Assembly (NCBI GenBank): GCA_019638795.1
Contig: JAHBTB010000006.1
Coordinates: 62,001 to 126,000 of the forward strand
Source: Fimbriimonadaceae bacterium
GTDB taxonomy: Bacteria; Armatimonadota; Fimbriimonadia; Fimbriimonadales; Fimbriimonadaceae
Length of the DNA stretch: 64,000 bases
Direction: 5' to 3'
The notes under the pieces are model-generated. The model was given only the letters and a program-made list of their open reading frames with translations, ran no database searches and was not told where the DNA came from. Shown piece by piece: positions 1 to 64,000 of this stretch (position 1 is the first letter of the stretch; every line of letters starts with the position of its first letter). Both the position numbers and the translations under genes were made by a program.

Positions 1-1053
1 GAACTGGTGGACGCCGCCTTCACGCTGGACGGAGTACCGCCCCCGGTCATAGAATCGGGACCTCAACCCCTTCTGGACCATCTCGACGACCGCCTCGTCC
101 TCGCGTTCGACGCGGTCCAGAGCGGAACCGGCCCCCTGGTCCAGCTTGCCCTCGTCCCAGACAAACGGAAGAAACGAGACTTTGGTGAGGGAGGGGCCGA
201 GGGGGCGGACGACGTTCACCGAGAGTCCCCACGGATAGAAATTGAGCATCAGGTTGGGGAAGAGCCAGTAGTAGTACGCCCCGATCCGCCTTCCGTGGTC
301 GGGAGACCCGGCGGGGAGGTCGAAGCAGGGCTCACCGTCTCCGGCGACCCCCAACTGGAGGTTGCCATGGGCGAAGAGCTCGGTGGTGTACGCCCCGTAG
401 TCGAGGGTCGAGTTCAATGCCGCGTGGATGTAGGGGATGTGGAAGCCTTCCAAGTAGTTGTCGACGTACAGCCCCCAGTGCGCCTTGACCAGGTAGTCGC
501 GGGCGCGGGAAGGGGCGAAGACGAACTGCTCGACCGGCATCCATCCGACACGCTGTTCCACCGCCTGGAAGACGTCCGGCAATGCGTCCTGGGGTGCCAG
601 AGAGGTGAAGAGGAATTGCCGCCAGAGGCCCAGCGGCACTTCCTGGAGGTCGTCGGCGGGACAAGGGAACCCCTCCACTCCCTCAAACTCGGGCATGAAC
701 GTGCATTTCCCGTCGAGCCCGAACCGCCGACCGTGGTAGCGGCAACGCAGGCTGCGCTCGTTCCCGGCGCCTTCGCAGACCAGGTTGCCGCGATGGGTGC
801 AGACGTTGCTCAGACACCTCACTGTGTCGTCCATGTCGCGGGTCAGGAGCAGAGGCTCGTCGAGGCATCCTTCAAGGAGAGTAAAGGGAAAAACCTGCCC
901 GGGGACCTTGACCGCCTCGGCCGGTGACACCCACTGCCAAGTACGGGCAAAGACCTTTTCTTTGGCCTCTTCAAACACCGCCGGGTCGGTGTAGAACGCG
1001 CTCGGAAGAGTCGAGGCACGGCACAACTCCTCGGCGACTTCAAAGCGACGCAT
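1..1053 (-). CDS. Rieske aromatic-ring-hydroxylating oxygenase alpha subunit, 3' end cut by window
   Basis: The frame is open for 351 codons from the ATG at 1053 to the window edge, so the C-terminus is missing. A Rieske [2Fe-2S] motif is complete: C85-x-H87 and C104-x2-H107. A mononuclear iron site follows at N199-x2-E202-x2-H205-x4-H210, the usual spacing of the catalytic domain. These oxygenases take electrons from a reductase and hydroxylate aromatic or quaternary-amine substrates; nothing here shows the substrate. The start lies 48 bases after the uvrB stop, but a TATCCT hexamer six bases before the ATG suggests its own promoter. The missing part should hold the third iron ligand (Asp). 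Family assignment is firm; substrate is unknown. Confidence 0.88.
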   Translation of the reverse strand, partial: MRRFEVAEELCRASTLPSAFYTDPAVFEEAKEKVFARTWQWVSPAEAVKVPGQVFPFTLLEGCLDEPLLLTRDMDDTVRCLSNVCTHRGNLVCEGAGNERSLRCRYHGRRFGLDGKCTFMPEFEGVEGFPCPADDLQEVPLGLWRQFLFTSLAPQDALPDVFQAVEQRVGWMPVEQFVFAPSRARDYLVKAHWGLYVDNYLEGFHIPYIHAALNSTLDYGAYTTELFAHGNLQLGVAGDGEPCFDLPAGSPDHGRRIGAYYYWLFPNLMLNFYPWGLSVNVVRPLGPSLTKVSFLPFVWDEGKLDQGAGSALDRVEREDEAVVEMVQKGLRSRFYDRGRYSVQREGGVHQF

Positions 1054-1101
1054 GAAGTGAGGATACCGGGAGGCGCAGTTCGTCCGGGAACCGTGTCGGT
1101 C

Positions 1102-3177
1102 TCACCGGCCTCGGCGACGCATCTTCCGTTTGTCGACTCCGATCCGGCCCTCGCTGAGGCCCATCGTCTTACGTAGTTCGGCGATTTCGTCGCGGACCGC
1201 CGCGGCTTTCTCGAACTCCATGGCGCGGGCCAGGTCTTTCATGTCCTTCTCCAGCTTGTCGATGAGCATGGGGATGTCTTCGACCCGGATCGGGCTGCCG
1301 GCCTGGCCCGCCTTGGCTTCACCTTCGACACTGTACTGGGCGACGACTTCGGCCACCGCGTCGTAACTTCGGACGGTCTCGCGGACTTCCTTCAGGACGG
1401 TCGTCGGGGCGACCCCGTGGGTGTCGTTGTAGGCCTGCTGGACGGCCCGGCGTCGGTTGGTCTCCTCGATGGCCCGCTCCATGGAGCCGGTCACCGTGTC
1501 GGCGTACATGATCACCTTGCCGTCCACGTTGCGGGCGGCGCGGCCGATGGTCTGGATCAGCGAGGTCTCCGAACGAAGGAACCCTTCCTTGTCGGCGTCG
1601 AGGATCGCCACGAGGGTGACCTCGGGAAGGTCGAGGCCCTCGCGGAGGAGGTTGACGCCGATGACGACGTCGTAGACGCCAAGGCGTAGGTCGCGCAGGA
1701 TCTCGGGCCGGTCCAGGGAATGGACTTCGCTGTGGATGTAGTTCACCTTGACGTGGAGGTCCTGGAGGTAACCGGTCAAGTCTTCGGCCATCCGTTTGGT
1801 CAGCGTGGTCACCAGCACCCGCTCCTTCTTGGCGACCCGCGTCTGGATCTCGCCGATCAGGTCGTCGATCTGACCCTTGGTCGGACGGACGACGACTTCG
1901 GGGTCGACGACGTAGGTCGGCCGGATGACCTGCTGGACGCGGTTGCTCTCGTGCTCGGTCTCAAAGGGGCCGGGCGTGGCCGAGACGAAGACCACCTGGG
2001 GCACCCGTTCCAGAAACTCCTCGAACTTCAGCGGCCGGTTGTCGAGCGCGCTGGGCAGCCGGAAGCCGTAGTCCACGAGGACCGACTTGCGCTGACGGTC
2101 GCCGTTGAACATCGCCCTGACCTGGGGCAGCGTCTGGTGTGACTCGTCGATGAAGACCACCGCGTCTTTGGGCAAGAAGTCGAGGAGGGTGTACGGAGGT
2201 TCCCCGGTCTTGCGGCCGTCGAAGTAGCGCGAGTAGTTTTCGATGCCGTTGCAGTAGCCGACCTCGCGGATCATCTCCAGGTCGAACTCGGTGCGTTGCC
2301 GGAGCCGCTGGGCCTCAAGCAGTTTGTTCTGCGACTCAAAGAGCGCGACCTGCTGGGCGAGTTCCTCCTGGATCTGCTCCAGCACCATGTCGATCTTTTC
2401 AAACGGGGTGACGTAGTGGGTGGCGGGGAAGACGCTGCACTTGGTCGGCTGGTCGATGACCTCCTGGGTCAAGGGATCGACCAGGCGGATCCGTTCGATG
2501 GTGTCGCCAAAGAACTCGATCCTCGTGACGATCTCCTCGTCTTTGGGTTGGATCTCCAGCAGGTCGCCTTTCACCCGGAACGCGCCGCGGTCCAGGGCGA
2601 CGTCGTTGCGGACGAACTGCATGCGCACCAGCCTTTGGAGCACTTCGTCCATGGGGTACTCCACGCCCGTCTCGAACGTCACGACCGAGTCGGCGTAGAC
2701 GTCAGGCGAGCCGATGCCGTAGATGCAGCTGACACTGGCGACGACCACGACGTCCCGCCGTTCGAGCAGGGCCTGGGTCGCGGAGTGGCGCAGACGCTCG
2801 ATCTCCTCGTTGGTGCTTGAGTCCTTGCTGATGTAGAGGTCGGTCTGGGGGACGTAGGCCTCGGGTTGGTAGTAGTCGTAGTAACTGATGAAGTACTCGA
2901 CCGAGTTCTCGGGGAAAAACGCCCGGAACTCCTGGCACAGTTGAGCGGCCAGGGTCTTGTTGTGGGCCATCACCAAGGCAGGTCGTCCCGACTGGGCGAT
3001 GACGTTGGCCATCGTGTAGGTCTTGCCCGTGCCCGTCGCACCCAAGAGGGTCTGGAACCGGTATCCCGAGTCCAGACCGTCGAGCAGGCCCTCGATCGCC
3101 GTGCCTTGGTCACCCTTGGGGGTGAAATCCTGGCTCAGCGCGTAGGGGGCGTCATAGCGGACGATCGTCGCAGACAT
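1102..3177 (-). CDS. uvrB: UvrABC system protein B, excision repair helicase
   Basis: UvrB of 691 residues, the normal length. It receives damaged DNA from UvrA, opens the duplex and recruits UvrC for the incisions. Visible are Walker A GATGTGKT at 46-53, the beta-hairpin region YYDYYQPEAYVP, the DESH helicase motif II, the conserved IGRAARN motif VI, and a C-terminal UVR motif that binds UvrC. The ATG at 3177 opens with the family-typical segment ending QDFTPKGDQ. A TATGAT hexamer lies 12 bases upstream of the ATG, so the leader would be very short. uvrA and uvrC are not in the window. Confidence 0.98.
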   Translation of the reverse strand: MSATIVRYDAPYALSQDFTPKGDQGTAIEGLLDGLDSGYRFQTLLGATGTGKTYTMANVIAQSGRPALVMAHNKTLAAQLCQEFRAFFPENSVEYFISYYDYYQPEAYVPQTDLYISKDSSTNEEIERLRHSATQALLERRDVVVVASVSCIYGIGSPDVYADSVVTFETGVEYPMDEVLQRLVRMQFVRNDVALDRGAFRVKGDLLEIQPKDEEIVTRIEFFGDTIERIRLVDPLTQEVIDQPTKCSVFPATHYVTPFEKIDMVLEQIQEELAQQVALFESQNKLLEAQRLRQRTEFDLEMIREVGYCNGIENYSRYFDGRKTGEPPYTLLDFLPKDAVVFIDESHQTLPQVRAMFNGDRQRKSVLVDYGFRLPSALDNRPLKFEEFLERVPQVVFVSATPGPFETEHESNRVQQVIRPTYVVDPEVVVRPTKGQIDDLIGEIQTRVAKKERVLVTTLTKRMAEDLTGYLQDLHVKVNYIHSEVHSLDRPEILRDLRLGVYDVVIGVNLLREGLDLPEVTLVAILDADKEGFLRSETSLIQTIGRAARNVDGKVIMYADTVTGSMERAIEETNRRRAVQQAYNDTHGVAPTTVLKEVRETVRSYDAVAEVVAQYSVEGEAKAGQAGSPIRVEDIPMLIDKLEKDMKDLARAMEFEKAAAVRDEIAELRKTMGLSEGRIGVDKRKMRRRGR

Positions 3178-3234
3178 AGGCCTGCGAACATCATACGCCG
3201 AATCGAGTAGCCATGTGTCTACGGCCCTAGCAAA

Positions 3235-4170
3235 CTACTTCTTCGTGTCGATAAGGGCGCGGAAGGTGACCTTGCCCCGTTGACAGGCCTCGCTGATCAT
3301 CGACCAGTAGATCCGTCCGTCGACGATGTCGACGTCGCCGTTGGTCTCGATGACGTCGCCGTTGAAGCCAAGCGACGAGGTGACTTGCATGGGGCCGGCC
3401 TTCTTCTCTTTTTCATCGGGGGGGCCGGCAGGCGGCTCGACCTCGGTCTTGTCGGCGAACGGGCTGTTCTCGATGACGTCTTTGGCCAAGGCGCGTGCGG
3501 CGTCCTTGCGTTGGGACTCGGACGACCCTAGCTTGTCGGCCCGGAGTTCGTCGAGCGTCTGTTGGAAGAAGGCGGTCCGGAGTTCGCGCAGGGTTTCCTC
3601 CGGACGAAGGACCAGGTCAAAGAGCCTGGGCTTGTTCGGCCCCATAAGCTCGGCCCACAACCGGTCCATCAGGCGGTCGACCAACTTGTCGGTCTGGGCG
3701 TCGGTGAGATTGAGCGCGGCAAGGCCCTTGGCGACGCTTGCCTTGAATTTGGCCCGGTTCTCCTTCTCCTTGGCTTGGTCTGGCAGTTCACCCTTCCAGG
3801 TGTAGGTCTCTTCGTAGAGCATCTTGCCGTCACCCTGGGGGGTCCACTTCACCGCGCAAGAAACCGCCACCTTGTCCTTGTAGCCGAGGGTGAAGTCCTC
3901 ACCGCCTGGTTCACCCGATGCGAAGGACCGGGTGCCCATGTAGACCTCGTCGGACTTTTCTGTCTTGGTCTCCGTTTTCCAACCCGGGCCGGAAAACTTG
4001 ACGAGGTCGGTGATCTTGTCCTCGGGGCTTGCTTGGTTGGCGGCAAGAGACCGGGCGACGCGGACGTGCCTCGACCACGATCCGTCGGGATGGAGGTCGG
4101 TCCCGGCGGTCAGGCGCGCGCACCCGCCGAGGGCGAGCGCCGAAGCGAGGAGCAAGGCGACGTGTTTCAT
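3235..4170 (-). CDS. Predicted lipoprotein of unknown function
   Basis: A 311-residue protein starting with a positively charged tip, a hydrophobic stretch and the lipobox LGGC, so it is probably lipidated and held at the membrane. The rest is charged and soluble, with a proline- and lysine-rich stretch near residues 240-260. No catalytic motif was recognised. It sits 40 bases after the YitT gene stop and 57 bases before uvrB on the same strand and may be read with the former. Lipidation is a motif-based prediction; function is open. Confidence 0.75.
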   Translation of the reverse strand: MKHVALLLASALALGGCARLTAGTDLHPDGSWSRHVRVARSLAANQASPEDKITDLVKFSGPGWKTETKTEKSDEVYMGTRSFASGEPGGEDFTLGYKDKVAVSCAVKWTPQGDGKMLYEETYTWKGELPDQAKEKENRAKFKASVAKGLAALNLTDAQTDKLVDRLMDRLWAELMGPNKPRLFDLVLRPEETLRELRTAFFQQTLDELRADKLGSSESQRKDAARALAKDVIENSPFADKTEVEPPAGPPDEKEKKAGPMQVTSSLGFNGDVIETNGDVDIVDGRIYWSMISEACQRGKVTFRALIDTKK

Positions 4171-4210
4171 AGGCTCAATGCCTCAAGACGGGTGGGGCGG
4201 GCCGCCGGCT

Positions 4211-5092
4211 TCAATCCCGACGGAATCCCTTGCCCCGTACCTCGGCCGCCTCGGTGACGACCATGAAGGCGTCTGGGTCGGCCTCACGGACGACTTGGCG
4301 GAGCCAGCCCACCTCCGCCTTGGTGACCGCGACCATCAGGACGTGCTTGGCTTCGCCGGTGTAGCCGCCTTGGGCGGGGAGGACGGTGGACCCTCGGTCC
4401 ATCTCCTCAGTCACCCGGCGCTTGAGCTCGGTGGGCTCGGCACTGACAATGAAGGCGGCCATCGAAGGGGTCAACCCGACCAGCACCCGGTCGGCCGCCA
4501 CCCTGACCAGGACGGCCGACAGAATGCCGAGAAGGACCTTGTCGAACGGGAAGACGGCCGCCCCGGACAGGATCGTGCAGGCGTCGAAGACGAGGATGAC
4601 CGCCGGCACCGACGCGGGCACCAACTTCACCACCATCGGAGCGACCAGCGAGTAGCCGCCGACCGAGCCTCGACCGACCAGCACCATGCCGAGCCCAAGG
4701 CCGTAGAGCGAACCGCCGAACAGGGCGGCAAGCAGGGGGTCATGGGTGAGGACGGGGAGCTTGGCGGTCACAAGGACCGCCAACGGCAAGACAAACGAGC
4801 CGATGAGCGAACGGACACCGACCGCCCGGCCGAGGACCAGGAAGCCGAGGGCCAGCAGGGGGATGTTGACCCCCCACTGGAAGTAGGCCGGCTCCCAGCC
4901 GAGGGACTTCTCCAAGATCGTCGAGACACCGACGATGCCGCCCGCGACCAAGCCGTTGCCGTTGAGGAACAGGCGGAACGACAGGGCCATCACGGCGCAT
5001 CCCGCGACGATCAGGGGGACGTCCCAACGACCGGGCCGGCCGCCGGCCTGGCGCATGGTCGCGATAAGCCGTTTTTGGGCAGTGGCGGACAC
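4211..5092 (-). CDS. YitT family membrane protein
   Basis: A 293-residue integral membrane protein. The first two thirds hold about five hydrophobic helices with glycine-rich family signatures (GLVAGGIVGVST, FGGSLYGLGLG). The last ~70 residues form a soluble domain like DUF2179 (HVLMVAVTKAEVGWLR). This matches the YitT/DUF161 family, whose transport role is not established. The GTG start at 5092 has TACACT exactly six bases upstream and no Shine-Dalgarno sequence, consistent with a leaderless mRNA. It opens a minus-strand run leading to uvrB and is divergent from the PEP-CTERM gene at 5206. Confidence 0.85.
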   Translation of the reverse strand: MSATAQKRLIATMRQAGGRPGRWDVPLIVAGCAVMALSFRLFLNGNGLVAGGIVGVSTILEKSLGWEPAYFQWGVNIPLLALGFLVLGRAVGVRSLIGSFVLPLAVLVTAKLPVLTHDPLLAALFGGSLYGLGLGMVLVGRGSVGGYSLVAPMVVKLVPASVPAVILVFDACTILSGAAVFPFDKVLLGILSAVLVRVAADRVLVGLTPSMAAFIVSAEPTELKRRVTEEMDRGSTVLPAQGGYTGEAKHVLMVAVTKAEVGWLRQVVREADPDAFMVVTEAAEVRGKGFRRD

Positions 5093-5098
5093 GGCCGG

Positions 5099-5104
5099 AG
5101 TGTA
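5099..5104 (-). promoter_or_regulatory. -10-like TACACT for the YitT gene
   Basis: TACACT lies six bases before the GTG at 5092. No -35 element is evident. Confidence 0.5.
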
Positions 5105-5140
5105 TCAGCGACCCGGGCGGCGTCCCGGCCGTCACCCCTG

Positions 5141-5146
5141 TACTTT
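5141..5146 (+). promoter_or_regulatory. Possible -10 element for the PEP-CTERM gene
   Basis: TACTTT in the 113-base divergent gap. Initiation near 5153 would give a leader of about 53 bases that contains the hairpin at 5176-5193. Confidence 0.35.
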
Positions 5147-5175
5147 TAGTGGAGGTTCGTGCCAGCATTGTTACT

Positions 5176-5193
5176 TGAGTCCGCGTGGACTCA
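5176..5193 (+). promoter_or_regulatory. 5'-leader hairpin next to the Shine-Dalgarno sequence
   Basis: A perfect 7-bp inverted repeat, TGAGTCC-GCGT-GGACTCA, ends two bases before the GGAGGA ribosome-binding site (5195-5200) of the PEP-CTERM gene. It may protect the mRNA 5' end or tune translation. A comparable hairpin precedes the second PEP-CTERM gene. Confidence 0.6.
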
Positions 5194-5205
5194 CGGAGGA
5201 GCACA

Positions 5206-6042
5206 ATGAAGAAGTCTCTGATATTTCTTTCCCTCGCCGCCCTTGCCGCCATTTCACCGGCGTCCTTGATCGGCGTCTTTGATTTCAACGACACCTTGAA
5301 CCCCTCGTTTGCCAAGTCGGCCGACACGAAACCGCTTGAGTTCTACATGGGGGGAGGCGACCCGACGTTCCAGCCGGGCGGGCCGACCTACGCGACCGAC
5401 ATGGTCGGGGCGACGAACAAGCGGGTGGCCCAGTTCGCCAAGACACAGGGCTTCCGTTCCGACCACGGTATCCCGTCCAATGGGGGCGGTTCGTACGGCA
5501 ACGTCTACACGATCCTCTTCGACATTATGCTGACCGACACCAGCGGAGGTTGGGCGAGCTTCTACCAGACCAGTGCCAACAACTCAAACGACGGCGACAT
5601 GTTCTTTCAGGGTTCCGGCGGCGACGACGGCAATCTCGGGATCAGTGGCGACTACGGTTCAGCGAACTTCTCCATCCTGAACGCCTGGCACCGGGTCGTC
5701 ATGACTGTCGACCTGACCCACGACACCGACACCATGAACTACTACGTTGACGGCACCCTGGTCAACTCGGTCGATGTCGCGGGCGGCGTCGACGGAAGGT
5801 TCGCGCTCTACACCACCGGCGACGGTGACAGCGACGGCGACAACCTTTGGTTGCTCATGGACGAGAACGGCGACAACGGCGCCGGGTCGATCAGCCAAGT
5901 CGCCTATTGGGACAGTGCCCTGTCGAGCGACGAAGTCGCCGGATTGGGCCGGGTCGGCGAGTCCTTGAACCCCGTCCCCGAGCCCGCGACGATGGCGGTG
6001 CTCGGTGGGTTGGCCCTGCTCGTCGCGCGCCGCCGCCGCTGA
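5206..6042 (+). CDS. PEP-CTERM sorting-domain protein with LamG-like body
   Basis: A 278-residue exported protein. The start is the ATG at 5206, six bases after GGAGGA, rather than the longer frame from 5185. It has an N-terminal signal peptide (KKSLIFLSLAALAAIS), an Asp/Gly-rich beta-sandwich-like body resembling LamG/concanavalin folds (VFDFNDTLN near the start, NYYVDGTLV later), and a PEP-CTERM tail: VPEPATM, a hydrophobic helix and RRRR. Such proteins are processed by an exosortase and placed at the cell surface. No exosortase gene is in the window. A strong leader hairpin and a terminator-like hairpin flank the gene, so it is probably monocistronic. Confidence 0.85.
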   Translation: MKKSLIFLSLAALAAISPASLIGVFDFNDTLNPSFAKSADTKPLEFYMGGGDPTFQPGGPTYATDMVGATNKRVAQFAKTQGFRSDHGIPSNGGGSYGNVYTILFDIMLTDTSGGWASFYQTSANNSNDGDMFFQGSGGDDGNLGISGDYGSANFSILNAWHRVVMTVDLTHDTDTMNYYVDGTLVNSVDVAGGVDGRFALYTTGDGDSDGDNLWLLMDENGDNGAGSISQVAYWDSALSSDEVAGLGRVGESLNPVPEPATMAVLGGLALLVARRRR

Positions 6043-6053
6043 CGACAAGTGGT

Positions 6054-6089
6054 GCGTGGGAGGGGGCGTAATGTCGGCTCCCCCCACGC
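6054..6089 (+). terminator. Strong hairpin after the PEP-CTERM gene
   Basis: Arms at 6054-6067 and 6077-6089 pair over 13 bp with A6061 bulged and one G-T pair; the loop is nine bases. There is no T-run after it, so it may be a U-less terminator or a 3'-end stabiliser. Confidence 0.5.
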
Positions 6090-6135
6090 GCCCACCCGCT
6101 GGGCCGGTGCAACGGCAGCACCCGCCCCCTCGTGG

Positions 6136-6141
6136 TAGATT
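6136..6141 (+). promoter_or_regulatory. -10-like TAGATT for the Ycf46-like gene
   Basis: TAGATT is nine bases before the ATG at 6151. Confidence 0.4.
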
Positions 6142-6150
6142 CCGAACCGC

Positions 6151-7653
6151 ATGGACGCCACCCGCGAGATCGAGGTCCTTGTCCGGGCCAAGTACCCCAT
6201 CGTTTCCATCGTGAGTTGGGAAGAACGGCGCGTCGAGGCGGCCGTCGCCGACGTCGCCAAGCGGCTGGGCCGCGACGTCCACACCTGGAGCGTCACCCAG
6301 GGCATGAGGCCGGCGGTGAGCCGCCCCGGGGCTGTTCCCAAGACGAGCAACCTGCCTGGCGAACTGGAAGCATTGGCCCAGGTCCACGAAGCTCCCGAGT
6401 TCACTCTGTTCGTCCTCAAGGACTTCCACCCTTACATGAAGGACGCGCGGGTGGTGCGCCTCCTCCGCGATCTGGCCGCGCGCCTACGCACGCGGAGTCA
6501 GACCTTGATTCTCATTTCGCCGGTACTCACCCTGCCCACCGAGTTGGAGAAAGACCTGACCGTCATGGAGTTCCCTCTGCCCACCGCGGAGGACATCCAG
6601 AAGCAAGTGGACGACGTGATGGCGGCGATGAAGGACAACCCCAGCGTCAACGTCGAACTCAAGCCCGAGGAACACGAGGCCCTCGTCCGCAGCGCACAGG
6701 GCCTGACCGCCGACGAGATTGAGAGCGCCTTGGCGCGGAGCCTGGTCGAGGCGAAGAGGCTCGTGGTCGACCAGATCATCGAGGAAAAGAAACAGATCGT
6801 CCGCAAGACGGGGATCCTTGAGTTCTATCCCAGCTCCAGCAACCTGAAGGACGTGGGTGGTCTTGACTTGCTCAAGAACTGGCTCACCACGAGGACGAAG
6901 AGCTTCAGCGACGCGGCCCGAGAGTTCGGTATCCCGTGGCCCAAGGGCATCCTCATCATCGGCGTCCAAGGAGGCGGCAAGTCGTTGGTGGCCAAGGCGG
7001 TCAGCACGTCCTGGAACCTGCCGATGCTTAAACTCGACGTCGGGCGGATCTTTGGCAGCCTGGTCGGCCAGAGCGAAGAGAACATGCGCCGGGCTATCCG
7101 CATCGCCGAAAGCCTGGCCCCCTGCGTCCTGTGGATCGACGAGCTGGAAAAGGGCTTCGCCGGGGTCAGCGGCGGTGTCAGCGACAGCGGCACGACCGCC
7201 CGGGTCTTCAGCACATTCCTCACCTGGATGCAGGAAAAGACCAAGCCGGTCTTCATCATCGCCACGGGTAACGACGTCAGTGCCCTGCCGCCGGAACTCC
7301 TGCGCAAGGGCCGGTTCGACGAGATTTTCTTTGTCGACCTACCCGACCAAGACGAGCGCGCCGACATCTTCCGCATCCACCTGGCGAAAAGGGACCGCGA
7401 CCCCAAGAAGTTCAAGCTGGCCGAACTGGCCAAGGCCACCCATGGGTTCAGCGGGGCGGAGATCGAGCAAGTCGTCATCGGGGCCCTCAACGAGGCGTTT
7501 TTCGACGGCAAGGAGCTGACAAACAAGTACCTGCTTGACGAAGCCGGTGCCCAGGTGCCGCTCAGCCGGATGATGGCGGAAGACATCGAGGCCTTGCGCG
7601 AGTGGGCCAAGCTCCGGGCGAGGCCCAGCGCCAAACACGACGCCGACCACTGA
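6151..7653 (+). CDS. Ycf46-like AAA+ ATPase
   Basis: A 500-residue single-module AAA+ ATPase. The N-terminal ~230 residues begin with the RAKYPIVSIVSWEERRV segment typical of Ycf46 proteins of cyanobacteria and plastids. The ATPase core follows: Walker A GVQGGGKS at 271-278, Walker B VLWIDE at 326-331, and the second region of homology ending RKGRFDE near 385-391. The C-terminal helical lid contains ATHGFSGAEIEQVV. The biochemical role of the family is poorly known. The next gene follows after 18 bases and may work with it. No protease or membrane domain was seen. Confidence 0.85.
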   Translation: MDATREIEVLVRAKYPIVSIVSWEERRVEAAVADVAKRLGRDVHTWSVTQGMRPAVSRPGAVPKTSNLPGELEALAQVHEAPEFTLFVLKDFHPYMKDARVVRLLRDLAARLRTRSQTLILISPVLTLPTELEKDLTVMEFPLPTAEDIQKQVDDVMAAMKDNPSVNVELKPEEHEALVRSAQGLTADEIESALARSLVEAKRLVVDQIIEEKKQIVRKTGILEFYPSSSNLKDVGGLDLLKNWLTTRTKSFSDAAREFGIPWPKGILIIGVQGGGKSLVAKAVSTSWNLPMLKLDVGRIFGSLVGQSEENMRRAIRIAESLAPCVLWIDELEKGFAGVSGGVSDSGTTARVFSTFLTWMQEKTKPVFIIATGNDVSALPPELLRKGRFDEIFFVDLPDQDERADIFRIHLAKRDRDPKKFKLAELAKATHGFSGAEIEQVVIGALNEAFFDGKELTNKYLLDEAGAQVPLSRMMAEDIEALREWAKLRARPSAKHDADH

Positions 7654-7657
7654 CTGG

Positions 7658-7663
7658 CACAAT
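7658..7663 (+). promoter_or_regulatory. -10-like CACAAT for the gene at 7672
   Basis: CACAAT is eight bases before the ATG at 7672, just after the stop of the preceding gene. Confidence 0.4.
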
Positions 7664-7671
7664 AGCCGTAG

Positions 7672-8559
7672 ATGGGCCGCACCCTTCTGGTCGGTGACTG
7701 CCGCTGGAGCTGGCGCGACTGGGCCCGCGAGAACGCGGCGGGCCGCGACCTGCTCGTGCTTGACCCGTCGGTGGCCGACCACGGCCCGGCCACCCGACTC
7801 CTCCTCGTCCGGGCCGGCAAGGTGGCGGCATGGGCGCACATCGGTTCGCCAGACCCGTTTCGTGACCCGGTGGCCCTCTTGGCCGGGGCCGCCCGGCTGC
7901 TCGGACAAGCGGACGCGGACGCGGTCGTCCAGATGTTCCCCTGGCGTTCCTCGCCGCTGGGCCGGCACCTCGCCTTGAACCTGGCCACGATGGTCGCTCC
8001 CAGCAGGGTCTTGGTGCCGGAGGGGTCGGGGCTGGCCCACCAGCCGTGGCCGGTCGGCGCGGAAGGAGTCGACCTCCCCGAGGCGTTTCCGCCCGTCGTC
8101 CAGGAAGCCCAACGCCGCGCCCAGTGGTTAGACCTGATCGAGCGGGCGGAGAAGCACAGCGTCGACCTCGACCAAGTCGTGGTGGTCGGTTCTCGACTGG
8201 GTAGCGGCGAGGTCGTCGACGCCGACCCCTACACCGAGGTCTGCGGTGGGGCCGCCCTGGTCGTCACCAACGACCCGATGGGTGACGCCGAGGTGGGAAG
8301 GGTGATGGACTCGGTCCAAGCCGACCGGTCGGTCATCGTCTCCCCCGACCGCTACGCGGGCTTGGTGTGCAGCCTCGCCCGTCAGGACGGCTCCGACTTC
8401 GGCCTTGGCCTAGTCTCTTCGCTCGACCTCGTCCGCCGGGTGGTTCACGTCCGCGCTTTGGCCGTCGCCCCGGCCCCGGTCCGCATCTTGAAGGTGGGGA
8501 CTCTCCGGGTCGACAGCCTAGGCAAAGAGATCGAAGACCTCAAACCATGGGCGGTATAA
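7672..8559 (+). CDS. Unknown protein, possible degenerate Clp1/Grc3-like fold
   Basis: A 295-residue soluble protein that I could not assign firmly. The C-terminal third (DRYAGLVCSLAR, then GLGLVSSLDL and VGTLRVDSLGKE) resembles by eye the C-terminal domain of Clp1/Grc3 polynucleotide kinases. The middle segment MFPWRSSPLGRHL recalls the part of those proteins that lines the nucleotide site. No P-loop (GxxxxGK[ST]) is present, so kinase activity is unlikely. It lies 18 bases after the Ycf46-like gene and 4 bases before the phosphatase gene, with a CACAAT hexamer of its own. The fold suggestion is inference and could be wrong. Confidence 0.7.
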   Translation: MGRTLLVGDCRWSWRDWARENAAGRDLLVLDPSVADHGPATRLLLVRAGKVAAWAHIGSPDPFRDPVALLAGAARLLGQADADAVVQMFPWRSSPLGRHLALNLATMVAPSRVLVPEGSGLAHQPWPVGAEGVDLPEAFPPVVQEAQRRAQWLDLIERAEKHSVDLDQVVVVGSRLGSGEVVDADPYTEVCGGAALVVTNDPMGDAEVGRVMDSVQADRSVIVSPDRYAGLVCSLARQDGSDFGLGLVSSLDLVRRVVHVRALAVAPAPVRILKVGTLRVDSLGKEIEDLKPWAV

Positions 8560-8563
8560 CGAA

Positions 8564-9175
8564 ATGATGCGTCTCTTCCTTGTGCGCCATGGCCAGACGG
8601 CTTGGAACGCCGACGGCCGCGCCCAAGGTCACAGCGACGTCGAGCTCGACGAGACCGGCCTTGCCCAGGCCGAGGTGCTCAAGGGCGCCTTGGTCAGCAT
8701 TGGCCCCAGACGGATCCTGTCCAGCAACCTGAAGCGTTGTGTCCAGACCGCCCGGCCGTTGGCCGAGGCCACAGGCGTCGAAGTCGTCGAGCGTGAGGCC
8801 CTTCGCGAGCGGACTTTCGGTGTGCTCGAGGGCAAGCACTACACTGACCTCCGGTTCTGGTTCCAAGCGGAAGCCCGGGCCCAGGGCCTGACCGAGTTCG
8901 AGTTGCGGCCCGACGGAGGCGAGTCGGTGAAAGACGTGTGGAAGCGCCTGGCCCCGGTCGACCGGGAGATCAACCGGGGCACCGAGACCACCGTCGTCGT
9001 CGCCCACGGCGGGACATGCGCCCTCCTGCTGGCCCGGCTGGTGAACGCCACCGTCGAATCGTCGCGCAGTTTCCGGTTTGACAACGCCTCGGTCACCGAG
9101 TTGGTGCGCCGGCCAGACGGCCACTGGCAGTTGATCCGCTACAACGACACCAGACATTTGGCCGGAGCCCGATGA
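8564..9175 (+). CDS. Histidine phosphatase family protein (phosphoglycerate mutase-like)
   Basis: A 203-residue branch-1 histidine phosphatase. The catalytic motif LVRHGQTAWN is at the N-terminus, the acid residue sits in REALRERTFGVLEG, and the second histidine in VVVAHGG. Family members include cofactor-dependent mutases, CobC-type alpha-ribazole phosphatases and broad phosphatases; the substrate cannot be told here. The stop overlaps the lnt start by four bases (ATGA), so translation is probably coupled. Confidence 0.9.
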   Translation: MMRLFLVRHGQTAWNADGRAQGHSDVELDETGLAQAEVLKGALVSIGPRRILSSNLKRCVQTARPLAEATGVEVVEREALRERTFGVLEGKHYTDLRFWFQAEARAQGLTEFELRPDGGESVKDVWKRLAPVDREINRGTETTVVVAHGGTCALLLARLVNATVESSRSFRFDNASVTELVRRPDGHWQLIRYNDTRHLAGAR

Positions 9176-10653
9176 AGGCTTGGTTGGGCCGCCACGGGGC
9201 CGCCCTGCTCAGCGCCGTCTTGACCGGCCTGGCCTTTCCGCCGTTCAACGTCTTCCTGCTTGTCTTTGTCGCCCTCGCCCCGTGGCTCGCCAAGCTGCGC
9301 GACCTCGACGCAAAGCAGTCCTTGGCGTCGGGCTACCTCTTCGGCTTCTTCTACTACCTCGTCCAGATGTTCTGGGTCCAGCAGTTTGTCACCGACTGGA
9401 TCCACAAGCCCGCCGTCGCCGTCGTCCCCTACCTCGTCACCGCCCTGCTCGGCGGCTTGTTGGTCGCCCCGGTCGGGTGGTTGGTCAACCGGTGCTGGGC
9501 GGTCGGCCGGCCGTGGATGGTTCCCCTTGTCTGGGCGGCGGGCGAGGGCTTCCGCGCCTACGTGCCTGCCCTCGCCTTCCCGTGGGGGCTGCTGGGCACC
9601 CCGATGGCGCGCCTGCCCTGGCTTGTCCAGCACGCCGCGTTCGGGGGCGTGTTCCTGGTGTCGGCCTGGGCGGTCGTCGTGAACCTCTTTGTGGTCCACG
9701 CCCTCTTCGCCGACAAGGAGGCCAAGAAGGCAATGTCCGTGCGGCAGGCTTCGGTCCTCTCCCTGCTGTTCTTTGCCGTCTTCCTCGCGGGGTTGCTCCG
9801 GATGTCCAACCTGCCCCCGACAAAGAAGCTGGTCGCCACCCTCGGCCAGCCGGGAGTCGACATGGCCTTCACCAAAGGGGTCGAGCGGTGGCAGAAGTTG
9901 GGCGCCGCCGCGGCGGCGACGATGGCGACCGCCGAGTCCAACGGCAGCCGGCTCGTCGTGTTCCCGGAAGGGTTCGGCGAGATGACCGACGGCGACACCC
10001 CGGTCAGCGGCGTCGGGCCCCGGCCGCCGCTGCCCACCATCCTTGGCTCGCACCGTTCGGACGGGACGAAGACGTACCAGACCGCTTGGCTCTACGACGG
10101 CAAGTGGCAGAGGGCCGACAAGACCAGGTTGGTCATCTTCGGCGAGTACGTCCCCTTCCGCGACTCACCGCTGTTGGCCGGGTTCAACTTGCCGACGGCG
10201 GACATCTCGCCCGGTGACAAGGTGGTGACGCCCACCATCGACGGAACCAAGGTCGGCACGCTGGTGTGCTTCGAGGGCGTCTTCCCCGACCTGAGCGAGA
10301 TCCACGCCCGCAACGGGGCGCAGCTTCTTGTCCAGATCAGCATCGACGACTGGTACATCAAGACCCCGGCATGGGAGCAACTCTGGATGTCTTCTGTGTA
10401 CCGGTCGATCGAGACCGGCCTGCCCCTCCTGCGGGTGGGTGGCGAGGGCATGACCCTGGCGACCGACTGCCGAGGCCAGGTGATCGTCGCGGCCAAGCCC
10501 TTTGAGCAGAAGGCGCTCCGTGTCGAGGTCGCCGTCCCCGACCACTCCGACGCGTTCCCATACAAATCCGCGTTCCTGTGGCTGTCGTACCTGGTCGCCG
10601 CTTGGGTCGCCGTGGAAGGGTCCTTGGCGGGTCGGAAGAGGACCGAGAAGTGA
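9172..10653 (+). CDS. lnt: Apolipoprotein N-acyltransferase
   Basis: A 493-residue membrane enzyme that adds the third acyl chain to the N-terminal cysteine of lipoproteins. About six membrane helices fill residues 1-210, followed by a nitrilase-like periplasmic domain and a final helix. The catalytic triad is in place: E266 (VVFPEGFG), K317 (ADKTRLVIFGEYVPF) and C366 (GTLVCFEG). The gene overlaps both neighbours by four bases. Several lipoproteins in the window (3235, 43434, 49473, 53980) are plausible substrates. Confidence 0.96.
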   Translation: MKAWLGRHGAALLSAVLTGLAFPPFNVFLLVFVALAPWLAKLRDLDAKQSLASGYLFGFFYYLVQMFWVQQFVTDWIHKPAVAVVPYLVTALLGGLLVAPVGWLVNRCWAVGRPWMVPLVWAAGEGFRAYVPALAFPWGLLGTPMARLPWLVQHAAFGGVFLVSAWAVVVNLFVVHALFADKEAKKAMSVRQASVLSLLFFAVFLAGLLRMSNLPPTKKLVATLGQPGVDMAFTKGVERWQKLGAAAAATMATAESNGSRLVVFPEGFGEMTDGDTPVSGVGPRPPLPTILGSHRSDGTKTYQTAWLYDGKWQRADKTRLVIFGEYVPFRDSPLLAGFNLPTADISPGDKVVTPTIDGTKVGTLVCFEGVFPDLSEIHARNGAQLLVQISIDDWYIKTPAWEQLWMSSVYRSIETGLPLLRVGGEGMTLATDCRGQVIVAAKPFEQKALRVEVAVPDHSDAFPYKSAFLWLSYLVAAWVAVEGSLAGRKRTEK

Positions 10654-11294
10654 AGGGGGCCGTCCTTTTCGACCTGGACGGCACGCTCACCGACCCCTCC
10701 CCCGGGATCACGCGATGCGTCAACCATGCGCTCGAGCGGCTGGGCGAACCGGCCCGCGACCCAGACTCCTTGTTGTGGTGTATCGGCCCGCCCCTGCGGG
10801 CGTCGTTCGAGACCCTTGTCCCCGGCCGAGCCGACGAGGCGATGCAGTTCTATCGGGAGCGGTTCGCAGACGTCGGCATGTTCGAGAACAGCGTGTTTGA
10901 AGGGGTCCCCGAAATGCTGGACGACCTGCGCCGCGACTCGGTCCTCTTCGTCGCGACATCCAAGCCGACCGTTTACGCCACGAAGATCATCGACCATTTC
11001 GGCCTGTCGGACCGCTTCCGGGCGGTCTACGGGTCGGAACTGGACGGGACGAGGAGCAAGAAAGGCGACTTGGTTCGGTATGTCGCGGACACCGAGCGCC
11101 TTGTCCCCGGTGACGGCGTGATGGTCGGCGACCGCAAGCACGACGTGCTGGGGGCGCGGCAAGTCGGAATGCGGAGCGTGGGAGTGCTCTATGGGTTCGG
11201 GACCCGCGAAGAGTTGGTCCAGGCCGGGGCGACCCAGACCTGCGGCTCACCCTCCGAGGTTCCCGGGGCAGTCCGGTGCGTTCGGTTGGCTTAG
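10650..11294 (+). CDS. HAD-superfamily phosphatase, phosphoglycolate phosphatase-like
   Basis: A 214-residue HAD hydrolase. The GTG at 10650 overlaps the lnt stop as GTGA and is preferred over the longer frame from 10578, because the HAD motif I (LFDLDGTLTD) then lies at the N-terminus as usual. Motif II is the Ser/Thr in VATSKPT, and motif III/IV is GDGVMVGDRKHD. A helical cap lies between motifs I and II. This matches the Gph/YjjG group of small-molecule phosphatases; the substrate is unknown. Confidence 0.88.
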   Translation: MKGAVLFDLDGTLTDPSPGITRCVNHALERLGEPARDPDSLLWCIGPPLRASFETLVPGRADEAMQFYRERFADVGMFENSVFEGVPEMLDDLRRDSVLFVATSKPTVYATKIIDHFGLSDRFRAVYGSELDGTRSKKGDLVRYVADTERLVPGDGVMVGDRKHDVLGARQVGMRSVGVLYGFGTREELVQAGATQTCGSPSEVPGAVRCVRLA

Positions 11295-11332
11295 GGCCCG
11301 CCCAGCTTGACGCCGGACGGGCTTGGCCCGTG

Positions 11333-12016
11333 TCAGGGTTTCTTGCTCTCCAAAGCCTTCCGGACAAGCTCCAGCTTGGCCTCGGCGGGGAGGTCAGGGT
11401 CGCCCATGATGCGGTCGACCGCGTCGTCTCCGTCCAGGTATTGGGCCAGCTCAGTGGACGCCGCGCGTCGCTCCTCGGGGGTCACGTCGTCATGGACGTC
11501 GTCGTCCTCTTCGTTTCCGGGCCGGTCGTCATGGTCGGACACCTGGTTCAGCCGGGCCGAGACGAGTTTGGTGATCATTTCACCGGGAAGGAACGGGGCC
11601 AGAGCGACGAGGACGTGGCCGGGGATCCGGGCACCGCTCTTGATCTCGCTTTCGACCAGCCTGGCGAGGTCCTCACCCCGCGTGAACGGGGCGAGACCCA
11701 TAAGGACGTTGTAATCGAAGTCCCCACCGCGCCGTCCCTTGCCCTTCCGGTCGGGCTCGCCCGCGTCACCCTTCAGGGTGGCGAGGAGCAGTTTGCACTC
11801 CACGGCGAGTTCGTCGAACGTGGTGCTTTCGGGCAGTTTGCTGAAGACCCCTTCGGGGACGACGTCCTCGTCGACAAGGACGGCAAGGGCCTGGTTATAG
11901 CGGCGGACGGCGGTCGCCTGTCCGCCTGCCATAGACCCGGTCAGGCTGGCGTGTTCGGCCAAGTCGGCCAGTTCGCGCAGGAGGTTCTTGAAGATGTGCA
12001 GTTGGGTTTCGCTCAT
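11333..12016 (-). CDS. Unknown protein coupled to an ECF sigma factor
   Basis: A 227-residue, mostly helical and acidic protein without membrane segments or recognisable motifs. A very acidic stretch lies near residues 168-177. The start overlaps the sigma factor stop by four bases (ATGA), so the two are co-translated. That position is where anti-sigma factors usually lie, but no ZAS-type Cys/His motif or transmembrane helix is seen, so an anti-sigma role is only a possibility. Confidence 0.75.
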   Translation of the reverse strand: MSETQLHIFKNLLRELADLAEHASLTGSMAGGQATAVRRYNQALAVLVDEDVVPEGVFSKLPESTTFDELAVECKLLLATLKGDAGEPDRKGKGRRGGDFDYNVLMGLAPFTRGEDLARLVESEIKSGARIPGHVLVALAPFLPGEMITKLVSARLNQVSDHDDRPGNEEDDDVHDDVTPEERRAASTELAQYLDGDDAVDRIMGDPDLPAEAKLELVRKALESKKP

Positions 12017-12597
12017 GGGTTGTCACCGAGGTCGGGGAAGCGTCCGCGCAAGGCGCGACGGGCTTCATGGAGGCGCCACTTGACCGTGGTCACGGGAAGG
12101 TCGAGGAACAAGGCCGCTTCCGCCACACTCCAGCCTTCGATATAGACGAGGCGGGCGCAGACGGCCTGCCGTTCGTCGAGTTCGTCGACGGCCCGGTCCA
12201 CCGGGCCTGCGTCCAGGCTGGCGTCCACGCTTGCCCACGCCGCATCCGACATCGTCCGGCTTGCTTTGACGACCAAAGCGTCGAACTCGTCGAGGGAGTG
12301 CGTCGGCTTTCCGGCCCGGTAGGCCCGGCGGGCCTCGTTACGGGCGATCGCATGGAGCCAAGGGGCGAACCGGTCGGGACGCCCCAGGCTGCGGATGTGG
12401 CGGAAGGCGGCAAGAAAGACCGCTTGTCCCACGTCTTCACATATGTCCTCACTGTCAAGGAGAGACCGCACGACGGCACGGACGGCCGGCCGGAACCGGA
12501 GCACCAGGGCGTCAAACGCCCGGACGTCTCCTTTCTGAGCGGCCAAGACCCAGGCAGTCACCGTGGTCTGGTCGGTCATCAGGTCTCCGTCGGACAT
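12013..12597 (-). CDS. ECF-type sigma-70 family factor
   Basis: A 194-residue sigma factor. Region 2 spans roughly residues 25-95 (FDALVLRFRPAVRAVV; GQAVFLAAFRHI; FAPWLHAIARNEARR) and region 4 roughly 140-190, ending in a helix-turn-helix (WSVAEAALFLDLPVTTVKWR). No regions 1 or 3 are present, as expected for an ECF factor. A second ATG at 12579 has GGAG five bases upstream and may be the true start, giving 188 residues. The next gene is translationally coupled. Confidence 0.92.
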   Translation of the reverse strand: MSDGDLMTDQTTVTAWVLAAQKGDVRAFDALVLRFRPAVRAVVRSLLDSEDICEDVGQAVFLAAFRHIRSLGRPDRFAPWLHAIARNEARRAYRAGKPTHSLDEFDALVVKASRTMSDAAWASVDASLDAGPVDRAVDELDERQAVCARLVYIEGWSVAEAALFLDLPVTTVKWRLHEARRALRGRFPDLGDNP

Positions 12598-12654
12598 CCG
12601 CTGCGCGCCTCTCGGGAATCCAGACCCCGCCGGTGCGCCACCGGATAGTTGGTC

Positions 12655-13632
12655 CTATTGTGAGGGGCCCATGAACCGATAGGGGCCCTGGTGGACGCCG
12701 CTTTCGGTGATGATCGCCGTGACGAGGTCACCGGGTGTGACGTCAAACGCGGGGTTCCAGACCGGGCACCGGTCTGGCCCGACCGGGACGCCGTCCACGT
12801 GGGTGACTTCGGAAGCGTCCCGCTCTTCGATGGGTATCCCCGCCCCGGTCGGGGTGGAAGGGTCAAGGGTCGATGTCGGGGCCGCCACCGTGAAGGGGAC
12901 GCCAAAGTGCCGGGCGAGGACGGCCAAGGTGTACGTGCCGATCTTGTTGGCGGTGTCGCCGTTTGCCGCGATCCGGTCGGCTCCGACGACGACAAAATCG
13001 ACTTCGCCCTTGGACATCAGGTATGCGGCCGCCCCGTCGGGGATGACTTGGAACGGGATGCCGTCGTGCATCAACTCCCACGCGGTCAGGCGCAGACCCT
13101 GTTGGCGTGGCCTGGTCTCGCAGGCGAAAACGTGGCGGACCTTGCCCTGGGCATAGGCGGTGCGGACGACACCAAGGGCCGTTCCGTGGCCGGCCGTGGC
13201 GAGGGAGCCGGTGTTGCAGACCGTCAGGACCCGCGCCCCCTCCGGGACGAGGGCCGCGCCGTGCCGACCGATCGCCTGGTTCATGGCGAGGTCGTCCGCC
13301 TCGATCCTTCGCGCGACCTCAAGGACGGCGGAGGGGTCCCATGGGGCCTGGTCGGTCTGGTCAAGCGCCCAGAAAAGGTTCACCGCCGTGGGCCGCGAAG
13401 CGGCCAACCCGGCGCGTGCCGTGGCACGATCCGCTCCTGCAAGGGCGGCGAGCGCCATCCCGTATCCGGCGGCGACCCCGATGGCCGGTGCACCCCGGAC
13501 AGCCATGTCGCGCACCGCGGCGGCGACTTCCTCCCAGGTGCGGAGTTCCAACCAGGTCTCCGTGCGGGGCAGCACCCGTTGGTCCAGCATCCTCAGGACG
13601 CCGTCGTCCCACACCATCGGCCTCAAATCCAT
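12655..13632 (-). CDS. mtnA: S-methyl-5-thioribose-1-phosphate isomerase
   Basis: A 325-residue isomerase converting methylthioribose-1-phosphate to methylthioribulose-1-phosphate in methionine salvage. Signature segments are VRGAPAIGVAAGYG, CNTGSLATAGHGTALG and GADRIAANGDTANKIGTY. C139 and D219 are 80 residues apart, as are the catalytic Cys and Asp of the Bacillus enzyme. No other salvage gene is in the window. The ATG has TACCCT seven bases upstream and no Shine-Dalgarno sequence. Confidence 0.97.
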   Translation of the reverse strand: MDLRPMVWDDGVLRMLDQRVLPRTETWLELRTWEEVAAAVRDMAVRGAPAIGVAAGYGMALAALAGADRATARAGLAASRPTAVNLFWALDQTDQAPWDPSAVLEVARRIEADDLAMNQAIGRHGAALVPEGARVLTVCNTGSLATAGHGTALGVVRTAYAQGKVRHVFACETRPRQQGLRLTAWELMHDGIPFQVIPDGAAAYLMSKGEVDFVVVGADRIAANGDTANKIGTYTLAVLARHFGVPFTVAAPTSTLDPSTPTGAGIPIEERDASEVTHVDGVPVGPDRCPVWNPAFDVTPGDLVTAIITESGVHQGPYRFMGPSQ

Positions 13633-13639
13633 CGGGAGC

Positions 13640-13645
13640 AGGGTA
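13640..13645 (-). promoter_or_regulatory. -10-like TACCCT for mtnA
   Basis: TACCCT is seven bases before the mtnA ATG at 13632. Confidence 0.45.
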
Positions 13646-13679
13646 CCAGCGGGTCTTCTCGGCCGTAAGAGACTAGAGG

Positions 13680-14009
13680 ATGCGGGTCCTGATCTTTGAA
13701 GACAACCTGATGTGGAGTGCCCGGCTCCGCGACTCGGTGCGGTCGCTGGGGCACGAGCCCGTCGTGGTGGACAAGATGACCGGCGGTCTGCCGTCGGGCG
13801 AGGTGGCCATCGTCAACCTCGGTTCGGCCCGTCTGCCTGCCGCCGAGCTTGTGCCCCGTCTGAAGTCGGCCGGGGTGCACGTCGTCGGGCATGCCGGGCA
13901 TAAAGAGCGTCCTTTGGCCCAGTTGGGCAACGACCTTGGTTGTGACCAGGTCGTGAGCAACAGCACGATAACGTTTCACCTGGCAAAAGTCTTAGAAATG
14001 CACACGTAA
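13680..14009 (+). CDS. Stand-alone pseudo-receiver domain protein
   Basis: A 109-residue protein that looks like a response-regulator receiver without an output domain. It starts MRVLIFEDN, keeping the acidic pair at the end of strand 1. The phospho-acceptor position at the end of strand 3 reads VAIVNLG, Asn instead of Asp. The usual Thr/Ser after strand 4 is replaced (VVGHAG), and the strand 5 Lys is missing (VVSNS). It therefore probably cannot be phosphorylated in the normal way. No kinase is adjacent. The receiver assignment rests on pattern and length only. Confidence 0.72.
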   Translation: MRVLIFEDNLMWSARLRDSVRSLGHEPVVVDKMTGGLPSGEVAIVNLGSARLPAAELVPRLKSAGVHVVGHAGHKERPLAQLGNDLGCDQVVSNSTITFHLAKVLEMHT

Positions 14010-14070
14010 TTTCACCAGAGTGGACCATTTTCCTTTTGTTTTGGCACAAGGCCCGGTGCACAATCTGCTC

Positions 14071-14140
14071 ACGACTGGAGAGGAACAAGTCGTCATCCTG
14101 ATCTCGGGACACGCCACATTCAAGCGTGTCCCTATTTTTA
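14071..14140 (+). ncRNA. Candidate small RNA or structured 3' UTR
   Basis: Two hairpins follow the pseudo-receiver gene. The first is ACGACT (14071-14076) pairing with AGTCGT (14088-14093) around an 11-base loop with two GGA triplets. The second is the terminator at 14106-14132. This could be an independent small RNA or simply the 3' UTR of the upstream gene. Confidence 0.3.
14106..14140 (+). terminator. Rho-independent terminator
   Basis: A perfect 9-bp stem GGGACACGC / GCGTGTCCC with a nine-base loop, followed by TATTTTTA. It ends transcription from the pseudo-receiver gene before the CoA-transferase gene at 14171. Confidence 0.85.
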
Positions 14141-14157
14141 TGTCTGACGTGATTCAG

Positions 14158-14163
14158 TAGACT
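14158..14163 (+). promoter_or_regulatory. -10-like TAGACT for the CoA-transferase A gene
   Basis: TAGACT is seven bases before the ATG at 14171 and just downstream of the terminator. Confidence 0.5.
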
Positions 14164-14170
14164 GACGGCA

Positions 14171-14875
14171 ATGGACAAGTTGGTGCGCGACGCGGCCGCC
14201 GCTTTGGACGGCCTCCTTTTCGACGGGATGACCATCATGTCCGGGGGCTTTGGCCTGTGCGGGATCGCGGAGAACCTGATCCTCGCGATCCGGGACAGCG
14301 GGGTCAAGGACCTCACCGTCGTGAGCAACAACTGCGGGGTCGACGACTTTGGCCTCGGCCTCTTGCTCCAGACACGGCAGATCCGCAAGATGATCTCGAG
14401 CTATGTCGGCGAGAACGCCGAGTTCGAGCGGCAGTTCTTGTCGGGTGAGCTGGAGTTGGAGTTCAACCCCCAGGGCACGTTGGCCGAGCGCTGTCGGGCC
14501 GGCGGCGCCGGCATCCCCGCGTTCTACGTCAAGACCGGGTATGGCACGATGGTGGCCGAAGGGAAGGAGACCAGGCAGTTCGGCGGCGAGTGGTACGTCA
14601 TGGAGACGGCCCTCCGCGCCGACCTCAGCATCGTCAAGGCATGGAAGGGTGACCGTTGGGGCAACCTGGTCTTTCGCAAGACGGCGCGGAACTTCAACCC
14701 GATGATGGCGACTGCGGGCAAGGTGTGCGTGGCAGAAGTTGAAAACCTGGTTGAAGTCGGCGAGCTAGACGCCGACTCCATCCATACTCCCGGGATTGCG
14801 GTCGACCGCATCCTCCAGGGGCCCAAGTACGAGAAGCGTATCGAGCGGCGGACGACGCGCCCTCGGGAAGCTTAG
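14171..14875 (+). CDS. scoA: 3-oxoacid CoA-transferase subunit A
   Basis: A 234-residue alpha subunit of a class I CoA-transferase, typically succinyl-CoA:acetoacetate CoA-transferase. Family segments are [47 protein letters not shown] and [20 protein letters not shown]. It pairs with the beta subunit at 15810, which carries the catalytic glutamate. The subunits are usually adjacent or overlapping; here an opposite-strand PEP-CTERM gene lies between them. Its stop overlaps that gene's stop by four bases. Acetoacetate as acceptor is the family default, not proven. Confidence 0.93.
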
Positions 14876-15522
14876 CCCTTGCGGCGGCGCACGAGGAGCG
14901 CCAAGCCCCCCAGCGCGAGCAGTGACGTCGGCTCTGGCACAGACTCCAGCGACAGGTTGACGGCCGTGCTGTCAAAGACGTAGCCGTTGCCATTGGTGCC
15001 GACGGCGACGTCGACCGTGTCTCCCGCCGACAACGACAAGGGAGCAACATATCCCGTGGTCGGGGACGACGAGAAGGAGTTCACGACGCCGCTGAAGACA
15101 AGCACGTTGTTGTGCGAGACGTGGACGTCCGTCGTTGTCGGGCCTACGTTGTCCACACCGAAGAAACCCGCGCTCAAATTGTAGGTCGCCGTCGTCGGCG
15201 CCGTGAACCGGAGGACTGCGTATTGGGCGTTGGGCCCAGGGTGCATCCAGAGTTGAGCCGCAGGAACGACCAGCGTGCTGAACGTCACGCCACTGACCGT
15301 GTCGTAGACGCCCAGTGAGTCGATTCCCGTGAACCAGCGGTCATAGCTGCCCGTCGATGTCTGGTCGAAGCTCGTGAACGAGCCTCCCAGCGTGTTTGCG
15401 TAGCCGTACGACCAAACCCCGTTGGGATTGGTGGCCAGGGAAAAATCAGTGTGGGCGTCGTACACGGTTGCGAACGACGACAACGGGCTCAGCACGAGTG
15501 CTGCGGCAAGGATTCTTTTCAA
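14872..15522 (-). CDS. PEP-CTERM sorting-domain protein
   Basis: A 216-residue exported protein with a signal peptide ([17 protein letters not shown]), a beta-rich Ser/Thr/Gly body and the tail [12 protein letters not shown] followed by a hydrophobic stretch and RRRKG. The TTG at 15522 is preferred because GGAGAAG lies about five bases before it; a TTG at 15537 would overlap that site. The body has no recognised enzymatic motif. It is inserted head-on between the two CoA-transferase subunit genes and looks lower in GC than they do. Surface anchoring would need an exosortase encoded elsewhere. Confidence 0.82.
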
Positions 15523-15538
15523 GTTGCTCTTCTCCAAG

Positions 15539-15567
15539 TCTCATGCCCGGACAACGGGCACGTGAGA
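15539..15567 (-). promoter_or_regulatory. 5'-leader hairpin next to the Shine-Dalgarno sequence
   Basis: On the minus strand, TCTCA and TGCCCG pair with CGGGCA and TGAGA around a five-base loop, with a two-base bulge. The hairpin ends two to four bases before the GGAGAAG site of the PEP-CTERM gene. The remaining gap to 15809 holds the promoter of subunit B and no other gene that I can see. Confidence 0.55.
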
Positions 15568-15798
15568 TTATGTTCAATAAGACATGGCTAGTAAACCCGT
15601 TGAAGTGCAAGGTCAATTTGAACCCGGACAAAAGGGTGTCGGGCCGCAAGAGAAATGAGCATGTACGGCTGGGTCAAATCCAACTTCAACCTGTGTCCAG
15701 CCTGTCGTCAAAGTTTTCTCAAATTCGTCGCAGCCGTAGCGACCGGCGGCCCACTGCGGTGGGCAAGACATTTGTGGGCCGGGACCGGCGCGCCGGGC

Positions 15799-15804
15799 TA
15801 AACT
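15799..15804 (+). promoter_or_regulatory. -10-like TAAACT for the CoA-transferase B gene
   Basis: TAAACT is five bases before the ATG at 15810. The GAGG between them could also act as a weak ribosome-binding site, though it is too close to the ATG. Confidence 0.45.
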
Positions 15805-15809
15805 GAGGC

Positions 15810-16466
15810 ATGCCTTTGACGCGAGACCAAATGGCGGCGCGCGCGGCGCTTGAGTTGCGTGACGGGTACTACGTGAACCTCGGGATCGGCATCCCGACGA
15901 TGGTCGCCAACCACATCCCACCCGGCGTCGAGGTGGTGCTCCAAAGCGAGAACGGCATGCTTGGCATGGGGCCCTTCCCCTACGAGGGCGAGGAAGACCC
16001 CGACCTCATCAACGCGGGCAAGCAGACGACCACCCAGATCCCCGGCACCGCGTTCTTCGACTCCGCCACCAGCTTTGCCATGATCCGGGGTGGACACATC
16101 GACCTCACCATCCTGGGGGCGATGGAGGTCTCTGACCACGGTGACCTCGCGAACTGGATGGTGCCAGGAAAGATGGTGAAGGGTATGGGCGGCGCGATGG
16201 ACCTGGTCGCGGGTGTGAAGCGGGTCGTGGTCGTCATGGAGCACACCAACAAGGCGGGAGAACCCAAGATCCTGCCCGAGTGCACTCTGCCCCTGACCGG
16301 AAGGAACTGCGTCCACTTGATCATCACCGACCTGGCGGTGTTTGAGGTCGGACCGACGGGCCTGACGCTTGTCGAGCACGCCGCCGACGTGACGGTCGAG
16401 GACGTCCAAGCGAAGACGGGGACGCCCTTCGTGGTTTCGCCGGCCTTGAAGCAAATCGCGGTTTAA
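15810..16466 (+). CDS. scoB: 3-oxoacid CoA-transferase subunit B
   Basis: A 218-residue beta subunit of a class I CoA-transferase. It contains the catalytic glutamate E47 in [10 protein letters not shown], which forms the glutamyl-CoA thioester. Other family segments are [30 protein letters not shown] and [13 protein letters not shown]. It should form the active enzyme with the A subunit at 14171. The TAAACT hexamer before the ATG suggests separate transcription, in keeping with the split arrangement. Confidence 0.95.
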
Positions 16467-16513
16467 GGTCAAAACCACCCGTCGCCCGCGATAAGATGGC
16501 GGCAGGAAACGCT

Positions 16514-17050
16514 ATGCAGGCCCCTCCGCCTCCTCCCATGCCACCCCCAGGGGGGCCGTACCAAGCCCACCCGAGCCTGACCGGACGGCCCCGCCTCCCT
16601 TCCGCGACGCTGGAGGAGCTGCGCGCCGCCGCCGCAGGAAAGCGGCTCGGGGCAAGGATCGCCTTGGTGTACGTGCTGATACCGCTCTTGCTCTTTGTCG
16701 CGGGGGCGGCCGTCAGTCCCCCGGGCGGCGGGTTCTGGCCCTTGGTGCCTGCGGGAGTGGCTCTGGTGGTCGGCCACGTCTGGTCGGCGTTCCTTGTCCG
16801 GGAGATGCTGGTCAAGCTCGACCCGCTCTGGAGGTCGTCGGCCCGGTGGGCGACCCCTGGGCTGGTCATGGGGTTGTTGCTCCCGGTCACCGCGGTTTGG
16901 TTCGCCGCGATCGTGGACATGCTCAGCGGCATGTATTTCAAGGAGAGGAAATTCAAGCCACGGATCGCGGGACCGAAAGACGCGGAACTGGTCGCCTGGG
17001 CGGCGGCAAACCCTGTCGCGCCGCAGGCGCCGCCTGTGCCATTTCAGTGA
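16514..17050 (+). CDS. Membrane protein of unknown function, first of a tandem pair
   Basis: A 178-residue protein with a proline-rich N-terminus, about four membrane helices (ALVYVLIPLLLFVAGAA; FWPLVPAGVALVVGHVW; TPGLVMGLLLPVTAVWFAAI) and a conserved-looking tail GPKDAELVAWA. The ATG at 16514 has AGGAAA six bases upstream; an ATG at 16496 lacks a site. It resembles the next gene in layout and in the tail motif, so the two are probably an old duplication. Function unknown. Confidence 0.7.
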   Translation: MQAPPPPPMPPPGGPYQAHPSLTGRPRLPSATLEELRAAAAGKRLGARIALVYVLIPLLLFVAGAAVSPPGGGFWPLVPAGVALVVGHVWSAFLVREMLVKLDPLWRSSARWATPGLVMGLLLPVTAVWFAAIVDMLSGMYFKERKFKPRIAGPKDAELVAWAAANPVAPQAPPVPFQ

Positions 17051-17077
17051 CGGCTTTGTGTTTGTCGGGTCACGGGT

Positions 17078-17596
17078 ATGTCTTCTGAACCTCCGACGTT
17101 TGTGGACTATCCCCGCACCGGAAATGCGGGCGGTATGCCGGCCACACCGTCGCAAGACCTTTGGGGCGTCGCGTCAGGCCGGCGCTTCGCCTTGGCCGCC
17201 CTCATATTCGGCATCGTCGGCCTGACCATCCTCATGACGTATGGAGCAGCCAACGGGTGGTATGTGGGCAAGCCGACTGTCACCCTGGAGAAGTGGTTTG
17301 CCATGGCCATTGCCCAAGCACTCTCCGCCTATATGCTTTCGGCGGCCCTGACGTTTGTCCAGCCGGCGAGCGACAGTCTCTATCGGTCCAAGGCCTGGGT
17401 CGTGGCGGCTGGTTGCCTTTTGCCGTTTGGTGGCTTGGTCGCCCCGCTGGTGGTCGTGGTCGCTTGCGACCGGTACTTCAAACACCGGGGCATCGCGGGC
17501 TACTTCGTCGGCCCGCGCGACGACGAACTGACGCTCTGGGTAGACACCTTTGGAGAACCGGAGCCCGAACCGACCGCACTGGACGAAGCTCATTAG
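17078..17596 (+). CDS. Membrane protein of unknown function, second of a tandem pair
   Basis: A 172-residue protein with four predicted helices (FALAALIFGIVGLTILMTY; WFAMAIAQALSAYMLSAAL; VVAAGCLLPFGGLVAPLVVVV) and the tail GPRDDELTLWV, matching GPKDAELVAWA of its neighbour. It follows that gene by 27 bases. The N-terminal region is short and cytosolic by charge. No catalytic or transport signature was recognised. Confidence 0.7.
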   Translation: MSSEPPTFVDYPRTGNAGGMPATPSQDLWGVASGRRFALAALIFGIVGLTILMTYGAANGWYVGKPTVTLEKWFAMAIAQALSAYMLSAALTFVQPASDSLYRSKAWVVAAGCLLPFGGLVAPLVVVVACDRYFKHRGIAGYFVGPRDDELTLWVDTFGEPEPEPTALDEAH

Positions 17597-17630
17597 GGCC
17601 GCCTCCCCCGTGGGGAACCGCGGCAGTCAG

Positions 17631-17636
17631 TAAACT
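17631..17636 (+). promoter_or_regulatory. -10-like TAAACT for hisC
   Basis: TAAACT is eight bases before the hisC ATG at 17645. Confidence 0.45.
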
Positions 17637-17644
17637 GGCCGTCC

Positions 17645-18739
17645 ATGTCCACACGCTTGCGACCTAACGTCTTGCGGATGCAGCCCTACGTCCCGGGCAA
17701 GCCGGTCGACGAGGTCAAACGCGAGTTGGGCGTGGACAGCGTCGTCAAGCTCGCGAGCAACGAGAACCCTCTCGGTCCCTCGCCCAAGGCGGTCGCCGCC
17801 GTCCGCGAAGCGGCGGCCAGCATGCATGTCTATCCCGACGGCAGCGCCCACACCGTCCGGACGAAGTTGGCCGAGAAGCACGGTGTCTCTCCGGCCCAGG
17901 TGTTACTCGGTAACGGGAGCGACGAGTTGATCCACCTTCTGGGGCTCGTGTTCCTGGAAAAGGGCGACGAGATGGTCGTCGCTGACCCCACGTTCGTCCG
18001 CTACGAAGCCGCGGCCCACTTGGCCGAGACGACCCTGGTCCGTGTGCCCCTTGACGCGACTCTCACCCACGACCTGGAGAGGATGGCCGACGCGGTCACC
18101 CCGAGGACGAAGCTGGTCTTTGTCGCCAACCCCCACAACCCGACCGGCACGGTCGTGACCCGGGCGGCGTTCGAGGCGTTTCTTGACCGGCTGCCCCCGA
18201 CGTGCACCTGCGTCCTCGACGAGGCGTATTTTGAGTACGGCACGGGTTCGCCGGACGGCCTGGACTACGTGCGGGCGGGGCGTGAGGTCGTCGTCCTGCG
18301 GACGTTCAGCAAGGCCTACGGTCTGGCGGGCATCCGGATCGGCTATGGGTTCGCGTCAGAGGCCGTCGTCGACGCGGTCAACCGGGCTCGCGAGCCGTTC
18401 GACGTCAACGCCTTGGCCCAGGTGGCCGCCGTAGCCGCCCTCGACGACGTCGACCATATTGAGAGGAGCCGGGCGGTCAATGCCGAGGGCCTGGCCCGCA
18501 TCGCCGCCCTCGCGGCGCAGCGGGGCTGGCGGGCCGTCCCGTCCCATGCAAACTTCATCTGCGTCGACACCGGCCAGCCCGCCCAGCCCCTCTTTGACGC
18601 GCTGCTCCGGCAGGGGGTCATTGTCCGGGCCGGTGGCCCGCTGGGTCTGCCGACATACCTGCGGGTCAGCGTGGGCACCCCGGCCGAAATCGACCGGTTG
18701 GAGTCGGCCCTCGCGCGGCTGGACTCGGTCACGGCCTGA
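17645..18739 (+). CDS. hisC: Histidinol-phosphate aminotransferase
   Basis: A 364-residue class I/II PLP aminotransferase of the HisC type. It converts imidazole-acetol phosphate to histidinol phosphate in histidine synthesis and often also acts on aromatic keto acids. Family marks are LASNENPLGPSPKA, GNGSDELI, ANPHNPTGT, LDEAYFEY and the PLP lysine K223 in RTFSKAYGLAGIRIGY. No other his gene is nearby. Confidence 0.94.
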   Translation: MSTRLRPNVLRMQPYVPGKPVDEVKRELGVDSVVKLASNENPLGPSPKAVAAVREAAASMHVYPDGSAHTVRTKLAEKHGVSPAQVLLGNGSDELIHLLGLVFLEKGDEMVVADPTFVRYEAAAHLAETTLVRVPLDATLTHDLERMADAVTPRTKLVFVANPHNPTGTVVTRAAFEAFLDRLPPTCTCVLDEAYFEYGTGSPDGLDYVRAGREVVVLRTFSKAYGLAGIRIGYGFASEAVVDAVNRAREPFDVNALAQVAAVAALDDVDHIERSRAVNAEGLARIAALAAQRGWRAVPSHANFICVDTGQPAQPLFDALLRQGVIVRAGGPLGLPTYLRVSVGTPAEIDRLESALARLDSVTA

Positions 18740-18781
18740 CGGGTGCGGCCGGGCGGGAGGCCGTGGCGGCGCTTTGTGCGT

Positions 18782-18787
18782 CACAAT
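18782..18787 (+). promoter_or_regulatory. -10-like CACAAT for the first DUF1080 gene
   Basis: CACAAT is nine bases before the ATG at 18797. Confidence 0.35.
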
Positions 18788-18796
18788 GAGGCCGTC

Positions 18797-19489
18797 ATGC
18801 TCACCACCGCTGTGCTCGCCACATCCCTCCTCCTGCAACAGGCGCAGGCCGTCCAGTGGGTGGAGCGGCCGTTCGGCGGCAAGACGCTTGACGGTTGGCT
18901 GCCCGCCGCCCCGGACAAAGAGCACAAGTGGACGGTCGGCCATGCGGTCATCGACCCCCACGACGACGCCCGCCTGGTCGTCTCGGGCCGAGGAAATGAA
19001 CTTGTGAACTTGGCGACGGACCATGGCACGAGCCAAGACATCCACTCGACGGCCCAGTATCCTGACATCCATCTGACCCTCGACGTCATGGTGCCGCACG
19101 GAAGCAACAGTGGCATCTACCTGATGGGCGAGTACGAGGTCCAGGTGCTGGACAGCTACGGTCACGACCGAAACCCGGACGCCACCGCCATGGGGGCGGT
19201 CTACGGCGTTCGGGCCCCCTTCGACCCCAGATATCGGAAGGCGGGTGACTGGAACTCCTTCGACATCAAGTTCCGCGCCCCGCGCTTCGACGCCCAAGGC
19301 AAAAAGGTCGAGAACGCCCGGCTCCTGTCTGTCCGCTTGAACGGCCGCGAGATCCATCGTGACTTGGAACTGACCGGCCCGACCCCCGGTGGTGTCACCG
19401 GAGTCGAACATCCGGTCGGCCCGATCATGTTCCAAGGCAACCATGGCCCGGTGGCCTTCCGCAACATTCGGGTCCGGCCCCTGCGATAG
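18797..19489 (+). CDS. DUF1080 (3-keto-disaccharide hydrolase-like) secreted protein
   Basis: A 230-residue exported protein. The ATG at 18797 is chosen because it opens a signal peptide (LTTAVLATSLLLQQAQA) and has GAGG six bases upstream. The DUF1080 fold is shown by FGGKTLDGW, SNSGIYLMGEYEVQVLDSY and the end segment IMFQGNHGPVAFRNIRVRP. The family is a concanavalin-like sandwich; some members hydrolyse 3-keto-glycosides. A paralogue follows 53 bases later. The precise substrate cannot be told. Confidence 0.87.
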   Translation: MLTTAVLATSLLLQQAQAVQWVERPFGGKTLDGWLPAAPDKEHKWTVGHAVIDPHDDARLVVSGRGNELVNLATDHGTSQDIHSTAQYPDIHLTLDVMVPHGSNSGIYLMGEYEVQVLDSYGHDRNPDATAMGAVYGVRAPFDPRYRKAGDWNSFDIKFRAPRFDAQGKKVENARLLSVRLNGREIHRDLELTGPTPGGVTGVEHPVGPIMFQGNHGPVAFRNIRVRPLR

Positions 19490-19530
19490 GGGCGCGGGCC
19501 CCGGCGTGGTCAAGAAACCCCGGTTGCAGG

Positions 19531-19536
19531 CACAAT
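19531..19536 (+). promoter_or_regulatory. -10-like CACAAT for the second DUF1080 gene
   Basis: CACAAT is six bases before the ATG at 19543. Confidence 0.45.
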
Positions 19537-19542
19537 AGGGGC

Positions 19543-20205
19543 ATGACCGCGATGCTCGCATTCGTTCTCGCCCTCTCCGACGACAACAAACTATCCGCCG
19601 CGGAGACGAAGGCGGGTTGGCAACTGCTCTTCGACGGCAAGACCACGAAGGGCTGGCACAACTTCAAGTCCACGACCGTCAAGCCGGGTTGGGTCGTCAA
19701 GAACGGTGTGCTCACGTCGGAGAGCCCGGACGACGCCGGCGACATTTGCACCGACAAGACGTTCACGTGGTTCGAACTTAAGGTCGATTACCGACTGACC
19801 AAGGGCGGCAACAGCGGCATCATGTTCCGCGTCACCAACGACGGCGAGGAGACGTGGAACAGCGGGCCGGAGATCCAGATCTACGACGACCACGGCGAAG
19901 AGGGCGCCCAGAAGAGCGGCTTCCTCTACGAGTTGTACGGATCCAAGGTCGACGCCACCGTCCCGCCCGGAAACTGGAACTCGTTCGTGATCCACATCGC
20001 GCCGGACACGTGCTGGACCGAAGTCAACGGCAAGCGGTACTACGAGTTCAAGATCGACACTCCTGAGTTCTGGAAGAAGGTCAAGGACAGCAAGTTCGGC
20101 GAGTACCCGTTCTTTGCCAAGAGCAAGACTGGCATGATCGCCATCCAGGGCGACCACGGCGTCGTCTCGTTCAAGAACATCAAGATCCGCGAACTGAAGG
20201 GCTGA
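19543..20205 (+). CDS. DUF1080 (3-keto-disaccharide hydrolase-like) protein
   Basis: A 220-residue DUF1080 protein: WQLLFDGKTTKGWHNF, LTKGGNSGIMFRVT, GPEIQIYDDH and IAIQGDHGVVSFKNIKIREL. The N-terminus is short and only weakly signal-like, so export is uncertain. It is a diverged neighbour of the gene at 18797. Its own CACAAT hexamer and a strong terminator 14 bases after the stop suggest a single-gene unit. Confidence 0.88.
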   Translation: MTAMLAFVLALSDDNKLSAAETKAGWQLLFDGKTTKGWHNFKSTTVKPGWVVKNGVLTSESPDDAGDICTDKTFTWFELKVDYRLTKGGNSGIMFRVTNDGEETWNSGPEIQIYDDHGEEGAQKSGFLYELYGSKVDATVPPGNWNSFVIHIAPDTCWTEVNGKRYYEFKIDTPEFWKKVKDSKFGEYPFFAKSKTGMIAIQGDHGVVSFKNIKIRELKG

Positions 20206-20218
20206 GACCGCGGCGGTC

Positions 20219-20251
20219 GCCTGACCGGGCTGATTCGGCACCCGGTCAGGC
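20219..20251. terminator. Bidirectional hairpin between convergent genes
   Basis: A perfect 11-bp stem, GCCTGACCGGG at 20219-20229 with CCCGGTCAGGC at 20241-20251, and an 11-base loop. It sits between the DUF1080 stop and the hpf stop. T-runs are poor on both sides. Confidence 0.7.
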
Positions 20252-20265
20252 AGTCAGGGTTGGAT

Positions 20266-20796
20266 TCAGCGCAGGCGCATGACGCCGAGTCCGCCGGTGT
20301 CCCGTCGGTAGACGACCTCGGGAAGGGAGGTCTCCACGTTGTGGAACGGGAACATCGGGAGTTTGGACGCCTCGAAGGCCAAGGTGGCCTCAGAGAGCGT
20401 CATGGGGCGCAGGCTGACGGTCTTGGTGTGGACCACGTGCCCCGCCTCGCCGGGGAGGACATGGTCACCCAAGGGTTGGTCTGCGATCTCACGCTTTCCC
20501 CGCGCCGGGGCATGGTCGGTCAACCGGCCGTGAGCCTTCCTCAACTGGGCTTGGACCTTGTCCATGACGACATCGACCGCTTTCAGCGGGTCGACGTCGC
20601 GGGCCGTGGCGCGGTGCACCCGGCCCGCGGCCTGGAACACGAGGTCCACCCTCCTGCCGACTTTCTCCTCTCGGTAGACGATTTCGGCGTTGTCAACAGG
20701 GCCGGCGAGCCGGCTGAGTCGTTGGAACTTCTTCTCGGCGTAGTCGTTTTCCCGCTTGCTGGGCGGAGCACCGACTGATCTGACCACCAGTCTCAT
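20266..20796 (-). CDS. hpf: Ribosome hibernation-promoting factor, long form
   Basis: A 176-residue long-type HPF. The N-terminal domain (RLVVRSVGAPPS, YREEKVGRRVDLVFQAAGRVHRA, DPLKAVDVVMDKVQAQLRK) binds the small subunit. The C-terminal domain (VSLRPMTLSEATLAFEA, FHNVETSLPEVVYRRDTGGLGVMRL) drives 100S ribosome dimer formation. The ATG at 20796 is chosen over the longer frame from 20847 because it starts at the conserved strand and avoids overlap with ispDF. It is the last gene of a four-gene minus-strand run. Confidence 0.93.
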   Translation of the reverse strand: MRLVVRSVGAPPSKRENDYAEKKFQRLSRLAGPVDNAEIVYREEKVGRRVDLVFQAAGRVHRATARDVDPLKAVDVVMDKVQAQLRKAHGRLTDHAPARGKREIADQPLGDHVLPGEAGHVVHTKTVSLRPMTLSEATLAFEASKLPMFPFHNVETSLPEVVYRRDTGGLGVMRLR

Positions 20797-20812
20797 ATGT
20801 TTGGTCACCTTG

Positions 20813-21988
20813 TCAGGGCCTGGCCCGGGCAAGGGTGGCGACGGCAAGGGCGGCGATTCCTTCGCCGCGGCCCAGCGCGCCCAACCTTTCGTTGGTGGTC
20901 GCCTTGACGCTCACCCGGTCGGCCGTGACGCCGGCCGCACGGGCCACCGACTCGCAAATCTCGCCATGACGGCGCATGATCTTCGGCCGTTCTGCCACCA
21001 CGGTGGCGTCTATGTTCATGATAAGCCAATTTCGGCCGTTCAGGAGGTCGGCCGCGTGAACAAGAAAGTCGGTCGACCGCGCGTCCTTCCATTTGGCGTC
21101 GGTGTCAGGGAAGTGGAGGCCGATGTCGCCCAAACCGGCCGCACCCAAGAGCGCGTCGACGATGGCATGGAGGAGCACGTCGGCGTCGCTATGGCCCTCG
21201 AGTCCGGGCCGGTCGTCGGCAAACTCGACGCCGCCGATCCACATCGGGCGGTTTGGGTCGGTCGAAAACCCGTGGATGTCATAACCGATGCCCGACCGGT
21301 ACTCCAGAGCTACTTGTAGGTCACTTTGATAAGTCAATTTTCGATTGGCGACGTCACCATGGACCATCGCGGGTCGGAGCCCCAACCTTTCAACCAACAG
21401 CATGTCGTCGGTGGCCGCCGGGTCGGCATCCTGAAAGGAGCGTTCCCAAATTGCCCGCGGCGCGCCCTGCGGCGTTTGCACCGACACTAATCCAGATCGG
21501 TCAAGGGTGAAAAAGCCTTCCCCGTCACGTTGCCGGATTGTTTCGGTGACGGGAAGACCGGGGAACACGGGGCCCCGTCTTGCGCCCTCGACGACCCGGG
21601 CGACCAGGTCAGGGGTCACAAACGGGCGTGCCGCGTCATGAAAGAGCACGACCTGGGCGTCTGGCGGGCACGCCGCCAAACCTGCTGCGGAGCTCTGGGC
21701 GCGGGACGCGCCGCCGAGCACGACAAAATCGGCGTCCGGTGCCGCCTCACGAAGCTCGTTGATGTTGGCGGCGGAAGCGACCAGGCCGACGTAGTCGATG
21801 TCGCGGTGGTGGCGGAACGCCTCGAAGGACCGCCGCCAAACCGGCTTGCCACCCGCGGCCTGGGCCAGCTTGTCGCTTCCAAACCGGTTGCTCGAACCGG
21901 CGGCAAGGACGACGGCACACACCGGGCCGTCAATGCTGGTGGCGTCGTCGGCCGCTCCGCTCTGGCTCGGTGGGTTCCCCGTTGGCAT
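20813..21988 (-). CDS. ispDF: Bifunctional IspD/IspF enzyme of the MEP pathway
   Basis: A 391-residue fusion. Residues ~22-230 are MEP cytidylyltransferase (AVVLAAGSSNRFGSDK, LFHDAARPFV, PVTETIR). Residues ~235-391 are MEcPP synthase (GYDIHGF, LEGHSDADVLLHAIVDALLG, DIGLHFPDTD, VSVKATTNERLG). It carries out two non-consecutive steps of isoprenoid synthesis; IspE would act between them. The ATG at 21988 overlaps the upstream gene by 59 bases; a GTG at 21922 would avoid this and is a real alternative. Fused IspDF is known from alpha- and epsilon-proteobacteria. Confidence 0.95.
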   Translation of the reverse strand: MPTGNPPSQSGAADDATSIDGPVCAVVLAAGSSNRFGSDKLAQAAGGKPVWRRSFEAFRHHRDIDYVGLVASAANINELREAAPDADFVVLGGASRAQSSAAGLAACPPDAQVVLFHDAARPFVTPDLVARVVEGARRGPVFPGLPVTETIRQRDGEGFFTLDRSGLVSVQTPQGAPRAIWERSFQDADPAATDDMLLVERLGLRPAMVHGDVANRKLTYQSDLQVALEYRSGIGYDIHGFSTDPNRPMWIGGVEFADDRPGLEGHSDADVLLHAIVDALLGAAGLGDIGLHFPDTDAKWKDARSTDFLVHAADLLNGRNWLIMNIDATVVAERPKIMRRHGEICESVARAAGVTADRVSVKATTNERLGALGRGEGIAALAVATLARARP

Positions 21989-23231
21989 CAGCGAAGATCA
22001 TTTTGCCACGCTCGGTCTGGATCACCTGGGTGACGCGGACTTTCACGGCCTGGCCGATCAGGTCGACGCCGTTCTCGACGACGACCATGGTGCCGTCGTC
22101 CAGGTAGCCGACACCTTGACGGTACTGGTTGCCTTCCTTGATGACGGTGATGTCCAGCGGCTCCCCCGGCAGGACGTTGGGCCGCAGGGCCAGGGCGAGG
22201 TCGTTGATGTTCATGACCCGCACCTCCTGGATTGTGGCGACGCGGTTGAGGTTGAAGTCGTTGCTGACCAGGTCGGCCCCGATCGCCTTGGCCAACCGCA
22301 CCAGGCGGGCGTCGACTTCCTCCTTGGCGTCCGGGGCGAAGCGGTCGTGGGTGCCGACTTCCACCTGGAACTCGGCCTGGATGCGACGGAGCACCTCCAG
22401 ACCCCGGCGTCCGCGTTGGCGGCGCAGGGAGTCGTGACTGTCGGCGATGTGCTGAAGTTCTTGGAGGACAAAGGCGGGGACGTAAATCTCACCTTCGATG
22501 AAGCCGGTGCGGACGAGGTCGTAGACGCGGCCGTCAATCAAGACGTTGGTGTCAAGGACCTTGATGCCGGTCTTGCGGCGTCTGACCGAACTGGAGTACC
22601 AGGGAAGGGCCTCCTCCATGGTTTTGAGGGCGTAGACCGACAGGGCCGACAGGCCGATGACCATGCCGACCACGATCACGGGGGCGTTGACCGCGCCGAG
22701 CGACTGGAAGATCGACAAGAAGGGCATCGAGACGATGATGCCGGCAAACACGCCCATGAAGAGGGTGACCTTGTCACCGGTGGCCATCTTCTCCCATGTG
22801 GCGGCGAGGCGCTCCTGGGCGTTGGACATGGAACTGCCGACGCCGCCGCCCAAGATCAGGCCGAGCAGGGCCAAGGCGACCATCGTGATCGGTTGACGTC
22901 CTTGGTCATATCGCGTCGGCGTCGGGTTGGGGCTGTTCGCCGCGGCGACAAGCTTCTTGCCTCTGGCGCTGAACTTAGCCTCCCGTTCGGCTTGGATCTG
23001 GAGCACCCGGGCGTCGCGCGGTCCGATGAAGTCGGCCGGTGGCTTCGGTTTGGCCACCGCCGGAGCGGGCTCTTCGATCGCCGCCGTCTCCGAAGGTTGT
23101 TGGGGCTTGCTCGCCAACTGGGTCAGGCCACTGAACAGGGCGTCAAGGACGGGCGGCACGAACGTCACCGCGCAGACCGCGCCGATGAGGGCGCAACATG
23201 ATATGAACAATGCACGCGCCGGAACCTTCAC
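21930..23231 (-). CDS. YacL-type membrane PIN-TRAM protein
   Basis: A 433-residue protein starting at GTG 23231, which overlaps the transglutaminase stop as GTGA with AAGGTGG upstream. It has four membrane helices (about 7-28, 116-133, 155-176, 183-204), a PIN nuclease domain (~221-345) with acidic residues D227, E258 and D325 (DTNVLIDGR, LQELQ, SNDFNLN), and a C-terminal TRAM domain (~357-414). The layout matches Bacillus YacL, which also lies beside ispD and ispF. The function of the family is unclear; an RNA target is likely from the PIN and TRAM domains. Confidence 0.92.
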   Translation of the reverse strand: MKVPARALFISCCALIGAVCAVTFVPPVLDALFSGLTQLASKPQQPSETAAIEEPAPAVAKPKPPADFIGPRDARVLQIQAEREAKFSARGKKLVAAANSPNPTPTRYDQGRQPITMVALALLGLILGGGVGSSMSNAQERLAATWEKMATGDKVTLFMGVFAGIIVSMPFLSIFQSLGAVNAPVIVVGMVIGLSALSVYALKTMEEALPWYSSSVRRRKTGIKVLDTNVLIDGRVYDLVRTGFIEGEIYVPAFVLQELQHIADSHDSLRRQRGRRGLEVLRRIQAEFQVEVGTHDRFAPDAKEEVDARLVRLAKAIGADLVSNDFNLNRVATIQEVRVMNINDLALALRPNVLPGEPLDITVIKEGNQYRQGVGYLDDGTMVVVENGVDLIGQAVKVRVTQVIQTERGKMIFADANGEPTEPERSGRRRHQH

Positions 23232-24631
23232 TTTGTGACCACCTTGGCTCGGCCACGGTCGAGGATGAAGCTGGTGAACGCGTCGGCGACGCTGCCCTGG
23301 GCGGTTTTGATGTGCGTGGCGTCGACCCTTTCGGGAGCCCGTGTCGAGTCGAGGGCCACCCACCCGGTGCCGTCGAACACTTCGACCCACGCGTGGTAGT
23401 AGAAAGAACCGGCGTACTGGACGATGCCGGTGCAGACCCGGGTCGGGATGCCGGCCGCCCGGAGGACCGTCGTCATCAGCACGGCGTGGTCACGGCAGAC
23501 GCCTTCTTTGGAGTCCAGAATCTCGCCCGCGTCACGCACGACGCCGATACCGGCGTTGGCGGCGACGAGGCCGTGGACGTATTGGCGGACCTTCTCTGCC
23601 GCCACGGCGACCCTGTCCTCACCTCCGGTGACTTGCTTGGCCAGTTCGACAAACCGGCTTGTGTCGCAAGGGACGTGGGTCTCGGGCTTCGTCCATTGGG
23701 CCATGGTCTTGGCGGCTTCGGCGATCGTGGTCGTCTTGTCGTGCCAAGTGACCGGGTGGACCTCGACCAGCCAGTCGTCGCCCTGCTTGGCCACGGTCTG
23801 GTGCGCGTCAGAAGGGACTTTGTCGAGCTTGGGGCCGTGGAAAACAAAGGAGATGGACTTGGCCGTCGCCCAGTCGCCGAGGTCGCCGTCAATGGGGATC
23901 GTCGAGGCCTCGGCGATGTCGGTGAGGTCACCGTCGGCGCTGGCGAGGGCCTCGGCCTTGGTGACCGGCCTCATGACCATGCCAAAGGGGCCTTCGGCAC
24001 GGATCAAGTCGCCCTTGGCCGATAGGTACACCTTGGTCGGGGCCCGCGGGTCGTCGACGTTCACGACATGAGCCTTGGCCTTGCCCTGCGGCGTGTCGAT
24101 CTCTTCGTCGGGCAACCTGACCAGCGTCGTCTTGACCAGTGACACGGTCTGGGGGTCGAAGACATAGCAAGTCGTCGTGGTCGCTTGACCCTCGATGAGG
24201 TCGGCGGTGGGGTCGTCCTTGATGACGCCGCCCGGCGGCACCGGCAGAGTCCGCTTTGTCTTGGGTCCGCCGTCCGAGGTCTCTACCTCGACGGTGGTGG
24301 CGGTGAACTTCGCTGTCACATTGACGACCCGGCCGCCGCTGGACATGTGGAACTGCTGGACGTCAAGGTCGCCCTTCGTGGTGAATGTCGTCGTCGAATC
24401 GACAGAAATATTCAAGTTCTGGCCGAGCATCCTACCGGTCAGGACCGTCTTGGCGACACGTTTGGTGGGCGTCCGGCTTCCCGCGGCGGTGGTGGTGTCG
24501 TAGTACGTGTAGCCCAGCTTGTCCGCCCCGATATAGAGGCCAAGCCAAGTCTCTTCCGCTTGGACGAAGGCAGCGACAAGCGTTAGGCCAAAGAAGACAA
24601 CGGCGCGGAGGATGGTGATCGTTCGTGCCAT
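23228..24631 (-). CDS. Exported transglutaminase-like protein
   Basis: A 467-residue protein with an N-terminal signal sequence (RAVVFFGLTLVAAFVQA), a beta-rich N-terminal region and a transglutaminase-like domain in the last third. The catalytic triad is visible as Cys in KEGVCRDHAVLM, His in YYHAWVEVF and Asp in WVALDST. The domain is typical of bacterial peptidase-like or cross-linking enzymes with unknown targets. It is the first gene of the yacL-ispDF-hpf run. A CATAAT hexamer in the divergent gap may be its promoter. Confidence 0.88.
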   Translation of the reverse strand: MARTITILRAVVFFGLTLVAAFVQAEETWLGLYIGADKLGYTYYDTTTAAGSRTPTKRVAKTVLTGRMLGQNLNISVDSTTTFTTKGDLDVQQFHMSSGGRVVNVTAKFTATTVEVETSDGGPKTKRTLPVPPGGVIKDDPTADLIEGQATTTTCYVFDPQTVSLVKTTLVRLPDEEIDTPQGKAKAHVVNVDDPRAPTKVYLSAKGDLIRAEGPFGMVMRPVTKAEALASADGDLTDIAEASTIPIDGDLGDWATAKSISFVFHGPKLDKVPSDAHQTVAKQGDDWLVEVHPVTWHDKTTTIAEAAKTMAQWTKPETHVPCDTSRFVELAKQVTGGEDRVAVAAEKVRQYVHGLVAANAGIGVVRDAGEILDSKEGVCRDHAVLMTTVLRAAGIPTRVCTGIVQYAGSFYYHAWVEVFDGTGWVALDSTRAPERVDATHIKTAQGSVADAFTSFILDRGRAKVVTK

Positions 24632-24681
24632 GACGCCACGTCAAAAGGATGGACGTCTGGCAGCATCGCCCGACTCCCGTG

Positions 24682-24689
24682 ATTATGAT
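24682..24689. promoter_or_regulatory. Overlapping divergent -10 elements
   Basis: ATTATGAT reads CATAAT on the minus strand (24682-24687, toward the transglutaminase gene) and TATGAT on the plus strand (24684-24689, toward topA). The two hexamers share four bases. The topA leader would be roughly 75-90 bases. Confidence 0.45.
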
Positions 24690-24690
24690 A

Positions 24691-24756
24691 CCAAGGGCCC
24701 TTTGGTTCAGGTTCCAAACCCAGCACATGGCCCTGTCCTGTTGACTTAGCAGGGCC
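24691..24756 (+). promoter_or_regulatory. Structured topA leader
   Basis: A near-palindrome CCAAGGGCCCTTTGG (24691-24705) is followed by GGCCCTG (24729-24735) pairing with CAGGGCC (24750-24756). The GGGCC segments could also pair across the two hairpins, so alternative structures are possible. Confidence 0.3.
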
Positions 24757-24784
24757 TCCCTCAGCAAGAATGACGCCGCCCTCT

Positions 24785-27385
24785 ATGTCGAAGACCTTGG
24801 TCATTGTCGAATCGCCCGCCAAAGCCCGCACGATCGGTCAGTTCTTGGGCGACGGCTACGAGGTCAAGGCGTCATACGGCCACGTCCGCGACCTGCCCGA
24901 AAGTAGCGACGACATCCCTGCCGACCTCAAGAAGCAGAAGTGGGCCAAGCTCGGGGTCAACACCGACGCGGACTTCGAACCCCTCTACATCGTCCCCGCC
25001 GACAAGAAGCGGCGCGTCTCAGAACTGAAGGACGCCGCCAAGGGCGCGGCCAAGCTCCTGCTCGCGACGGATGAAGACCGCGAGGGAGAAAGCATCAGTT
25101 GGCACGTGCTGCAGGTGCTTCAGCCCAAAAAGTCGGTCGATGTCGCCCGCATCGTCTTTCACGAGATCACCCCCGAGGCGATCCGGGCCGCCTTGGCCCA
25201 TCCCCGACAGGTGGACATGGCCCTGGTGCGGGCCCAGGAGACCCGGCGCATCCTCGACCGCCTGTACGGCTACACGTTGTCGCCCCTGCTCTGGAAAAAG
25301 GTCGGCCCCAAGCTCAGCGCGGGCCGGGTCCAGAGCGTCGCGGTGCGGCTCATCGTCCTGCGTGAGCGCGAGCGCCGTGACTTCGTCGTCACCGGTTACT
25401 GCGGGGTTTCTGCCAAGCTCCGGGCCGCAAAGGGCGACGCCACATTCTCGCTTGAGTCGATCGGAGCGACGCCGGTCGCGGACGGTGGCAGCTTCAACAG
25501 CAAAGGCGAACTGGACAAGAAGCACCACTGGCTGAAGCGTGCCGAGGCGGAGACTCTGGCGTCTGCCCTCGCGGGGGCCAAGCCATGGACGGTCACCAAA
25601 GTCGAGACTAAACCGGGGGTCGAGAACCCGCCCCCGCCGTTCATGACCTCGACCCTGCAACAAGAGGCCGTGCGCAAGTTGGGCATGACCGCGCGCCAGG
25701 CCATGCAGGTCGCCCAGCAACTTTACGAGGGAATCGACATCGGCGGGGGCGCGGTCGGTCTGATCACCTACATGCGGACCGACAGCCTCAACCTTGCGGA
25801 GCGCGCGGTGGCCGACGCCCGGAAGTATATTGCCGGCAAGTTTGGTTCGGAGTACTTGCCCAAATCCTCACCAAAGTACAAGAACAAATCGAAGAACGCC
25901 CAAGAGGCCCACGAGGCGATCCGGCCGACCGAGATGTCCCGTGAACCGGCCTCGGTCAAAAGCCGGCTGACGCATGACCAGTTCCGCCTCTACGACTTGG
26001 TATGGAAGCGCACAATGGCCAGCCAGATGGCGCAGGCGCGAGTCGAGCGGACGCGAGTCGAGGCGACCGTCGGCCACGGCGGCACCGACCATCTGTTCGC
26101 CGCGACGGGCAAGCGCATCGCGTTCCCCGGGTTCCTGCGGGTCTATGTCGAGGGCACGGACGACCCGGAGTCCGAACTCGGCGAAAGGGAGAAGATCCTC
26201 CCCGAGATCAAGGACGGGGAGGTTCTGGCCTGCGAAGGCGTCGAAGTCAGCGACCATGAGACCCGGCCCCCCGCGCGCTACACCGAGGCCACCTTGGTCC
26301 GCAAGTTGGAGGACGAGGGCGTCGGACGGCCCAGCACTTACGCCGCGATCATCGGCACGGTCCAAGACCGGGGTTACGTCTTCAAGCGGAAGAACGAACT
26401 GGTGCCGACCTTCACCGCATTCGCGGTGATCGGGCTGTTGGAAGACAACTTTGGCGACTTGGTCGATCTTGGCTTCACCGCCCGGATGGAGGACGAGCTC
26501 GACGACATCGCCGATGGGTCGGCCGACATGGTCGCCCACTTGCGCCGGTTCTACCGGGGCGACGGGACGTCGCCGGGCCTGGTCGCCGAAGTGGACGCTA
26601 AGGCGAAGGACATCCCGTTCCCAGCCATCCCTCTGGGCGACGACGTCGTGGTCCGGATCGGCCGGAACGGCCCGTTTATCCAGCGGGGAGCGGGCGGCAC
26701 CGGCAACACAGCGAGCGTCCCCGAGGACATGGCGCCGGCGGAACTTGACTTGGCCAAGGCCCTGGCCTTGCTTGAGGAGCGTGGGGCCGGACCCGCGTCG
26801 ATCGGTCACGACCAATCCGGCCGGGCGGTCTTCCACAAGAAGGGCCGATTCGGCGACTACTTGGAAGTGGAGGGCGAGCCACCAAAGCGCGTCACCGTCC
26901 CCCCCGGAGTCGCGCCGTCGTCACTCAGCGAGGACGAACTCCACCTTCTCCTGACCTTCCCGCGCGCCTTGGGCAAGCACCCCGAGACGGGCGACGAGGT
27001 GACGGTGGCCGTGGGTCGGTTTGGGGCCTACATCACCAGCGGTGCGTCGAACAGCAATGTCGGTGACTGGAAGGCGGCCGCCGGCCTCGACTTGGCCGGA
27101 GCGGTCGAGGCGCTGAAGAACGGTCGAGGATCGAAGCGGGGGTCGGCCCCCGCGCCGCTCCGTGAACTCGGCCAAGCGGAAGGTGTCGAAGGGCCCGTCC
27201 GGGTCATGGACGGTCGGTTCGGTCCCTATGTGACCGACGGCAAGACCAACGCCACGATCCCCCGGGGCACCGACCCGGCCGCCGTGACCTTGGAGGACGC
27301 CGTCCGCCTCATCCAGGCCCGGGCCGCCGCCGGGCCGAAGAAGAAGCCGTTCAAGCGCGGCGGCTTCAATAAGAAGGCGAAGTGA
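24785..27385 (+). CDS. topA: DNA topoisomerase I
   Basis: A type IA topoisomerase of 866 residues that relaxes negative supercoils. The TOPRIM domain is at the N-terminus (LVIVESPAKARTIG, then TDEDREGESISWH), the core includes SAGRVQSVAVRL, and the catalytic tyrosine is Y329 in GLITYMRTDS. The C-terminus has no zinc-finger cysteines; instead it has repeated FGxYL/GPYV units of the topoisomerase C-terminal repeat type. The ATG at 24785 fits the family start; an in-frame ATG at 24770 would add five residues. Neither has a good ribosome-binding site. Confidence 0.97.
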   Translation: MSKTLVIVESPAKARTIGQFLGDGYEVKASYGHVRDLPESSDDIPADLKKQKWAKLGVNTDADFEPLYIVPADKKRRVSELKDAAKGAAKLLLATDEDREGESISWHVLQVLQPKKSVDVARIVFHEITPEAIRAALAHPRQVDMALVRAQETRRILDRLYGYTLSPLLWKKVGPKLSAGRVQSVAVRLIVLRERERRDFVVTGYCGVSAKLRAAKGDATFSLESIGATPVADGGSFNSKGELDKKHHWLKRAEAETLASALAGAKPWTVTKVETKPGVENPPPPFMTSTLQQEAVRKLGMTARQAMQVAQQLYEGIDIGGGAVGLITYMRTDSLNLAERAVADARKYIAGKFGSEYLPKSSPKYKNKSKNAQEAHEAIRPTEMSREPASVKSRLTHDQFRLYDLVWKRTMASQMAQARVERTRVEATVGHGGTDHLFAATGKRIAFPGFLRVYVEGTDDPESELGEREKILPEIKDGEVLACEGVEVSDHETRPPARYTEATLVRKLEDEGVGRPSTYAAIIGTVQDRGYVFKRKNELVPTFTAFAVIGLLEDNFGDLVDLGFTARMEDELDDIADGSADMVAHLRRFYRGDGTSPGLVAEVDAKAKDIPFPAIPLGDDVVVRIGRNGPFIQRGAGGTGNTASVPEDMAPAELDLAKALALLEERGAGPASIGHDQSGRAVFHKKGRFGDYLEVEGEPPKRVTVPPGVAPSSLSEDELHLLLTFPRALGKHPETGDEVTVAVGRFGAYITSGASNSNVGDWKAAAGLDLAGAVEALKNGRGSKRGSAPAPLRELGQAEGVEGPVRVMDGRFGPYVTDGKTNATIPRGTDPAAVTLEDAVRLIQARAAAGPKKKPFKRGGFNKKAK

Positions 27386-27392
27386 GCCGCGT

Positions 27393-27710
27393 TCAATACT
27401 CCGACATCGACGAGTCGACGTCTCTGGCGTAGCCGTTCATGCCGCCTTCGAGGTTGCGGACTTTAGCGTAGCCTTGACGCACCAGAAAGGTGGCGACTTG
27501 TCCGCTACGGTTGCCCGTCCGACAGACGACGACGATGTCCGCGTCCTTGGGCAGCTTGTCCAAGGAGTGGGGGACTTGGGCCATGCGGACGTGGACATGG
27601 CCGGGAATGGCGCCGTTGGCGAGTTCGTGCTCTTCACGGACGTCGAGGACCAACAGTTCCTTGCCCGAATCAAGCTCGGCCTTCAACGCAGCGGGGGTGA
27701 TCGTCTCCAC
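27393..27710 (-). CDS. Rhodanese-like domain protein
   Basis: A 105-residue single rhodanese domain. The active-site loop is CRTGNRSG, with the persulfide-forming cysteine, and the fold shows in LLVLDVREEHELANGAIPGHVHV. The GTG at 27710 is chosen because it starts just before the fold and has CACAAT six bases upstream. The longer frame to 27944 runs through recG. It may act as a sulfurtransferase or sulfur carrier. It follows recG by 19 bases and converges on topA. Confidence 0.88.
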   Translation of the reverse strand: METITPAALKAELDSGKELLVLDVREEHELANGAIPGHVHVRMAQVPHSLDKLPKDADIVVVCRTGNRSGQVATFLVRQGYAKVRNLEGGMNGYARDVDSSMSEY

Positions 27711-27716
27711 GGCCTG

Positions 27717-27722
27717 ATTGTG
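27717..27722 (-). promoter_or_regulatory. -10-like CACAAT for the rhodanese gene
   Basis: On the minus strand, CACAAT is six bases before the GTG at 27710. Confidence 0.45.
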
Positions 27723-27729
27723 CCAAGAA

Positions 27730-29880
27730 TCAGGACACGGCGATAAGGGCCTCGTCGGACCGGCGCTCACGGACACGGTCGATGAGGAGGGCGTGCTCGG
27801 GGTGCGACAGGTCGGGGTCTCGCTCAAGGAAGGTGATCGCGGCACGCCGGGCGACTTCGAGCATCGGGCCGTCGTCGACCAGGTTAGCAATCTTGAACTC
27901 GACGTCGCCGCTTTGTCGGGTGCCGGCGAGGTCGCCCGGCCCACGAAGTTTTAGGTCCTCCTCGGCGATCACGAACCCGTTGGTCGTCTCGACAAGGACT
28001 TCCATGCGTTTGCGGGTGTCTTCGGTCTTGGCGTCCGCGACAAGGACACAAAAGCTCTGGGTCGAGCCGCGGCCCACCCGTCCGCGGAGTTGGTGGAGCT
28101 GGGCCAAGCCGAACCGGTTGGCGTCCTCGATCACCATCGCCGAGGCGTTAGGCACGTCCACGCCGACTTCGATCACCACCGTCGCCACGAGGATGTCCAG
28201 CTCATGGCGGCGGAACTGGTCCATCACCGCTTCCTTGTCGGCGGCCTTCATTTGACCGTGGAGGAGTCCGATGCGCAGGTCGGGGTACTCGGAGTCCTTC
28301 AGGCGGTAGAAAAGGTCTTCCGCCGCCTGGGTCTGCATCTTCTCGCTCTCATTGATCATGGGGCAGACGAAGTACGCCTGACGTCCTTCTTCGACAAGCT
28401 TGCGGACTCCGGCATAGACCTGGGGTCGGTCATTGGGCGCACGCCAGTGGGTCTTGATCGGTTTGCGGCCCGGCGGCAGTTCGTCGATGACGCTGAGGTC
28501 GAGGTCGCCGTACAGGGTCATCGTCAGCGTCCGGGGGATCGGCGTGGCCGTCATGACGAGGAAGTCAGGGTTCCCGTAGCCCTTCTGCCTTAAGGCCATG
28601 CGTTGCACGACGCCAAACCGGTGCTGTTCGTCCACGACGGCCAGCCCGAGCTTATGGAACGTCACGTGCTCTTGGATGATCGCGTGGGTCCCGACGCATA
28701 TCTGGGCTTCGCCGTTGGCGGTCGCCTCCATCGCGCGCTTCTTCTCCCGGCTTCCTTGCTTGCCGACGAGAAGTTTGATGTCCACCCCGGCCGGCTCAAA
28801 CAGGCGGCTGAGGTTAATGAAGTGCTGTTCGGCGAGGATCTCGGTGGGGGCCATGAGGGCGGCCTGGTAGCCGCACCGCACCGCCGCCAACATCGCGCAG
28901 GCGGCGACGGCGGTCTTGCCGCTACCGACGTCGCCCTGGACGAGCCGGTTCATCGGCACGGGCCGCTCCATGTCCGCCCAGACCTCGCCCACGACGCGGC
29001 GTTGGGCGGAGGTGAGTTCGAACGGCAGGATCGCGTGGACCTGCTCCCAGAGGTCGCCGCTGTGATGGTCCTCCATGGCAGAGAACAGGTTGGCCCCGGA
29101 CGCCGGGGCCCCGGCCAACTGCGAGATGGGAAAGCTGGTCCCGACCTCTTGTTTGACTTCGCGGCGACGCATTTGGAGGGCGACCTGGAGAAAGAAGAAC
29201 TCGTCGAAGACCAGCCGCTTTCGGGCGTCTTCCTGGGCCTTCGGCGAGTCGGGCCGGTGGATCTGCCGCATCGCCCAAGCAAGTTTGGGCAGCCGTTGCG
29301 CCTCACGCAAGCTGGCAGGCAGGGGGTCGGGGACGTCTTGGGCGAAGTGCTCGACCGCCGACCGGGCGGCGCGGCGGACCAGCCACTGGGGCACACCCTC
29401 GGTCAAGGGATAGACCGGTTGGAGCCGGGCAAACTCTTCGGGGTCGTCGTCTTCGTCGATCGCCTCCCATTCGGGGGACGCCATCTCCAATTGGTACCGC
29501 TCCCCTTCCTTGACCACGCCGAAGGCGACGATCTCTCCCTGCACCTTCTGCAGTTGGGTCAGTACGTGGCGCTGGTTGAACCACACGAGGGAAATCTCCC
29601 CGCTCGCGTCGGCGAGGCGTGCCTTGATGATCACTTTGCCGCCCCGGGTCGGACGGGAAGTGACCCCCCGCAGGCGGCCGCGGACGGTCGCCGCCTCGCC
29701 GGCCCTCAGGTCGCGGACAAGGGGCAGGTGGCGCCGATCTTCATAGCGTCGGGGCAGGTGCCACAAGACGTCGCCGACGGTCACCAAGCCCAGCTTGCGC
29801 AAGGTCATGGCGTGCTTCGGCCCGACGCCCTTCAGGTACTGGACGTCGGTCGCCAATCGGTCGGTGTGGCCGGAAGCCAT
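27730..29880 (-). CDS. recG: ATP-dependent DNA helicase RecG
   Basis: A 716-residue branch-migration helicase that remodels stalled forks and Holliday junctions. The N-terminal wedge/OB domain (VQYLKGVGPKHAMTLRKLG; DLRAGEAATVRGRL) precedes two helicase domains with Walker A QGDVGSGKTAVA, the DEQH box in VDEQHRFGV, TATPIPRT, and the motif VI region QLRGRVGRG. The ATG at 29880 is chosen; an in-frame ATG at 29898 would add six residues. The start is divergent from the ATP synthase operon with only 22 bases between them. Confidence 0.96.
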   Translation of the reverse strand: MASGHTDRLATDVQYLKGVGPKHAMTLRKLGLVTVGDVLWHLPRRYEDRRHLPLVRDLRAGEAATVRGRLRGVTSRPTRGGKVIIKARLADASGEISLVWFNQRHVLTQLQKVQGEIVAFGVVKEGERYQLEMASPEWEAIDEDDDPEEFARLQPVYPLTEGVPQWLVRRAARSAVEHFAQDVPDPLPASLREAQRLPKLAWAMRQIHRPDSPKAQEDARKRLVFDEFFFLQVALQMRRREVKQEVGTSFPISQLAGAPASGANLFSAMEDHHSGDLWEQVHAILPFELTSAQRRVVGEVWADMERPVPMNRLVQGDVGSGKTAVAACAMLAAVRCGYQAALMAPTEILAEQHFINLSRLFEPAGVDIKLLVGKQGSREKKRAMEATANGEAQICVGTHAIIQEHVTFHKLGLAVVDEQHRFGVVQRMALRQKGYGNPDFLVMTATPIPRTLTMTLYGDLDLSVIDELPPGRKPIKTHWRAPNDRPQVYAGVRKLVEEGRQAYFVCPMINESEKMQTQAAEDLFYRLKDSEYPDLRIGLLHGQMKAADKEAVMDQFRRHELDILVATVVIEVGVDVPNASAMVIEDANRFGLAQLHQLRGRVGRGSTQSFCVLVADAKTEDTRKRMEVLVETTNGFVIAEEDLKLRGPGDLAGTRQSGDVEFKIANLVDDGPMLEVARRAAITFLERDPDLSHPEHALLIDRVRERRSDEALIAVS

Positions 29881-29902
29881 CTGCTTTAATGACACCATAC
29901 CA

Positions 29903-30337
29903 ATGGACGACGAGACGGCCGGGAAGGAACTCAGCGAGGAGGAGGCAGAGGCCGAACGGGTCCGCGCCAAAGTCGAGTCGATGCTTGGCAAGGTCGGTGG
30001 GGCGACCCGGGCGGCCGTTAGTCCGGCGGACGGCCACGACGACCTTGAGGAGGCCCTGGACCGGCTCAAGCAGACCGCCCAGGCAAAGCGCCATGACTAC
30101 CGGAAGAAGACTGACTACGCCCACTCCGAGGCCAGCGTCGGCACCGCGGTGGGTTTCGCGGTGGCCTACAACCTCGTCGGCTGTGTGCTGGGTGGCTGGT
30201 TGCTCGGGTTCGGGTTTGACAAGGTCACGAACGGCACGTACTGGGGGCAGGTGGGCGGCATCATTTTTGGTGCCGTGGCCGGGATCGGCGGGGCTGTCCT
30301 CCTGATTTTGCGGAGCGGTGGCAAGAAACGGGCATGA
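29903..30337 (+). CDS. AtpZ/AtpI-like small membrane protein, first gene of the ATP synthase operon
   Basis: A 144-residue protein with an acidic, helical cytosolic N-terminus (~80 residues) and two membrane helices (GTAVGFAVAYNLVGCVLGGW; GGIIFGAVAGIGGAVLLIL). The helix pair and its place before atpI and atpB fit the AtpZ/AtpI family of F-type ATPase accessory proteins, linked to c-ring assembly or Mg2+ transport. The ATG at 29903 is chosen; the longer frame from 29795 lies inside recG. The stop overlaps the next start as ATGA. Confidence 0.78.
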   Translation: MDDETAGKELSEEEAEAERVRAKVESMLGKVGGATRAAVSPADGHDDLEEALDRLKQTAQAKRHDYRKKTDYAHSEASVGTAVGFAVAYNLVGCVLGGWLLGFGFDKVTNGTYWGQVGGIIFGAVAGIGGAVLLILRSGGKKRA

Positions 30338-30690
30338 GCAAACGCCTGGTCGTCGCGGTTTCCGTCCTGACGCTGGTCGCGGTCATTGTCGCCTTTGTCC
30401 TGAAGTCGCCGCTTGGTGCGTTGTGGGCGGTGGTCACATCGGCGGCGACCCTGTGGTCGGTCGAACTCACGCGGCGTACCGTCGACCGTGTGGCCGAGGC
30501 CATGCGCGGAGGCAAGGCACCACGGCTCATGATGTTCCTCGCGATCCTTGCGAAATTCCCCTTGATCGGGCTGATCGCCTTTGGCGCGGCAAAGTCTGGG
30601 CCTGTAGCCCTGACCATCTTCTTGATATTGGTCGTGTCGGTATACTCCCTCTTCGTCTGGGACGCCGTCGCCAAGCAACGGCCGGCCTGA
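30334..30690 (+). CDS. atpI: ATP synthase protein I-like membrane protein
   Basis: A 118-residue protein with four hydrophobic helices and a short charged loop (RRTVDRVAEAMRGGKAPR). Size, topology and location just upstream of atpB fit AtpI, which helps c-ring assembly. It overlaps the preceding gene by four bases. Sequence similarity within this family is low, so the call leans on context. Confidence 0.72.
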   Translation: MSKRLVVAVSVLTLVAVIVAFVLKSPLGALWAVVTSAATLWSVELTRRTVDRVAEAMRGGKAPRLMMFLAILAKFPLIGLIAFGAAKSGPVALTIFLILVVSVYSLFVWDAVAKQRPA

Positions 30691-30691
30691 C

Positions 30692-31492
30692 GTGCTTCCC
30701 TATATGTACGAGCCTTTGTTGTTGACGACCCGACTCCTCGCCGAGGGACACGCCGCGCCGCCACTCCCGGTCATGGGGAACGCGGCCCTTTGGATCGGCG
30801 CGCTCTTGGTGGCGTTCATCTGGGCGTTTTTGGTCGTCGCACAGAAGGGATATTCCGTCAGGGGCCCGGAATCGACCGTCGCCAAACTGGCCGAACACTC
30901 TTACTTCTTCTTGGAGAAGGTCTGCGTTTCAGTCATCGGGCCCCATGGCCGCCAGTTCATGCCCTTTATGGCGGCGATTTGGACGGTCGTCTTCTGCGGC
31001 AACGTCCTCGGCTTGGTCATCCACGTGACTCCGACGGCCAACCTCAGCTTCAACCTGGGGATGTCCCTCCTCACCGTCGCCTACGTCCAGGTCGTGGGGA
31101 TCAAGCAGAACGGCCTGGCTGGTCACCTCAAGCACTTCGCCGGGCCGAAGATGGTCGGTGCGCTCGCCCTCATCAACGTCTTGATCTTCTTGGTCGAGAT
31201 CATGTCGGAGTCGGCCAAGATCGTGTCGCTCAGCCTGCGCCTCTTCGGCAACATCGCCGGTGGCGGGGTCGTCGTCAAGAACCTTGACGAATTGAGTGTC
31301 GTCATCGGCCAGCAGATGCTCCACATCGACGGCTTCCACATCGAGGTGCCGATCGGGTCGCTCCTCCTGCCGATCAAGCTCCTCACTGCCGTGCTCCAGC
31401 CGTTCGTCTGGATCATGCTCACCGCGGTCTATCTGAACAACGTCACCCACGCGGACCACGGCGACGACCACGGGGTCGCCCACGCCCACTAA
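30692..31492 (+). CDS. atpB: F0F1 ATP synthase subunit a
   Basis: A 266-residue membrane subunit forming the ion half-channels. The essential arginine lies in SLSLRLFGNIAGG in the fourth main helix. A histidine-rich tail (HADHGDDHGVAHAH) follows the last helix. The start is uncertain: GTG 30692 and ATG 30704 are in frame and neither has a clear ribosome-binding site. It follows atpI with no spare gap. Confidence 0.94.
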   Translation: MLPYMYEPLLLTTRLLAEGHAAPPLPVMGNAALWIGALLVAFIWAFLVVAQKGYSVRGPESTVAKLAEHSYFFLEKVCVSVIGPHGRQFMPFMAAIWTVVFCGNVLGLVIHVTPTANLSFNLGMSLLTVAYVQVVGIKQNGLAGHLKHFAGPKMVGALALINVLIFLVEIMSESAKIVSLSLRLFGNIAGGGVVVKNLDELSVVIGQQMLHIDGFHIEVPIGSLLLPIKLLTAVLQPFVWIMLTAVYLNNVTHADHGDDHGVAHAH

Positions 31493-31541
31493 GAACGCTT
31501 TTACTCACCTGAACAAACATCACGGAGAACACTAAAGAAAC

Positions 31542-31772
31542 ATGGGACTCATCGGAATCGGAATCGGCGTCGGCCTCTGCGGTCTGGGCGTCGGCATTGG
31601 ACAAGGCATCATGGCTAACGGCGGTTTGAGCGGCATGGCCCGCCAGCCCGAGAACTCGGACAACATCCGCCAGGGCCTCCTCATCTCGCTCGTCTTCCCC
31701 GAGCTTGTCTTCCTGCTGACCTTCGTCCTTGGCATCCTTATGATGGTCATGGGCGTCAACATCGCCAAGTAA
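31542..31772 (+). CDS. atpE: F0F1 ATP synthase subunit c
   Basis: A 76-residue hairpin of two membrane helices forming the rotor ring. The polar loop ARQPE is conserved. The ion-binding carboxylate is E54 in VFPELVFLL, with a proline directly before it. Q21 in helix 1 is at the position used in sodium-binding rings, but the residue after E54 is Leu rather than Ser/Thr, so the coupling ion is unclear. The gene lies between atpB and atpF as usual. Confidence 0.95.
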   Translation: MGLIGIGIGVGLCGLGVGIGQGIMANGGLSGMARQPENSDNIRQGLLISLVFPELVFLLTFVLGILMMVMGVNIAK

Positions 31773-31848
31773 AGGCGTCACTTCAACTTCCCGCTCCCGG
31801 TGCCGACGGCCTGGGAGCGGACTGACAAATCTAGGAACTGCACCACAA

Positions 31849-32484
31849 GTGGCAAGCGAACACAAAGAAGTCCCACCAGAGAAGGGTGGATCCGGCGTCC
31901 GGATGGGCATCGGCATAGTCCTGTTCATCTTCAGCATCGTCATGCAGAAGATCTGGGACTTTGAGGCGGTCAAGGAGAGCAACGCGTTGCTGAAGCTCTT
32001 CGATCTCAACGTGCCCGTCATCATCGGCACGATCGGCCTGATCTTCTTGCTGTGGGGCGTCATCCAGCAGTTCTACACGACCCCCTTGTGGCACATCATC
32101 AACGAGCGGAACTCCGCCATCGAAGGCACCTTCGCCGACGTGGAGAACCTGCGAGACGAGATGAGCCGCACCAAGGCGGACTACGAAGCGAGGCTCCACA
32201 AGACCGAGGCGGACGCCCGCGAGCAGATCCAGGCCCAGATCAAGGAAGCCCAGGAACTGAAGAAGCAGCTGATGGCCGACGCCCAAGCGAAGGCCGACGC
32301 CTTGCGCAAGGAGGCGGAGACTGAGATTGAGAACCAGCGCCGCCAGGCCCTCGCAGAGTTGCGCGTCCACGTCGCGACCCTCTCGCTCCAGGCCACCGAG
32401 AAGATCTTGCAGGAGAACGTCGACAACGACCGGAACCGCAAGCTCATCGACGACTTTTTGACTACTGTCGAGGCTAAGAACTAA
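31849..32484 (+). CDS. atpF: F0F1 ATP synthase subunit b
   Basis: A 211-residue peripheral stalk subunit. Residues ~18-37 and ~55-80 are hydrophobic, followed by a long charged helix rich in Lys, Glu and Ala that should form the coiled-coil stator. Two hydrophobic segments are more than the usual one. The GTG at 31849 is the best upstream start, with AGGAA about 12 bases before it; an ATG at 31903 is an alternative. The stop overlaps the atpH start by one base (TAATG). Confidence 0.88.
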   Translation: MASEHKEVPPEKGGSGVRMGIGIVLFIFSIVMQKIWDFEAVKESNALLKLFDLNVPVIIGTIGLIFLLWGVIQQFYTTPLWHIINERNSAIEGTFADVENLRDEMSRTKADYEARLHKTEADAREQIQAQIKEAQELKKQLMADAQAKADALRKEAETEIENQRRQALAELRVHVATLSLQATEKILQENVDNDRNRKLIDDFLTTVEAKN

Positions 32485-33038
32485 TGGACGACACCCGCGT
32501 CGCCAAGCGGTATGCGCGCGCGCTCTTTAGCGCGGCGAAGCGGGAGGGCGTCGTCTCTGGTGTCGACGAGGACCTCAAGGCCGTCACCACCGCGTTTCGC
32601 GACAGCAGCGGTTTTCGGGTGTTCATTGAGAGCCCGCAGACCGACGACGCCCAAAAGACCGGGCTGATGGAGAAGGTGTTCGGTGACCGCGTCACCCCGT
32701 TGACGATGTCGGCCCTTCGCCTGCTGATCAAAAAGCGCCGGGACAACGAGATCTTCGCCCTGCAGAAGGAATTCGCCGAACTCCGCCGGCAAATGGACGG
32801 CGTGACCAAGGCGACCGTCACCTCGTCGACCCCCCTCGACAAGGGCCAGCAAGACGCGGTGGTCGCCAAGATCGCCGCCAAGACCGGCCGCACTGTCGAG
32901 GCCGAGTTCGACATCGACACCAGCTTGATCGGTGGCGTCAAGGTCATCTATGACGACTACATCCTGGACGGTTCCGTCCGCGGCCAGCTGGACCGCATGA
33001 AGGAAACATTGCTTTACGACCTCCTCAAACAAGCCTGA
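32484..33038 (+). CDS. atpH: F0F1 ATP synthase subunit delta
   Basis: A 184-residue subunit linking the stator to the F1 head. It begins with the usual VAKRYARALFSAAK and ends with the family segment DTSLIGGVKVIYDDYILDGS plus a C-terminal helix. It is coupled to atpF and lies 15 bases before atpA. Confidence 0.95.
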   Translation: MDDTRVAKRYARALFSAAKREGVVSGVDEDLKAVTTAFRDSSGFRVFIESPQTDDAQKTGLMEKVFGDRVTPLTMSALRLLIKKRRDNEIFALQKEFAELRRQMDGVTKATVTSSTPLDKGQQDAVVAKIAAKTGRTVEAEFDIDTSLIGGVKVIYDDYILDGSVRGQLDRMKETLLYDLLKQA

Positions 33039-33053
33039 GGACCACCCACGACC

Positions 33054-34592
33054 ATGGCCATCAAACCCGAAGAAATCACCTCGATCCTCGAACAGGAACT
33101 CGCGTCCTTCGAACGAAAAGTCGACGTCGAGCACGTCGGCACCGTCCTCCAGGTCGGCGACGGCATCGCCCGTGTCTATGGGCTGCCGCACTGTCAGGTC
33201 GGTGAAATGCTCGAGTTCCCGGGCGGTGTCATCGGCCTGGCCCTTAACTTGGAAGAAGACTCGATCGGCGCCGTCTTGGTGTCCGACTCGACCGAGATCA
33301 AGGAAGGCGACCCCGTCAAGCAGACCGGCAAGATCATCCAGGTCCCCGTCGGCCGGGCGCTCTTGGGTCGTGTCGTGAACGCCTTGGGTCAGCCCATCGA
33401 CGACATGGGCCCCATCGCCGCAGAGCAGTTCACCAACGTCGAAGTCCTCGCCCCCGGTGTCGTCGACCGCCAGCCGGTCTTTGAACCGCTCCAAACGGGC
33501 ATCAAGGCCATCGACGCCATGATCCCCATCGGCCGCGGCCAGCGTGAGCTCATCATCGGCGACCGCCAGACGGGCAAGACCAGCATCTGCGTCGACGCCA
33601 TCATCAACCAGGCCCGCCTGAACGAGAAGTGCGAGGAAAAGGACCGCGTCTACAGCATCTACGTGGCGATCGGACAAAAGATGGCCAACGTCGCCCGCGT
33701 CGTCGAGACCCTTCGCCAAGTCGACGCGATGAAGTACACCATCGTCGTCGCCGCGTCGGCCTCCGACTCGAACGCGATGCAGTACCTTGCGCCGTTCTCC
33801 GGTGCCGCCATGGGCGAGTACTTCCGTGACAACGGAATGCACGCCTTGGCCGTCTACGACGACCTTTCCAAGCACGCCGTCGCCTACCGCGCCATGTCGT
33901 TGCTCCTGCGTCGGCCGCCCGGACGCGAGGCCTACCCCGGCGACGTCTTCTACCTGCACTCCCGCCTTCTGGAGCGCGCCGCCAAGGTGAGCGACGAACT
34001 CGGCGGTGGTTCTTTGACCGCCCTGCCCGTCATCGAGACCCAAAGCGGCGACGTCTCGGCGTACATCCCGACCAACGTCATCTCGATCACGGACGGACAG
34101 ATCTACCTGGAACCTGACCTGTTCTTCGCTGGTGTCCGCCCGGCTATCAACGTCGGTATCTCGGTGAGCCGCGTCGGCGGTAACGCCCAGATCAAGGCGA
34201 TGAAGTCGGTCGCGGGCCGCATGAAGCTTGAGATGGCGAACTTCCGCGAGGTCCAGGCCTTCGCCCAGTTTGCCAGCGACCTTGACCGCGCCACCCAGCT
34301 CCAGTTGCTGCGCGGCCTCCGCCTCACCGAGTTGCTGAAGCAAGGCCTGGGCGTGCCGTACGACGTCGTCGACCAGATCATCTCGATCTTTGCCGGCACC
34401 AACGCCTTTCTGGACGACGTGCCGAATGACAAGGTCGGGGCTTACGAGGCGGGACTGCTCTCCTTTGTCAAGGAGAAGTATCCCGACGTCGTCGAGACGA
34501 TCTCCCGCGAGAAGAAGCTGGACAAGGACGTCGAAGAGACCCTGCGCAAGGCGACCCGCGAGTACACCGACTCGTTCGTCGCCGCTCTGTGA
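33054..34592 (+). CDS. atpA: F0F1 ATP synthase subunit alpha
   Basis: A 512-residue F1 subunit with non-catalytic nucleotide sites. Walker A is GDRQTGKTS. Other family marks are [35 protein letters not shown] and [27 protein letters not shown] lies about ten bases before the ATG. The length is normal and no defects are seen. The catalytic beta subunit is not in the window. Confidence 0.98.
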
Positions 34593-34604
34593 CGAGGACA
34601 CGAC

Positions 34605-35471
34605 ATGGCGACGCTCAAGCAGATCCGACAGCGCATCCGAAGCGCCAAGAGCATCCGGCAGATCACCCGCGCGATGAAGCTGGTGGCCGCCGCACGGCTC
34701 AACCGGGCGAAGTTGCGCGTGGAAGAGGCACGGCCCTATGCGGAAAAGATGCGGGAGCTCATCCTCAGCATCGGTTCTGCCGGCGAATTGCCCAGCCACC
34801 CCCTGCTTGAGCGCCGCGAGGTCAAGAAGGCCCTCCTCGTCTTGGTCACTAGCGACCGAGGCCTAGCTGGTTCGTTCAACTCGGCCCTGATCCGGAAGAC
34901 CGCCGAACACCTCAAGTCCGCCACCGTCCCGACGTCGCTGGCTTGCGTCGGCAAGAAGGGACAGCAATTCTTTGGCAAGCGCGGATATGACGTGGTGCAT
35001 TCGGTGTCGTTGCCCACGGCGGGCGCCGACCTCAGCCACGCGGTAGAACTGGCCGACTACCTCCGCAAAGTGTTCGAGTCAGGCGAGTTTGATTCGGTGC
35101 AGTTGGTCTATTCAAAGTTCTACTCGCCGATCCGCCAAGAACCTCAGATCGTCCAACTCTTGCCCATCGAACCGCCGACGTCGGCGGAGAAGGCGGTGGA
35201 CGGCCCGAGCAAGGAGTACGACTTCGAGCCGGCACCCGAAGAGTTGCTTGGATTGCTCTTGCCGAAGTACCTCTTGACCGTCACCTATCAGGCACTCTTA
35301 GAGTCTGCCGCCAGCGAGCACGGTGCGCGCATGACGGCGATGAGCAACGCGACGGACAGTGCCGGCAAGATGATCGGGGAACTCACCCTGACCGCCAACC
35401 GGGTCCGCCAGGCCGGTATCACCAAGGAAATCTTGGAGATCGTCGGCGGTGCAGAAGCCCTGAACGCCTGA
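34605..35471 (+). CDS. atpG: F0F1 ATP synthase subunit gamma
   Basis: A 288-residue central-shaft subunit. The N-terminal helix has the typical RIRSAKSIRQITRAMKLVAAA, the middle VLVTSDRGLAGSFNSALI and the C-terminal helix NATDSAGKMIGELTLTANRVRQAGITKEI. GAGGA lies seven bases before the ATG. The operon normally continues with atpD and atpC, but here it ends with a hairpin and an unrelated gene. Confidence 0.96.
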   Translation: MATLKQIRQRIRSAKSIRQITRAMKLVAAARLNRAKLRVEEARPYAEKMRELILSIGSAGELPSHPLLERREVKKALLVLVTSDRGLAGSFNSALIRKTAEHLKSATVPTSLACVGKKGQQFFGKRGYDVVHSVSLPTAGADLSHAVELADYLRKVFESGEFDSVQLVYSKFYSPIRQEPQIVQLLPIEPPTSAEKAVDGPSKEYDFEPAPEELLGLLLPKYLLTVTYQALLESAASEHGARMTAMSNATDSAGKMIGELTLTANRVRQAGITKEILEIVGGAEALNA

Positions 35472-35480
35472 CGACACTGG

Positions 35481-35499
35481 CTGGACAGCAAATGTCCAG
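35481..35499 (+). terminator. Possible terminator after atpG
   Basis: CTGGACA (35481-35487) and TGTCCAG (35493-35499) form a 7-bp stem with a five-base loop, ten bases after the atpG stop. No T-run follows. The rest of the gap to 35617 is AT-richer, and nothing else was recognised in it. Confidence 0.45.
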
Positions 35500-35604
35500 A
35501 CATTCATTGTCAGCTTGCACAGGTGCATTTCTTGATGTGTAGAGTGCGTGATATCCGGTAGGACTAACAGGCTTGCGTGACCATATTTGAGTTCACGTGC
35601 CTGA

Positions 35605-35610
35605 TAGACT
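35605..35610 (+). promoter_or_regulatory. -10-like TAGACT for the small membrane gene
   Basis: TAGACT is seven bases before the GTG at 35618. Confidence 0.4.
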
Positions 35611-35617
35611 TACCATC

Positions 35618-35818
35618 GTGTTCCTCCCCAGTCGAGAAGAGATCAAGCAGGCAGCGCGGCCCGCATTGTCCACGACGATTGTTGTTGTGGCAGGTGTCCT
35701 CGTCGCCGGGTTGCTGGTCCAGCGGCTCGGGGTCTTTGTCTTGCCGGCGTTGGCCGTCATCGTGCCCGGCGTCTGGGTCTACGAAGTGTGGCAAGTCCGC
35801 GCCGCGCAGGGTGTGTGA
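35618..35818 (+). CDS. Small two-helix membrane protein, unknown
   Basis: A 66-residue protein with a charged N-terminus (LPSREEIKQAARP) and two hydrophobic segments (TTIVVVAGVLVAGLLV; VFVLPALAVIVPGVWVY). The GTG at 35618 is chosen because TAGACT lies seven bases upstream; a GTG at 35597 would add seven residues. It follows the ATP synthase operon but has its own promoter-like hexamer. No family was recognised. Confidence 0.6.
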   Translation: MFLPSREEIKQAARPALSTTIVVVAGVLVAGLLVQRLGVFVLPALAVIVPGVWVYEVWQVRAAQGV

Positions 35819-35840
35819 GCCACCCCGCGCGACTTGGTTC

Positions 35841-36431
35841 CTAGCACCCCATGCAGGGTGAGGCGGCCGGCTTGGTCTTCATCGCTTCGAAGACCGACCG
35901 GAGTTGTTTGTGGGCGCGGTGGAGGCGGGAGCGGATCGTGCCGACCGGCGCGTCGAACATTTCGGCGATCTCGTTGTAGCTGACACCCTCGACGTCCGCC
36001 AGCCAGACCAGACGGCGCTGCTCCTCGGTCAATTGCTTCAACGACGCCTCCATCTCTTCGGAGAGGATGCCGTCCAGCAACACCTCTTCGGGGCCGGGGC
36101 GGTCGTCGGCGGTTTCAAAGTGGACTGTCTCGTCCCGACCGTCCGGACGCAGCGGGGCGTCATATGACATCGCCTGGACACGCCGGCTCCGCGACCGCTT
36201 GAGGTCGAGGAACAGGCGGGTGACGATGCGGAAGATCCAGTTTTCAAAGGGGCGGTCGCCCTCATAAGCGTCAAAACCGCGATAGGCACGGTAGAAGGCC
36301 TCTTGGGTAAGGTCCTCCGCGTCCCCACGGTCGCCGGACAGCCGGTATGCCAGGTTGAACACCTTCTTGTAGCTCCCCTGCATCAGGTCGTTGAACCGAG
36401 AGTCGTTGCCGATTGCGAGTGTTTGTGCCAT
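35841..36431 (-). CDS. ECF-type sigma-70 family factor with C-terminal CxxC
   Basis: A 196-residue ECF sigma factor. Region 2 is clear (VFNLAYRLSGDRGDAEDLTQEAFYRAYRGF, split here as VFNLAYRLSG and AEDLTQEAFYRAYRGF), and region 4 ends in a helix-turn-helix (VSYNEIAEMFDAPVGTIRSRLHRA). The last residues are SPCMGC, a CxxC pair after region 4 that could bind metal or act as a thiol switch; this is speculation. No anti-sigma gene is adjacent on the same strand. It lies downstream of the small gene at 36623, beyond a strong terminator. Confidence 0.93.
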   Translation of the reverse strand: MAQTLAIGNDSRFNDLMQGSYKKVFNLAYRLSGDRGDAEDLTQEAFYRAYRGFDAYEGDRPFENWIFRIVTRLFLDLKRSRSRRVQAMSYDAPLRPDGRDETVHFETADDRPGPEEVLLDGILSEEMEASLKQLTEEQRRLVWLADVEGVSYNEIAEMFDAPVGTIRSRLHRAHKQLRSVFEAMKTKPAASPCMGC

Positions 36432-36585
36432 TGTTCTATGGTTCTAGTCCAATATTGACTCAGACATACATCTGAAAGCAATCCCAGGGCATATCGTTCC
36501 CGGGTCCCGGGTCAAATGGAACGGCTGCTGACCGTGGAAATGCCTGCCCGAGGAGCTAGGTTCGCCAGTAGGGCCCTCGACAGCA

Positions 36586-36614
36586 AAAACCTCCGCCCGA
36601 TGGGCGGAGGTTTT
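36586..36614. terminator. Strong bidirectional intrinsic terminator
   Basis: A 13-bp perfect stem, AAAACCTCCGCCC (36586-36598) and GGGCGGAGGTTTT (36602-36614), with a three-base loop and T-tracts on both strands. It directly follows the small gene at 36623. The stretch 36432-36585 holds the sigma-factor promoter region and no gene that I can support. Confidence 0.92.
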
Positions 36615-36622
36615 GTTCAGGC

Positions 36623-36790
36623 TCAGTCCTGCTTGAACGTCAGTGCGAAAACGTGCGAGAACATCTTTTCGACTTGCTCGACAATGCTCTCTTGGCTTTC
36701 CTTCACCGGTTCGGCCTTTGGTTCCGATTTCCGTTGGAACAGACCCAGCCACCCCGTCCACGGCAGGCGCCGTGATGGTGATACCACCAT
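36623..36790 (-). CDS. 55-residue protein in an isolated small transcription unit
   Basis: A short gene of 56 codons. The ATG at 36790 has AAGGAGA about seven bases upstream, one of the best ribosome-binding sites in the window, and a 13-bp terminator begins nine bases after the stop. The product has a basic, Trp-containing N-terminus (SRRLPWTGWLGLFQRKS) and a charged C-terminal helix (VKESQESIVEQVEKMFSHV). It could be an amphipathic or partner-binding peptide; no family was recognised. A sigma-54-like promoter lies ~135 bases upstream, directly after the NtrC-type gene. A TACAAT at 36805-36810 is another possible promoter. Confidence 0.68.
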   Translation of the reverse strand: MVVSPSRRLPWTGWLGLFQRKSEPKAEPVKESQESIVEQVEKMFSHVFALTFKQD

Positions 36791-36935
36791 GTTTGTGTCT
36801 CCTTATTGTACGAACCCACGTCTACCCGTGGTAAGGCCAGGCTCATCTGCGGCCTGATGCATGGACGATCCTTGTCCACACGCCTTGAGTCTCCAGTGAC
36901 TTGCTTATCTTGACGGCGGATTGTCGCCCGACTGG

Positions 36936-36951
36936 AGCACGGCCTAAGCCA
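36936..36951 (-). promoter_or_regulatory. Possible sigma-54 promoter
   Basis: On the minus strand, TGGCTTAGGCCGTGCT has GG and GC exactly ten bases apart and matches TGGCAC-N5-TTGCW except for two bases in the first box and one in the second. Initiation would be near 36925, giving a ~135-base leader to the small gene. It lies 24 bases after the NtrC-type gene. A chance match is possible. Confidence 0.4.
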
Positions 36952-36974
36952 CAAGGCCCGCTATGGTCCCAATT

Positions 36975-38159
36975 CTAAGCGGCGGGACGAAGTTTGACGG
37001 GCAGGTGCTTGAGGGCCAGTTCGGACTCGTTCGACCCGGCCATGACGGTGGCGCGCTCCATGGTGTTCTCCAGTTCGCGCACATTGCCGGGCCAATCGTA
37101 GGCCAACAGGCAACGCTCCGCCTCCTGGCCGACCTGCTCCAGCCCCCGCCCGTTCTCTTCGCTGTACTTGGCGAGGTAGTGGCGGCACAGCGGCAAGATG
37201 TCCTCGCGCCGATGGCGCAGGGGAGGCAACGGAATCTCGACCACTTGGAGTCGGTAGAGGAGGTCCAGCCGGAAGGTGCCTTCGTCGACCAGATGCTGGA
37301 GGTCTTGGTTTGTCGCTGTGACGAGCCGCACGTCAATGTGAGTAGTTTTTGTCGCGCCAAGCCTCTCAATTTCACGCTCTTGCAGCACGCGCAGCAACTT
37401 GATTTGCGTGGCCATGGGGATATCGCCGATCTCGTCGAGAAACAGCGTCCCGTTGTGGGCGAGTTCGAACCGCCCGGGCTTGGCGCTGTCAGCCCCGGTG
37501 AAGGCCCCCTTCTCGTGGCCGAAGAGCTCGGCCTCCAGCAAGGTCTCCGGCAGGGCGGCGCACGAAACGGCGACAAAGGGTTGCTCGGCCCGTGGCGACA
37601 TGGTGTGGAGCAGCCGGGCGACGACTTCCTTTCCTGTACCACTCTCGCCGGTGACCAGCACGGTGGCCCGGGAGTCAGCGACTTGGCGGACGGTCTCAAG
37701 AATCTCCTTCATCGCGGGAGACTCGGCGATGAACGTCCGACCGACGTCACCTTTCGCGGCACGCTTGGGCGAAGGGGCTTGGCCGACGCCCCGGCCCTCC
37801 AGAGCGGCACCGATGACCCGCTTCAAGGACTCCAGGTCGAACGGTTTCGTGATGTATTCGTAGGCCCCGCGCCGGATCGCGTCGACCGCCTGGGGGATCG
37901 TGCCGAAGGCCGTCATGATGATGACGGGCAGTCCGGGATGGGACGCCGCGACCCGGCGGTGGAGTTCGTATCCCGTCATGCCGGGCATGGTCACGTCGGT
38001 CAGGAGGCAGTCGACCGGTTCCTTGGCCAAGGTCTCCAGAGCTTGGAGGCCGTCTTCGGCGGTCAGGGTCAGCCAGCCATGTTTTTCGAACGCGGCCTGG
38101 AGGATGCGCCTGATGTTCTGCTCGTCGTCAACGACGAGCACCCGCTTCTTGTCCTTCAT
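36975..38159 (-). CDS. NtrC-family response regulator lacking a DNA-binding domain
   Basis: A 394-residue sigma-54 activator. The receiver domain (1-~120) has the acidic pair VDDE, phospho-acceptor D55 (LLTDVTMPG), a Thr in MTAFGT and Lys in ITKPFD. The AAA+ domain (~145-380) has Walker A GESGTGKE at 171-178, the sigma-54 contact loop GAFTGA at 218-223 and Walker B GTLFLDEIGD at 237-246. The protein ends at KHLPVKLRPAA, where a Fis-type helix-turn-helix would normally follow. Helicobacter FlgR and Chlamydia CtcC are known HTH-less relatives. The ATG at 38159 overlaps the kinase stop as ATGA and is preferred to the one at 38177. Confidence 0.94.
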   Translation of the reverse strand: MKDKKRVLVVDDEQNIRRILQAAFEKHGWLTLTAEDGLQALETLAKEPVDCLLTDVTMPGMTGYELHRRVAASHPGLPVIIMTAFGTIPQAVDAIRRGAYEYITKPFDLESLKRVIGAALEGRGVGQAPSPKRAAKGDVGRTFIAESPAMKEILETVRQVADSRATVLVTGESGTGKEVVARLLHTMSPRAEQPFVAVSCAALPETLLEAELFGHEKGAFTGADSAKPGRFELAHNGTLFLDEIGDIPMATQIKLLRVLQEREIERLGATKTTHIDVRLVTATNQDLQHLVDEGTFRLDLLYRLQVVEIPLPPLRHRREDILPLCRHYLAKYSEENGRGLEQVGQEAERCLLAYDWPGNVRELENTMERATVMAGSNESELALKHLPVKLRPAA

Positions 38160-39679
38160 GCCCTTGGCGCTTCCCATGTCAGTTCAAACGTGCTCCCTTT
38201 GCCCGGTGCCGACTCGACCCGGATGCTGCCCCCGTGCGCGTCCATGATCTTCCGCGCCGTGCTCAGCCCCAGCCCGGTCCCGTCCGCCTTGGTGGTGAAA
38301 AACGGGGAGAACAGCCTGCCGAGTTGGTCCTCGGTCATGCCGGCCCCTTCGTCCTCAACCTTCAAACTGTTCGCGTCGGCAGACAAGCGGACGGTGTTGC
38401 CCCTTGGCGACGCCTGGGCGGCGTTGCGGAGCAGGTTCACCACCACTTGCTTGATCCGTCGCGGGTCCAGTTCAATCTTCGGAAGACCAGGGGCGACCTC
38501 CACACGGAGCGAGACGCCAACTTCGTCAAAATCAGGTCCGACCAGTAGGACGGCGGCGCGGCAGAGTTCCGCGACGTCCGTGGGTTCGGGGTGGATCTGG
38601 AGCGGCCGGGCGAACTCAAGGAAGTCCTCGCACAGGTCGTTCAGGCGGAGCACCTCCTCCTCGATCATCTGGACCAGTTCCTGGGTCATCGCGGGGTCTT
38701 GGCCGATCATCGCGGCGGCAGAGCGGATTCCTGTCAGCGGGTTGCGTATCTCGTGGGCGACGGCGGCGGTCATCTGGCCGATCTCCGCCAGCCGCTTGAC
38801 CCGGGCCACCTCCCGGTTCTGGCGTTCGATCGCGGTCGTCTCCTTGACGGTCACCACCGCACCGCCCGACCGCAAGGGGACGCCCTCGACCAGCCACGTG
38901 CGGTCGGCACCGGACTCATGGGCCTGGTGCCGCGTGGGCCGCTGGACTTTCAGGGTCTCGTGCGTGACCAGTTTGAGCGCGTTCTGGACTTCACTGAGGT
39001 CGGCGTCCGCCCCACCGGTCAGGAAGGAGTCTTCGGCCGCGGCCCGGTTGTGGTTGACGACGTCGCCATGGTCGTCGACGACGACCACGGCACCGGCCAC
39101 GCTGTCGAGCACGGCGGTCAGTTTCTCGTTCATGGCCCGGAGGTCGTTCTCCCGCGCGGCCATCGCGGAGACGATCTGGGCGTTGGTGACAGCCAGGACG
39201 ACTTGGGCACCGAGCGTACTGGCGAGGTCGAGCTCTTCCAGGGTGTAGGGCGGCTCGTCAAGGGTGCGGGACAGGTTGATGACGCCGGCGGCCAACCCGT
39301 CGTCGCCGACCAGGGGCACGACCATCGCGCTGGTCAGCGATTGGTTGCGTTGGATGCCCGACCCCTTGAAGAGCGGATCCTTGGTGGGGTCTTCGATGAT
39401 CCGGGGTTCCCCGGTCTGGAGGACAAGGCCCGCGATGCCGTGGCCGATCCGGACACTGGCATTCTTGGAGAGGTGCCGCTGCGTGCCCGTGGCGGCGCGC
39501 AGGGTGTGCTCCCCCGACTTGGGGTCGAGGAGGAAGATCGAGCCGCCCGAGGCCCGGAACCAGTGCGCGCTCCGTTCGAGGGTTTCGACCAGGTAGGTTT
39601 GGAGGCCCGACTCGAACAACGTGGTGAGGTCGAACAGGTCCCACAGACCGCGGACGACTGGTGCGGGGGCCGAGGCCAT
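38156..39679 (-). CDS. Soluble sensor histidine kinase (GAF-PAS-HisKA-HATPase)
   Basis: A 507-residue kinase with no membrane helices, so it probably senses an internal signal. A GAF domain covers ~25-170 (GSIFLLDPKSGEHTLRAATG; GIAGLVLQTGEP), a PAS-like domain ~185-285, the HisKA helix carries H309 in AAVAHEIRNPLTG, and the ATPase domain has VVNLLRNAAQA, EDEGAGM, FFTTKADGTGLGLS. It is translationally coupled to the NtrC-type regulator and should phosphorylate it. The GAF ligand is unknown. A GACAAT hexamer is nine bases before the ATG. Confidence 0.95.
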   Translation of the reverse strand: MASAPAPVVRGLWDLFDLTTLFESGLQTYLVETLERSAHWFRASGGSIFLLDPKSGEHTLRAATGTQRHLSKNASVRIGHGIAGLVLQTGEPRIIEDPTKDPLFKGSGIQRNQSLTSAMVVPLVGDDGLAAGVINLSRTLDEPPYTLEELDLASTLGAQVVLAVTNAQIVSAMAARENDLRAMNEKLTAVLDSVAGAVVVVDDHGDVVNHNRAAAEDSFLTGGADADLSEVQNALKLVTHETLKVQRPTRHQAHESGADRTWLVEGVPLRSGGAVVTVKETTAIERQNREVARVKRLAEIGQMTAAVAHEIRNPLTGIRSAAAMIGQDPAMTQELVQMIEEEVLRLNDLCEDFLEFARPLQIHPEPTDVAELCRAAVLLVGPDFDEVGVSLRVEVAPGLPKIELDPRRIKQVVVNLLRNAAQASPRGNTVRLSADANSLKVEDEGAGMTEDQLGRLFSPFFTTKADGTGLGLSTARKIMDAHGGSIRVESAPGKGSTFELTWEAPRA

Positions 39680-39688
39680 CTCTTGCAG

Positions 39689-39694
39689 ATTGTC
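39689..39694 (-). promoter_or_regulatory. -10-like GACAAT for the histidine kinase gene
   Basis: On the minus strand, GACAAT is nine bases before the ATG at 39679. Confidence 0.35.
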
Positions 39695-39737
39695 GGTCGA
39701 GGCGGCCCCTCAAGTTAGCTCGGTCGACACATGAAGA

Positions 39738-39765
39738 CGCCCCCGCGCCGTGCGGCACGGGGGCG
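39738..39765. terminator. GC-rich hairpin after the cytochrome gene
   Basis: CGCCCCCG (39738-39745) pairs with CGGGGGCG (39758-39765), with a further short inner stem. It is 17 bases past the cytochrome stop on the minus strand. T-runs are weak. Confidence 0.5.
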
Positions 39766-39782
39766 CCATGACTTGCTTCGCT

Positions 39783-40154
39783 TTACTTGGCGCCTTGGGT
39801 GATCCAAGCCTTGATCAGTTCGACGCTCTTCTCGTCGAGCTTCTTCGGCCCGGGCGGCATCTTCTTGACACCCTTGCCGCCGCTGACGGCGAGATAGACC
39901 CGGCTCTTGTCCGGTTTGCCCGCGACGATGGCGTTCTTCGACTTCAGAAGGGCTTCCTTCTTGTCCAAGTGGATCCCGGCCTTGGCGTAGTCACCCGAGT
40001 GGCAACCGGCGCAGTTCTTTTTGAAAACCGGGGCGACTTCGGTCCAGGTGACCTCTTTCGGCTTGGGGTCTTGGCCGGCTTTGGCGGGCGTGAACGCGAA
40101 AACCGCGACGAGCGCAGAGATCGCGACGACAGGAGCAAACAGCGGACGCTTCAT
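39783..40154 (-). CDS. Secreted mono-heme c-type cytochrome domain protein
   Basis: A 123-residue exported protein with a signal peptide (VVAISALVAVFAFTPAKA) and one heme-binding CAGCH motif near residue 50. A likely distal methionine lies in VKKMPPGPKKLD. The layout resembles the planctomycete-type cytochrome C domain. No partner oxidoreductase is adjacent. A TATGAT hexamer 11 bases before the ATG suggests a very short leader. Confidence 0.88.
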   Translation of the reverse strand: MKRPLFAPVVAISALVAVFAFTPAKAGQDPKPKEVTWTEVAPVFKKNCAGCHSGDYAKAGIHLDKKEALLKSKNAIVAGKPDKSRVYLAVSGGKGVKKMPPGPKKLDEKSVELIKAWITQGAK

Positions 40155-40207
40155 GGTCTCTGCGTATCATAACGCACCTTGACCCCAAAAGTTACATCAA
40201 GGCGAGG

Positions 40208-41278
40208 TCAAGGGAACTGCGGCTCGTTGGGGCGGGGCAGTCGTCGCTCCACGGGCGGCAACGGGGCAAGGGGCCGACTAGGGAGGAGTTGGTACCAGTA
40301 CGCCGTGCTGGAGTAGTCGTTCGCCAACTTGTTCGCGTGCCCGTGCTCGACGCTGACCCTGATGGACTTTTCAAACCTGACCGGGTCTTCGATATGATAG
40401 CGGTAGACAGTGTTCTTGCCCTTCCACCGCCAGTCCTTGTTGCCGGAGTTCAAGATGATCCCGTGATACGGGGCTGAGTGTTCTGTCGTCGGTCCAAACG
40501 CGGTGCAGACGTAGTCTTCCGTCCCCGTGCCGTGCAGTCGGGGCGGCCAGGGCTCGCCGTCGATGACGATCATGTCGTCGCCCTCGCCGTACCAGTCGTT
40601 CCCTTGGCGCTGGAAGCAGTCGATGTCCAGATGGCAGCCGACGTAGACCCCTGACCCTTCGGCCTCAAGGACAAGGTAGTTGCCGCTGTCATCGAGATTG
40701 GGGTTGTCACGCCAAACGTCGAGGTAGTTGTCGGGCCCAAGACGCTCCTTCAACCACCCATCGGTAGGGTTCTCCCGCCGCCATTGGACGTGGAACCGGG
40801 CGACTCCCTCACCGTGGGGGACGGGATACTCCTCGTAGTCGATGTAGAAGTAGACGTTGACGGCCCGTTCCCCCTGGTTCTCCACGGTTATCTCGGCTTG
40901 GTCAAAGGGCATCGGCCACCAGGAGTTCATGCCCCGCCCGTCTTCGGGAGACATCTGCAAGGGGAGGGAGACGAATTCCTTGAGCATGCCGTGGCCGAGG
41001 CCAAAGAAGTCACCGACCGGACACTCGACCGAGGGGTGCGCCTGGCCGTCCCACGTCGCCCGCAGCACCAGTTTGCGGGGGAACGTGTCGTCGTTGCCGA
41101 CCGTCATCCAGATGTGCTTGACGCACCCAGGCTTGTCCACCGCGAGCAGCGTCCTGGTCTGACCGGGCTCGACCACCCACCAGTCCTCGTTGCCCCCCGT
41201 CGTGTCCCAACTGCTTGACCGACGCGACAGGTATTGCCGCAAGTAGGGGAGTTGGCCAAGGGTTGTGCGACCGATCAT
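40208..41278 (-). CDS. DUF2961 / GH172 family glycoside hydrolase
   Basis: A 356-residue protein of the DUF2961 family, now GH172, which includes enzymes on fructofuranosides and arabinofuranosides. Recognisable segments are VDKPGCVKHIWMTV, PVGDFFGLGHG, WWPMPFDQAEITVENQG, YGEGDDMIVIDGEPWPP and GTGTEDYVCTAFGP. The ATG at 41278 is chosen because CACAAT lies seven bases upstream and the longer frame to 41476 runs into the divergent gene. No signal peptide is seen, so it is probably cytoplasmic. The substrate is unknown; the divergent dehydrogenase may share it. Confidence 0.88.
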   Translation of the reverse strand: MIGRTTLGQLPYLRQYLSRRSSSWDTTGGNEDWWVVEPGQTRTLLAVDKPGCVKHIWMTVGNDDTFPRKLVLRATWDGQAHPSVECPVGDFFGLGHGMLKEFVSLPLQMSPEDGRGMNSWWPMPFDQAEITVENQGERAVNVYFYIDYEEYPVPHGEGVARFHVQWRRENPTDGWLKERLGPDNYLDVWRDNPNLDDSGNYLVLEAEGSGVYVGCHLDIDCFQRQGNDWYGEGDDMIVIDGEPWPPRLHGTGTEDYVCTAFGPTTEHSAPYHGIILNSGNKDWRWKGKNTVYRYHIEDPVRFEKSIRVSVEHGHANKLANDYSSTAYWYQLLPSRPLAPLPPVERRLPRPNEPQFP

Positions 41279-41285
41279 CGGGTGG

Positions 41286-41291
41286 ATTGTG
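41286..41291 (-). promoter_or_regulatory. -10-like CACAAT for the GH172 gene
   Basis: On the minus strand, CACAAT is seven bases before the ATG at 41278. The rest of the 121-base divergent gap should hold the promoter of the dehydrogenase at 41400. Confidence 0.45.
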
Positions 41292-41399
41292 GCCCCTCGA
41301 CGCCTTCTTGTCCGACCTCGCTTGTCGGAATCGTCCCTTCCTTCGCGGTCAGGTGGGACTTTCCCATGGCCACCGCCTCGTCGCGGGCGACGATAGGGC

Positions 41400-42533
41400 A
41401 TGGGTGACCGGAAACTTGGCGTCGGCGTGCTGGGCCTGCACGAGGGACGCACGTTGCTCGTCGGACTGAGCCACACGGTGCCAGATTGGGTCAGTCACGG
41501 GCGTCTGTTGGCCGAGGGCGAGACTGGACGGGCCGCTTTCTGCCGCCCGGTCGCCGGTTGCGACTTGCGTCAGGAGAAGATCGACGCCTGCCGCGCGGTG
41601 TGCCCCGACGTCTTCTACACCCAGGACTACGCCGAGATGCTCGCCCGGCCCGAGGTGGACGTCGTCGTCATCTATACGCCGGACGCCCTCCATGCCGAGC
41701 ACATCGAACAGGCGATGCGCGCGGGCAAGCACGTCATCTGCACCAAGCCCCTCGTCAACACGGTCGAAGGCGCGGCACGGGTCGTCGCCGCCCATCGGGA
41801 GACCGGCAGGCAGCTGATGGTGGGGCAAAGCACACGGTTCTTCGAGCCGTTCCGCCGCCAGCGGGCCGCCTATGTTCGCGGCGAGATCGGCGAGGTCGAG
41901 TTTGTGGACGCGCATTACGTCCACCGGATGGATTGGTACTACGAAAAGAGCCCGTGGGTGCGCGACTCCACCGACTGGGTGTTCCTGGGCCTCAGCCATC
42001 CCATCGACCTCGTGCGCTGGTACCTGGGTGAGATCGCTTCCGTCTCGGCGGTCTCTTACCAGTCAAGCCTGGCCCGAGAGTGGGGCTTGGCAGGCCACGA
42101 TGTCTACAGCGCCCAATTCACCGCCCGCGACGGCCGGATCGGGCGGGCGTTCGGCCACTACGGCTTGCACGAACTCCCCAGCGCCCGGAACTGTATCGAA
42201 CTCATGCTGTACGGGGCGCGGGGCACGAGCCAGGCCCAATACCACGACATGCGTCACCGCCACACCGGACCGGAGGGGGAGGAGGTCACCGAAGACTTCC
42301 TGTACGCCAAGCGCGGCTACTACTTTGACAACGAAGTCCACGGCATGCACTTCGGCGAGTTCTCGAACTACACCGACTCCTTCTGCCAGGCGCTGGTCGA
42401 GGGCACGACCTGTTCCCCCGACCTGAGGGAAGGCATCGACGTCTTTTGCCTCATGGAGGCAGCCCGCGTGTCGGCCCGCGAGGGAAGGCCGGTAGACCCC
42501 GGGGAAGTACGGGCTTTGATCCCCGATTTCTAA
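41400..42533 (+). CDS. Gfo/Idh/MocA family oxidoreductase
   Basis: A 377-residue NAD(P)-dependent sugar dehydrogenase-like protein. The Rossmann start is LGVGVLGLHEG, atypical after the second glycine. The catalytic-lysine motif is present as CTKPLVN, and the C-terminal domain contains HYVHRMDWYYEKSPWVRD and LSHPIDLVRWYLGE. The family acts on sugars and inositols, often at C3. It is divergent from the GH172 gene, which suggests one carbohydrate pathway. Substrate and cofactor are not determinable here. Confidence 0.9.
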   Translation: MGDRKLGVGVLGLHEGRTLLVGLSHTVPDWVSHGRLLAEGETGRAAFCRPVAGCDLRQEKIDACRAVCPDVFYTQDYAEMLARPEVDVVVIYTPDALHAEHIEQAMRAGKHVICTKPLVNTVEGAARVVAAHRETGRQLMVGQSTRFFEPFRRQRAAYVRGEIGEVEFVDAHYVHRMDWYYEKSPWVRDSTDWVFLGLSHPIDLVRWYLGEIASVSAVSYQSSLAREWGLAGHDVYSAQFTARDGRIGRAFGHYGLHELPSARNCIELMLYGARGTSQAQYHDMRHRHTGPEGEEVTEDFLYAKRGYYFDNEVHGMHFGEFSNYTDSFCQALVEGTTCSPDLREGIDVFCLMEAARVSAREGRPVDPGEVRALIPDF

Positions 42534-42621
42534 CAGGTTTCGCCGCAGACTTACCGCCGGGAAGGCGGCGCGTTGTACTCTGTCGGCTTAGCCTGGCCGT
42601 GGGGGGCCGGGTTGTGTTCTG

Positions 42622-43437
42622 ATGGATCCGTTTGCCTTGCTGATCGGTTTCGTGATCGGGGTCGTCGCCATGACGATCGTCTATTCGGTGTTCGTCAAGT
42701 CGAGCTCCCGGAAGGAGACGGCCGATTTGCAGGCTCGGCTCGCCCGGGCTGAAGCCGAAGCCGCAAGGTCGACCCTGGCCGCAGCCGGGCCAGGCATTGA
42801 CGGAGAGACGCGGACCACCCTGATGGCCGAACTCGGCGAGAAAACGTTGGAACTGGCCGACTTGCGCAAGCGCACCGCCGACTATGCCGCCTTGAAGTCT
42901 GAACTGATCGAGCTCAGGCCCAAGGTCGAGGCCCTCGCCTTGGCTGAGGCCGAACTCGACCTCGCGCGGGCCCACGCCCAAAAGTTGCGTGAGGAACTGG
43001 CCCGGGTGAGCGGCGAGGCCGCTTCTCTTGGCGCGGAGAACGCCCGACTGGCCAGTGACCTGGCCAGCCATCGTGAGCGGATCGCCGCTGTCGGTCGGAC
43101 GACGTCGGTCCTGGTCGCCCACCTCCAAGGTGCCCCCGGCACCGAACCGGCCGAAAAGGTCGAGGAACCCCGACCAGTCGACCCGGCCCAGGTCGGGCCT
43201 CTTCCTCTGGCTCCGGTGGCAGCCGTCAGCGTCCCGGCAGGCACGGACCCCCTGGGTCAGATTCCCGGGGTCGGGCCGGTCTTCGAGAGGCGGTTGTGGG
43301 ACGCCGGCATCCTCACCTTCGCCGACCTTGCCGCGACGACGCCGGAGCAGGTCTTGGCCGTCATCAGACCCGAACACTGGCAACAGATCGAGCCTGAGCC
43401 CTGGATCGCCGAGGCGCGCGCCCGGGCCGGATCCTAG
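42622..43437 (+). CDS. Membrane-anchored coiled-coil protein with helix-hairpin-helix end
   Basis: A 271-residue protein: one N-terminal membrane helix (LLIGFVIGVVAMTIVYSVF), a long Ala/Glu/Leu-rich coiled coil (~30-170), a proline-rich linker and a C-terminal helix-hairpin-helix fold (LGQIPGVGPVFERRLWDAGILTFADLA). This last fold is common in proteins that bind DNA or form small scaffolds. No ribosome-binding site is evident. Its stop overlaps the convergent gene's stop by four bases. Function unknown. Confidence 0.78.
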   Translation: MDPFALLIGFVIGVVAMTIVYSVFVKSSSRKETADLQARLARAEAEAARSTLAAAGPGIDGETRTTLMAELGEKTLELADLRKRTADYAALKSELIELRPKVEALALAEAELDLARAHAQKLREELARVSGEAASLGAENARLASDLASHRERIAAVGRTTSVLVAHLQGAPGTEPAEKVEEPRPVDPAQVGPLPLAPVAAVSVPAGTDPLGQIPGVGPVFERRLWDAGILTFADLAATTPEQVLAVIRPEHWQQIEPEPWIAEARARAGS

Positions 43438-45335
43438 CCGCCCTTGCCCTTGTCCTTGGCTTTCGCCGGTGGAGTGTCGGGAAGCCCCGGCCCTGGTGCT
43501 GACGGGGGCTCTTCCTCCTTGACGGGCCTTTCGTTCTTGGGTTTGACGGCGGGCTCGTCCGGCGGCGCGGCCGCAGGGCCGGCGGCATCGTCTGGTGTCC
43601 GGGCGGGCCTGACCTTGTCAGGCTTCGGAGCGGCGTCTTCGTTGCGGGGCCGCTTGGGGACGGCGGGGACCATGACGGCGGGAACCTCGGTGGCGACGAT
43701 CGTCTTGGGTTCTCGCGGCGCCAGGGTGCCCATCAGCATGATCGCGTGGGGGACCGGCCGGCTGGGTTTGGTCTTGGTGCTGTGGCCGCTGGCCAGGATG
43801 TCGTCGCCGATCACAAGGGACGTGGAAAAACCACTGTCGAGGAGGACGGCCGTACGGCAACCAAGTGCGACGGCGGCTTGGGCGGCCATGGAACTGGGCA
43901 CGCTGCCCAGGGACGCCCCACAGACGACGGCGCCGTCGTCACGGAACCCGAGGAAGGCCCGGCGCCGCGGGTCTTCGGCGTCTTGGGCCCCGTGGGCGAG
44001 GATGGCGTTCTTACCCATGGGCCGGCCGTCGACGACAAGCCATGCACCGGCAAGGAAGCAGTCGGTAAAACCGGGCAGGATTTTTTCGACGGCGGACTCC
44101 CGGTTGTGCTCGCCCGGGACATAGGGCACGACGGCGTAGCGGTCGCGGGACCAGACGACCAAGGGACGGTGTCGCAACCTCGCCACGTTGTATTCAGGCT
44201 TGCTGGGGACGAAAACGCCTTGGTTGGACGTCTTGCACGGGCCCATCATCTGGTTGTCGTCGGCGGCGACGGCAGCCAGCGCAAAGAACCCCCCGTTGAC
44301 CCCCGCCACCGCACCGGTCTCCTGCATAAACTCGCGGACGGTCTTGCGGTGGTCGCCGATCACCGACCGAGGTTCGCCTCCGGTCAGGGCGACGAACTCG
44401 TTCCGCCGGATCTGCACCTTCTCCTCCTGGACCGGGGCCGTGGCCAGGTTGCCGCCGGCCGGGGTGAACCGGAGGGCCCGCTGGGCGGCCATCACGTCCC
44501 AGTACTCGAAGAACTTGTTGAAGGGCACGCGGGCGACTTCCAGGATGCTGTTCGAGTCCTCGGCCGACCCGCTCTGCATCAGAAAAGCCATACGGATGCC
44601 CGCTTTCTCCGCCGCGACGAGGGTGTCCTGGTTGTACTTGCCGTTCGCGTAGGCCAGGTAAGGGGTGTTGATCCCAAGGTTGGCCTTGATCGCGTCAGAC
44701 GCCCTTTGGAGGTCGGCGACCTGCTCCTCGGCGGTGAGTTTGGTGTAGTCGTCAGGGTGGCTGGCGGTATGGCTTGCCACGGTGCACCGGTGGTCGCGGA
44801 CCAGGCTGCGCAACTCGTCCCATGTCATCTTGGGGTGGCCTTTCGTGCTCCCCACAAAGTCGGTGTGGACGAAGACCGTGAAGGGCACGTCGTAACGGTC
44901 GAGGACCGGCAAGGCCCAGTCATAGACCCCCTGGTAGTTGTCGTCAAAGGTCATGACGACACTCTTCTCCGGCACGGGCCTGCCCTCAGTCAAGTGGGCG
45001 TAGAGGTCGTCCATGGTCAGGAAGGTGCCGCCTTGGCTGACGACCCACTTCACGATCTTTTCAAGGTTCTCGGCCTCGCAGTCGAACCACTCGCTCTTGC
45101 GGTTGCGCTTGTAGATGACGTCGTGGACCATCACGACCATCACGTCGCCGGTGGCCCCGGAGACGGCCATGGGTCTCATCGGCAACGGCCACGTGTCCCG
45201 CGGCGCGTCTGACGCGACCGGCTTCTGGGGCTCGTCGACGACCGGGAGCGGGTCACGCTTAGGGAAAAGGTTGCACCCGGCCACCAACACCGCCGCGCAA
45301 CCCGCGAGCAGCGCACGCCAAGGCATCGAGACCAT
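43434..45335 (-). CDS. Lipoprotein with polysaccharide deacetylase fused to phosphodiester glycosidase domain
   Basis: A 633-residue lipoprotein (lipobox VAGC, Cys21). A NodB-type deacetylase domain (~65-275) shows the metal/catalytic residues D131-D132 in VMTFDDNYQG and H189/H193 in SHTASH. A second domain (~310-555) matches NAGPA/DUF2233 phosphodiester glycosidases (VAGVNGGFFA; VAVLLDSGFSTS is close to the usual LDGGxS). The tail is low-complexity Pro/Lys/Glu. The pairing suggests work on a surface glycan or peptidoglycan. The ATG at 45335 has TACACT eight bases upstream. Domain calls are good; the combined role is inference. Confidence 0.85.
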   Translation of the reverse strand: MVSMPWRALLAGCAAVLVAGCNLFPKRDPLPVVDEPQKPVASDAPRDTWPLPMRPMAVSGATGDVMVVMVHDVIYKRNRKSEWFDCEAENLEKIVKWVVSQGGTFLTMDDLYAHLTEGRPVPEKSVVMTFDDNYQGVYDWALPVLDRYDVPFTVFVHTDFVGSTKGHPKMTWDELRSLVRDHRCTVASHTASHPDDYTKLTAEEQVADLQRASDAIKANLGINTPYLAYANGKYNQDTLVAAEKAGIRMAFLMQSGSAEDSNSILEVARVPFNKFFEYWDVMAAQRALRFTPAGGNLATAPVQEEKVQIRRNEFVALTGGEPRSVIGDHRKTVREFMQETGAVAGVNGGFFALAAVAADDNQMMGPCKTSNQGVFVPSKPEYNVARLRHRPLVVWSRDRYAVVPYVPGEHNRESAVEKILPGFTDCFLAGAWLVVDGRPMGKNAILAHGAQDAEDPRRRAFLGFRDDGAVVCGASLGSVPSSMAAQAAVALGCRTAVLLDSGFSTSLVIGDDILASGHSTKTKPSRPVPHAIMLMGTLAPREPKTIVATEVPAVMVPAVPKRPRNEDAAPKPDKVRPARTPDDAAGPAAAPPDEPAVKPKNERPVKEEEPPSAPGPGLPDTPPAKAKDKGKGG

Positions 45336-45343
45336 ATCCCCCC

Positions 45344-45349
45344 AGTGTA
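45344..45349 (-). promoter_or_regulatory. -10-like TACACT for the deacetylase fusion gene
   Basis: On the minus strand, TACACT is eight bases before the ATG at 45335. Confidence 0.4.
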
Positions 45350-45379
45350 TCTAGGGGCAGGACACGGCAAGGGACCGCG

Positions 45380-45385
45380 TACAAT
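45380..45385 (+). promoter_or_regulatory. -10-like TACAAT for the gene at 45392
   Basis: TACAAT is six bases before the GTG at 45392. Confidence 0.5.
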
Positions 45386-45391
45386 CGCGGC

Positions 45392-45880
45392 GTGGTCAGC
45401 CTAGCCGTCTTCGTCGCCCTCGCCCAGGCCCAACCCGCCGACCCCTATGAGGCGCTGGCCAAGAAAATGCGGACTCTGGTCGGCACGTGGTCGACGGTGG
45501 AGAAGGGGGCGTTGCGCGAGATCAAGGGCACCTTCGAGGTGCGGCCCGCCCTAGACGACGCCGTCGTCTTGGAGTACCGGTCCACCGACAACAAGAGCCT
45601 TCTCGTTTTTGGGCTGTATGGCGACAAAACGACGAGTGAGAAGGACAAGCAGGGGACGGTGCACCCCCACGTCGTCGTGCATGTCACCAACGGCGGGGCG
45701 GTTTTCACCGACTTCTTCGGCGACGTCCAGGGCGACACCCTCTCGGCCATGACCAAAGACCGGCGCCAGACGATCCGGATGACGTGGTCAGGAGACACGC
45801 TGTCGTTCGTCCGGGCAATGAAGGACAAGGACACGGAAAGCGCCTTCATCACCATTTCCGCCACGCGGGCCAAGAACTGA
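45392..45880 (+). CDS. Small exported protein, lipocalin-like beta barrel possible
   Basis: A 162-residue protein with a short hydrophobic N-terminus (VSLAVFVALAQAQ) that looks like a signal peptide. The body is beta-rich and starts with MRTLVGTWSTVEKG, the kind of GTW motif seen at the start of lipocalin-like and DUF1579-like domains. No enzyme motif was seen. The GTG start has TACAAT six bases upstream and no Shine-Dalgarno sequence. Confidence 0.7.
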   Translation: MVSLAVFVALAQAQPADPYEALAKKMRTLVGTWSTVEKGALREIKGTFEVRPALDDAVVLEYRSTDNKSLLVFGLYGDKTTSEKDKQGTVHPHVVVHVTNGGAVFTDFFGDVQGDTLSAMTKDRRQTIRMTWSGDTLSFVRAMKDKDTESAFITISATRAKN

Positions 45881-45889
45881 ACGAGCGAG

Positions 45890-45895
45890 CATAAT
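45890..45895 (+). promoter_or_regulatory. -10-like CATAAT for the ThuA-like gene
   Basis: CATAAT is six bases before the ATG at 45902. Confidence 0.5.
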
Positions 45896-45901
45896 CTAGG
45901 C

Positions 45902-46594
45902 ATGATCACCGCTCTGGCCCTCGCCACCGTGGCGCCGTTCCACGTCCTGGTCTTCAGCAAGACCGCCGGGTTCCGACACGACTCGATCCCGACCGGGGTG
46001 GCGATGTTCCAAGAACTCGCGGGCGGTGAGGGGTACACCGTCGATGCGACGGAAGACGCCACTAAGTTCACGAAAGAGAACCTGGCCAAGTACGACGTCG
46101 TCGTCTTTCTGAACACGACCCAAGACGTCCTCGCCGGAGATCAAGAGGCCGCCCTTCAAGATTTTGTCGAGAAGAAGGGCAAGGGCTGGCTCGGCGTCCA
46201 CGCGGCCGCCGACACCGAGTACGACTGGCCCTGGTACGGGCAGTTGTGTGGAGCTTGGTTCAAGTCGCACCCGGCGATCCAGAAGGTGACCGTCGACGTG
46301 GTCGACCGGAGGTTCCCGGCGACCAAGCACCTGCCCGAGAAGTGGGTGTGGACGGACGAGCTGTACAACTATCGGGCGCAGCCGGTGAAAGGGTGCCATA
46401 TCCTGGCGAAGCTGGACGAGAGCACGTACAAGGGCGGCGAAATGAACGGCGACCACCCGATCGTCTGGTACCACAGTGTGGGTAAGGGCCGTTCGTTCTA
46501 TTGCGGCCTGGGGCACACGAAAGAAGCCTACGCCGACAAGGACTTCCGCAAACTTGTCGTCGGAGGCCTGAAGTGGGCGGCGCACCGCGCCTAG
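45902..46594 (+). CDS. ThuA-like domain protein
   Basis: A 230-residue protein of the ThuA family, related to class I glutamine amidotransferase folds and found in sugar-utilisation loci such as trehalose use in Sinorhizobium. Marks are VFSKTAGFRHDSIPTG, YDVVVFLNTTQDVL, GKGWLGVHAAADTEYDWPWY and GRSFYCGLGHTKEAY. The N-terminus is mildly hydrophobic and may be a signal. It overlaps the next gene by 22 bases. The molecular reaction of the family is not well settled. Confidence 0.9.
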   Translation: MITALALATVAPFHVLVFSKTAGFRHDSIPTGVAMFQELAGGEGYTVDATEDATKFTKENLAKYDVVVFLNTTQDVLAGDQEAALQDFVEKKGKGWLGVHAAADTEYDWPWYGQLCGAWFKSHPAIQKVTVDVVDRRFPATKHLPEKWVWTDELYNYRAQPVKGCHILAKLDESTYKGGEMNGDHPIVWYHSVGKGRSFYCGLGHTKEAYADKDFRKLVVGGLKWAAHRA

Positions 46595-47214
46595 ACGTCG
46601 GGGCTGCTGTCGCCTCGCTCGCCCGGTGCGAGGTGCTCGGCCCGGCGGTCGCCCGGCTTCCGCGCCCTGACGTCGAGTTCTCCGACAACCGGTTCAGGTC
46701 GCTCGTCCGGGCCATCGTCTACCAGCAGCTGAACGGGGCGGTCGCGACGGTCATCTACAACCGGTTCCTCGGCCTCTTCCCGCCCGGTGGGTTCCCCAGC
46801 CCCGAAGCGGTGGCAGCCGTCAGCACGGACCAGCTGAGGTCAGTCGGCCTGAGCCGCCAAAAGGCGGCCTATATCCAAGACTTGGCAGGCAAGGTGGCCG
46901 ACGGGGCATTGCCCCTCCAAGCGGTCGACGCGATGGACGACGACGAGGTCAGGGCCCAGATCGTGCAGGTCAAGGGCCTGGGCGACTGGTCGGCCGACAT
47001 GTTCCTCATCTTTGCCCTCAACCGGCCTGACGTCTGGCCAAGCGGCGACCTGGGTGTCCGCAAGGGCCTGGCCAAACTCCTGCGGCGCGAGGACATGAAG
47101 CCTGCCGAGACGACGGCCTTCGCCGAGAGGTGGCGGCCCTACCGATCGGCGGCGGCGTGGTACATGTGGCGGGTCTTTGAGGAGCGGGACGGAAGCGCCG
47201 TCGTACTCCCTTAG
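46573..47214 (+). CDS. AlkA-type DNA-3-methyladenine glycosylase
   Basis: A 213-residue HhH-GPD base-excision glycosylase that removes alkylated bases. It contains FRSLVRAIVYQQLNGAVA, the helix-hairpin-helix VKGLGDWSADMFLIFAL and the catalytic aspartate in SGDLGVRKGL. No iron-sulfur cysteines are present, which separates it from endonuclease III. The GTG at 46573 has GGAGG six bases upstream, inside the ThuA-like gene, and is preferred to the longer frame from 46501. It is one of two DNA glycosylases in this stretch. Confidence 0.9.
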   Translation: MGGAPRLDVGAAVASLARCEVLGPAVARLPRPDVEFSDNRFRSLVRAIVYQQLNGAVATVIYNRFLGLFPPGGFPSPEAVAAVSTDQLRSVGLSRQKAAYIQDLAGKVADGALPLQAVDAMDDDEVRAQIVQVKGLGDWSADMFLIFALNRPDVWPSGDLGVRKGLAKLLRREDMKPAETTAFAERWRPYRSAAAWYMWRVFEERDGSAVVLP

Positions 47215-47507
47215 GCGTTGTCGTCAGGCGACCCGACGATGGCGTCCACACCCGGCCCGTCGACCTTTTCCCATCGGCCCTCGCCGGTCTTCTTCCAGGT
47301 GGTGAGACCCTTCTTGGCCGCCTTGGCGGCGGTCAGTCCGCCCCGGGTCTTGATCGTCACCTGGCTGACGACGCGCCGGACGCGGTAGCCGCAGTCCGGG
47401 CAATGGGCGAGGGGCTGGTCACCGATGTCTTGCAGGGCGCCGAAGCGGCCCGGGCACATCGGGCACATCGCCTCGGTCTCCAGCAGTTCGTATTCGTAAA
47501 GGGGCAT
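47211..47507 (-). CDS. FmdB-type zinc-ribbon protein
   Basis: A 98-residue protein starting MPLYEYEL with two CxxC pairs (CPMC and CPDC) that form a zinc ribbon, as in the FmdB family of putative regulators. The C-terminus is basic with alternating Lys and Gly. The ATG at 47507 is chosen; the longer frame to 47717 overlaps the divergent glycosylase gene. Its stop overlaps the AlkA-type gene's stop by four bases. Confidence 0.85.
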
Positions 47508-47524
47508 GGGGTACACCGCCCGCC

Positions 47525-48178
47525 GTGCCGACGCGCGACGAAAACATTGTATCGTGCCGGCGGTGTCCACGGCTGAACGCCTGGTGCGAGCAGGTGGCCC
47601 GAGAGAAGCGCAAGGCGTTTGCCGACGAAACGTACTGGGGGAAGCCGGTGCCCGACTTTGGCGACCCCGAGGCGACCGGCTTGGTCGTCGGCTTGGCTCC
47701 CGCCGCCCATGGGGCAAACCGGACAGGCCGGATGTTCACCGGTGACCGGAGCGGGGACTGGCTGTACCGTGCCTTCCATCGGGCAGGTCTGGCCAACCAG
47801 CCGACGGCGGTCTCGGCGGACGACGGACTGCGGCTCATCTGCGCCCTCCTGACCGCGACCTGCCATTGCGCGCCTCCCGACAACAAGCCGACCTCCCAGG
47901 AGGTCGCCAACTGCCGACCGTTCCTCCAGGAAATCGTCTGCAGCCGGCCCTGGCGGGTCTATTTGTGTCTGGGCTCTGTCGCCTGGACGGAACTCCACCG
48001 TGTCCTCGAAGTCCGGCCGCCCAAGTTCACCCATGGAGCCATTTCAGCGAGCCGCGAGGGGACGCCGGTCTTGGCAAGTTTCCATCCCAGCCAGCAGAAC
48101 ACCTTCACCGGGCGCCTGACTGAGGCGATGCTTGACGACGTGGTCGGGCGGTTCGCCGCCCTGGTCAGGGGTCGTTGA
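47525..48178 (+). CDS. Type 5 uracil-DNA glycosylase (UDGb)
   Basis: A 217-residue uracil-DNA glycosylase. Motif 1 [19 protein letters not shown] and motif 2 [10 protein letters not shown] are those of type 5 (UDGb) enzymes, which lack the polar catalytic residue of other types. Iron-sulfur cysteines are present: C-x2-C at the N-terminus (SCRRCPRL) and the pair in CHCAPP and VANC. The GTG start at 47525 keeps the first cysteines in frame. It overlaps the convergent protease gene by 14 bases. Confidence 0.94.
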
Positions 48179-49334
48179 CCATGGCGACGCGTTTGATCAC
48201 CGAGGTGCGCAGGGCGTTGTTGCGTGAGGTCTGAATCTTCACTTCGCTGCCGACCGGCCCCTCCATCATGGCTTCGATGGCCCGGTAACTTTGCGAGGTC
48301 ATGTCCACCCCTCCCACGCTCAGAAGGAAGTCTCCCGCCTTGATGCCCGCCTTGTCGGCCGGGCTGTCGGGAGTGACCCGCGCGATGCGGACACGCTTGA
48401 CGCGGGGGTCGTAGATCGCCGAGACGCCGGTGTGGGCGACCTCGGGCTCGCTGACTTGGCCGGTGAAGTTCTCCAGCCACACCCGTCGGCGTTCGAGGTC
48501 AAAGGTGAGGTTGAAGTTTTTGAGGAACCCGAACCCGACGGTGCCGTCGCCTTCGGCCGAACTGGAGGGGAGGTCGATGATGCTCCAGACGCTCTCGGGC
48601 ACGGGGACCCCGAAGACGGTCAAGTCCTTCATCCGGCAGTACCACGAGTCCACCGCGCCGGTCGCGACAAAGGACTTCTTGAGGAACTTCGCTTCGCGTC
48701 CTTCTTTCCAGATACCGACGCGCTCGAGCACGTCCCGATGGGTCGTGGCGTAAAAGGCGTTGCCCGTGTCGAGGGCGAGGTGCATGCTTTGGCCGTCTTT
48801 GGTCTTCACCGAGAGCTCGATGGACTTGTTGCCGATGGGGAGCATCTTGACCAGGAAGGTCTTCTTGTTGTCCGGTTGCCGCTGGGTGATGTCGGTGGAC
48901 TTGGGGTGCAAGAGCATGACCTTGCGCTGGAAGTTGATCTCCACCACATAGGGGGCGACGACCGAGAGGCCCATGATGCCGTCGACGTGGGTGCCGTAGC
49001 TGAAGGAGTAGTCCGAGCCGCCGGGCTCTTGGATGATCTCCTTGTCGGTCTGGACGATGCTCTTTCCGGCCAACTTGACCGATTTGATCGCGATCGTCTT
49101 CATCTCGGCCGTGCCGACGAAGTCTTGGATGCGGGTCGTGCCCGTCGGCGGGCCGACGTTGACCTCTTCGCTGAGCACGAACGACCCCGAAAACCCGGTG
49201 TCGAACATGCAGGAAATCTTTTTGCCGTTCACCTCGACATCGACGATCATCGCGTTTTCGCCGACACGGAACGGCACTTCGATCGGTTCGGCGCGGGTGA
49301 CCGCGGCGATTCCAAGGAGCAGGGCGGTGGTCAT
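48165..49334 (-). CDS. Exported double-DTG aspartic-protease-like protein with PDZ domain
   Basis: A 389-residue protein with a signal-like start ([14 protein letters not shown]). Two retropepsin-like halves each carry a DTG: D45 in [10 protein letters not shown] and D189 in [16 protein letters not shown] domain follows (~315-380; [18 protein letters not shown]). Two DTG lobes in one chain could form a complete active site. The ATG at 49334 is chosen, with a purine-rich AAGAGAAG before it. Protease activity is inference from the motifs. Confidence 0.83.
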
Positions 49335-49413
49335 TCTTCTCTTCTTTCCAGTTATACGGCACCAGGACGCACGGTTATCGGGTGCCAACCCAACGTCCCA
49401 TCACACTTCTGGT

Positions 49414-49419
49414 TATAAT
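49414..49419 (+). promoter_or_regulatory. -10 element of the ABC transporter operon
   Basis: A perfect TATAAT in the 138-base divergent gap. The leader to the ATG at 49473 would be about 47 bases and includes a good ribosome-binding site (GGAGAAGGA). No clear -35 is visible. Confidence 0.55.
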
Positions 49420-49472
49420 CGGACGTTACGCGACGGGCCCTGCTACGCCAGGCCTGGAGAAGGACACGCGCT

Positions 49473-50735
49473 ATGATTCGGAACAGCTATTTGATCGCAG
49501 GTCTAGCCGCCATCGGAATTGGGGCCGTGGGGTTCATGGCCGGTTGCAACGGTGGCGCCGAGACCCCCTCGGGTTCGGGCAACACCCCCGCTAAGACTGA
49601 AGGCACCTCCGGCAGCACCGCCGCCAAGCGGCCCGAGGCCCCCGACACCGGAGTGAAAGTCGACGGCGACCGCATCAAGCTGGGCTTGGTCGCGGCCAAG
49701 AACGGTGACCAACGGCCGTGGGGCGTGGACAGCGAGATCGGCGTCAAGATCGCAGTGGACGAGATCAACGCCGCGGGCGGCATCGACGGCAAGAAGGTCG
49801 ACCTCTTGGTCGGTGACAGCGGCAGCACACCCGAAGGCGGCAAGTCGGCCACGGAGAAACTCGTGAGCGACGGCGTCGTCGCGATCCTCGGTGAGGTCGC
49901 CAGCGGCACGACCGCCCTCGTCCAGGAGGTCGCGTTTGCCAAGGGGATCCCGGTCGTCACGATCGGTTCCACCCGCGTCAGCCTGGCCGACTCGGGCACC
50001 AACTTCTTCCGCGTCTGCTACAACGACGACTTCCAGGGCGGCGTCATGGCGAAGTTCGCCTATAACGGCCTCAAACTCAAGAAGGTCGGCGTGATGACCG
50101 ACAGCAAGCAGCCGTACTCGCAGGGACTCAGCAAGACCTTTATCGACGCGTTCAAGGCCCTTGGCGGCGAAATCGTCGGCGAAGAGAAGTACGAGACCGG
50201 CCAGGCCAACTTCAGCGGCCAGGTCGCCAAGCTGCAGGCCCTGAACCCCGACGGCCTGTTCTTGAGCGGCTACTTCACCGAGGTGGGCGCTATCGCCAAG
50301 GCCGTCCGCGGGGCGGGGATGAAGGACGTCAAGTTGTTGGGCGGCGACGGCTGGGACAGCGAGTCGCTGATCACCGGCGGAGGCGACGCGATCATCGGCG
50401 GCTACTTCTGCAACCACTTCATCAAGTCGGAGGACCGACCGGAGATCAAGTCGTTCCTCGAGAAGTGGAGGGCGGTCAACGGCGGCAAAGACCCCGGCAC
50501 GACGATGGGGCCGCTCGCCTACGACGCCGCGATGATGACCTTTGAAGCGATGAAGCGCTGCAAGGAACTGACCGCCAAGAACATCATCGCCGAACTGGAG
50601 AACACCGACGGCTTCAAGGGCGTGACGGGCACGATCACCCTGAAGGGCCAGGGTGGCAACCCGAAGAAAGACGCCATCGTCGTCGAAGTGACGAAGACTG
50701 GCTGGAAGTTCGCCCAGCGCATTCCTGCTGAGTAG
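49473..50735 (+). CDS. Branched-chain amino-acid type ABC transporter substrate-binding lipoprotein
   Basis: A 420-residue periplasmic-binding protein of the LivJ/LivK class. It has a lipobox (GFMAGC), a Ser/Thr/Gly/Pro-rich tether to about residue 60, then the ligand-binding fold (KLGLVAAKNGDQRPWG; EINAAGGIDGKKVDLLVGDSG; GEVASGTTALVQEVA). It delivers ligand to the permeases encoded next. The true ligand may be an amino acid, amide or urea; this is not visible. Confidence 0.93.
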   Translation: MIRNSYLIAGLAAIGIGAVGFMAGCNGGAETPSGSGNTPAKTEGTSGSTAAKRPEAPDTGVKVDGDRIKLGLVAAKNGDQRPWGVDSEIGVKIAVDEINAAGGIDGKKVDLLVGDSGSTPEGGKSATEKLVSDGVVAILGEVASGTTALVQEVAFAKGIPVVTIGSTRVSLADSGTNFFRVCYNDDFQGGVMAKFAYNGLKLKKVGVMTDSKQPYSQGLSKTFIDAFKALGGEIVGEEKYETGQANFSGQVAKLQALNPDGLFLSGYFTEVGAIAKAVRGAGMKDVKLLGGDGWDSESLITGGGDAIIGGYFCNHFIKSEDRPEIKSFLEKWRAVNGGKDPGTTMGPLAYDAAMMTFEAMKRCKELTAKNIIAELENTDGFKGVTGTITLKGQGGNPKKDAIVVEVTKTGWKFAQRIPAE

Positions 50736-50741
50736 CACCGC

Positions 50742-51920
50742 ATGCACTTGGCGTCATCTCTTGTGGCAGGCCTCGATTTCGCCGGCCTGCCACAGCAATT
50801 GATTAACGGGATCCTGCTCGGCGGGATCTATGCGCTGCTCGCCCTCGGTTACACGATGGTCTACGGCGTCTTGCGACTGATCAACTTCGCCCACGGCGAA
50901 GTTTTTATGTTGGGCGCTTACACCTCGCTCTTCGTCTCATGGGCCCTCGGCTTCACGCCGGAGGCCCTGATGAAGGGGGACAAGGTGTCCAACCCGATGA
51001 ACCTGCTGTTGATGATCCTCTGCTCGATGGCGGTGTGCGCCGTGGTCGGTGTGATCATCGAGCTCCTTGCGTATCGCCCGATGCGGGGAAGTTCCCGCAT
51101 CGCCTCCCTCATCACCGCGATCGGCGTCTCGCTCCTGTTGCAATACGGTGGTCAACTCTTTCTGCCCACCTCGCCCCCGCCGAGCATCAGTGACAAGGTC
51201 AACCCCTATCGTGGCGCCTTTGAGATCCCCCTTAAGTCAGCGGAACCTGCTCTCGTCGCCGACCTGGCCAAAAGCCGCGCGGAAGTCAAGGCCGCCCAGG
51301 CCGACATGGACCGGCTTCAGATCAGCCGCTTCGACACGGACTTGACTCCGGAGAAGAAGGCGGTCAAAGACAAGCTTGAGGCCAGCGAGACCAAGGCGCG
51401 CGACCTGACCGCCAAGGTCAACGACGCCTCGGTCAAGATCGTCCTGCGGCATGGCCAGCTGATCATGCTGGGATCGACGATCGTCCTCATGCTCTTGCTG
51501 CGGCACCTTGTCCTTAAGACCCCGGTCGGGCGGGCCATGCGGGCGGTCTCCCATGACTTTGACTCGGCGTCCCTCATGGGGGTCAACGTCAACAAGATCG
51601 TCACCCTGACCTTTTTGATCGGCTCGTCTCTGGCCGGAGCGGGGGCGATGATGTACGCCACTTTGGGCGACAGTCCGTCGCTCACCACGTTTTACGGAGC
51701 CCTCCCGGGTGTCAAGGCCTTTGTCGCCGCCGTGTTGGGCGGTATCGGCAACATCCCGGGTGCGGTGCTCGGCGGTCTGCTCATGGGTTTGGCTGAGAAC
51801 CTGGTCGTCTGGGCTGGCTATAGCCAGTACAAGGACGCCGTCGCGTTCGTGATCCTGATCGTCGTCCTGTTGCTACGTCCCGGTGGACTCATGGGGTCCA
51901 GCAAGGTGGAGAAGGTCTGA
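50742..51920 (+). CDS. livH: Branched-chain amino-acid type ABC permease with large insertion
   Basis: A 392-residue LivH-type permease, longer than the usual ~300. Normal segments flank the middle: INGILLGGIYALLALGYTMVYGVLRLINFAHGE at the N-terminus (given here as LLALGYTMVYG and LINFAHGE) and AVSHDFDSASLMGVNVNKI at the C-terminus. Residues ~150-235 are an inserted charged, helical stretch rich in Lys, Ala and Asp, likely a coiled coil on one side of the membrane. The reading frame is continuous. Confidence 0.92.
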   Translation: MHLASSLVAGLDFAGLPQQLINGILLGGIYALLALGYTMVYGVLRLINFAHGEVFMLGAYTSLFVSWALGFTPEALMKGDKVSNPMNLLLMILCSMAVCAVVGVIIELLAYRPMRGSSRIASLITAIGVSLLLQYGGQLFLPTSPPPSISDKVNPYRGAFEIPLKSAEPALVADLAKSRAEVKAAQADMDRLQISRFDTDLTPEKKAVKDKLEASETKARDLTAKVNDASVKIVLRHGQLIMLGSTIVLMLLLRHLVLKTPVGRAMRAVSHDFDSASLMGVNVNKIVTLTFLIGSSLAGAGAMMYATLGDSPSLTTFYGALPGVKAFVAAVLGGIGNIPGAVLGGLLMGLAENLVVWAGYSQYKDAVAFVILIVVLLLRPGGLMGSSKVEKV

Positions 51921-51922
51921 CC

Positions 51923-53173
51923 GTGTTCTATCTCAAGCGCCTTGGTTGGATACTTGTCGCCATCGCGGCCTGCGCCGGGGTCGAGGTGCTGGTCACGAGC
52001 GGGGCCAACCACGACTACATCTACCGGATGTTCGTCTTGGCCGGGCTCTACGTGACCCTGTCAGTCAGCTTGAACCTGATCAACGGTATCACGGGCCAGT
52101 TCAGCGTCGGCCACGCCGCCTTCTACCAAGTCGGCGCCTACGCGGCCGGGTTCTTGGCCGTCCAGCACTTCAACGGCTTTGCCTCCAACAGCTTGGTCAA
52201 GCAGCTGTCCCACATCGGGGTGAACGCGACATGGACCGTCCAGGCGCTCTGGCTGGTCCTCATGATCATCGTCGGGGCGGCGGTCGCCGCCGTGGCCGGC
52301 TTCGTCGTCGGCCTGCCGTCGTTGCGCCTCAAGGGTGACTACCTGGCCATCGTGACCTTGGGGTTCGGCGAGATCATCCGCATCGTCTGCCAGAACCAAC
52401 CCGCTTTGGGCGGTGCGTACGGCATGAAGGTCGAGCCGAGGATCAGTGCCATGACGATGGTCTGGATTCTTGCCGTCCTGTGCATCGCCGTCTGCCGAAA
52501 CTTGCTTAAATCGGCGCACGGCCTACCGTTTCTCGCCGTTCGTGAAGACGAAGTTGCCAGCGCGGCGATGGGCGTGGACGTGACCAAGGTCAAAGTCACT
52601 GCCTTCGTCGTCGGGGCGGCCTTTGCCGGTGCAGCTGGCGCGCTGCTAGGCCACTTTGAGGGATTTGTCAGCCCTCAAATGTTTAAGATGGAGGTCTCTT
52701 TCCTTATCTTAACCATGGTCGTGCTCGGCGGTACCGGTTCGATCACGGGGTCGACGTTTGGTGCGCTCTTGCTGTTCGGTATCCCCGAGTGGCTGCGGCA
52801 GATCGAGGATAAGAACCACAACCCGATCTTGGTCTCGGCGGGGACCATGCTCAGCTTCACCCTGTTCCTCCTCGTCGCGGTCGCGATCGTCCGGCACCTG
52901 ATCCTCAACGACCACAGCGAAAGGAAGATCAAGGCGGCAAAGATCGTCGGCGTCTTTGCCGGGGCACTGGTGGCCCAATGGGTCTTCGGCATTGTCTTGA
53001 ACCTGGTGCCCGCCCTGCACAACAAGGCGTGGCCCTATGCCGACCTCAGGTGGGCGATCTTGGCGATGACGTTGATCGTTCTCATGCTCCTGCGTCCGCA
53101 GGGGGTCTTTGCCCAGCACGAGTTTTCACCGGCTAAGTTCTTCAAGCGCAAGACGGAAGGGGCGGCGGCGTGA
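51923..53173 (+). CDS. livM: Branched-chain amino-acid type ABC permease
   Basis: A 416-residue LivM-type permease. Family segments are [28 protein letters not shown] (here [18 protein letters not shown]), [23 protein letters not shown], and the EAA-like loop [21 protein letters not shown]-terminal extension adds helices past residue ~310 ([31 protein letters not shown]). The GTG start follows the livH stop directly, and the stop overlaps livG by four bases. Confidence 0.93.
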
Positions 53174-53937
53174 GCAAAGTCCTCACCCTCGACCGGGCCA
53201 CCATCCAGTTTGGCGGGCTCATCGCGGTCAACCAGGTGTCCTTTGAACTGGACAAGGGCGACCTCTTCGGCCTGATCGGCCCGAACGGGGCCGGGAAAAC
53301 GACGTGCTTCAACCTGATCACCGGGGTCTACAAGCCTACAGGCGGGCACATCTATTTCAACGGTCGCGAGATCACGGGCACACCGGCGAACAAGATCGCT
53401 TCACTCGGCATCTGCCGCACGTTCCAAAACATCCGGCTCTTCCCCGAGCTCAGCGTCCTGGACAACGTCGTCGTCGGGGCGTTCTTGAGGCACAAGACGG
53501 GCTTGGGCAGTGCCTTGGCTTACCTGCCCTCCGCGATCCGGGAGACCGAGTCCTTGCGGGCGGAGGCCATGGAACTCCTGAAGGTCGTCAACCTGGACGA
53601 CGTCGCCCATGCCCGCAGTGCGGACTTGCCTTACGGCAAGCAACGCCGACTGGAGATCGCCCGCGCCATGGCGACCCAGCCTTCGCTCCTGCTCTTGGAC
53701 GAGCCGGCCGCAGGCATGAACCCGCAGGAAAAGGACGACTTGGCCAACGTGGTCCGACGGATTCGAGACGAGTTCGACAAGACCGTGTTGCTCATTGAGC
53801 ACGACATGCGGTTCGTGATGGGCCTCTGCGAACGGATAGTCGTCCTCGATCGGGGCGAGGAGATCGCCGCGGGCCCGCCTGAGGCGATCCGGTCGAACCC
53901 CAAGGTCATCGAGGCGTATCTCGGCGAAGCGGTCTGA
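53170..53937 (+). CDS. livG: Branched-chain amino-acid type ABC ATPase
   Basis: A 255-residue ATPase. Walker A is GPNGAGKTT, the Q-loop region is [12 protein letters not shown], Walker B is [13 protein letters not shown] and the switch histidine is in LLIEHDM. The usual LSGGQ signature reads LPYGKQRR, as is common in LivG. Systems of this kind normally have a second ATPase, LivF, next; here a serpin gene follows instead. Confidence 0.94.
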
Positions 53938-53967
53938 CCCGGCCCGCCGGCCCCCTGGTCGGAGAGT

Positions 53968-53973
53968 TAGACT
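53968..53973 (+). promoter_or_regulatory. -10-like TAGACT for the serpin gene
   Basis: TAGACT is six bases before the ATG at 53980. Confidence 0.5.
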
Positions 53974-53979
53974 GTCGTC

Positions 53980-55239
53980 ATGCGGTCACGGTGGCTGTGG
54001 TTGGCGTTACCCCTTGTCTTGTCGGGGTGCGGTAGGGGCGGAAGAGGCGTCGACCCTTTCGGCCACGACGTGACCTACAAGTTTCCGACCGAGACCCGCG
54101 ACGCCTCGCGCGACGGGGGGGCGCCCAAGCTCGCCGAGGTCGACAAGAAGCGGTGGGCCGAGATGAACGCCTTTGCCCTCCGGGCCACCCGGGAGTTGGC
54201 GGCTCAGGAGCAGGGAAACGTGGCTTTTTGCCCGGTGGGGGCTTGGTCGGCGGGGGCCGTGCTTCTCAACGCTTCGAACGGCGAAGCCAACGAGGCCGCC
54301 GCCGCGTTCCTGGGCCTCAAGGACCCTCAACTTGACGCTTTGAACCAGGCGCAGCAAGCCTGGAACGCCAGCTTGTCCGCCGACGGCGCGTTCAAGCAGG
54401 GCCTTGGCGTGTTCATGATCTGGCCGATTTTGGTCACCCACGAGTTTCAGGACAGCATGGCCCGCGACTATCGGGCCGACGTGCTCAAGATCGGCTCGGC
54501 GGGCGAAGGGGCGACCAACACCATCAACGCTTGGGCCTCGCGGAGGACAGACGGTGCGGTCAAGCAGGCGGTGGGGCAGCTGAGCAAGCAGACGATCTTC
54601 GAGATCCTCCATGTCGCCGCGTTCCGCGACAAGTGGGCCCATCCGTTTGAACCGGGCATGACCAGTTCGGGCACCTTCACCCGGGAGGACGGCCGACAGG
54701 TCACTACCCCGTTCATGACGCAAGAAGCTGAACTGGCGGTGGTCGACGACGCCACATGGTCGGGATGCTCCTTGCCGTTCGAAGGCGGCCGGTTCGCCTT
54801 TGTCGTGTTGCTTCCCAAGACGGGGACGGTGGCATCGTGTCTGGCGTCGGCGACGGATTTGCCGTCGATAGCCGGGCCTACCCAGGCCGTCACCCTGACG
54901 ATGCCGAGCTTTGAGTTTGAGGTCGAGACCGACCTGGTGCCCCTCATCGCCCAGTTAGGGGGGAAGAAGCTCCTGTCCCCCCCCAACGACTTCCGTCGGA
55001 TGTCCATCGAACTCGACGAGGACGCCAGCGTGGGGCGGGCCCGGCAATCGGTCAGCGTCATGGCCAACGAGTCGGGCTTCACGGCGACCGCGGTGACCGA
55101 GGTCGAGGGATTGAAAGGGTCTGTTCCTCCCTCGTCCTTGGCCGTCAAACTGGACCGCCCGTTCTTCTGGGGCGTCGTCGACGTGGAGACCGGGGTCTAT
55201 GTGTTCACCGGGACCGTGCGTGACCCGACGCAGGACTAG
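53980..55239 (+). CDS. Lipoprotein serpin
   Basis: A 419-residue serpin with a lipoprotein signal (LVLSGC), so probably at the cell surface or periplasmic membrane. Serpin marks include NVAFCPVGAWSAGAVLLNAS, AAFRDKWAHPFEP, and the C-terminal LDRPFFWGVVDVETG. The hinge before the reactive loop reads NESGFTATAV: Gly at P15 and Ala at P12 and P10 are kept, but P14 is Phe rather than a small residue, which may hinder loop insertion. Inhibitory activity is therefore uncertain. TAGACT six bases upstream suggests its own promoter. Confidence 0.9.
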   Translation: MRSRWLWLALPLVLSGCGRGGRGVDPFGHDVTYKFPTETRDASRDGGAPKLAEVDKKRWAEMNAFALRATRELAAQEQGNVAFCPVGAWSAGAVLLNASNGEANEAAAAFLGLKDPQLDALNQAQQAWNASLSADGAFKQGLGVFMIWPILVTHEFQDSMARDYRADVLKIGSAGEGATNTINAWASRRTDGAVKQAVGQLSKQTIFEILHVAAFRDKWAHPFEPGMTSSGTFTREDGRQVTTPFMTQEAELAVVDDATWSGCSLPFEGGRFAFVVLLPKTGTVASCLASATDLPSIAGPTQAVTLTMPSFEFEVETDLVPLIAQLGGKKLLSPPNDFRRMSIELDEDASVGRARQSVSVMANESGFTATAVTEVEGLKGSVPPSSLAVKLDRPFFWGVVDVETGVYVFTGTVRDPTQD

Positions 55240-55247
55240 CCCGGCCC

Positions 55248-55757
55248 CTACTTGTCCAAGCGGAACTTCTGGATGATCTCGCGGGCCTTCTCGGGCCCTT
55301 CCCAGCCTTCGACTTCCACTGACTTGTTCTCCAAGTGCTTGTAGACCTCGAAGAAGTGGACGATCTCGTCAAGGGTATGCGGGTTGATGTCGGCGAGTCC
55401 CTCACGGGTACGGAACCGGGGGTCCTTGGTCGCGACACAAAGGATCTTCTCGTCGGGCAGGCCGCTATCGACCATGCGGAGCACGCCGACTGGCTTGGCT
55501 TCGACGACGACGCCCGGGTAGGTGGGGTGGACGATGAGGACCAAGACGTCCACCGGGTCGCCGTCCAGATACTTCGTCTGGGGAATGTATCCGTAGTCGA
55601 CGGGATAGAACAGGGGGGAGTAGAGGACCCGGTCCAGCCTCATCACGCCCAGGTCGGGGTCGAGTTCGTACTTGTTGGTCGAGAATTTGGGAATCTCGAT
55701 GACGACGTTGACTTCGTGAGGGGCGTTGGGGCCGATCGGCACGTCCAGCAGGGACAT
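55248..55757 (-). CDS. ppa: Inorganic pyrophosphatase, soluble type I
   Basis: A 169-residue pyrophosphatase that removes PPi from biosynthesis. Marks are VVIEIPKFSTNKYELD, FYPVDYGYIPQT and the metal-binding DGDPVDVLVL. The ATG at 55757 is chosen because TACCAT lies eight bases upstream; the longer frame to 55835 overlaps the next gene. Convergent with the serpin gene with only eight bases between. Confidence 0.96.
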   Translation of the reverse strand: MSLLDVPIGPNAPHEVNVVIEIPKFSTNKYELDPDLGVMRLDRVLYSPLFYPVDYGYIPQTKYLDGDPVDVLVLIVHPTYPGVVVEAKPVGVLRMVDSGLPDEKILCVATKDPRFRTREGLADINPHTLDEIVHFFEVYKHLENKSVEVEGWEGPEKAREIIQKFRLDK

Positions 55758-55765
55758 CGGTAGAG

Positions 55766-55771
55766 ATGGTA
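55766..55771 (-). promoter_or_regulatory. -10-like TACCAT for ppa
   Basis: On the minus strand, TACCAT is eight bases before the ppa ATG at 55757. Confidence 0.45.
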
Positions 55772-55782
55772 CCGAGGTGAGT

Positions 55783-56244
55783 TCAGCCCTTGGGGCGTCC
55801 GGCGGCGTGGACGGCCCGGACGGCCCGGTCGACATCGGGGCCGAACCGGTCGACGAGGGCGTCGGATGGGAAGTACACGGTCACGTTCTCGATCATGGCG
55901 CCGCGCTTGGTTCGGAAGCGGACATGGCCGGTGGGGGCGTCCTTTCGTGGCCGGTACCCTTGGCGGGTGCGGGCCTGACGCAACGCTTGGACCAGGTCGT
56001 CGACGGCTCTTCGTTGGGTAGCCGCTTCGGTGACGGTCGTGCCGTCGCCGACGTCGGTCTCGACTGATTCGACGGCGGCGGGGTCGAAGCGTTGGAACTT
56101 CTCCCTCGTCTCCGCGTCGGCCACCCAGAATCCGACGAGGACATAGTAGGCCAGGGCGGCGGCAAGAAGCACGCCGGCCCCTACGACGGAGCGGCCGACC
56201 GGCGTCAGGCGCCTTGTCGCGGGATCACGGAGTGAGACGGGCAT
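55783..56244 (-). CDS. Small single-helix membrane protein, unknown
   Basis: A 153-residue protein with one membrane helix near the N-terminus (VVGAGVLLAAALAYYVLVGFWV) and a soluble domain of ~110 residues, starting with charged helices and ending RGAMIENVTVYFPSDAL. The ATG at 56244 has GAGAGG six bases upstream. It follows miaB by ten bases and is probably co-transcribed. No family was recognised. Confidence 0.68.
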   Translation of the reverse strand: MPVSLRDPATRRLTPVGRSVVGAGVLLAAALAYYVLVGFWVADAETREKFQRFDPAAVESVETDVGDGTTVTEAATQRRAVDDLVQALRQARTRQGYRPRKDAPTGHVRFRTKRGAMIENVTVYFPSDALVDRFGPDVDRAVRAVHAAGRPKG

Positions 56245-56254
56245 CGCCGGCCTC

Positions 56255-57643
56255 TCAGGCAAGTTCGCCGACCAGACCCCAGAGGTGGTGACGCTTCGCC
56301 GTCACCTCGACCGTCTGGCCGGCGAGTTCGGCCGGACCGGGGAAGTGGAGCATCCGGAAGCACCGGCTGTAGCCCTGCAGGAGCCCTTTGTTCTTGGGTG
56401 ACGGCCCCTCGACAAGCACCTCGAACGTCCGACCGACCTGTGCCTCGTTGATCTCCAGGGTGATCGCCGTCTGGGTCTCGATCAACTTGTCCAAGCGGGC
56501 CTTGGACACCGCGAACGGCACCTGGGGCAGGCTGGCCGCCGGGGTGTGGGGCCGTGGTGAGTAGCGGAACATGAAGGCGCCGTCGAACCGGAACTCGCGC
56601 ATCGCGGCCAGGGTGCCCTCGAACTCTTCCTCTGTCTCGCCCGGGAAGCCGACGATCACGTCGGTCGTGATGCCGATGCCAGGCACGGCGGCCCTCAGTT
56701 CGTGGACGATCTGCCGGAACCCTTCGACGCTGTACAACCGCTTCATCCGCTTGAGCAGGTTGTCGTCACCTGCCTGAAGGGGCATGTGGCAATGCTCCAT
56801 GACCTGCGGCACGTCGCGGACGGCTTTGATGACGTCTTCCTTGAAGTCGCGCGGGTAGGGCGAGGTGTACCGGACCCGCTCGATACCGGGGACGTCGGCG
56901 ACAAGGCGGAGCAGCCGGCTGAAGGGCACCCGACCCTCGGCCAAGTTCTTGCCGTAGCTGTTGACGGTCTGGCCCAGGAGGGTCACCTCCTTTGTGCCCC
57001 GGGCGGCGAGGGCGGCGACCTCTTCGACGATCTGGTCGGTCGGCCGGCTGCGTTCGCGGCCCCGCGTGGTGGGGACGATGCAAAACGAGCAGAACTTGTC
57101 GCAACCATATTGGATGGGCACGAACGCCTTGAGTTTGCCTACGCGGGAAACCTGGCGGCGGGGAAGGTCGGTGACGACGGCTCCCTTGCGTTCGGGGAGG
57201 TCCAGACGCTTTTGAAACCGGCGGGCCTGGAGGGCTTCCTCCACCAAGCCGGGGATGGCGGCGACTTGGGCGGTGCCGACGACGAAGTCGACATGGGGGT
57301 TGCGGGCGCGGATCTCGTCGGCGCGAACTTGGGCCATGCATCCGGCGACGCCGACGACCATGTCGGGCCGGGCCTCCTTCAAATACCTGATTTCGCCGAG
57401 CATCGAGAACGCCTTGTCCTCCGGCTTCTTGCGGACGCTGCACGTGTTAAGCACCACGACCTGGGCTTGGCGGAGGTCTTTGGCGGGGCGTAGACCGATG
57501 CCTTCAAGGTACGCGGCGATCTGCTCGCTGTCCTCGACGTTCATCTGGCAACCCCAGGTCTGGACGAAGTAAGTGCCGTGAAGGGGTTTGCTCGGCACGC
57601 TCCTTGCCAGGGCATTTGGTCGGAGCAAAAGACTGTCAGGCAT
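56255..57643 (-). CDS. miaB: tRNA-2-methylthio-N6-isopentenyladenosine synthase
   Basis: A 462-residue radical-SAM methylthiotransferase acting on tRNA position 37. The N-terminal UPF0004 domain has three cluster cysteines: C32 (TWGCQMN), C68 (NTCSV) and C102 (AGCMAQ). The radical-SAM cluster is C181-x3-C185-x2-C188 (YGCDKFCSFCIVP). A C-terminal TRAM domain ends the protein. The ATG at 57643 starts MPDSLLL; the open frame continues to 58813 only as a shadow of the opposite gene. Confidence 0.96.
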   Translation of the reverse strand: MPDSLLLRPNALARSVPSKPLHGTYFVQTWGCQMNVEDSEQIAAYLEGIGLRPAKDLRQAQVVVLNTCSVRKKPEDKAFSMLGEIRYLKEARPDMVVGVAGCMAQVRADEIRARNPHVDFVVGTAQVAAIPGLVEEALQARRFQKRLDLPERKGAVVTDLPRRQVSRVGKLKAFVPIQYGCDKFCSFCIVPTTRGRERSRPTDQIVEEVAALAARGTKEVTLLGQTVNSYGKNLAEGRVPFSRLLRLVADVPGIERVRYTSPYPRDFKEDVIKAVRDVPQVMEHCHMPLQAGDDNLLKRMKRLYSVEGFRQIVHELRAAVPGIGITTDVIVGFPGETEEEFEGTLAAMREFRFDGAFMFRYSPRPHTPAASLPQVPFAVSKARLDKLIETQTAITLEINEAQVGRTFEVLVEGPSPKNKGLLQGYSRCFRMLHFPGPAELAGQTVEVTAKRHHLWGLVGELA

Positions 57644-57721
57644 TGTTAAACCTGATGGTAGGGAGAAGAGATGATACCTAGCGCCGACACCCCGTCCAGG
57701 GCAGCCACACCCACCGACACG

Positions 57722-57727
57722 TATAAT
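57722..57727 (+). promoter_or_regulatory. -10 element TATAAT for the VKOR-DsbA gene
   Basis: A perfect TATAAT six bases before the GTG at 57734. Confidence 0.6.
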
Positions 57728-57733
57728 CGCGGG

Positions 57734-58861
57734 GTGCTTGCTGTTTGGACCAACCGAGTCACGACTGTCCTCGCGTGGGTCGGCGTGTTCATCGCCGGCA
57801 CCTTGACCATCGCGCACTTTGGCCACATCGTGCCGCCCTGTTCGGGCAACGACCATGGTTGCGCCATCGTGCAGTCGTCGAAGCAGGCGTCGTTCATGGG
57901 GGTGCCCGTGGCTCTCTTGGGCCTCTTTGCGTACGCTGTCCTCGCCGCCATGGCGGCGATCCGGATCAAGTCGCCCGACCAGTGGAAGACGCTGGCCATG
58001 CGCGGCCTGGTCATCAGTGGACTGGGCACCGGGTTCAGTGCCTACCTGACTTGGATCGCGTTCACGGAACTTCATGCCGCGTGCCAGTGGTGCTTGTCGT
58101 CGCTGGGGGTCATGACGGCCCTGTTCCTCAGCCACGGGCTCTTGGTGCAGGCGGGTGAACCGGGTGAGATCAAGCCGAGGAGCGAGTGGACGACATTTGG
58201 CGTCGCCGGGATCGTCGCCCTTGGCGCCATCGGTGGGATGGTGACGCAGATGAAGTCGATGTCTGCCATCCTCGCGAGCAAGATCGACGTCCACGGGACG
58301 ACGGTCGAGGCGATTTTGGGTCGCCCCGAGCAGATCCAGGGGAACGCCGACGCCAAGGTCACCCTGGTCGAGTTCGCCGACTATAACTGCCCGGCCTGTC
58401 GTCAGGCCGCGGTGACGGTGACCAAACTCTACACCCGGTACGGCGGCAAACTGAAGTGGGCGTACCGCCACTTGCCCCTGCCTAACCTGAAAGGGCACGA
58501 GACGAGCATGTTGGCCGCCCGGATCGCCGAAGTCGCGGCCGACCAAGGCAAGTTCTGGAAGTACACCGAGATCGTCCTTGACCCCGCCAACACGGAAAAG
58601 GTCAAGAGCGAGTCGGGGCTCATGGCCATCGCCCAGCAGGCCGGTGTCGACATGGCCGACCTGAACAAGCGGTTGCAAGACCCCGCCGACAAGCTGAACG
58701 ACCAAGTTGCCGAGGACATGGACATCGCGATGAACAAGCTGAAGTCCAACACGACCCCGACCTTGCTCCTCATTGTCGAAGGCCGCGCGCCGGTGGCGGT
58801 GGGCGCCGACCAATTGGAGAGCACCCTGAAGGGCGAACCTTTCGCGTCGCTCTTGAAGTAA
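57734..58861 (+). CDS. VKOR family protein fused to DsbA-like thioredoxin domain
   Basis: A 375-residue disulfide-forming fusion. Residues 1-~180 are a vitamin K epoxide reductase-like membrane domain with the loop cysteines C36 and C43 and the quinone-side pair C117-x2-C120 (CQWC). Residues ~200-375 are a DsbA-like domain with C219-x2-C222 (CPAC). It should oxidise exported proteins and pass electrons to quinone. The GTG at 57734 is chosen because a perfect TATAAT lies six bases upstream; the frame from 57671 would add 21 residues with no site. Confidence 0.93.
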   Translation: MLAVWTNRVTTVLAWVGVFIAGTLTIAHFGHIVPPCSGNDHGCAIVQSSKQASFMGVPVALLGLFAYAVLAAMAAIRIKSPDQWKTLAMRGLVISGLGTGFSAYLTWIAFTELHAACQWCLSSLGVMTALFLSHGLLVQAGEPGEIKPRSEWTTFGVAGIVALGAIGGMVTQMKSMSAILASKIDVHGTTVEAILGRPEQIQGNADAKVTLVEFADYNCPACRQAAVTVTKLYTRYGGKLKWAYRHLPLPNLKGHETSMLAARIAEVAADQGKFWKYTEIVLDPANTEKVKSESGLMAIAQQAGVDMADLNKRLQDPADKLNDQVAEDMDIAMNKLKSNTTPTLLLIVEGRAPVAVGADQLESTLKGEPFASLLK

Positions 58862-58864
58862 GGC

Positions 58865-59938
58865 ATGGCGAGCACGAAGCCGACCGTTTGCGTCGCGATG
58901 TCGGGGGGCGTCGACAGCTCAGTCGTGGCCCTGTTGCTGAAGCAGCGGGGCTATGACGTCGTCGGGGTCACGATGCAGATCTGGCAAGAGAGCCAGCGCG
59001 ACCCCCGGCACGCGGGATGTTGTTCGCTGGGGGCCGTCGAGGACGCCAGGCGGGTCGCCCGGCTTCTGGGCATCCCCCATTACGTCGTCAACTTCCAGGA
59101 CGCCTTCCGTGAGACGGTCATCGACGAGTTCATCCAGGAGTATGGCGAGGGCCGTACGCCTAACCCGTGCGTCACCTGCAACAAAAAGGTGAAGTTCGAG
59201 GCCCTGCTGAAGAAGGCCGCCGAGTTGGGCTGCGACAAGTTGGCGACGGGCCACTACGCCCGGGTCCGCCAGCGGGATGGACGGTGGAACCTGCTGGCCT
59301 CACGCGGCGGCAAGAAGGACCAGAGCTACGTCCTGTACGCGATGACCCAAGAGCAGCTCTCGCGGGTCTGGTTCCCGCTGGGCGAACTGGGTGACAAGGC
59401 CGAGACCCGTCGATTGGCCCGGGAGGCCGGCCTTGGGGTCGCCGACAAGCCGGACAGCCAGGAGATCTGCTTTGTCAGCGACGCAGGCGGCTACAAGGAG
59501 TTCCTGAAGAACACGCGGCCGGAGCTCTTCTCCGAGGGCGAGGTCGTGGACACGGCCGGCAACGTCTTGGCGCGGCATGACGGCGTGGTGGGGTTCACCG
59601 TCGGCCAACGGCGAGGCTTGGGCTTCGCCGCGGGCAAGCCGCTGTATGTCATCGGCCTTGAGCCGAAGTCAAACCGCGTCGTCGTCGGTGAGGACGCCGA
59701 CTTGCTCCGGAGCGTCGTGGCCCTCCGCGACGTGACATGGAGCGGGGTCTCCGAGCGCGAGACGCCGACGCGGGTCATGGCCAAGATCCGCTACAACATG
59801 GAGGCCCGCCCGGCGACACTGTTTTCTACCCCAGAACCGACGATCGTCTTCGACGAGGCGGTGCGGGCGGTGACGCCCGGACAGATTGCCGTCGCCTACC
59901 GTGGCAAGACGGTCGCCGCAGGCGGCACAATCGTCTAA
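58865..59938 (+). CDS. mnmA: tRNA-specific 2-thiouridylase
   Basis: A 357-residue enzyme that thiolates U34 of tRNA-Lys, -Glu and -Gln. The PP-loop is VAMSGGVDSSV, the first catalytic cysteine lies in NPCVTCNKKVKF and the second in KPDSQEICFV. Other marks are ATGHYARV and KKDQSYVLY. It follows the VKOR-DsbA stop by three bases and is probably on the same transcript. Confidence 0.97.
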   Translation: MASTKPTVCVAMSGGVDSSVVALLLKQRGYDVVGVTMQIWQESQRDPRHAGCCSLGAVEDARRVARLLGIPHYVVNFQDAFRETVIDEFIQEYGEGRTPNPCVTCNKKVKFEALLKKAAELGCDKLATGHYARVRQRDGRWNLLASRGGKKDQSYVLYAMTQEQLSRVWFPLGELGDKAETRRLAREAGLGVADKPDSQEICFVSDAGGYKEFLKNTRPELFSEGEVVDTAGNVLARHDGVVGFTVGQRRGLGFAAGKPLYVIGLEPKSNRVVVGEDADLLRSVVALRDVTWSGVSERETPTRVMAKIRYNMEARPATLFSTPEPTIVFDEAVRAVTPGQIAVAYRGKTVAAGGTIV

Positions 59939-59942
59939 ACCC

Positions 59943-60311
59943 ATGCAGGGCATGCTGAGCTTTCTGATCATCGTCGTCATCGTGCTTGTCGCGGTGGTGG
60001 CGGTCGGGATCGCGGCACTGTCCCAAATGGCGAAACGGCTGACCCAGGCGACCGTAGAACTGGACAAGAAGCTGAACCGGTTGGAGAGCAGGCTCGCGGG
60101 CCAGGAGACCGCTTTGGCCGCCATCCGGAAGAAGCTCGACCAACAGAGCAACGACCCCGTGATGGAGGTCGTGCGGACGTTGAAGGATTGGAAAAGAAAC
60201 GGCCCGTTGCAGACGGTCGCGGCCCTGGGCTCGCGGCTCTTTCGGTCATACTGGGGCCAGAAGCGCAACGAAGGCCGAGCACTGCCAGTTCCTTCGGAGG
60301 CAAAGAAATGA
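59943..60311 (+). CDS. Membrane-anchored coiled-coil protein, unknown
   Basis: A 122-residue protein with one N-terminal helix (MLSFLIIVVIVLVAVVAVGIAAL) and a charged coiled coil (KRLTQATVELDKKLNRLES) resembling DUF948-type proteins. It overlaps the YtxH-like gene by four bases. The ATG at 59943 is chosen; a longer frame from 59886 lies inside mnmA. Confidence 0.72.
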   Translation: MQGMLSFLIIVVIVLVAVVAVGIAALSQMAKRLTQATVELDKKLNRLESRLAGQETALAAIRKKLDQQSNDPVMEVVRTLKDWKRNGPLQTVAALGSRLFRSYWGQKRNEGRALPVPSEAKK

Positions 60312-60538
60312 CGCAAGAAAACGACAAGAACGCATTGGTTTATTTGTTGGCCGGATTTGGACTCGGTGCCCTGATCGGTGCCGTCGCCGGCATCCTCTTC
60401 GCGCCTAAGGCGGGGACGGAGACTCGTGGTGAGCTTGCCGACAAGGTCAAGGACCTGAAGGGCAAGACCGAAGAGTGGATCGCCGAGCAGCGGGCCAAGC
60501 GGCACGCCAACGGTGCTACCGAAGAAGTCGGCGCCTAG
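60308..60538 (+). CDS. YtxH-like small membrane protein
   Basis: A 76-residue protein with a glycine-rich membrane helix (LAGFGLGALIGAVAGILFAPKAG) and a basic helical tail, typical of YtxH/general stress proteins. The ATG at 60308 overlaps the preceding stop as ATGA, and GGAGG lies about six bases upstream of it. Its exact role is unknown. Confidence 0.82.
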   Translation: MTQENDKNALVYLLAGFGLGALIGAVAGILFAPKAGTETRGELADKVKDLKGKTEEWIAEQRAKRHANGATEEVGA

Positions 60539-60556
60539 CGCCAGGGAGCCACTGGG

Positions 60557-61768
60557 TTGAGTCAGTGGCGCATCGCCTTGTGGGTGGCCGTCGTTCTGGC
60601 GGCCCTCGGCTTTTTAGTGGCCGTCCGGGGCATCTTGTTGCCGTTCGCCCTGGCGGGGCTTATCGCCATGTTGCTGGAGCCCATGGTCGCCCGCATGGTG
60701 GGGCGGAACATCCCGCGTCCGGTGGCGGTCTCGCTCATCACCTTGGGCTTCTTCGTCGTCGCCACCGGTGTCCTCGTCGCCACCGTCCCCAAGGTGAGCA
60801 ACCAACTCAACGACCTCCGGGTGTCTTTGCAGGGGATCACCGACCGCTTCGCCGAGGAGACCGCCAACGACAACCACTTCCTTCGTTGGAACCCGGTCGT
60901 GCGTGCCAAGCCACCCGGCGTCATGGGATATCTGGATCGAGGGTTGGAACGTTTCCGTCCGCTCCTCGAACAGTTTGACCTCCCCACGACCCGCCGGGGC
61001 ATGTTCGAGCAGTACCTTGCCCCCCACCGTGACGACATCGCCAAGTCAGTGCAAGGGTTTTTCAACGGCTTCATCAACATGCTTGGCGGGGCGGCCTCCC
61101 AAGTCTTCCTCCTGACTTTCACCCCCCTCTTTGTCTTCATGTTGCTCGCGGACATGGAGAACATCCGGTCGCGCGGACGGCAATGGATCCCTCCGTCGAT
61201 CCGGTCGAGCACGGTGGCCATGCTCGACGACATCGGCGCCGTCTTCAAGAACTACGTCCGCGGCGTCTTGGTGAACATCATCATGTTCGCCACCGCGGTG
61301 ACCATCGTCTTGTCACTGGTCGGCACCCCGTACGCCTTTCCGCTGGCCCTGCTGGCCGGGGCGTTCTATCTGGTGCCGATCCTCGGCGGGTGGTTGGCGG
61401 GGATCACGATCTTCCTCGTCACCGGCCTGAGCGGGACGACCCATGTCTGGTACGGCAACTACAGCAGCAGTTGGTGGCTTGCCGCGGTGACGTTCGTCTG
61501 CCTCTTTGTCGTGACGTTTTCTTGGGACACGTTCATCACGCCACGGGTCGTGGGAAGCGCGGTGGACCTGCACCCGCTGGTCAGCATGTTCGTCGTCTTT
61601 TCGGGTGGCGCCTTATTCGGCCTGCCGGGGATGATGCTCGCCTACCCCCTCGCCGGAGCAGTCCGGGTGACCCTCGCCCGCCTCATGCGGGTGACCAACG
61701 CGCCGGTCGACGACCTCTTCAAGTTGCCCTCGGTCCCTTTGCGCCATCGGGGCGAACCGGGCGTTTGA
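60557..61768 (+). CDS. AI-2E family transporter
   Basis: A 403-residue membrane protein of the AI-2E/PerM family with about eight helices. Marks are FALAGLIAMLLEPMVARMV, RGVLVNIIMFATAVTIVL, YLVPILGGWLAGI and GSAVDLHPLVSMFVVFSGG. Family members export small metabolites or act as sodium/proton antiporters. The TTG start at 60557 has GGAG ten bases upstream. It continues the run from mnmA. Confidence 0.88.
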   Translation: MSQWRIALWVAVVLAALGFLVAVRGILLPFALAGLIAMLLEPMVARMVGRNIPRPVAVSLITLGFFVVATGVLVATVPKVSNQLNDLRVSLQGITDRFAEETANDNHFLRWNPVVRAKPPGVMGYLDRGLERFRPLLEQFDLPTTRRGMFEQYLAPHRDDIAKSVQGFFNGFINMLGGAASQVFLLTFTPLFVFMLLADMENIRSRGRQWIPPSIRSSTVAMLDDIGAVFKNYVRGVLVNIIMFATAVTIVLSLVGTPYAFPLALLAGAFYLVPILGGWLAGITIFLVTGLSGTTHVWYGNYSSSWWLAAVTFVCLFVVTFSWDTFITPRVVGSAVDLHPLVSMFVVFSGGALFGLPGMMLAYPLAGAVRVTLARLMRVTNAPVDDLFKLPSVPLRHRGEPGV

Positions 61769-61789
61769 GCGGCGCGTCAAAAGGAGCAC

Positions 61790-62728
61790 ATGTCCGCCGT
61801 CGTCGCTTTCGTCCTCGCCACACAAGTCGCTTACAAATGGAAGCCGGCGGTGACGGTCGACTACGACATGGTCGTCAAGATGGACGGGTTCCTGCCCGTG
61901 CTGGGCGGCAACCAGGGAGTCGCCGAGGTGAAGTTGGGACTCCGGGTCACCGGAGCCGACGCGCCCGCGCCGGCCCTGAAAGCGACCAGTGAACTGACCG
62001 ACGCCGAGATCAAGTTTAACGACGCTAAGCTTCCTCTGGGCTTGGACAACGTCCAGGAGTATTTCCCCAAATCCACGGTCACTTTCTCTCCCCTCGGCGA
62101 GGTCTTGGCCACCGACGCGCCAGACAAGAAACTGCCCGTCCGCCTTCCGGGGCTCGACGTCAAGCGGTTGCCGGACATCTCGTTCTTGGCGCTCCAGTTT
62201 CCTGCGGGGGGTGTGGCAACCGGAGACACTTGGAGCTTTGACAAGCCGTTCGGCGATTTCCCCGTGCACTACGAATGCACGGCGAAGAGTGTCGACGGCG
62301 GCAAAGTCGAAGTCGACGTCAAGGTCAAGCAAGAGATGGCCTACGACGAGAACGAGTCCCTGGAGGTGGCCAAGGACCCTGCCGACGCGACCGCCCACGT
62401 CAAGACCAACCTGGCTGGCGGTGGAACGGTGGTCTTTGACGCCACACGCGGTGTGGTCAGCTCGGTCTCGATGGACTCCGAGGCGGTGACCGTCGCCAAG
62501 GACATCAAGTCGGGGGAGACCAAAGAACGCAAACTGAAGCAGAGCCTTCGCCTGGTCGAGAAGGGCAAGGGCCTGACCCAGGCCTCGGCGCCGCGCCAGA
62601 AGACGTGGTGGGAGAACACCCAGACATGGGCCCAGACTCTGCTCCTCCGCGGGGCGGCGTACTGGAAGGCCCTGGAGATATGGGCCCGGACTGCCCTGAA
62701 GGCGGCTCCCTGGGCCGGGCGCGGCTGG

Positions 62729-62731
<3 letters not shown>
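61790..62731 (+). CDS. Exported protein of unknown function
   Basis: A 313-residue protein with a weak signal-like start (SAVVAFVLATQVAY) and a beta-rich body rich in Val, Lys and Asp. The C-terminal ~60 residues are basic and Trp-rich (TWWENTQTW; AAPWAGRGW). AAGGAG lies five bases before the ATG. It lies between the transporter gene and ligA on the same strand. No family was recognised. Confidence 0.7.

Positions 62732-64000
<1,269 letters not shown>

Follow-up and report, generated by a model that had tools for sequence, protein, structure and literature searches.

A family of tiny proteins in relatives of Fimbriimonas, very probably each encoded behind a conserved folded RNA

Genes for small proteins that lie behind regulatory RNA leaders are known, the downstream-peptide/glutamine riboswitch motif being one example. 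The subject of this report is a 55-codon open reading frame (ORF) of a Fimbriimonadaceae bacterium, located within a 64,000-nucleotide stretch of DNA that was analysed as a whole (the window). The small gene very probably represents an unnamed family of tiny proteins in relatives of Fimbriimonas, each of them encoded behind a conserved folded RNA. The ORF is under purifying selection, the family to which it belongs counts 23 divergent members, and covariation shows that the hairpins of the leader, adjacent to its Shine-Dalgarno (SD) sequence, are conserved. Along the minus strand of the window, a histidine kinase gene and an NtrC-like regulator gene are followed by 184 nt without a recognised gene, then by the small ORF, a terminator and an ECF sigma factor gene:

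38156 to 39679, minus strand: GAF-domain histidine kinase (Pfam)
36975 to 38177, minus strand: NtrC-like, sigma-54-interacting response regulator (Pfam PF00072, PF00158)
36799 to 36804, minus strand: SD sequence AAGGAG, 8 nt 5' of the ATG
36623 to 36790, minus strand: 55-codon small-protein ORF (conserved in a congener, dN/dS 0.24, 23-member family)
36586 to 36614, minus strand: intrinsic terminator hairpin with a 9-bp GC-rich core, A4/T5 flanks and the loop ATC
35841 to 36431, minus strand: ECF-type sigma factor, the downstream neighbour (Pfam PF04542/PF08281)

Read directly from the sequence, the frame runs from an ATG to a TGA (36790-36623). An earlier note on this DNA had proposed an overlooked 55-residue gene here with a near-consensus ribosome-binding site, a description that fits the AAGGAG at 36804-36799. 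It had also placed a strong terminator just past the stop codon, and the stem does begin at the ninth base, after 8 nt. Read from 36614 to 36586, the terminator is AAAACCTCCGCCC-ATC-GGGCGGAGGTTTT, then one more T, and none of 200 dinucleotide shuffles of the 60 nt past the stop reached its stem score. A promoter and terminator scan of the window left this terminator unlisted and gave two sites elsewhere, on the plus strand, against a shuffle mean of 3.4. Further SD-preceded ATG ORFs of 45-58 codons are found in the window at 48302 (minus), 48577 (plus), 51058 (minus) and 6071 (plus), and between AtpG and the ECF sigma gene lies a plus-strand ORF of 73 residues (35597-35818) with a hydrophobic middle and no Pfam match.

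A scan of the window for an SD sequence ahead of an ORF of 45-70 codons returned six rows that amount to five distinct ORFs, the 55-codon ORF included. This recurrence speaks for a chance ORF, situated between the regulator gene and the terminator of a kinase-regulator operon. Since an SD sequence with an ORF of such size is not rare on its own, it is conservation that raises the 55-codon ORF above chance. In the only congener compared (G044), an ORF stands at the same place after the same regulator, with 55 codons, no stop and 73% protein identity. The earlier note had named a comparison of synonymous and nonsynonymous rates among relatives as a check, and the pair formed by the window and G044 gives dN 0.172, dS 0.709 and dN/dS 0.24 (this genus being represented in the selection test by these two genomes only). 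Twenty of the 37 substitutions fall at third positions (binomial p 0.007), and a pN/pS as low was obtained in 0 of 2000 trials in which the same number of substitutions was placed at random. Two more pairs from the wider family behave alike, with dN 0.10 and dS 1.0 for G016/G009 and dN 0.33 and dS 1.18 for G021/G018. A chance ORF is contradicted by the dN/dS test and by the family as a whole, 14 members of which occur without a regulator found upstream in the fetched stretch, and is extremely improbable. Judged from its sequence, the 55-codon ORF is almost certainly a real, translated gene, as had been claimed.

The family was assembled from both protein and RNA evidence. A single-sequence search of 85 genomes of the bacterial family gave confident matches in the window's genus only (G044, E 4.9e-24). 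Close homologues of the regulator occur in 66 of the 85 genomes, and reading 3' of it, at the 29 of 30 fetched loci with a placeable stop, revealed similar units in G003, G001 and G013. G021, a weak match of the single-sequence search (E 0.046), has the same C-terminal motif with a terminator directly after it. These four, together with the window and G044, formed a first profile of six sequences, which was run over the 85 genomes and added 11 further members (E 4e-22 to 0.04), making 17. Members found by profile were accepted only after the locus had been read for an SD sequence, an ORF and a hairpin. G010 (E 0.022) and G054 (E 0.04) were accepted despite weak scores and are the sole accepted rows above E 0.002 in that search, while the weak rows G049, G035, G053, G027, G083 and a second one from G054 (C65) were rejected after locus printout. 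An SD-like purine run lies ahead of the start codon in all of the 22 members compared (GAGGGGG in G013).

A covariance model of the leader, built from 15 of the 17 leaders and holding no protein information, recovered its own 15 leaders and listed the known member G026 (E 0.0036); G008 was absent from its listing at E 1. Its matches lie directly 5' of homologous small ORFs in five more genomes, namely G069 (E 1.7e-6), G015 (8.4e-5), G016 (0.16), G009 (0.20) and G071 (0.32), and in this way it brought up members that had escaped the protein profile or stood low in its ranking; G016 and G009 had scored 0.1 and 0.5 with the six-sequence profile and entered the family at this stage. The RNA scores of G016, G009 and G071 (E 0.16-0.32) are no better than chance and worse than those of the false matches G004, G053 and G035 (C45), which were rejected on inspection with no homologous small ORF. 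The three are therefore counted as members by the ORF that follows or by location, having been chosen for inspection because they lay beside the regulator or had a weak profile match. A second protein profile, built from these 22 members, necessarily matched each of them and brought in one more, G025 (E 0.0098), whose small ORF lies 359 nt past its regulator. Two other matches of this profile, both at E 0.001, were rejected: G027 falls inside a long sigma-factor-like frame, and no frame was printed near the match in G049.

In total, members were found in 23 of the 85 genomes and in 7 of 32 genera (g1, g2, g6, g16, g20, g29 and g32). None was detected in the other 62, including 7 of the 8 genomes of genus g32, some of the genomes being incomplete, and the gene is therefore dispensable. 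Outside the family, no profile match passed in 113 genomes of the class (E 0.01) or in 291 genomes of the phylum (E 0.001), the phylum-wide run scoring fewer candidates per genome. Six matches of the RNA model outside the family, at E 4e-4 to 0.009 (G103, G135, G148, G162, G241 and G257), were all inspected and rejected, with no homologous small ORF. A blastn search with the leader outside the genus gave short matches only, two of which (G082 and G054) lie at true members. Protein identity to P0001 outside the genus is 15-35%, and the membership of G069, G071, G015 and G025 rests as much on leader and place as on protein. Because the protein profile and the RNA model converge on the same loci, the family offers a clean case for testing small genes in a phylum that has received little study.

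The proteins are 47-66 residues long, with a net charge of 0 to +8. The earlier description of a basic segment joined to a charged helix agrees with the family: the net charge of the first 25 residues is positive in 22 of 23 members (mean +4.4; G069, -1), the last 25 residues have a mean charge of -1.1, and a helix is predicted in the C-terminal part, which is conserved across the 7 genera. By eye, and with many departures, this part follows the pattern [FLVW]-[FLV]-x-x-[YFWV]-x-[KR]-[ML]-x-x-[HN]-Q-x-x-[LM], and it tends to an amphipathic helix. In 15 of 23 members, no more than 25 of 500 shuffles attained its helical moment (combined p 8e-12, taking related members as independent), and amphipathicity clearly fails in G022 (429/500 shuffles) and G082 (277/500). 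AlphaFold2, run on the alignment of 22 proteins, gave one helix at residues 36-53 with a mean pLDDT of 80 at residues 41-50 and low confidence overall (mean pLDDT 64.7, pTM 0.27). Five members scanned against Pfam and NCBIfam had no match up to E 10, and 22 members searched against PHROGs yielded two stray matches at E 0.3-0.4, in one member each. No description of either the protein or the leader was found in those parts of the open-licence literature that were accessible.

The space between the regulator and the small ORF contains the putative leader, with the following elements:

36791 to 36974, minus strand: stretch from the regulator stop to the small ORF (152 of 187 aligned columns identical to G044, counted from the regulator stop codon)
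36863 to 36877, minus strand: extra hairpin GGAC-AAGGATC-GTCC, 5' of hairpin A, with GGA in the loop (from the sequence and G044)
36838 to 36856, minus strand: hairpin A, CAGGC...GCCTG (both-side changes in 3 of 5 pairs across 22 leaders)
36816 to 36831, minus strand: hairpin B, CCACG-GGTAGA-CGTGG, with the conserved CACGGG (identical in G044)

The leader is 81% identical between the window and G044, and identity at four-fold degenerate sites in the same comparison is 50% for the regulator, 48% for the sigma factor, 52% for AtpG and 48% for the small ORF. The earlier note had given as refutation a frame lost in close relatives that keep the surrounding RNA structure; both the frame and the leader RNA are conserved. 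That the leader is a conserved RNA element in its own right, and the gene part of a family, goes beyond the note. Hairpin A most commonly has the form CGGAC/GUCCG (CAGGC/GCCUG in the window) and hairpin B the form GCAC/GUGC (CCAC/GUGG in the window), with both-side changes in 1 of the 4 pairs of B. The CACGGG form of hairpin B is departed from in G026, G008, G016 and G009 and partly in G071. Over hairpins A and B in 22 leaders, 91.7% of cells are paired against 85.0% in shuffles, 13 cells are double-changed against 3.0, and the covariation score is 0.218 against 0.105, each of these values being reached in 0 of 500 shuffles; controls in which the arms were slid scored at most 0.090. The 22-leader alignment was made to the RNA model, so that these counts lean towards the model. 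Two other measures of covariation are weak, pairs with double changes numbering 4 against 2.2 (24/500 shuffles) and further pair types 8 against 8.0 (327/500). When the arms were placed by hand, 102 of 110 cells were paired in A (0/2000 shuffles) and 98 of 110 in B (2/2000), and double-changed pairs did not exceed shuffles (A 253/2000, B 842/2000). Folded as a single sequence, the window leader shows no unusual stability (z -0.87). A functional RNA in this position is highly probable. Two leaders of genus g29, L153 and L158 (G069 and G071), share by eye a further motif, ACTCGCGGA-GAGCGTGT, 5' of hairpin A.

An SD-sequestering metabolite riboswitch would be one way to account for compact, covarying hairpins so near to the SD sequence, and by eye UUGACC and UGACUCCU in several leaders of genus g6 look complementary to AGGAGGUCA. 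A duplex test on 23 leaders, however, showed pairing of the 5' part with the SD sequence to be no better than in shuffles (Fisher p 0.67), and an anti-SD helix was rejected on this result. Searched with the window region and 17 loci, Rfam gave no match at the leader up to E 5-10, a tRNA upstream in L102 being the only feature to pass. Riboswitches usually control several metabolic genes, whereas those inspected matches of the RNA model that were real all precede one gene. A riboswitch is thus improbable. A pseudoknot between the C-rich stretch past hairpin A and the GGG of loop B, seen by eye in several leaders, was likewise rejected; its register differs between GGCC-type and CCC-type leaders, and G015 is without the stretch.

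Repression by CsrA (RsmA), which would bind GGA in the hairpin loops and block the SD sequence, is a little less improbable than a riboswitch and still unlikely. CsrA is encoded by this genome (G000:C2:88689-88841, L188; E 5.5e-24), and the extra hairpin of the window resembles the CsrA consensus. The extra hairpin occurs by eye only in some members, however, and of 22 leaders one has GGA in loop A and five have it in loop B, the window being in neither group, so that CsrA comes into question for no more than a subgroup. Tandem GGAC...GUCC hairpins, as if duplicated, were seen by eye in the window (36863-36877) and at the loci of G054, G082 and G022.

The sequence of hairpin B (GGCACGG...) could alternatively be read as DNA, as a sigma-54 promoter at which the neighbouring NtrC-like regulator acts. 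The regulator has a sigma-54 interaction domain, and G048 reads TGGCACGG, which is like a -24 element. Against this reading, loop B varies from 5 to 12 nt and so leaves no fixed -24/-12 spacing, the window reads CCACGGG, the outer pair switches between G-C and C-G (22 leaders: G-C 13, C-G 3, G-U 1), and a start within hairpin B would fall close to the SD sequence. A sigma-54 promoter was rejected on the spacing and is very improbable.

Signals at the two ends of the unit recur across the family. A TATAAT-like box (at least five of six matches) stands 90-130 nt ahead of the start codon in 11 of 23 members, against a shuffle mean of 3.19 and maximum of 7 in 500 shuffles, the interval having been set after the positions were seen. 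No such box occurs at -130 to -90 in the window or in G044; in G007 a GGTATAAT box is found about 100 nt ahead of the small ORF. Past the stop codon, a gap-free stem (at most 10/200 shuffles) is present in 16 of 23 members, the window included, and 15 of 23 have a TTTT run close to the stem. In the seven members whose gap-free stem is no better than shuffles (G044, G008, G054, G069, G071, G016 and G009), putative hairpins with larger loops or bulges are seen. In G044 the hairpin at the same place is of other sequence, with a larger loop and a poor T-run. The earlier note had held that nothing but the small gene explains the terminator. This stands in part, given that 9 of the 14 members without a regulator found upstream have a gap-free hairpin 3' of the small ORF, but the terminator at 36614-36586 could also end transcripts of the upstream kinase-regulator genes.

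The promoter-like boxes and the hairpins past the stop would together delimit a unit of about 300 nt, which is also what would be expected of a dual-function or purely regulatory small RNA whose leader acts in trans and whose ORF is secondary. The better conservation of the leader than of synonymous sites fits such an RNA, as does the GGG with which loop B opens in 17 of 22 leaders. Purifying selection on the ORF in three pairs and the conservation of the C-terminal part across 7 genera argue against it, and so does the position of hairpin B, whose 3' arm ends 19-29 nt ahead of the start codon in 22 of 22 leaders. A small RNA of this type is unlikely, if less so than control by CsrA. A genuine small-protein gene is better supported, and it most likely forms a short transcription unit of its own.

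The neighbourhood of the small gene was compared in the 23 members by tblastn within the fetched stretches, counting genes on the same strand. The kinase and regulator are directly upstream in 9 of 23 members (141-359 nt), a beta-lactamase-like hydrolase is downstream in 9 (50-361 nt) and an ECF sigma homologue is downstream in 10 (175-2368 nt). Of the 23 members, 18 have one or more of regulator, hydrolase and sigma factor nearby, and none of the tested neighbours is found in the remaining five (G020, G023, G007, G010 and G069). In G044, the small gene is separated from the ECF sigma gene by a gene for a beta-lactamase-like serine hydrolase (PF13354; L033 4907-5824, minus strand), which is absent from this place in the window. 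The simplest history would be an ancestral cluster of kinase, regulator, small gene, hydrolase and sigma factor that later came apart, with the small unit moving as an intact whole. A link of the small gene to the neighbouring kinase/regulator/sigma circuit is a tentative suggestion, less probable than not.

With fairly high probability, then, the locus is a small-protein gene that comprises a promoter, a structured 5' leader, an SD sequence, an ORF of 47-66 codons in the family and an intrinsic terminator. Transcription would begin from the -10 box that 11 of 23 members have immediately ahead of the leader, which would then be about 85-110 nt long. The leader hairpins may bind a factor acting in trans, either a protein or an RNA, by which translation of the small ORF is set; they are proposed as its binding site because hairpin B ends so close to the start codon. 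That the leader sets translation of the small ORF is, on balance, probable. The product may be a small adaptor, whose amphipathic C-terminal helix would dock on a partner protein or membrane while the basic N-terminal tail contacts nucleic acid or another acidic surface. Because the neighbours recur, it would most likely tune the circuit of kinase, NtrC-like regulator and ECF sigma factor, or an envelope response in which the beta-lactamase-like hydrolase takes part. A more speculative version, and a rather unlikely one as a whole, makes the leader a regulatory RNA of a new class, confined to relatives of Fimbriimonas, which would sense a factor and control a new microprotein serving as adaptor of the adjacent kinase/NtrC-like/ECF sigma envelope circuit. 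If true, this would be an RNA-gated microprotein regulator in a little-studied phylum.

The family may be compared with several known systems. The ribosome modulation factor and similar small basic stress proteins are likewise basic and of about 55 residues, but Pfam and NCBIfam gave no match up to E 10 in the five members scanned. Type I toxin messages such as hok and tisB are also short and structured and encode about 50 residues; the members of the present family inspected by eye appear to differ from them in having no long hydrophobic stretch, and the net charge in the family is 0 to +8 with a positive front part in 22 of 23. CsrA-repressed mRNA leaders share the short tandem hairpins beside the SD sequence, and CsrA is encoded in this genome, but their GGA loops are not conserved here (1/22 in A, 5/22 in B). 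The downstream-peptide/glutamine riboswitch type differs in that the leader described here has no Rfam match and was found, among the searched genomes, only in the window's family; it is alike in having a structured leader directly ahead of a short ORF of no known family. The locus brings to light a protein family and a structured leader that Pfam, NCBIfam (five members scanned in each), PHROGs and Rfam do not convincingly match. Both the protein family and the leader motif appear to be new, and the kind to which they belong is generally known.
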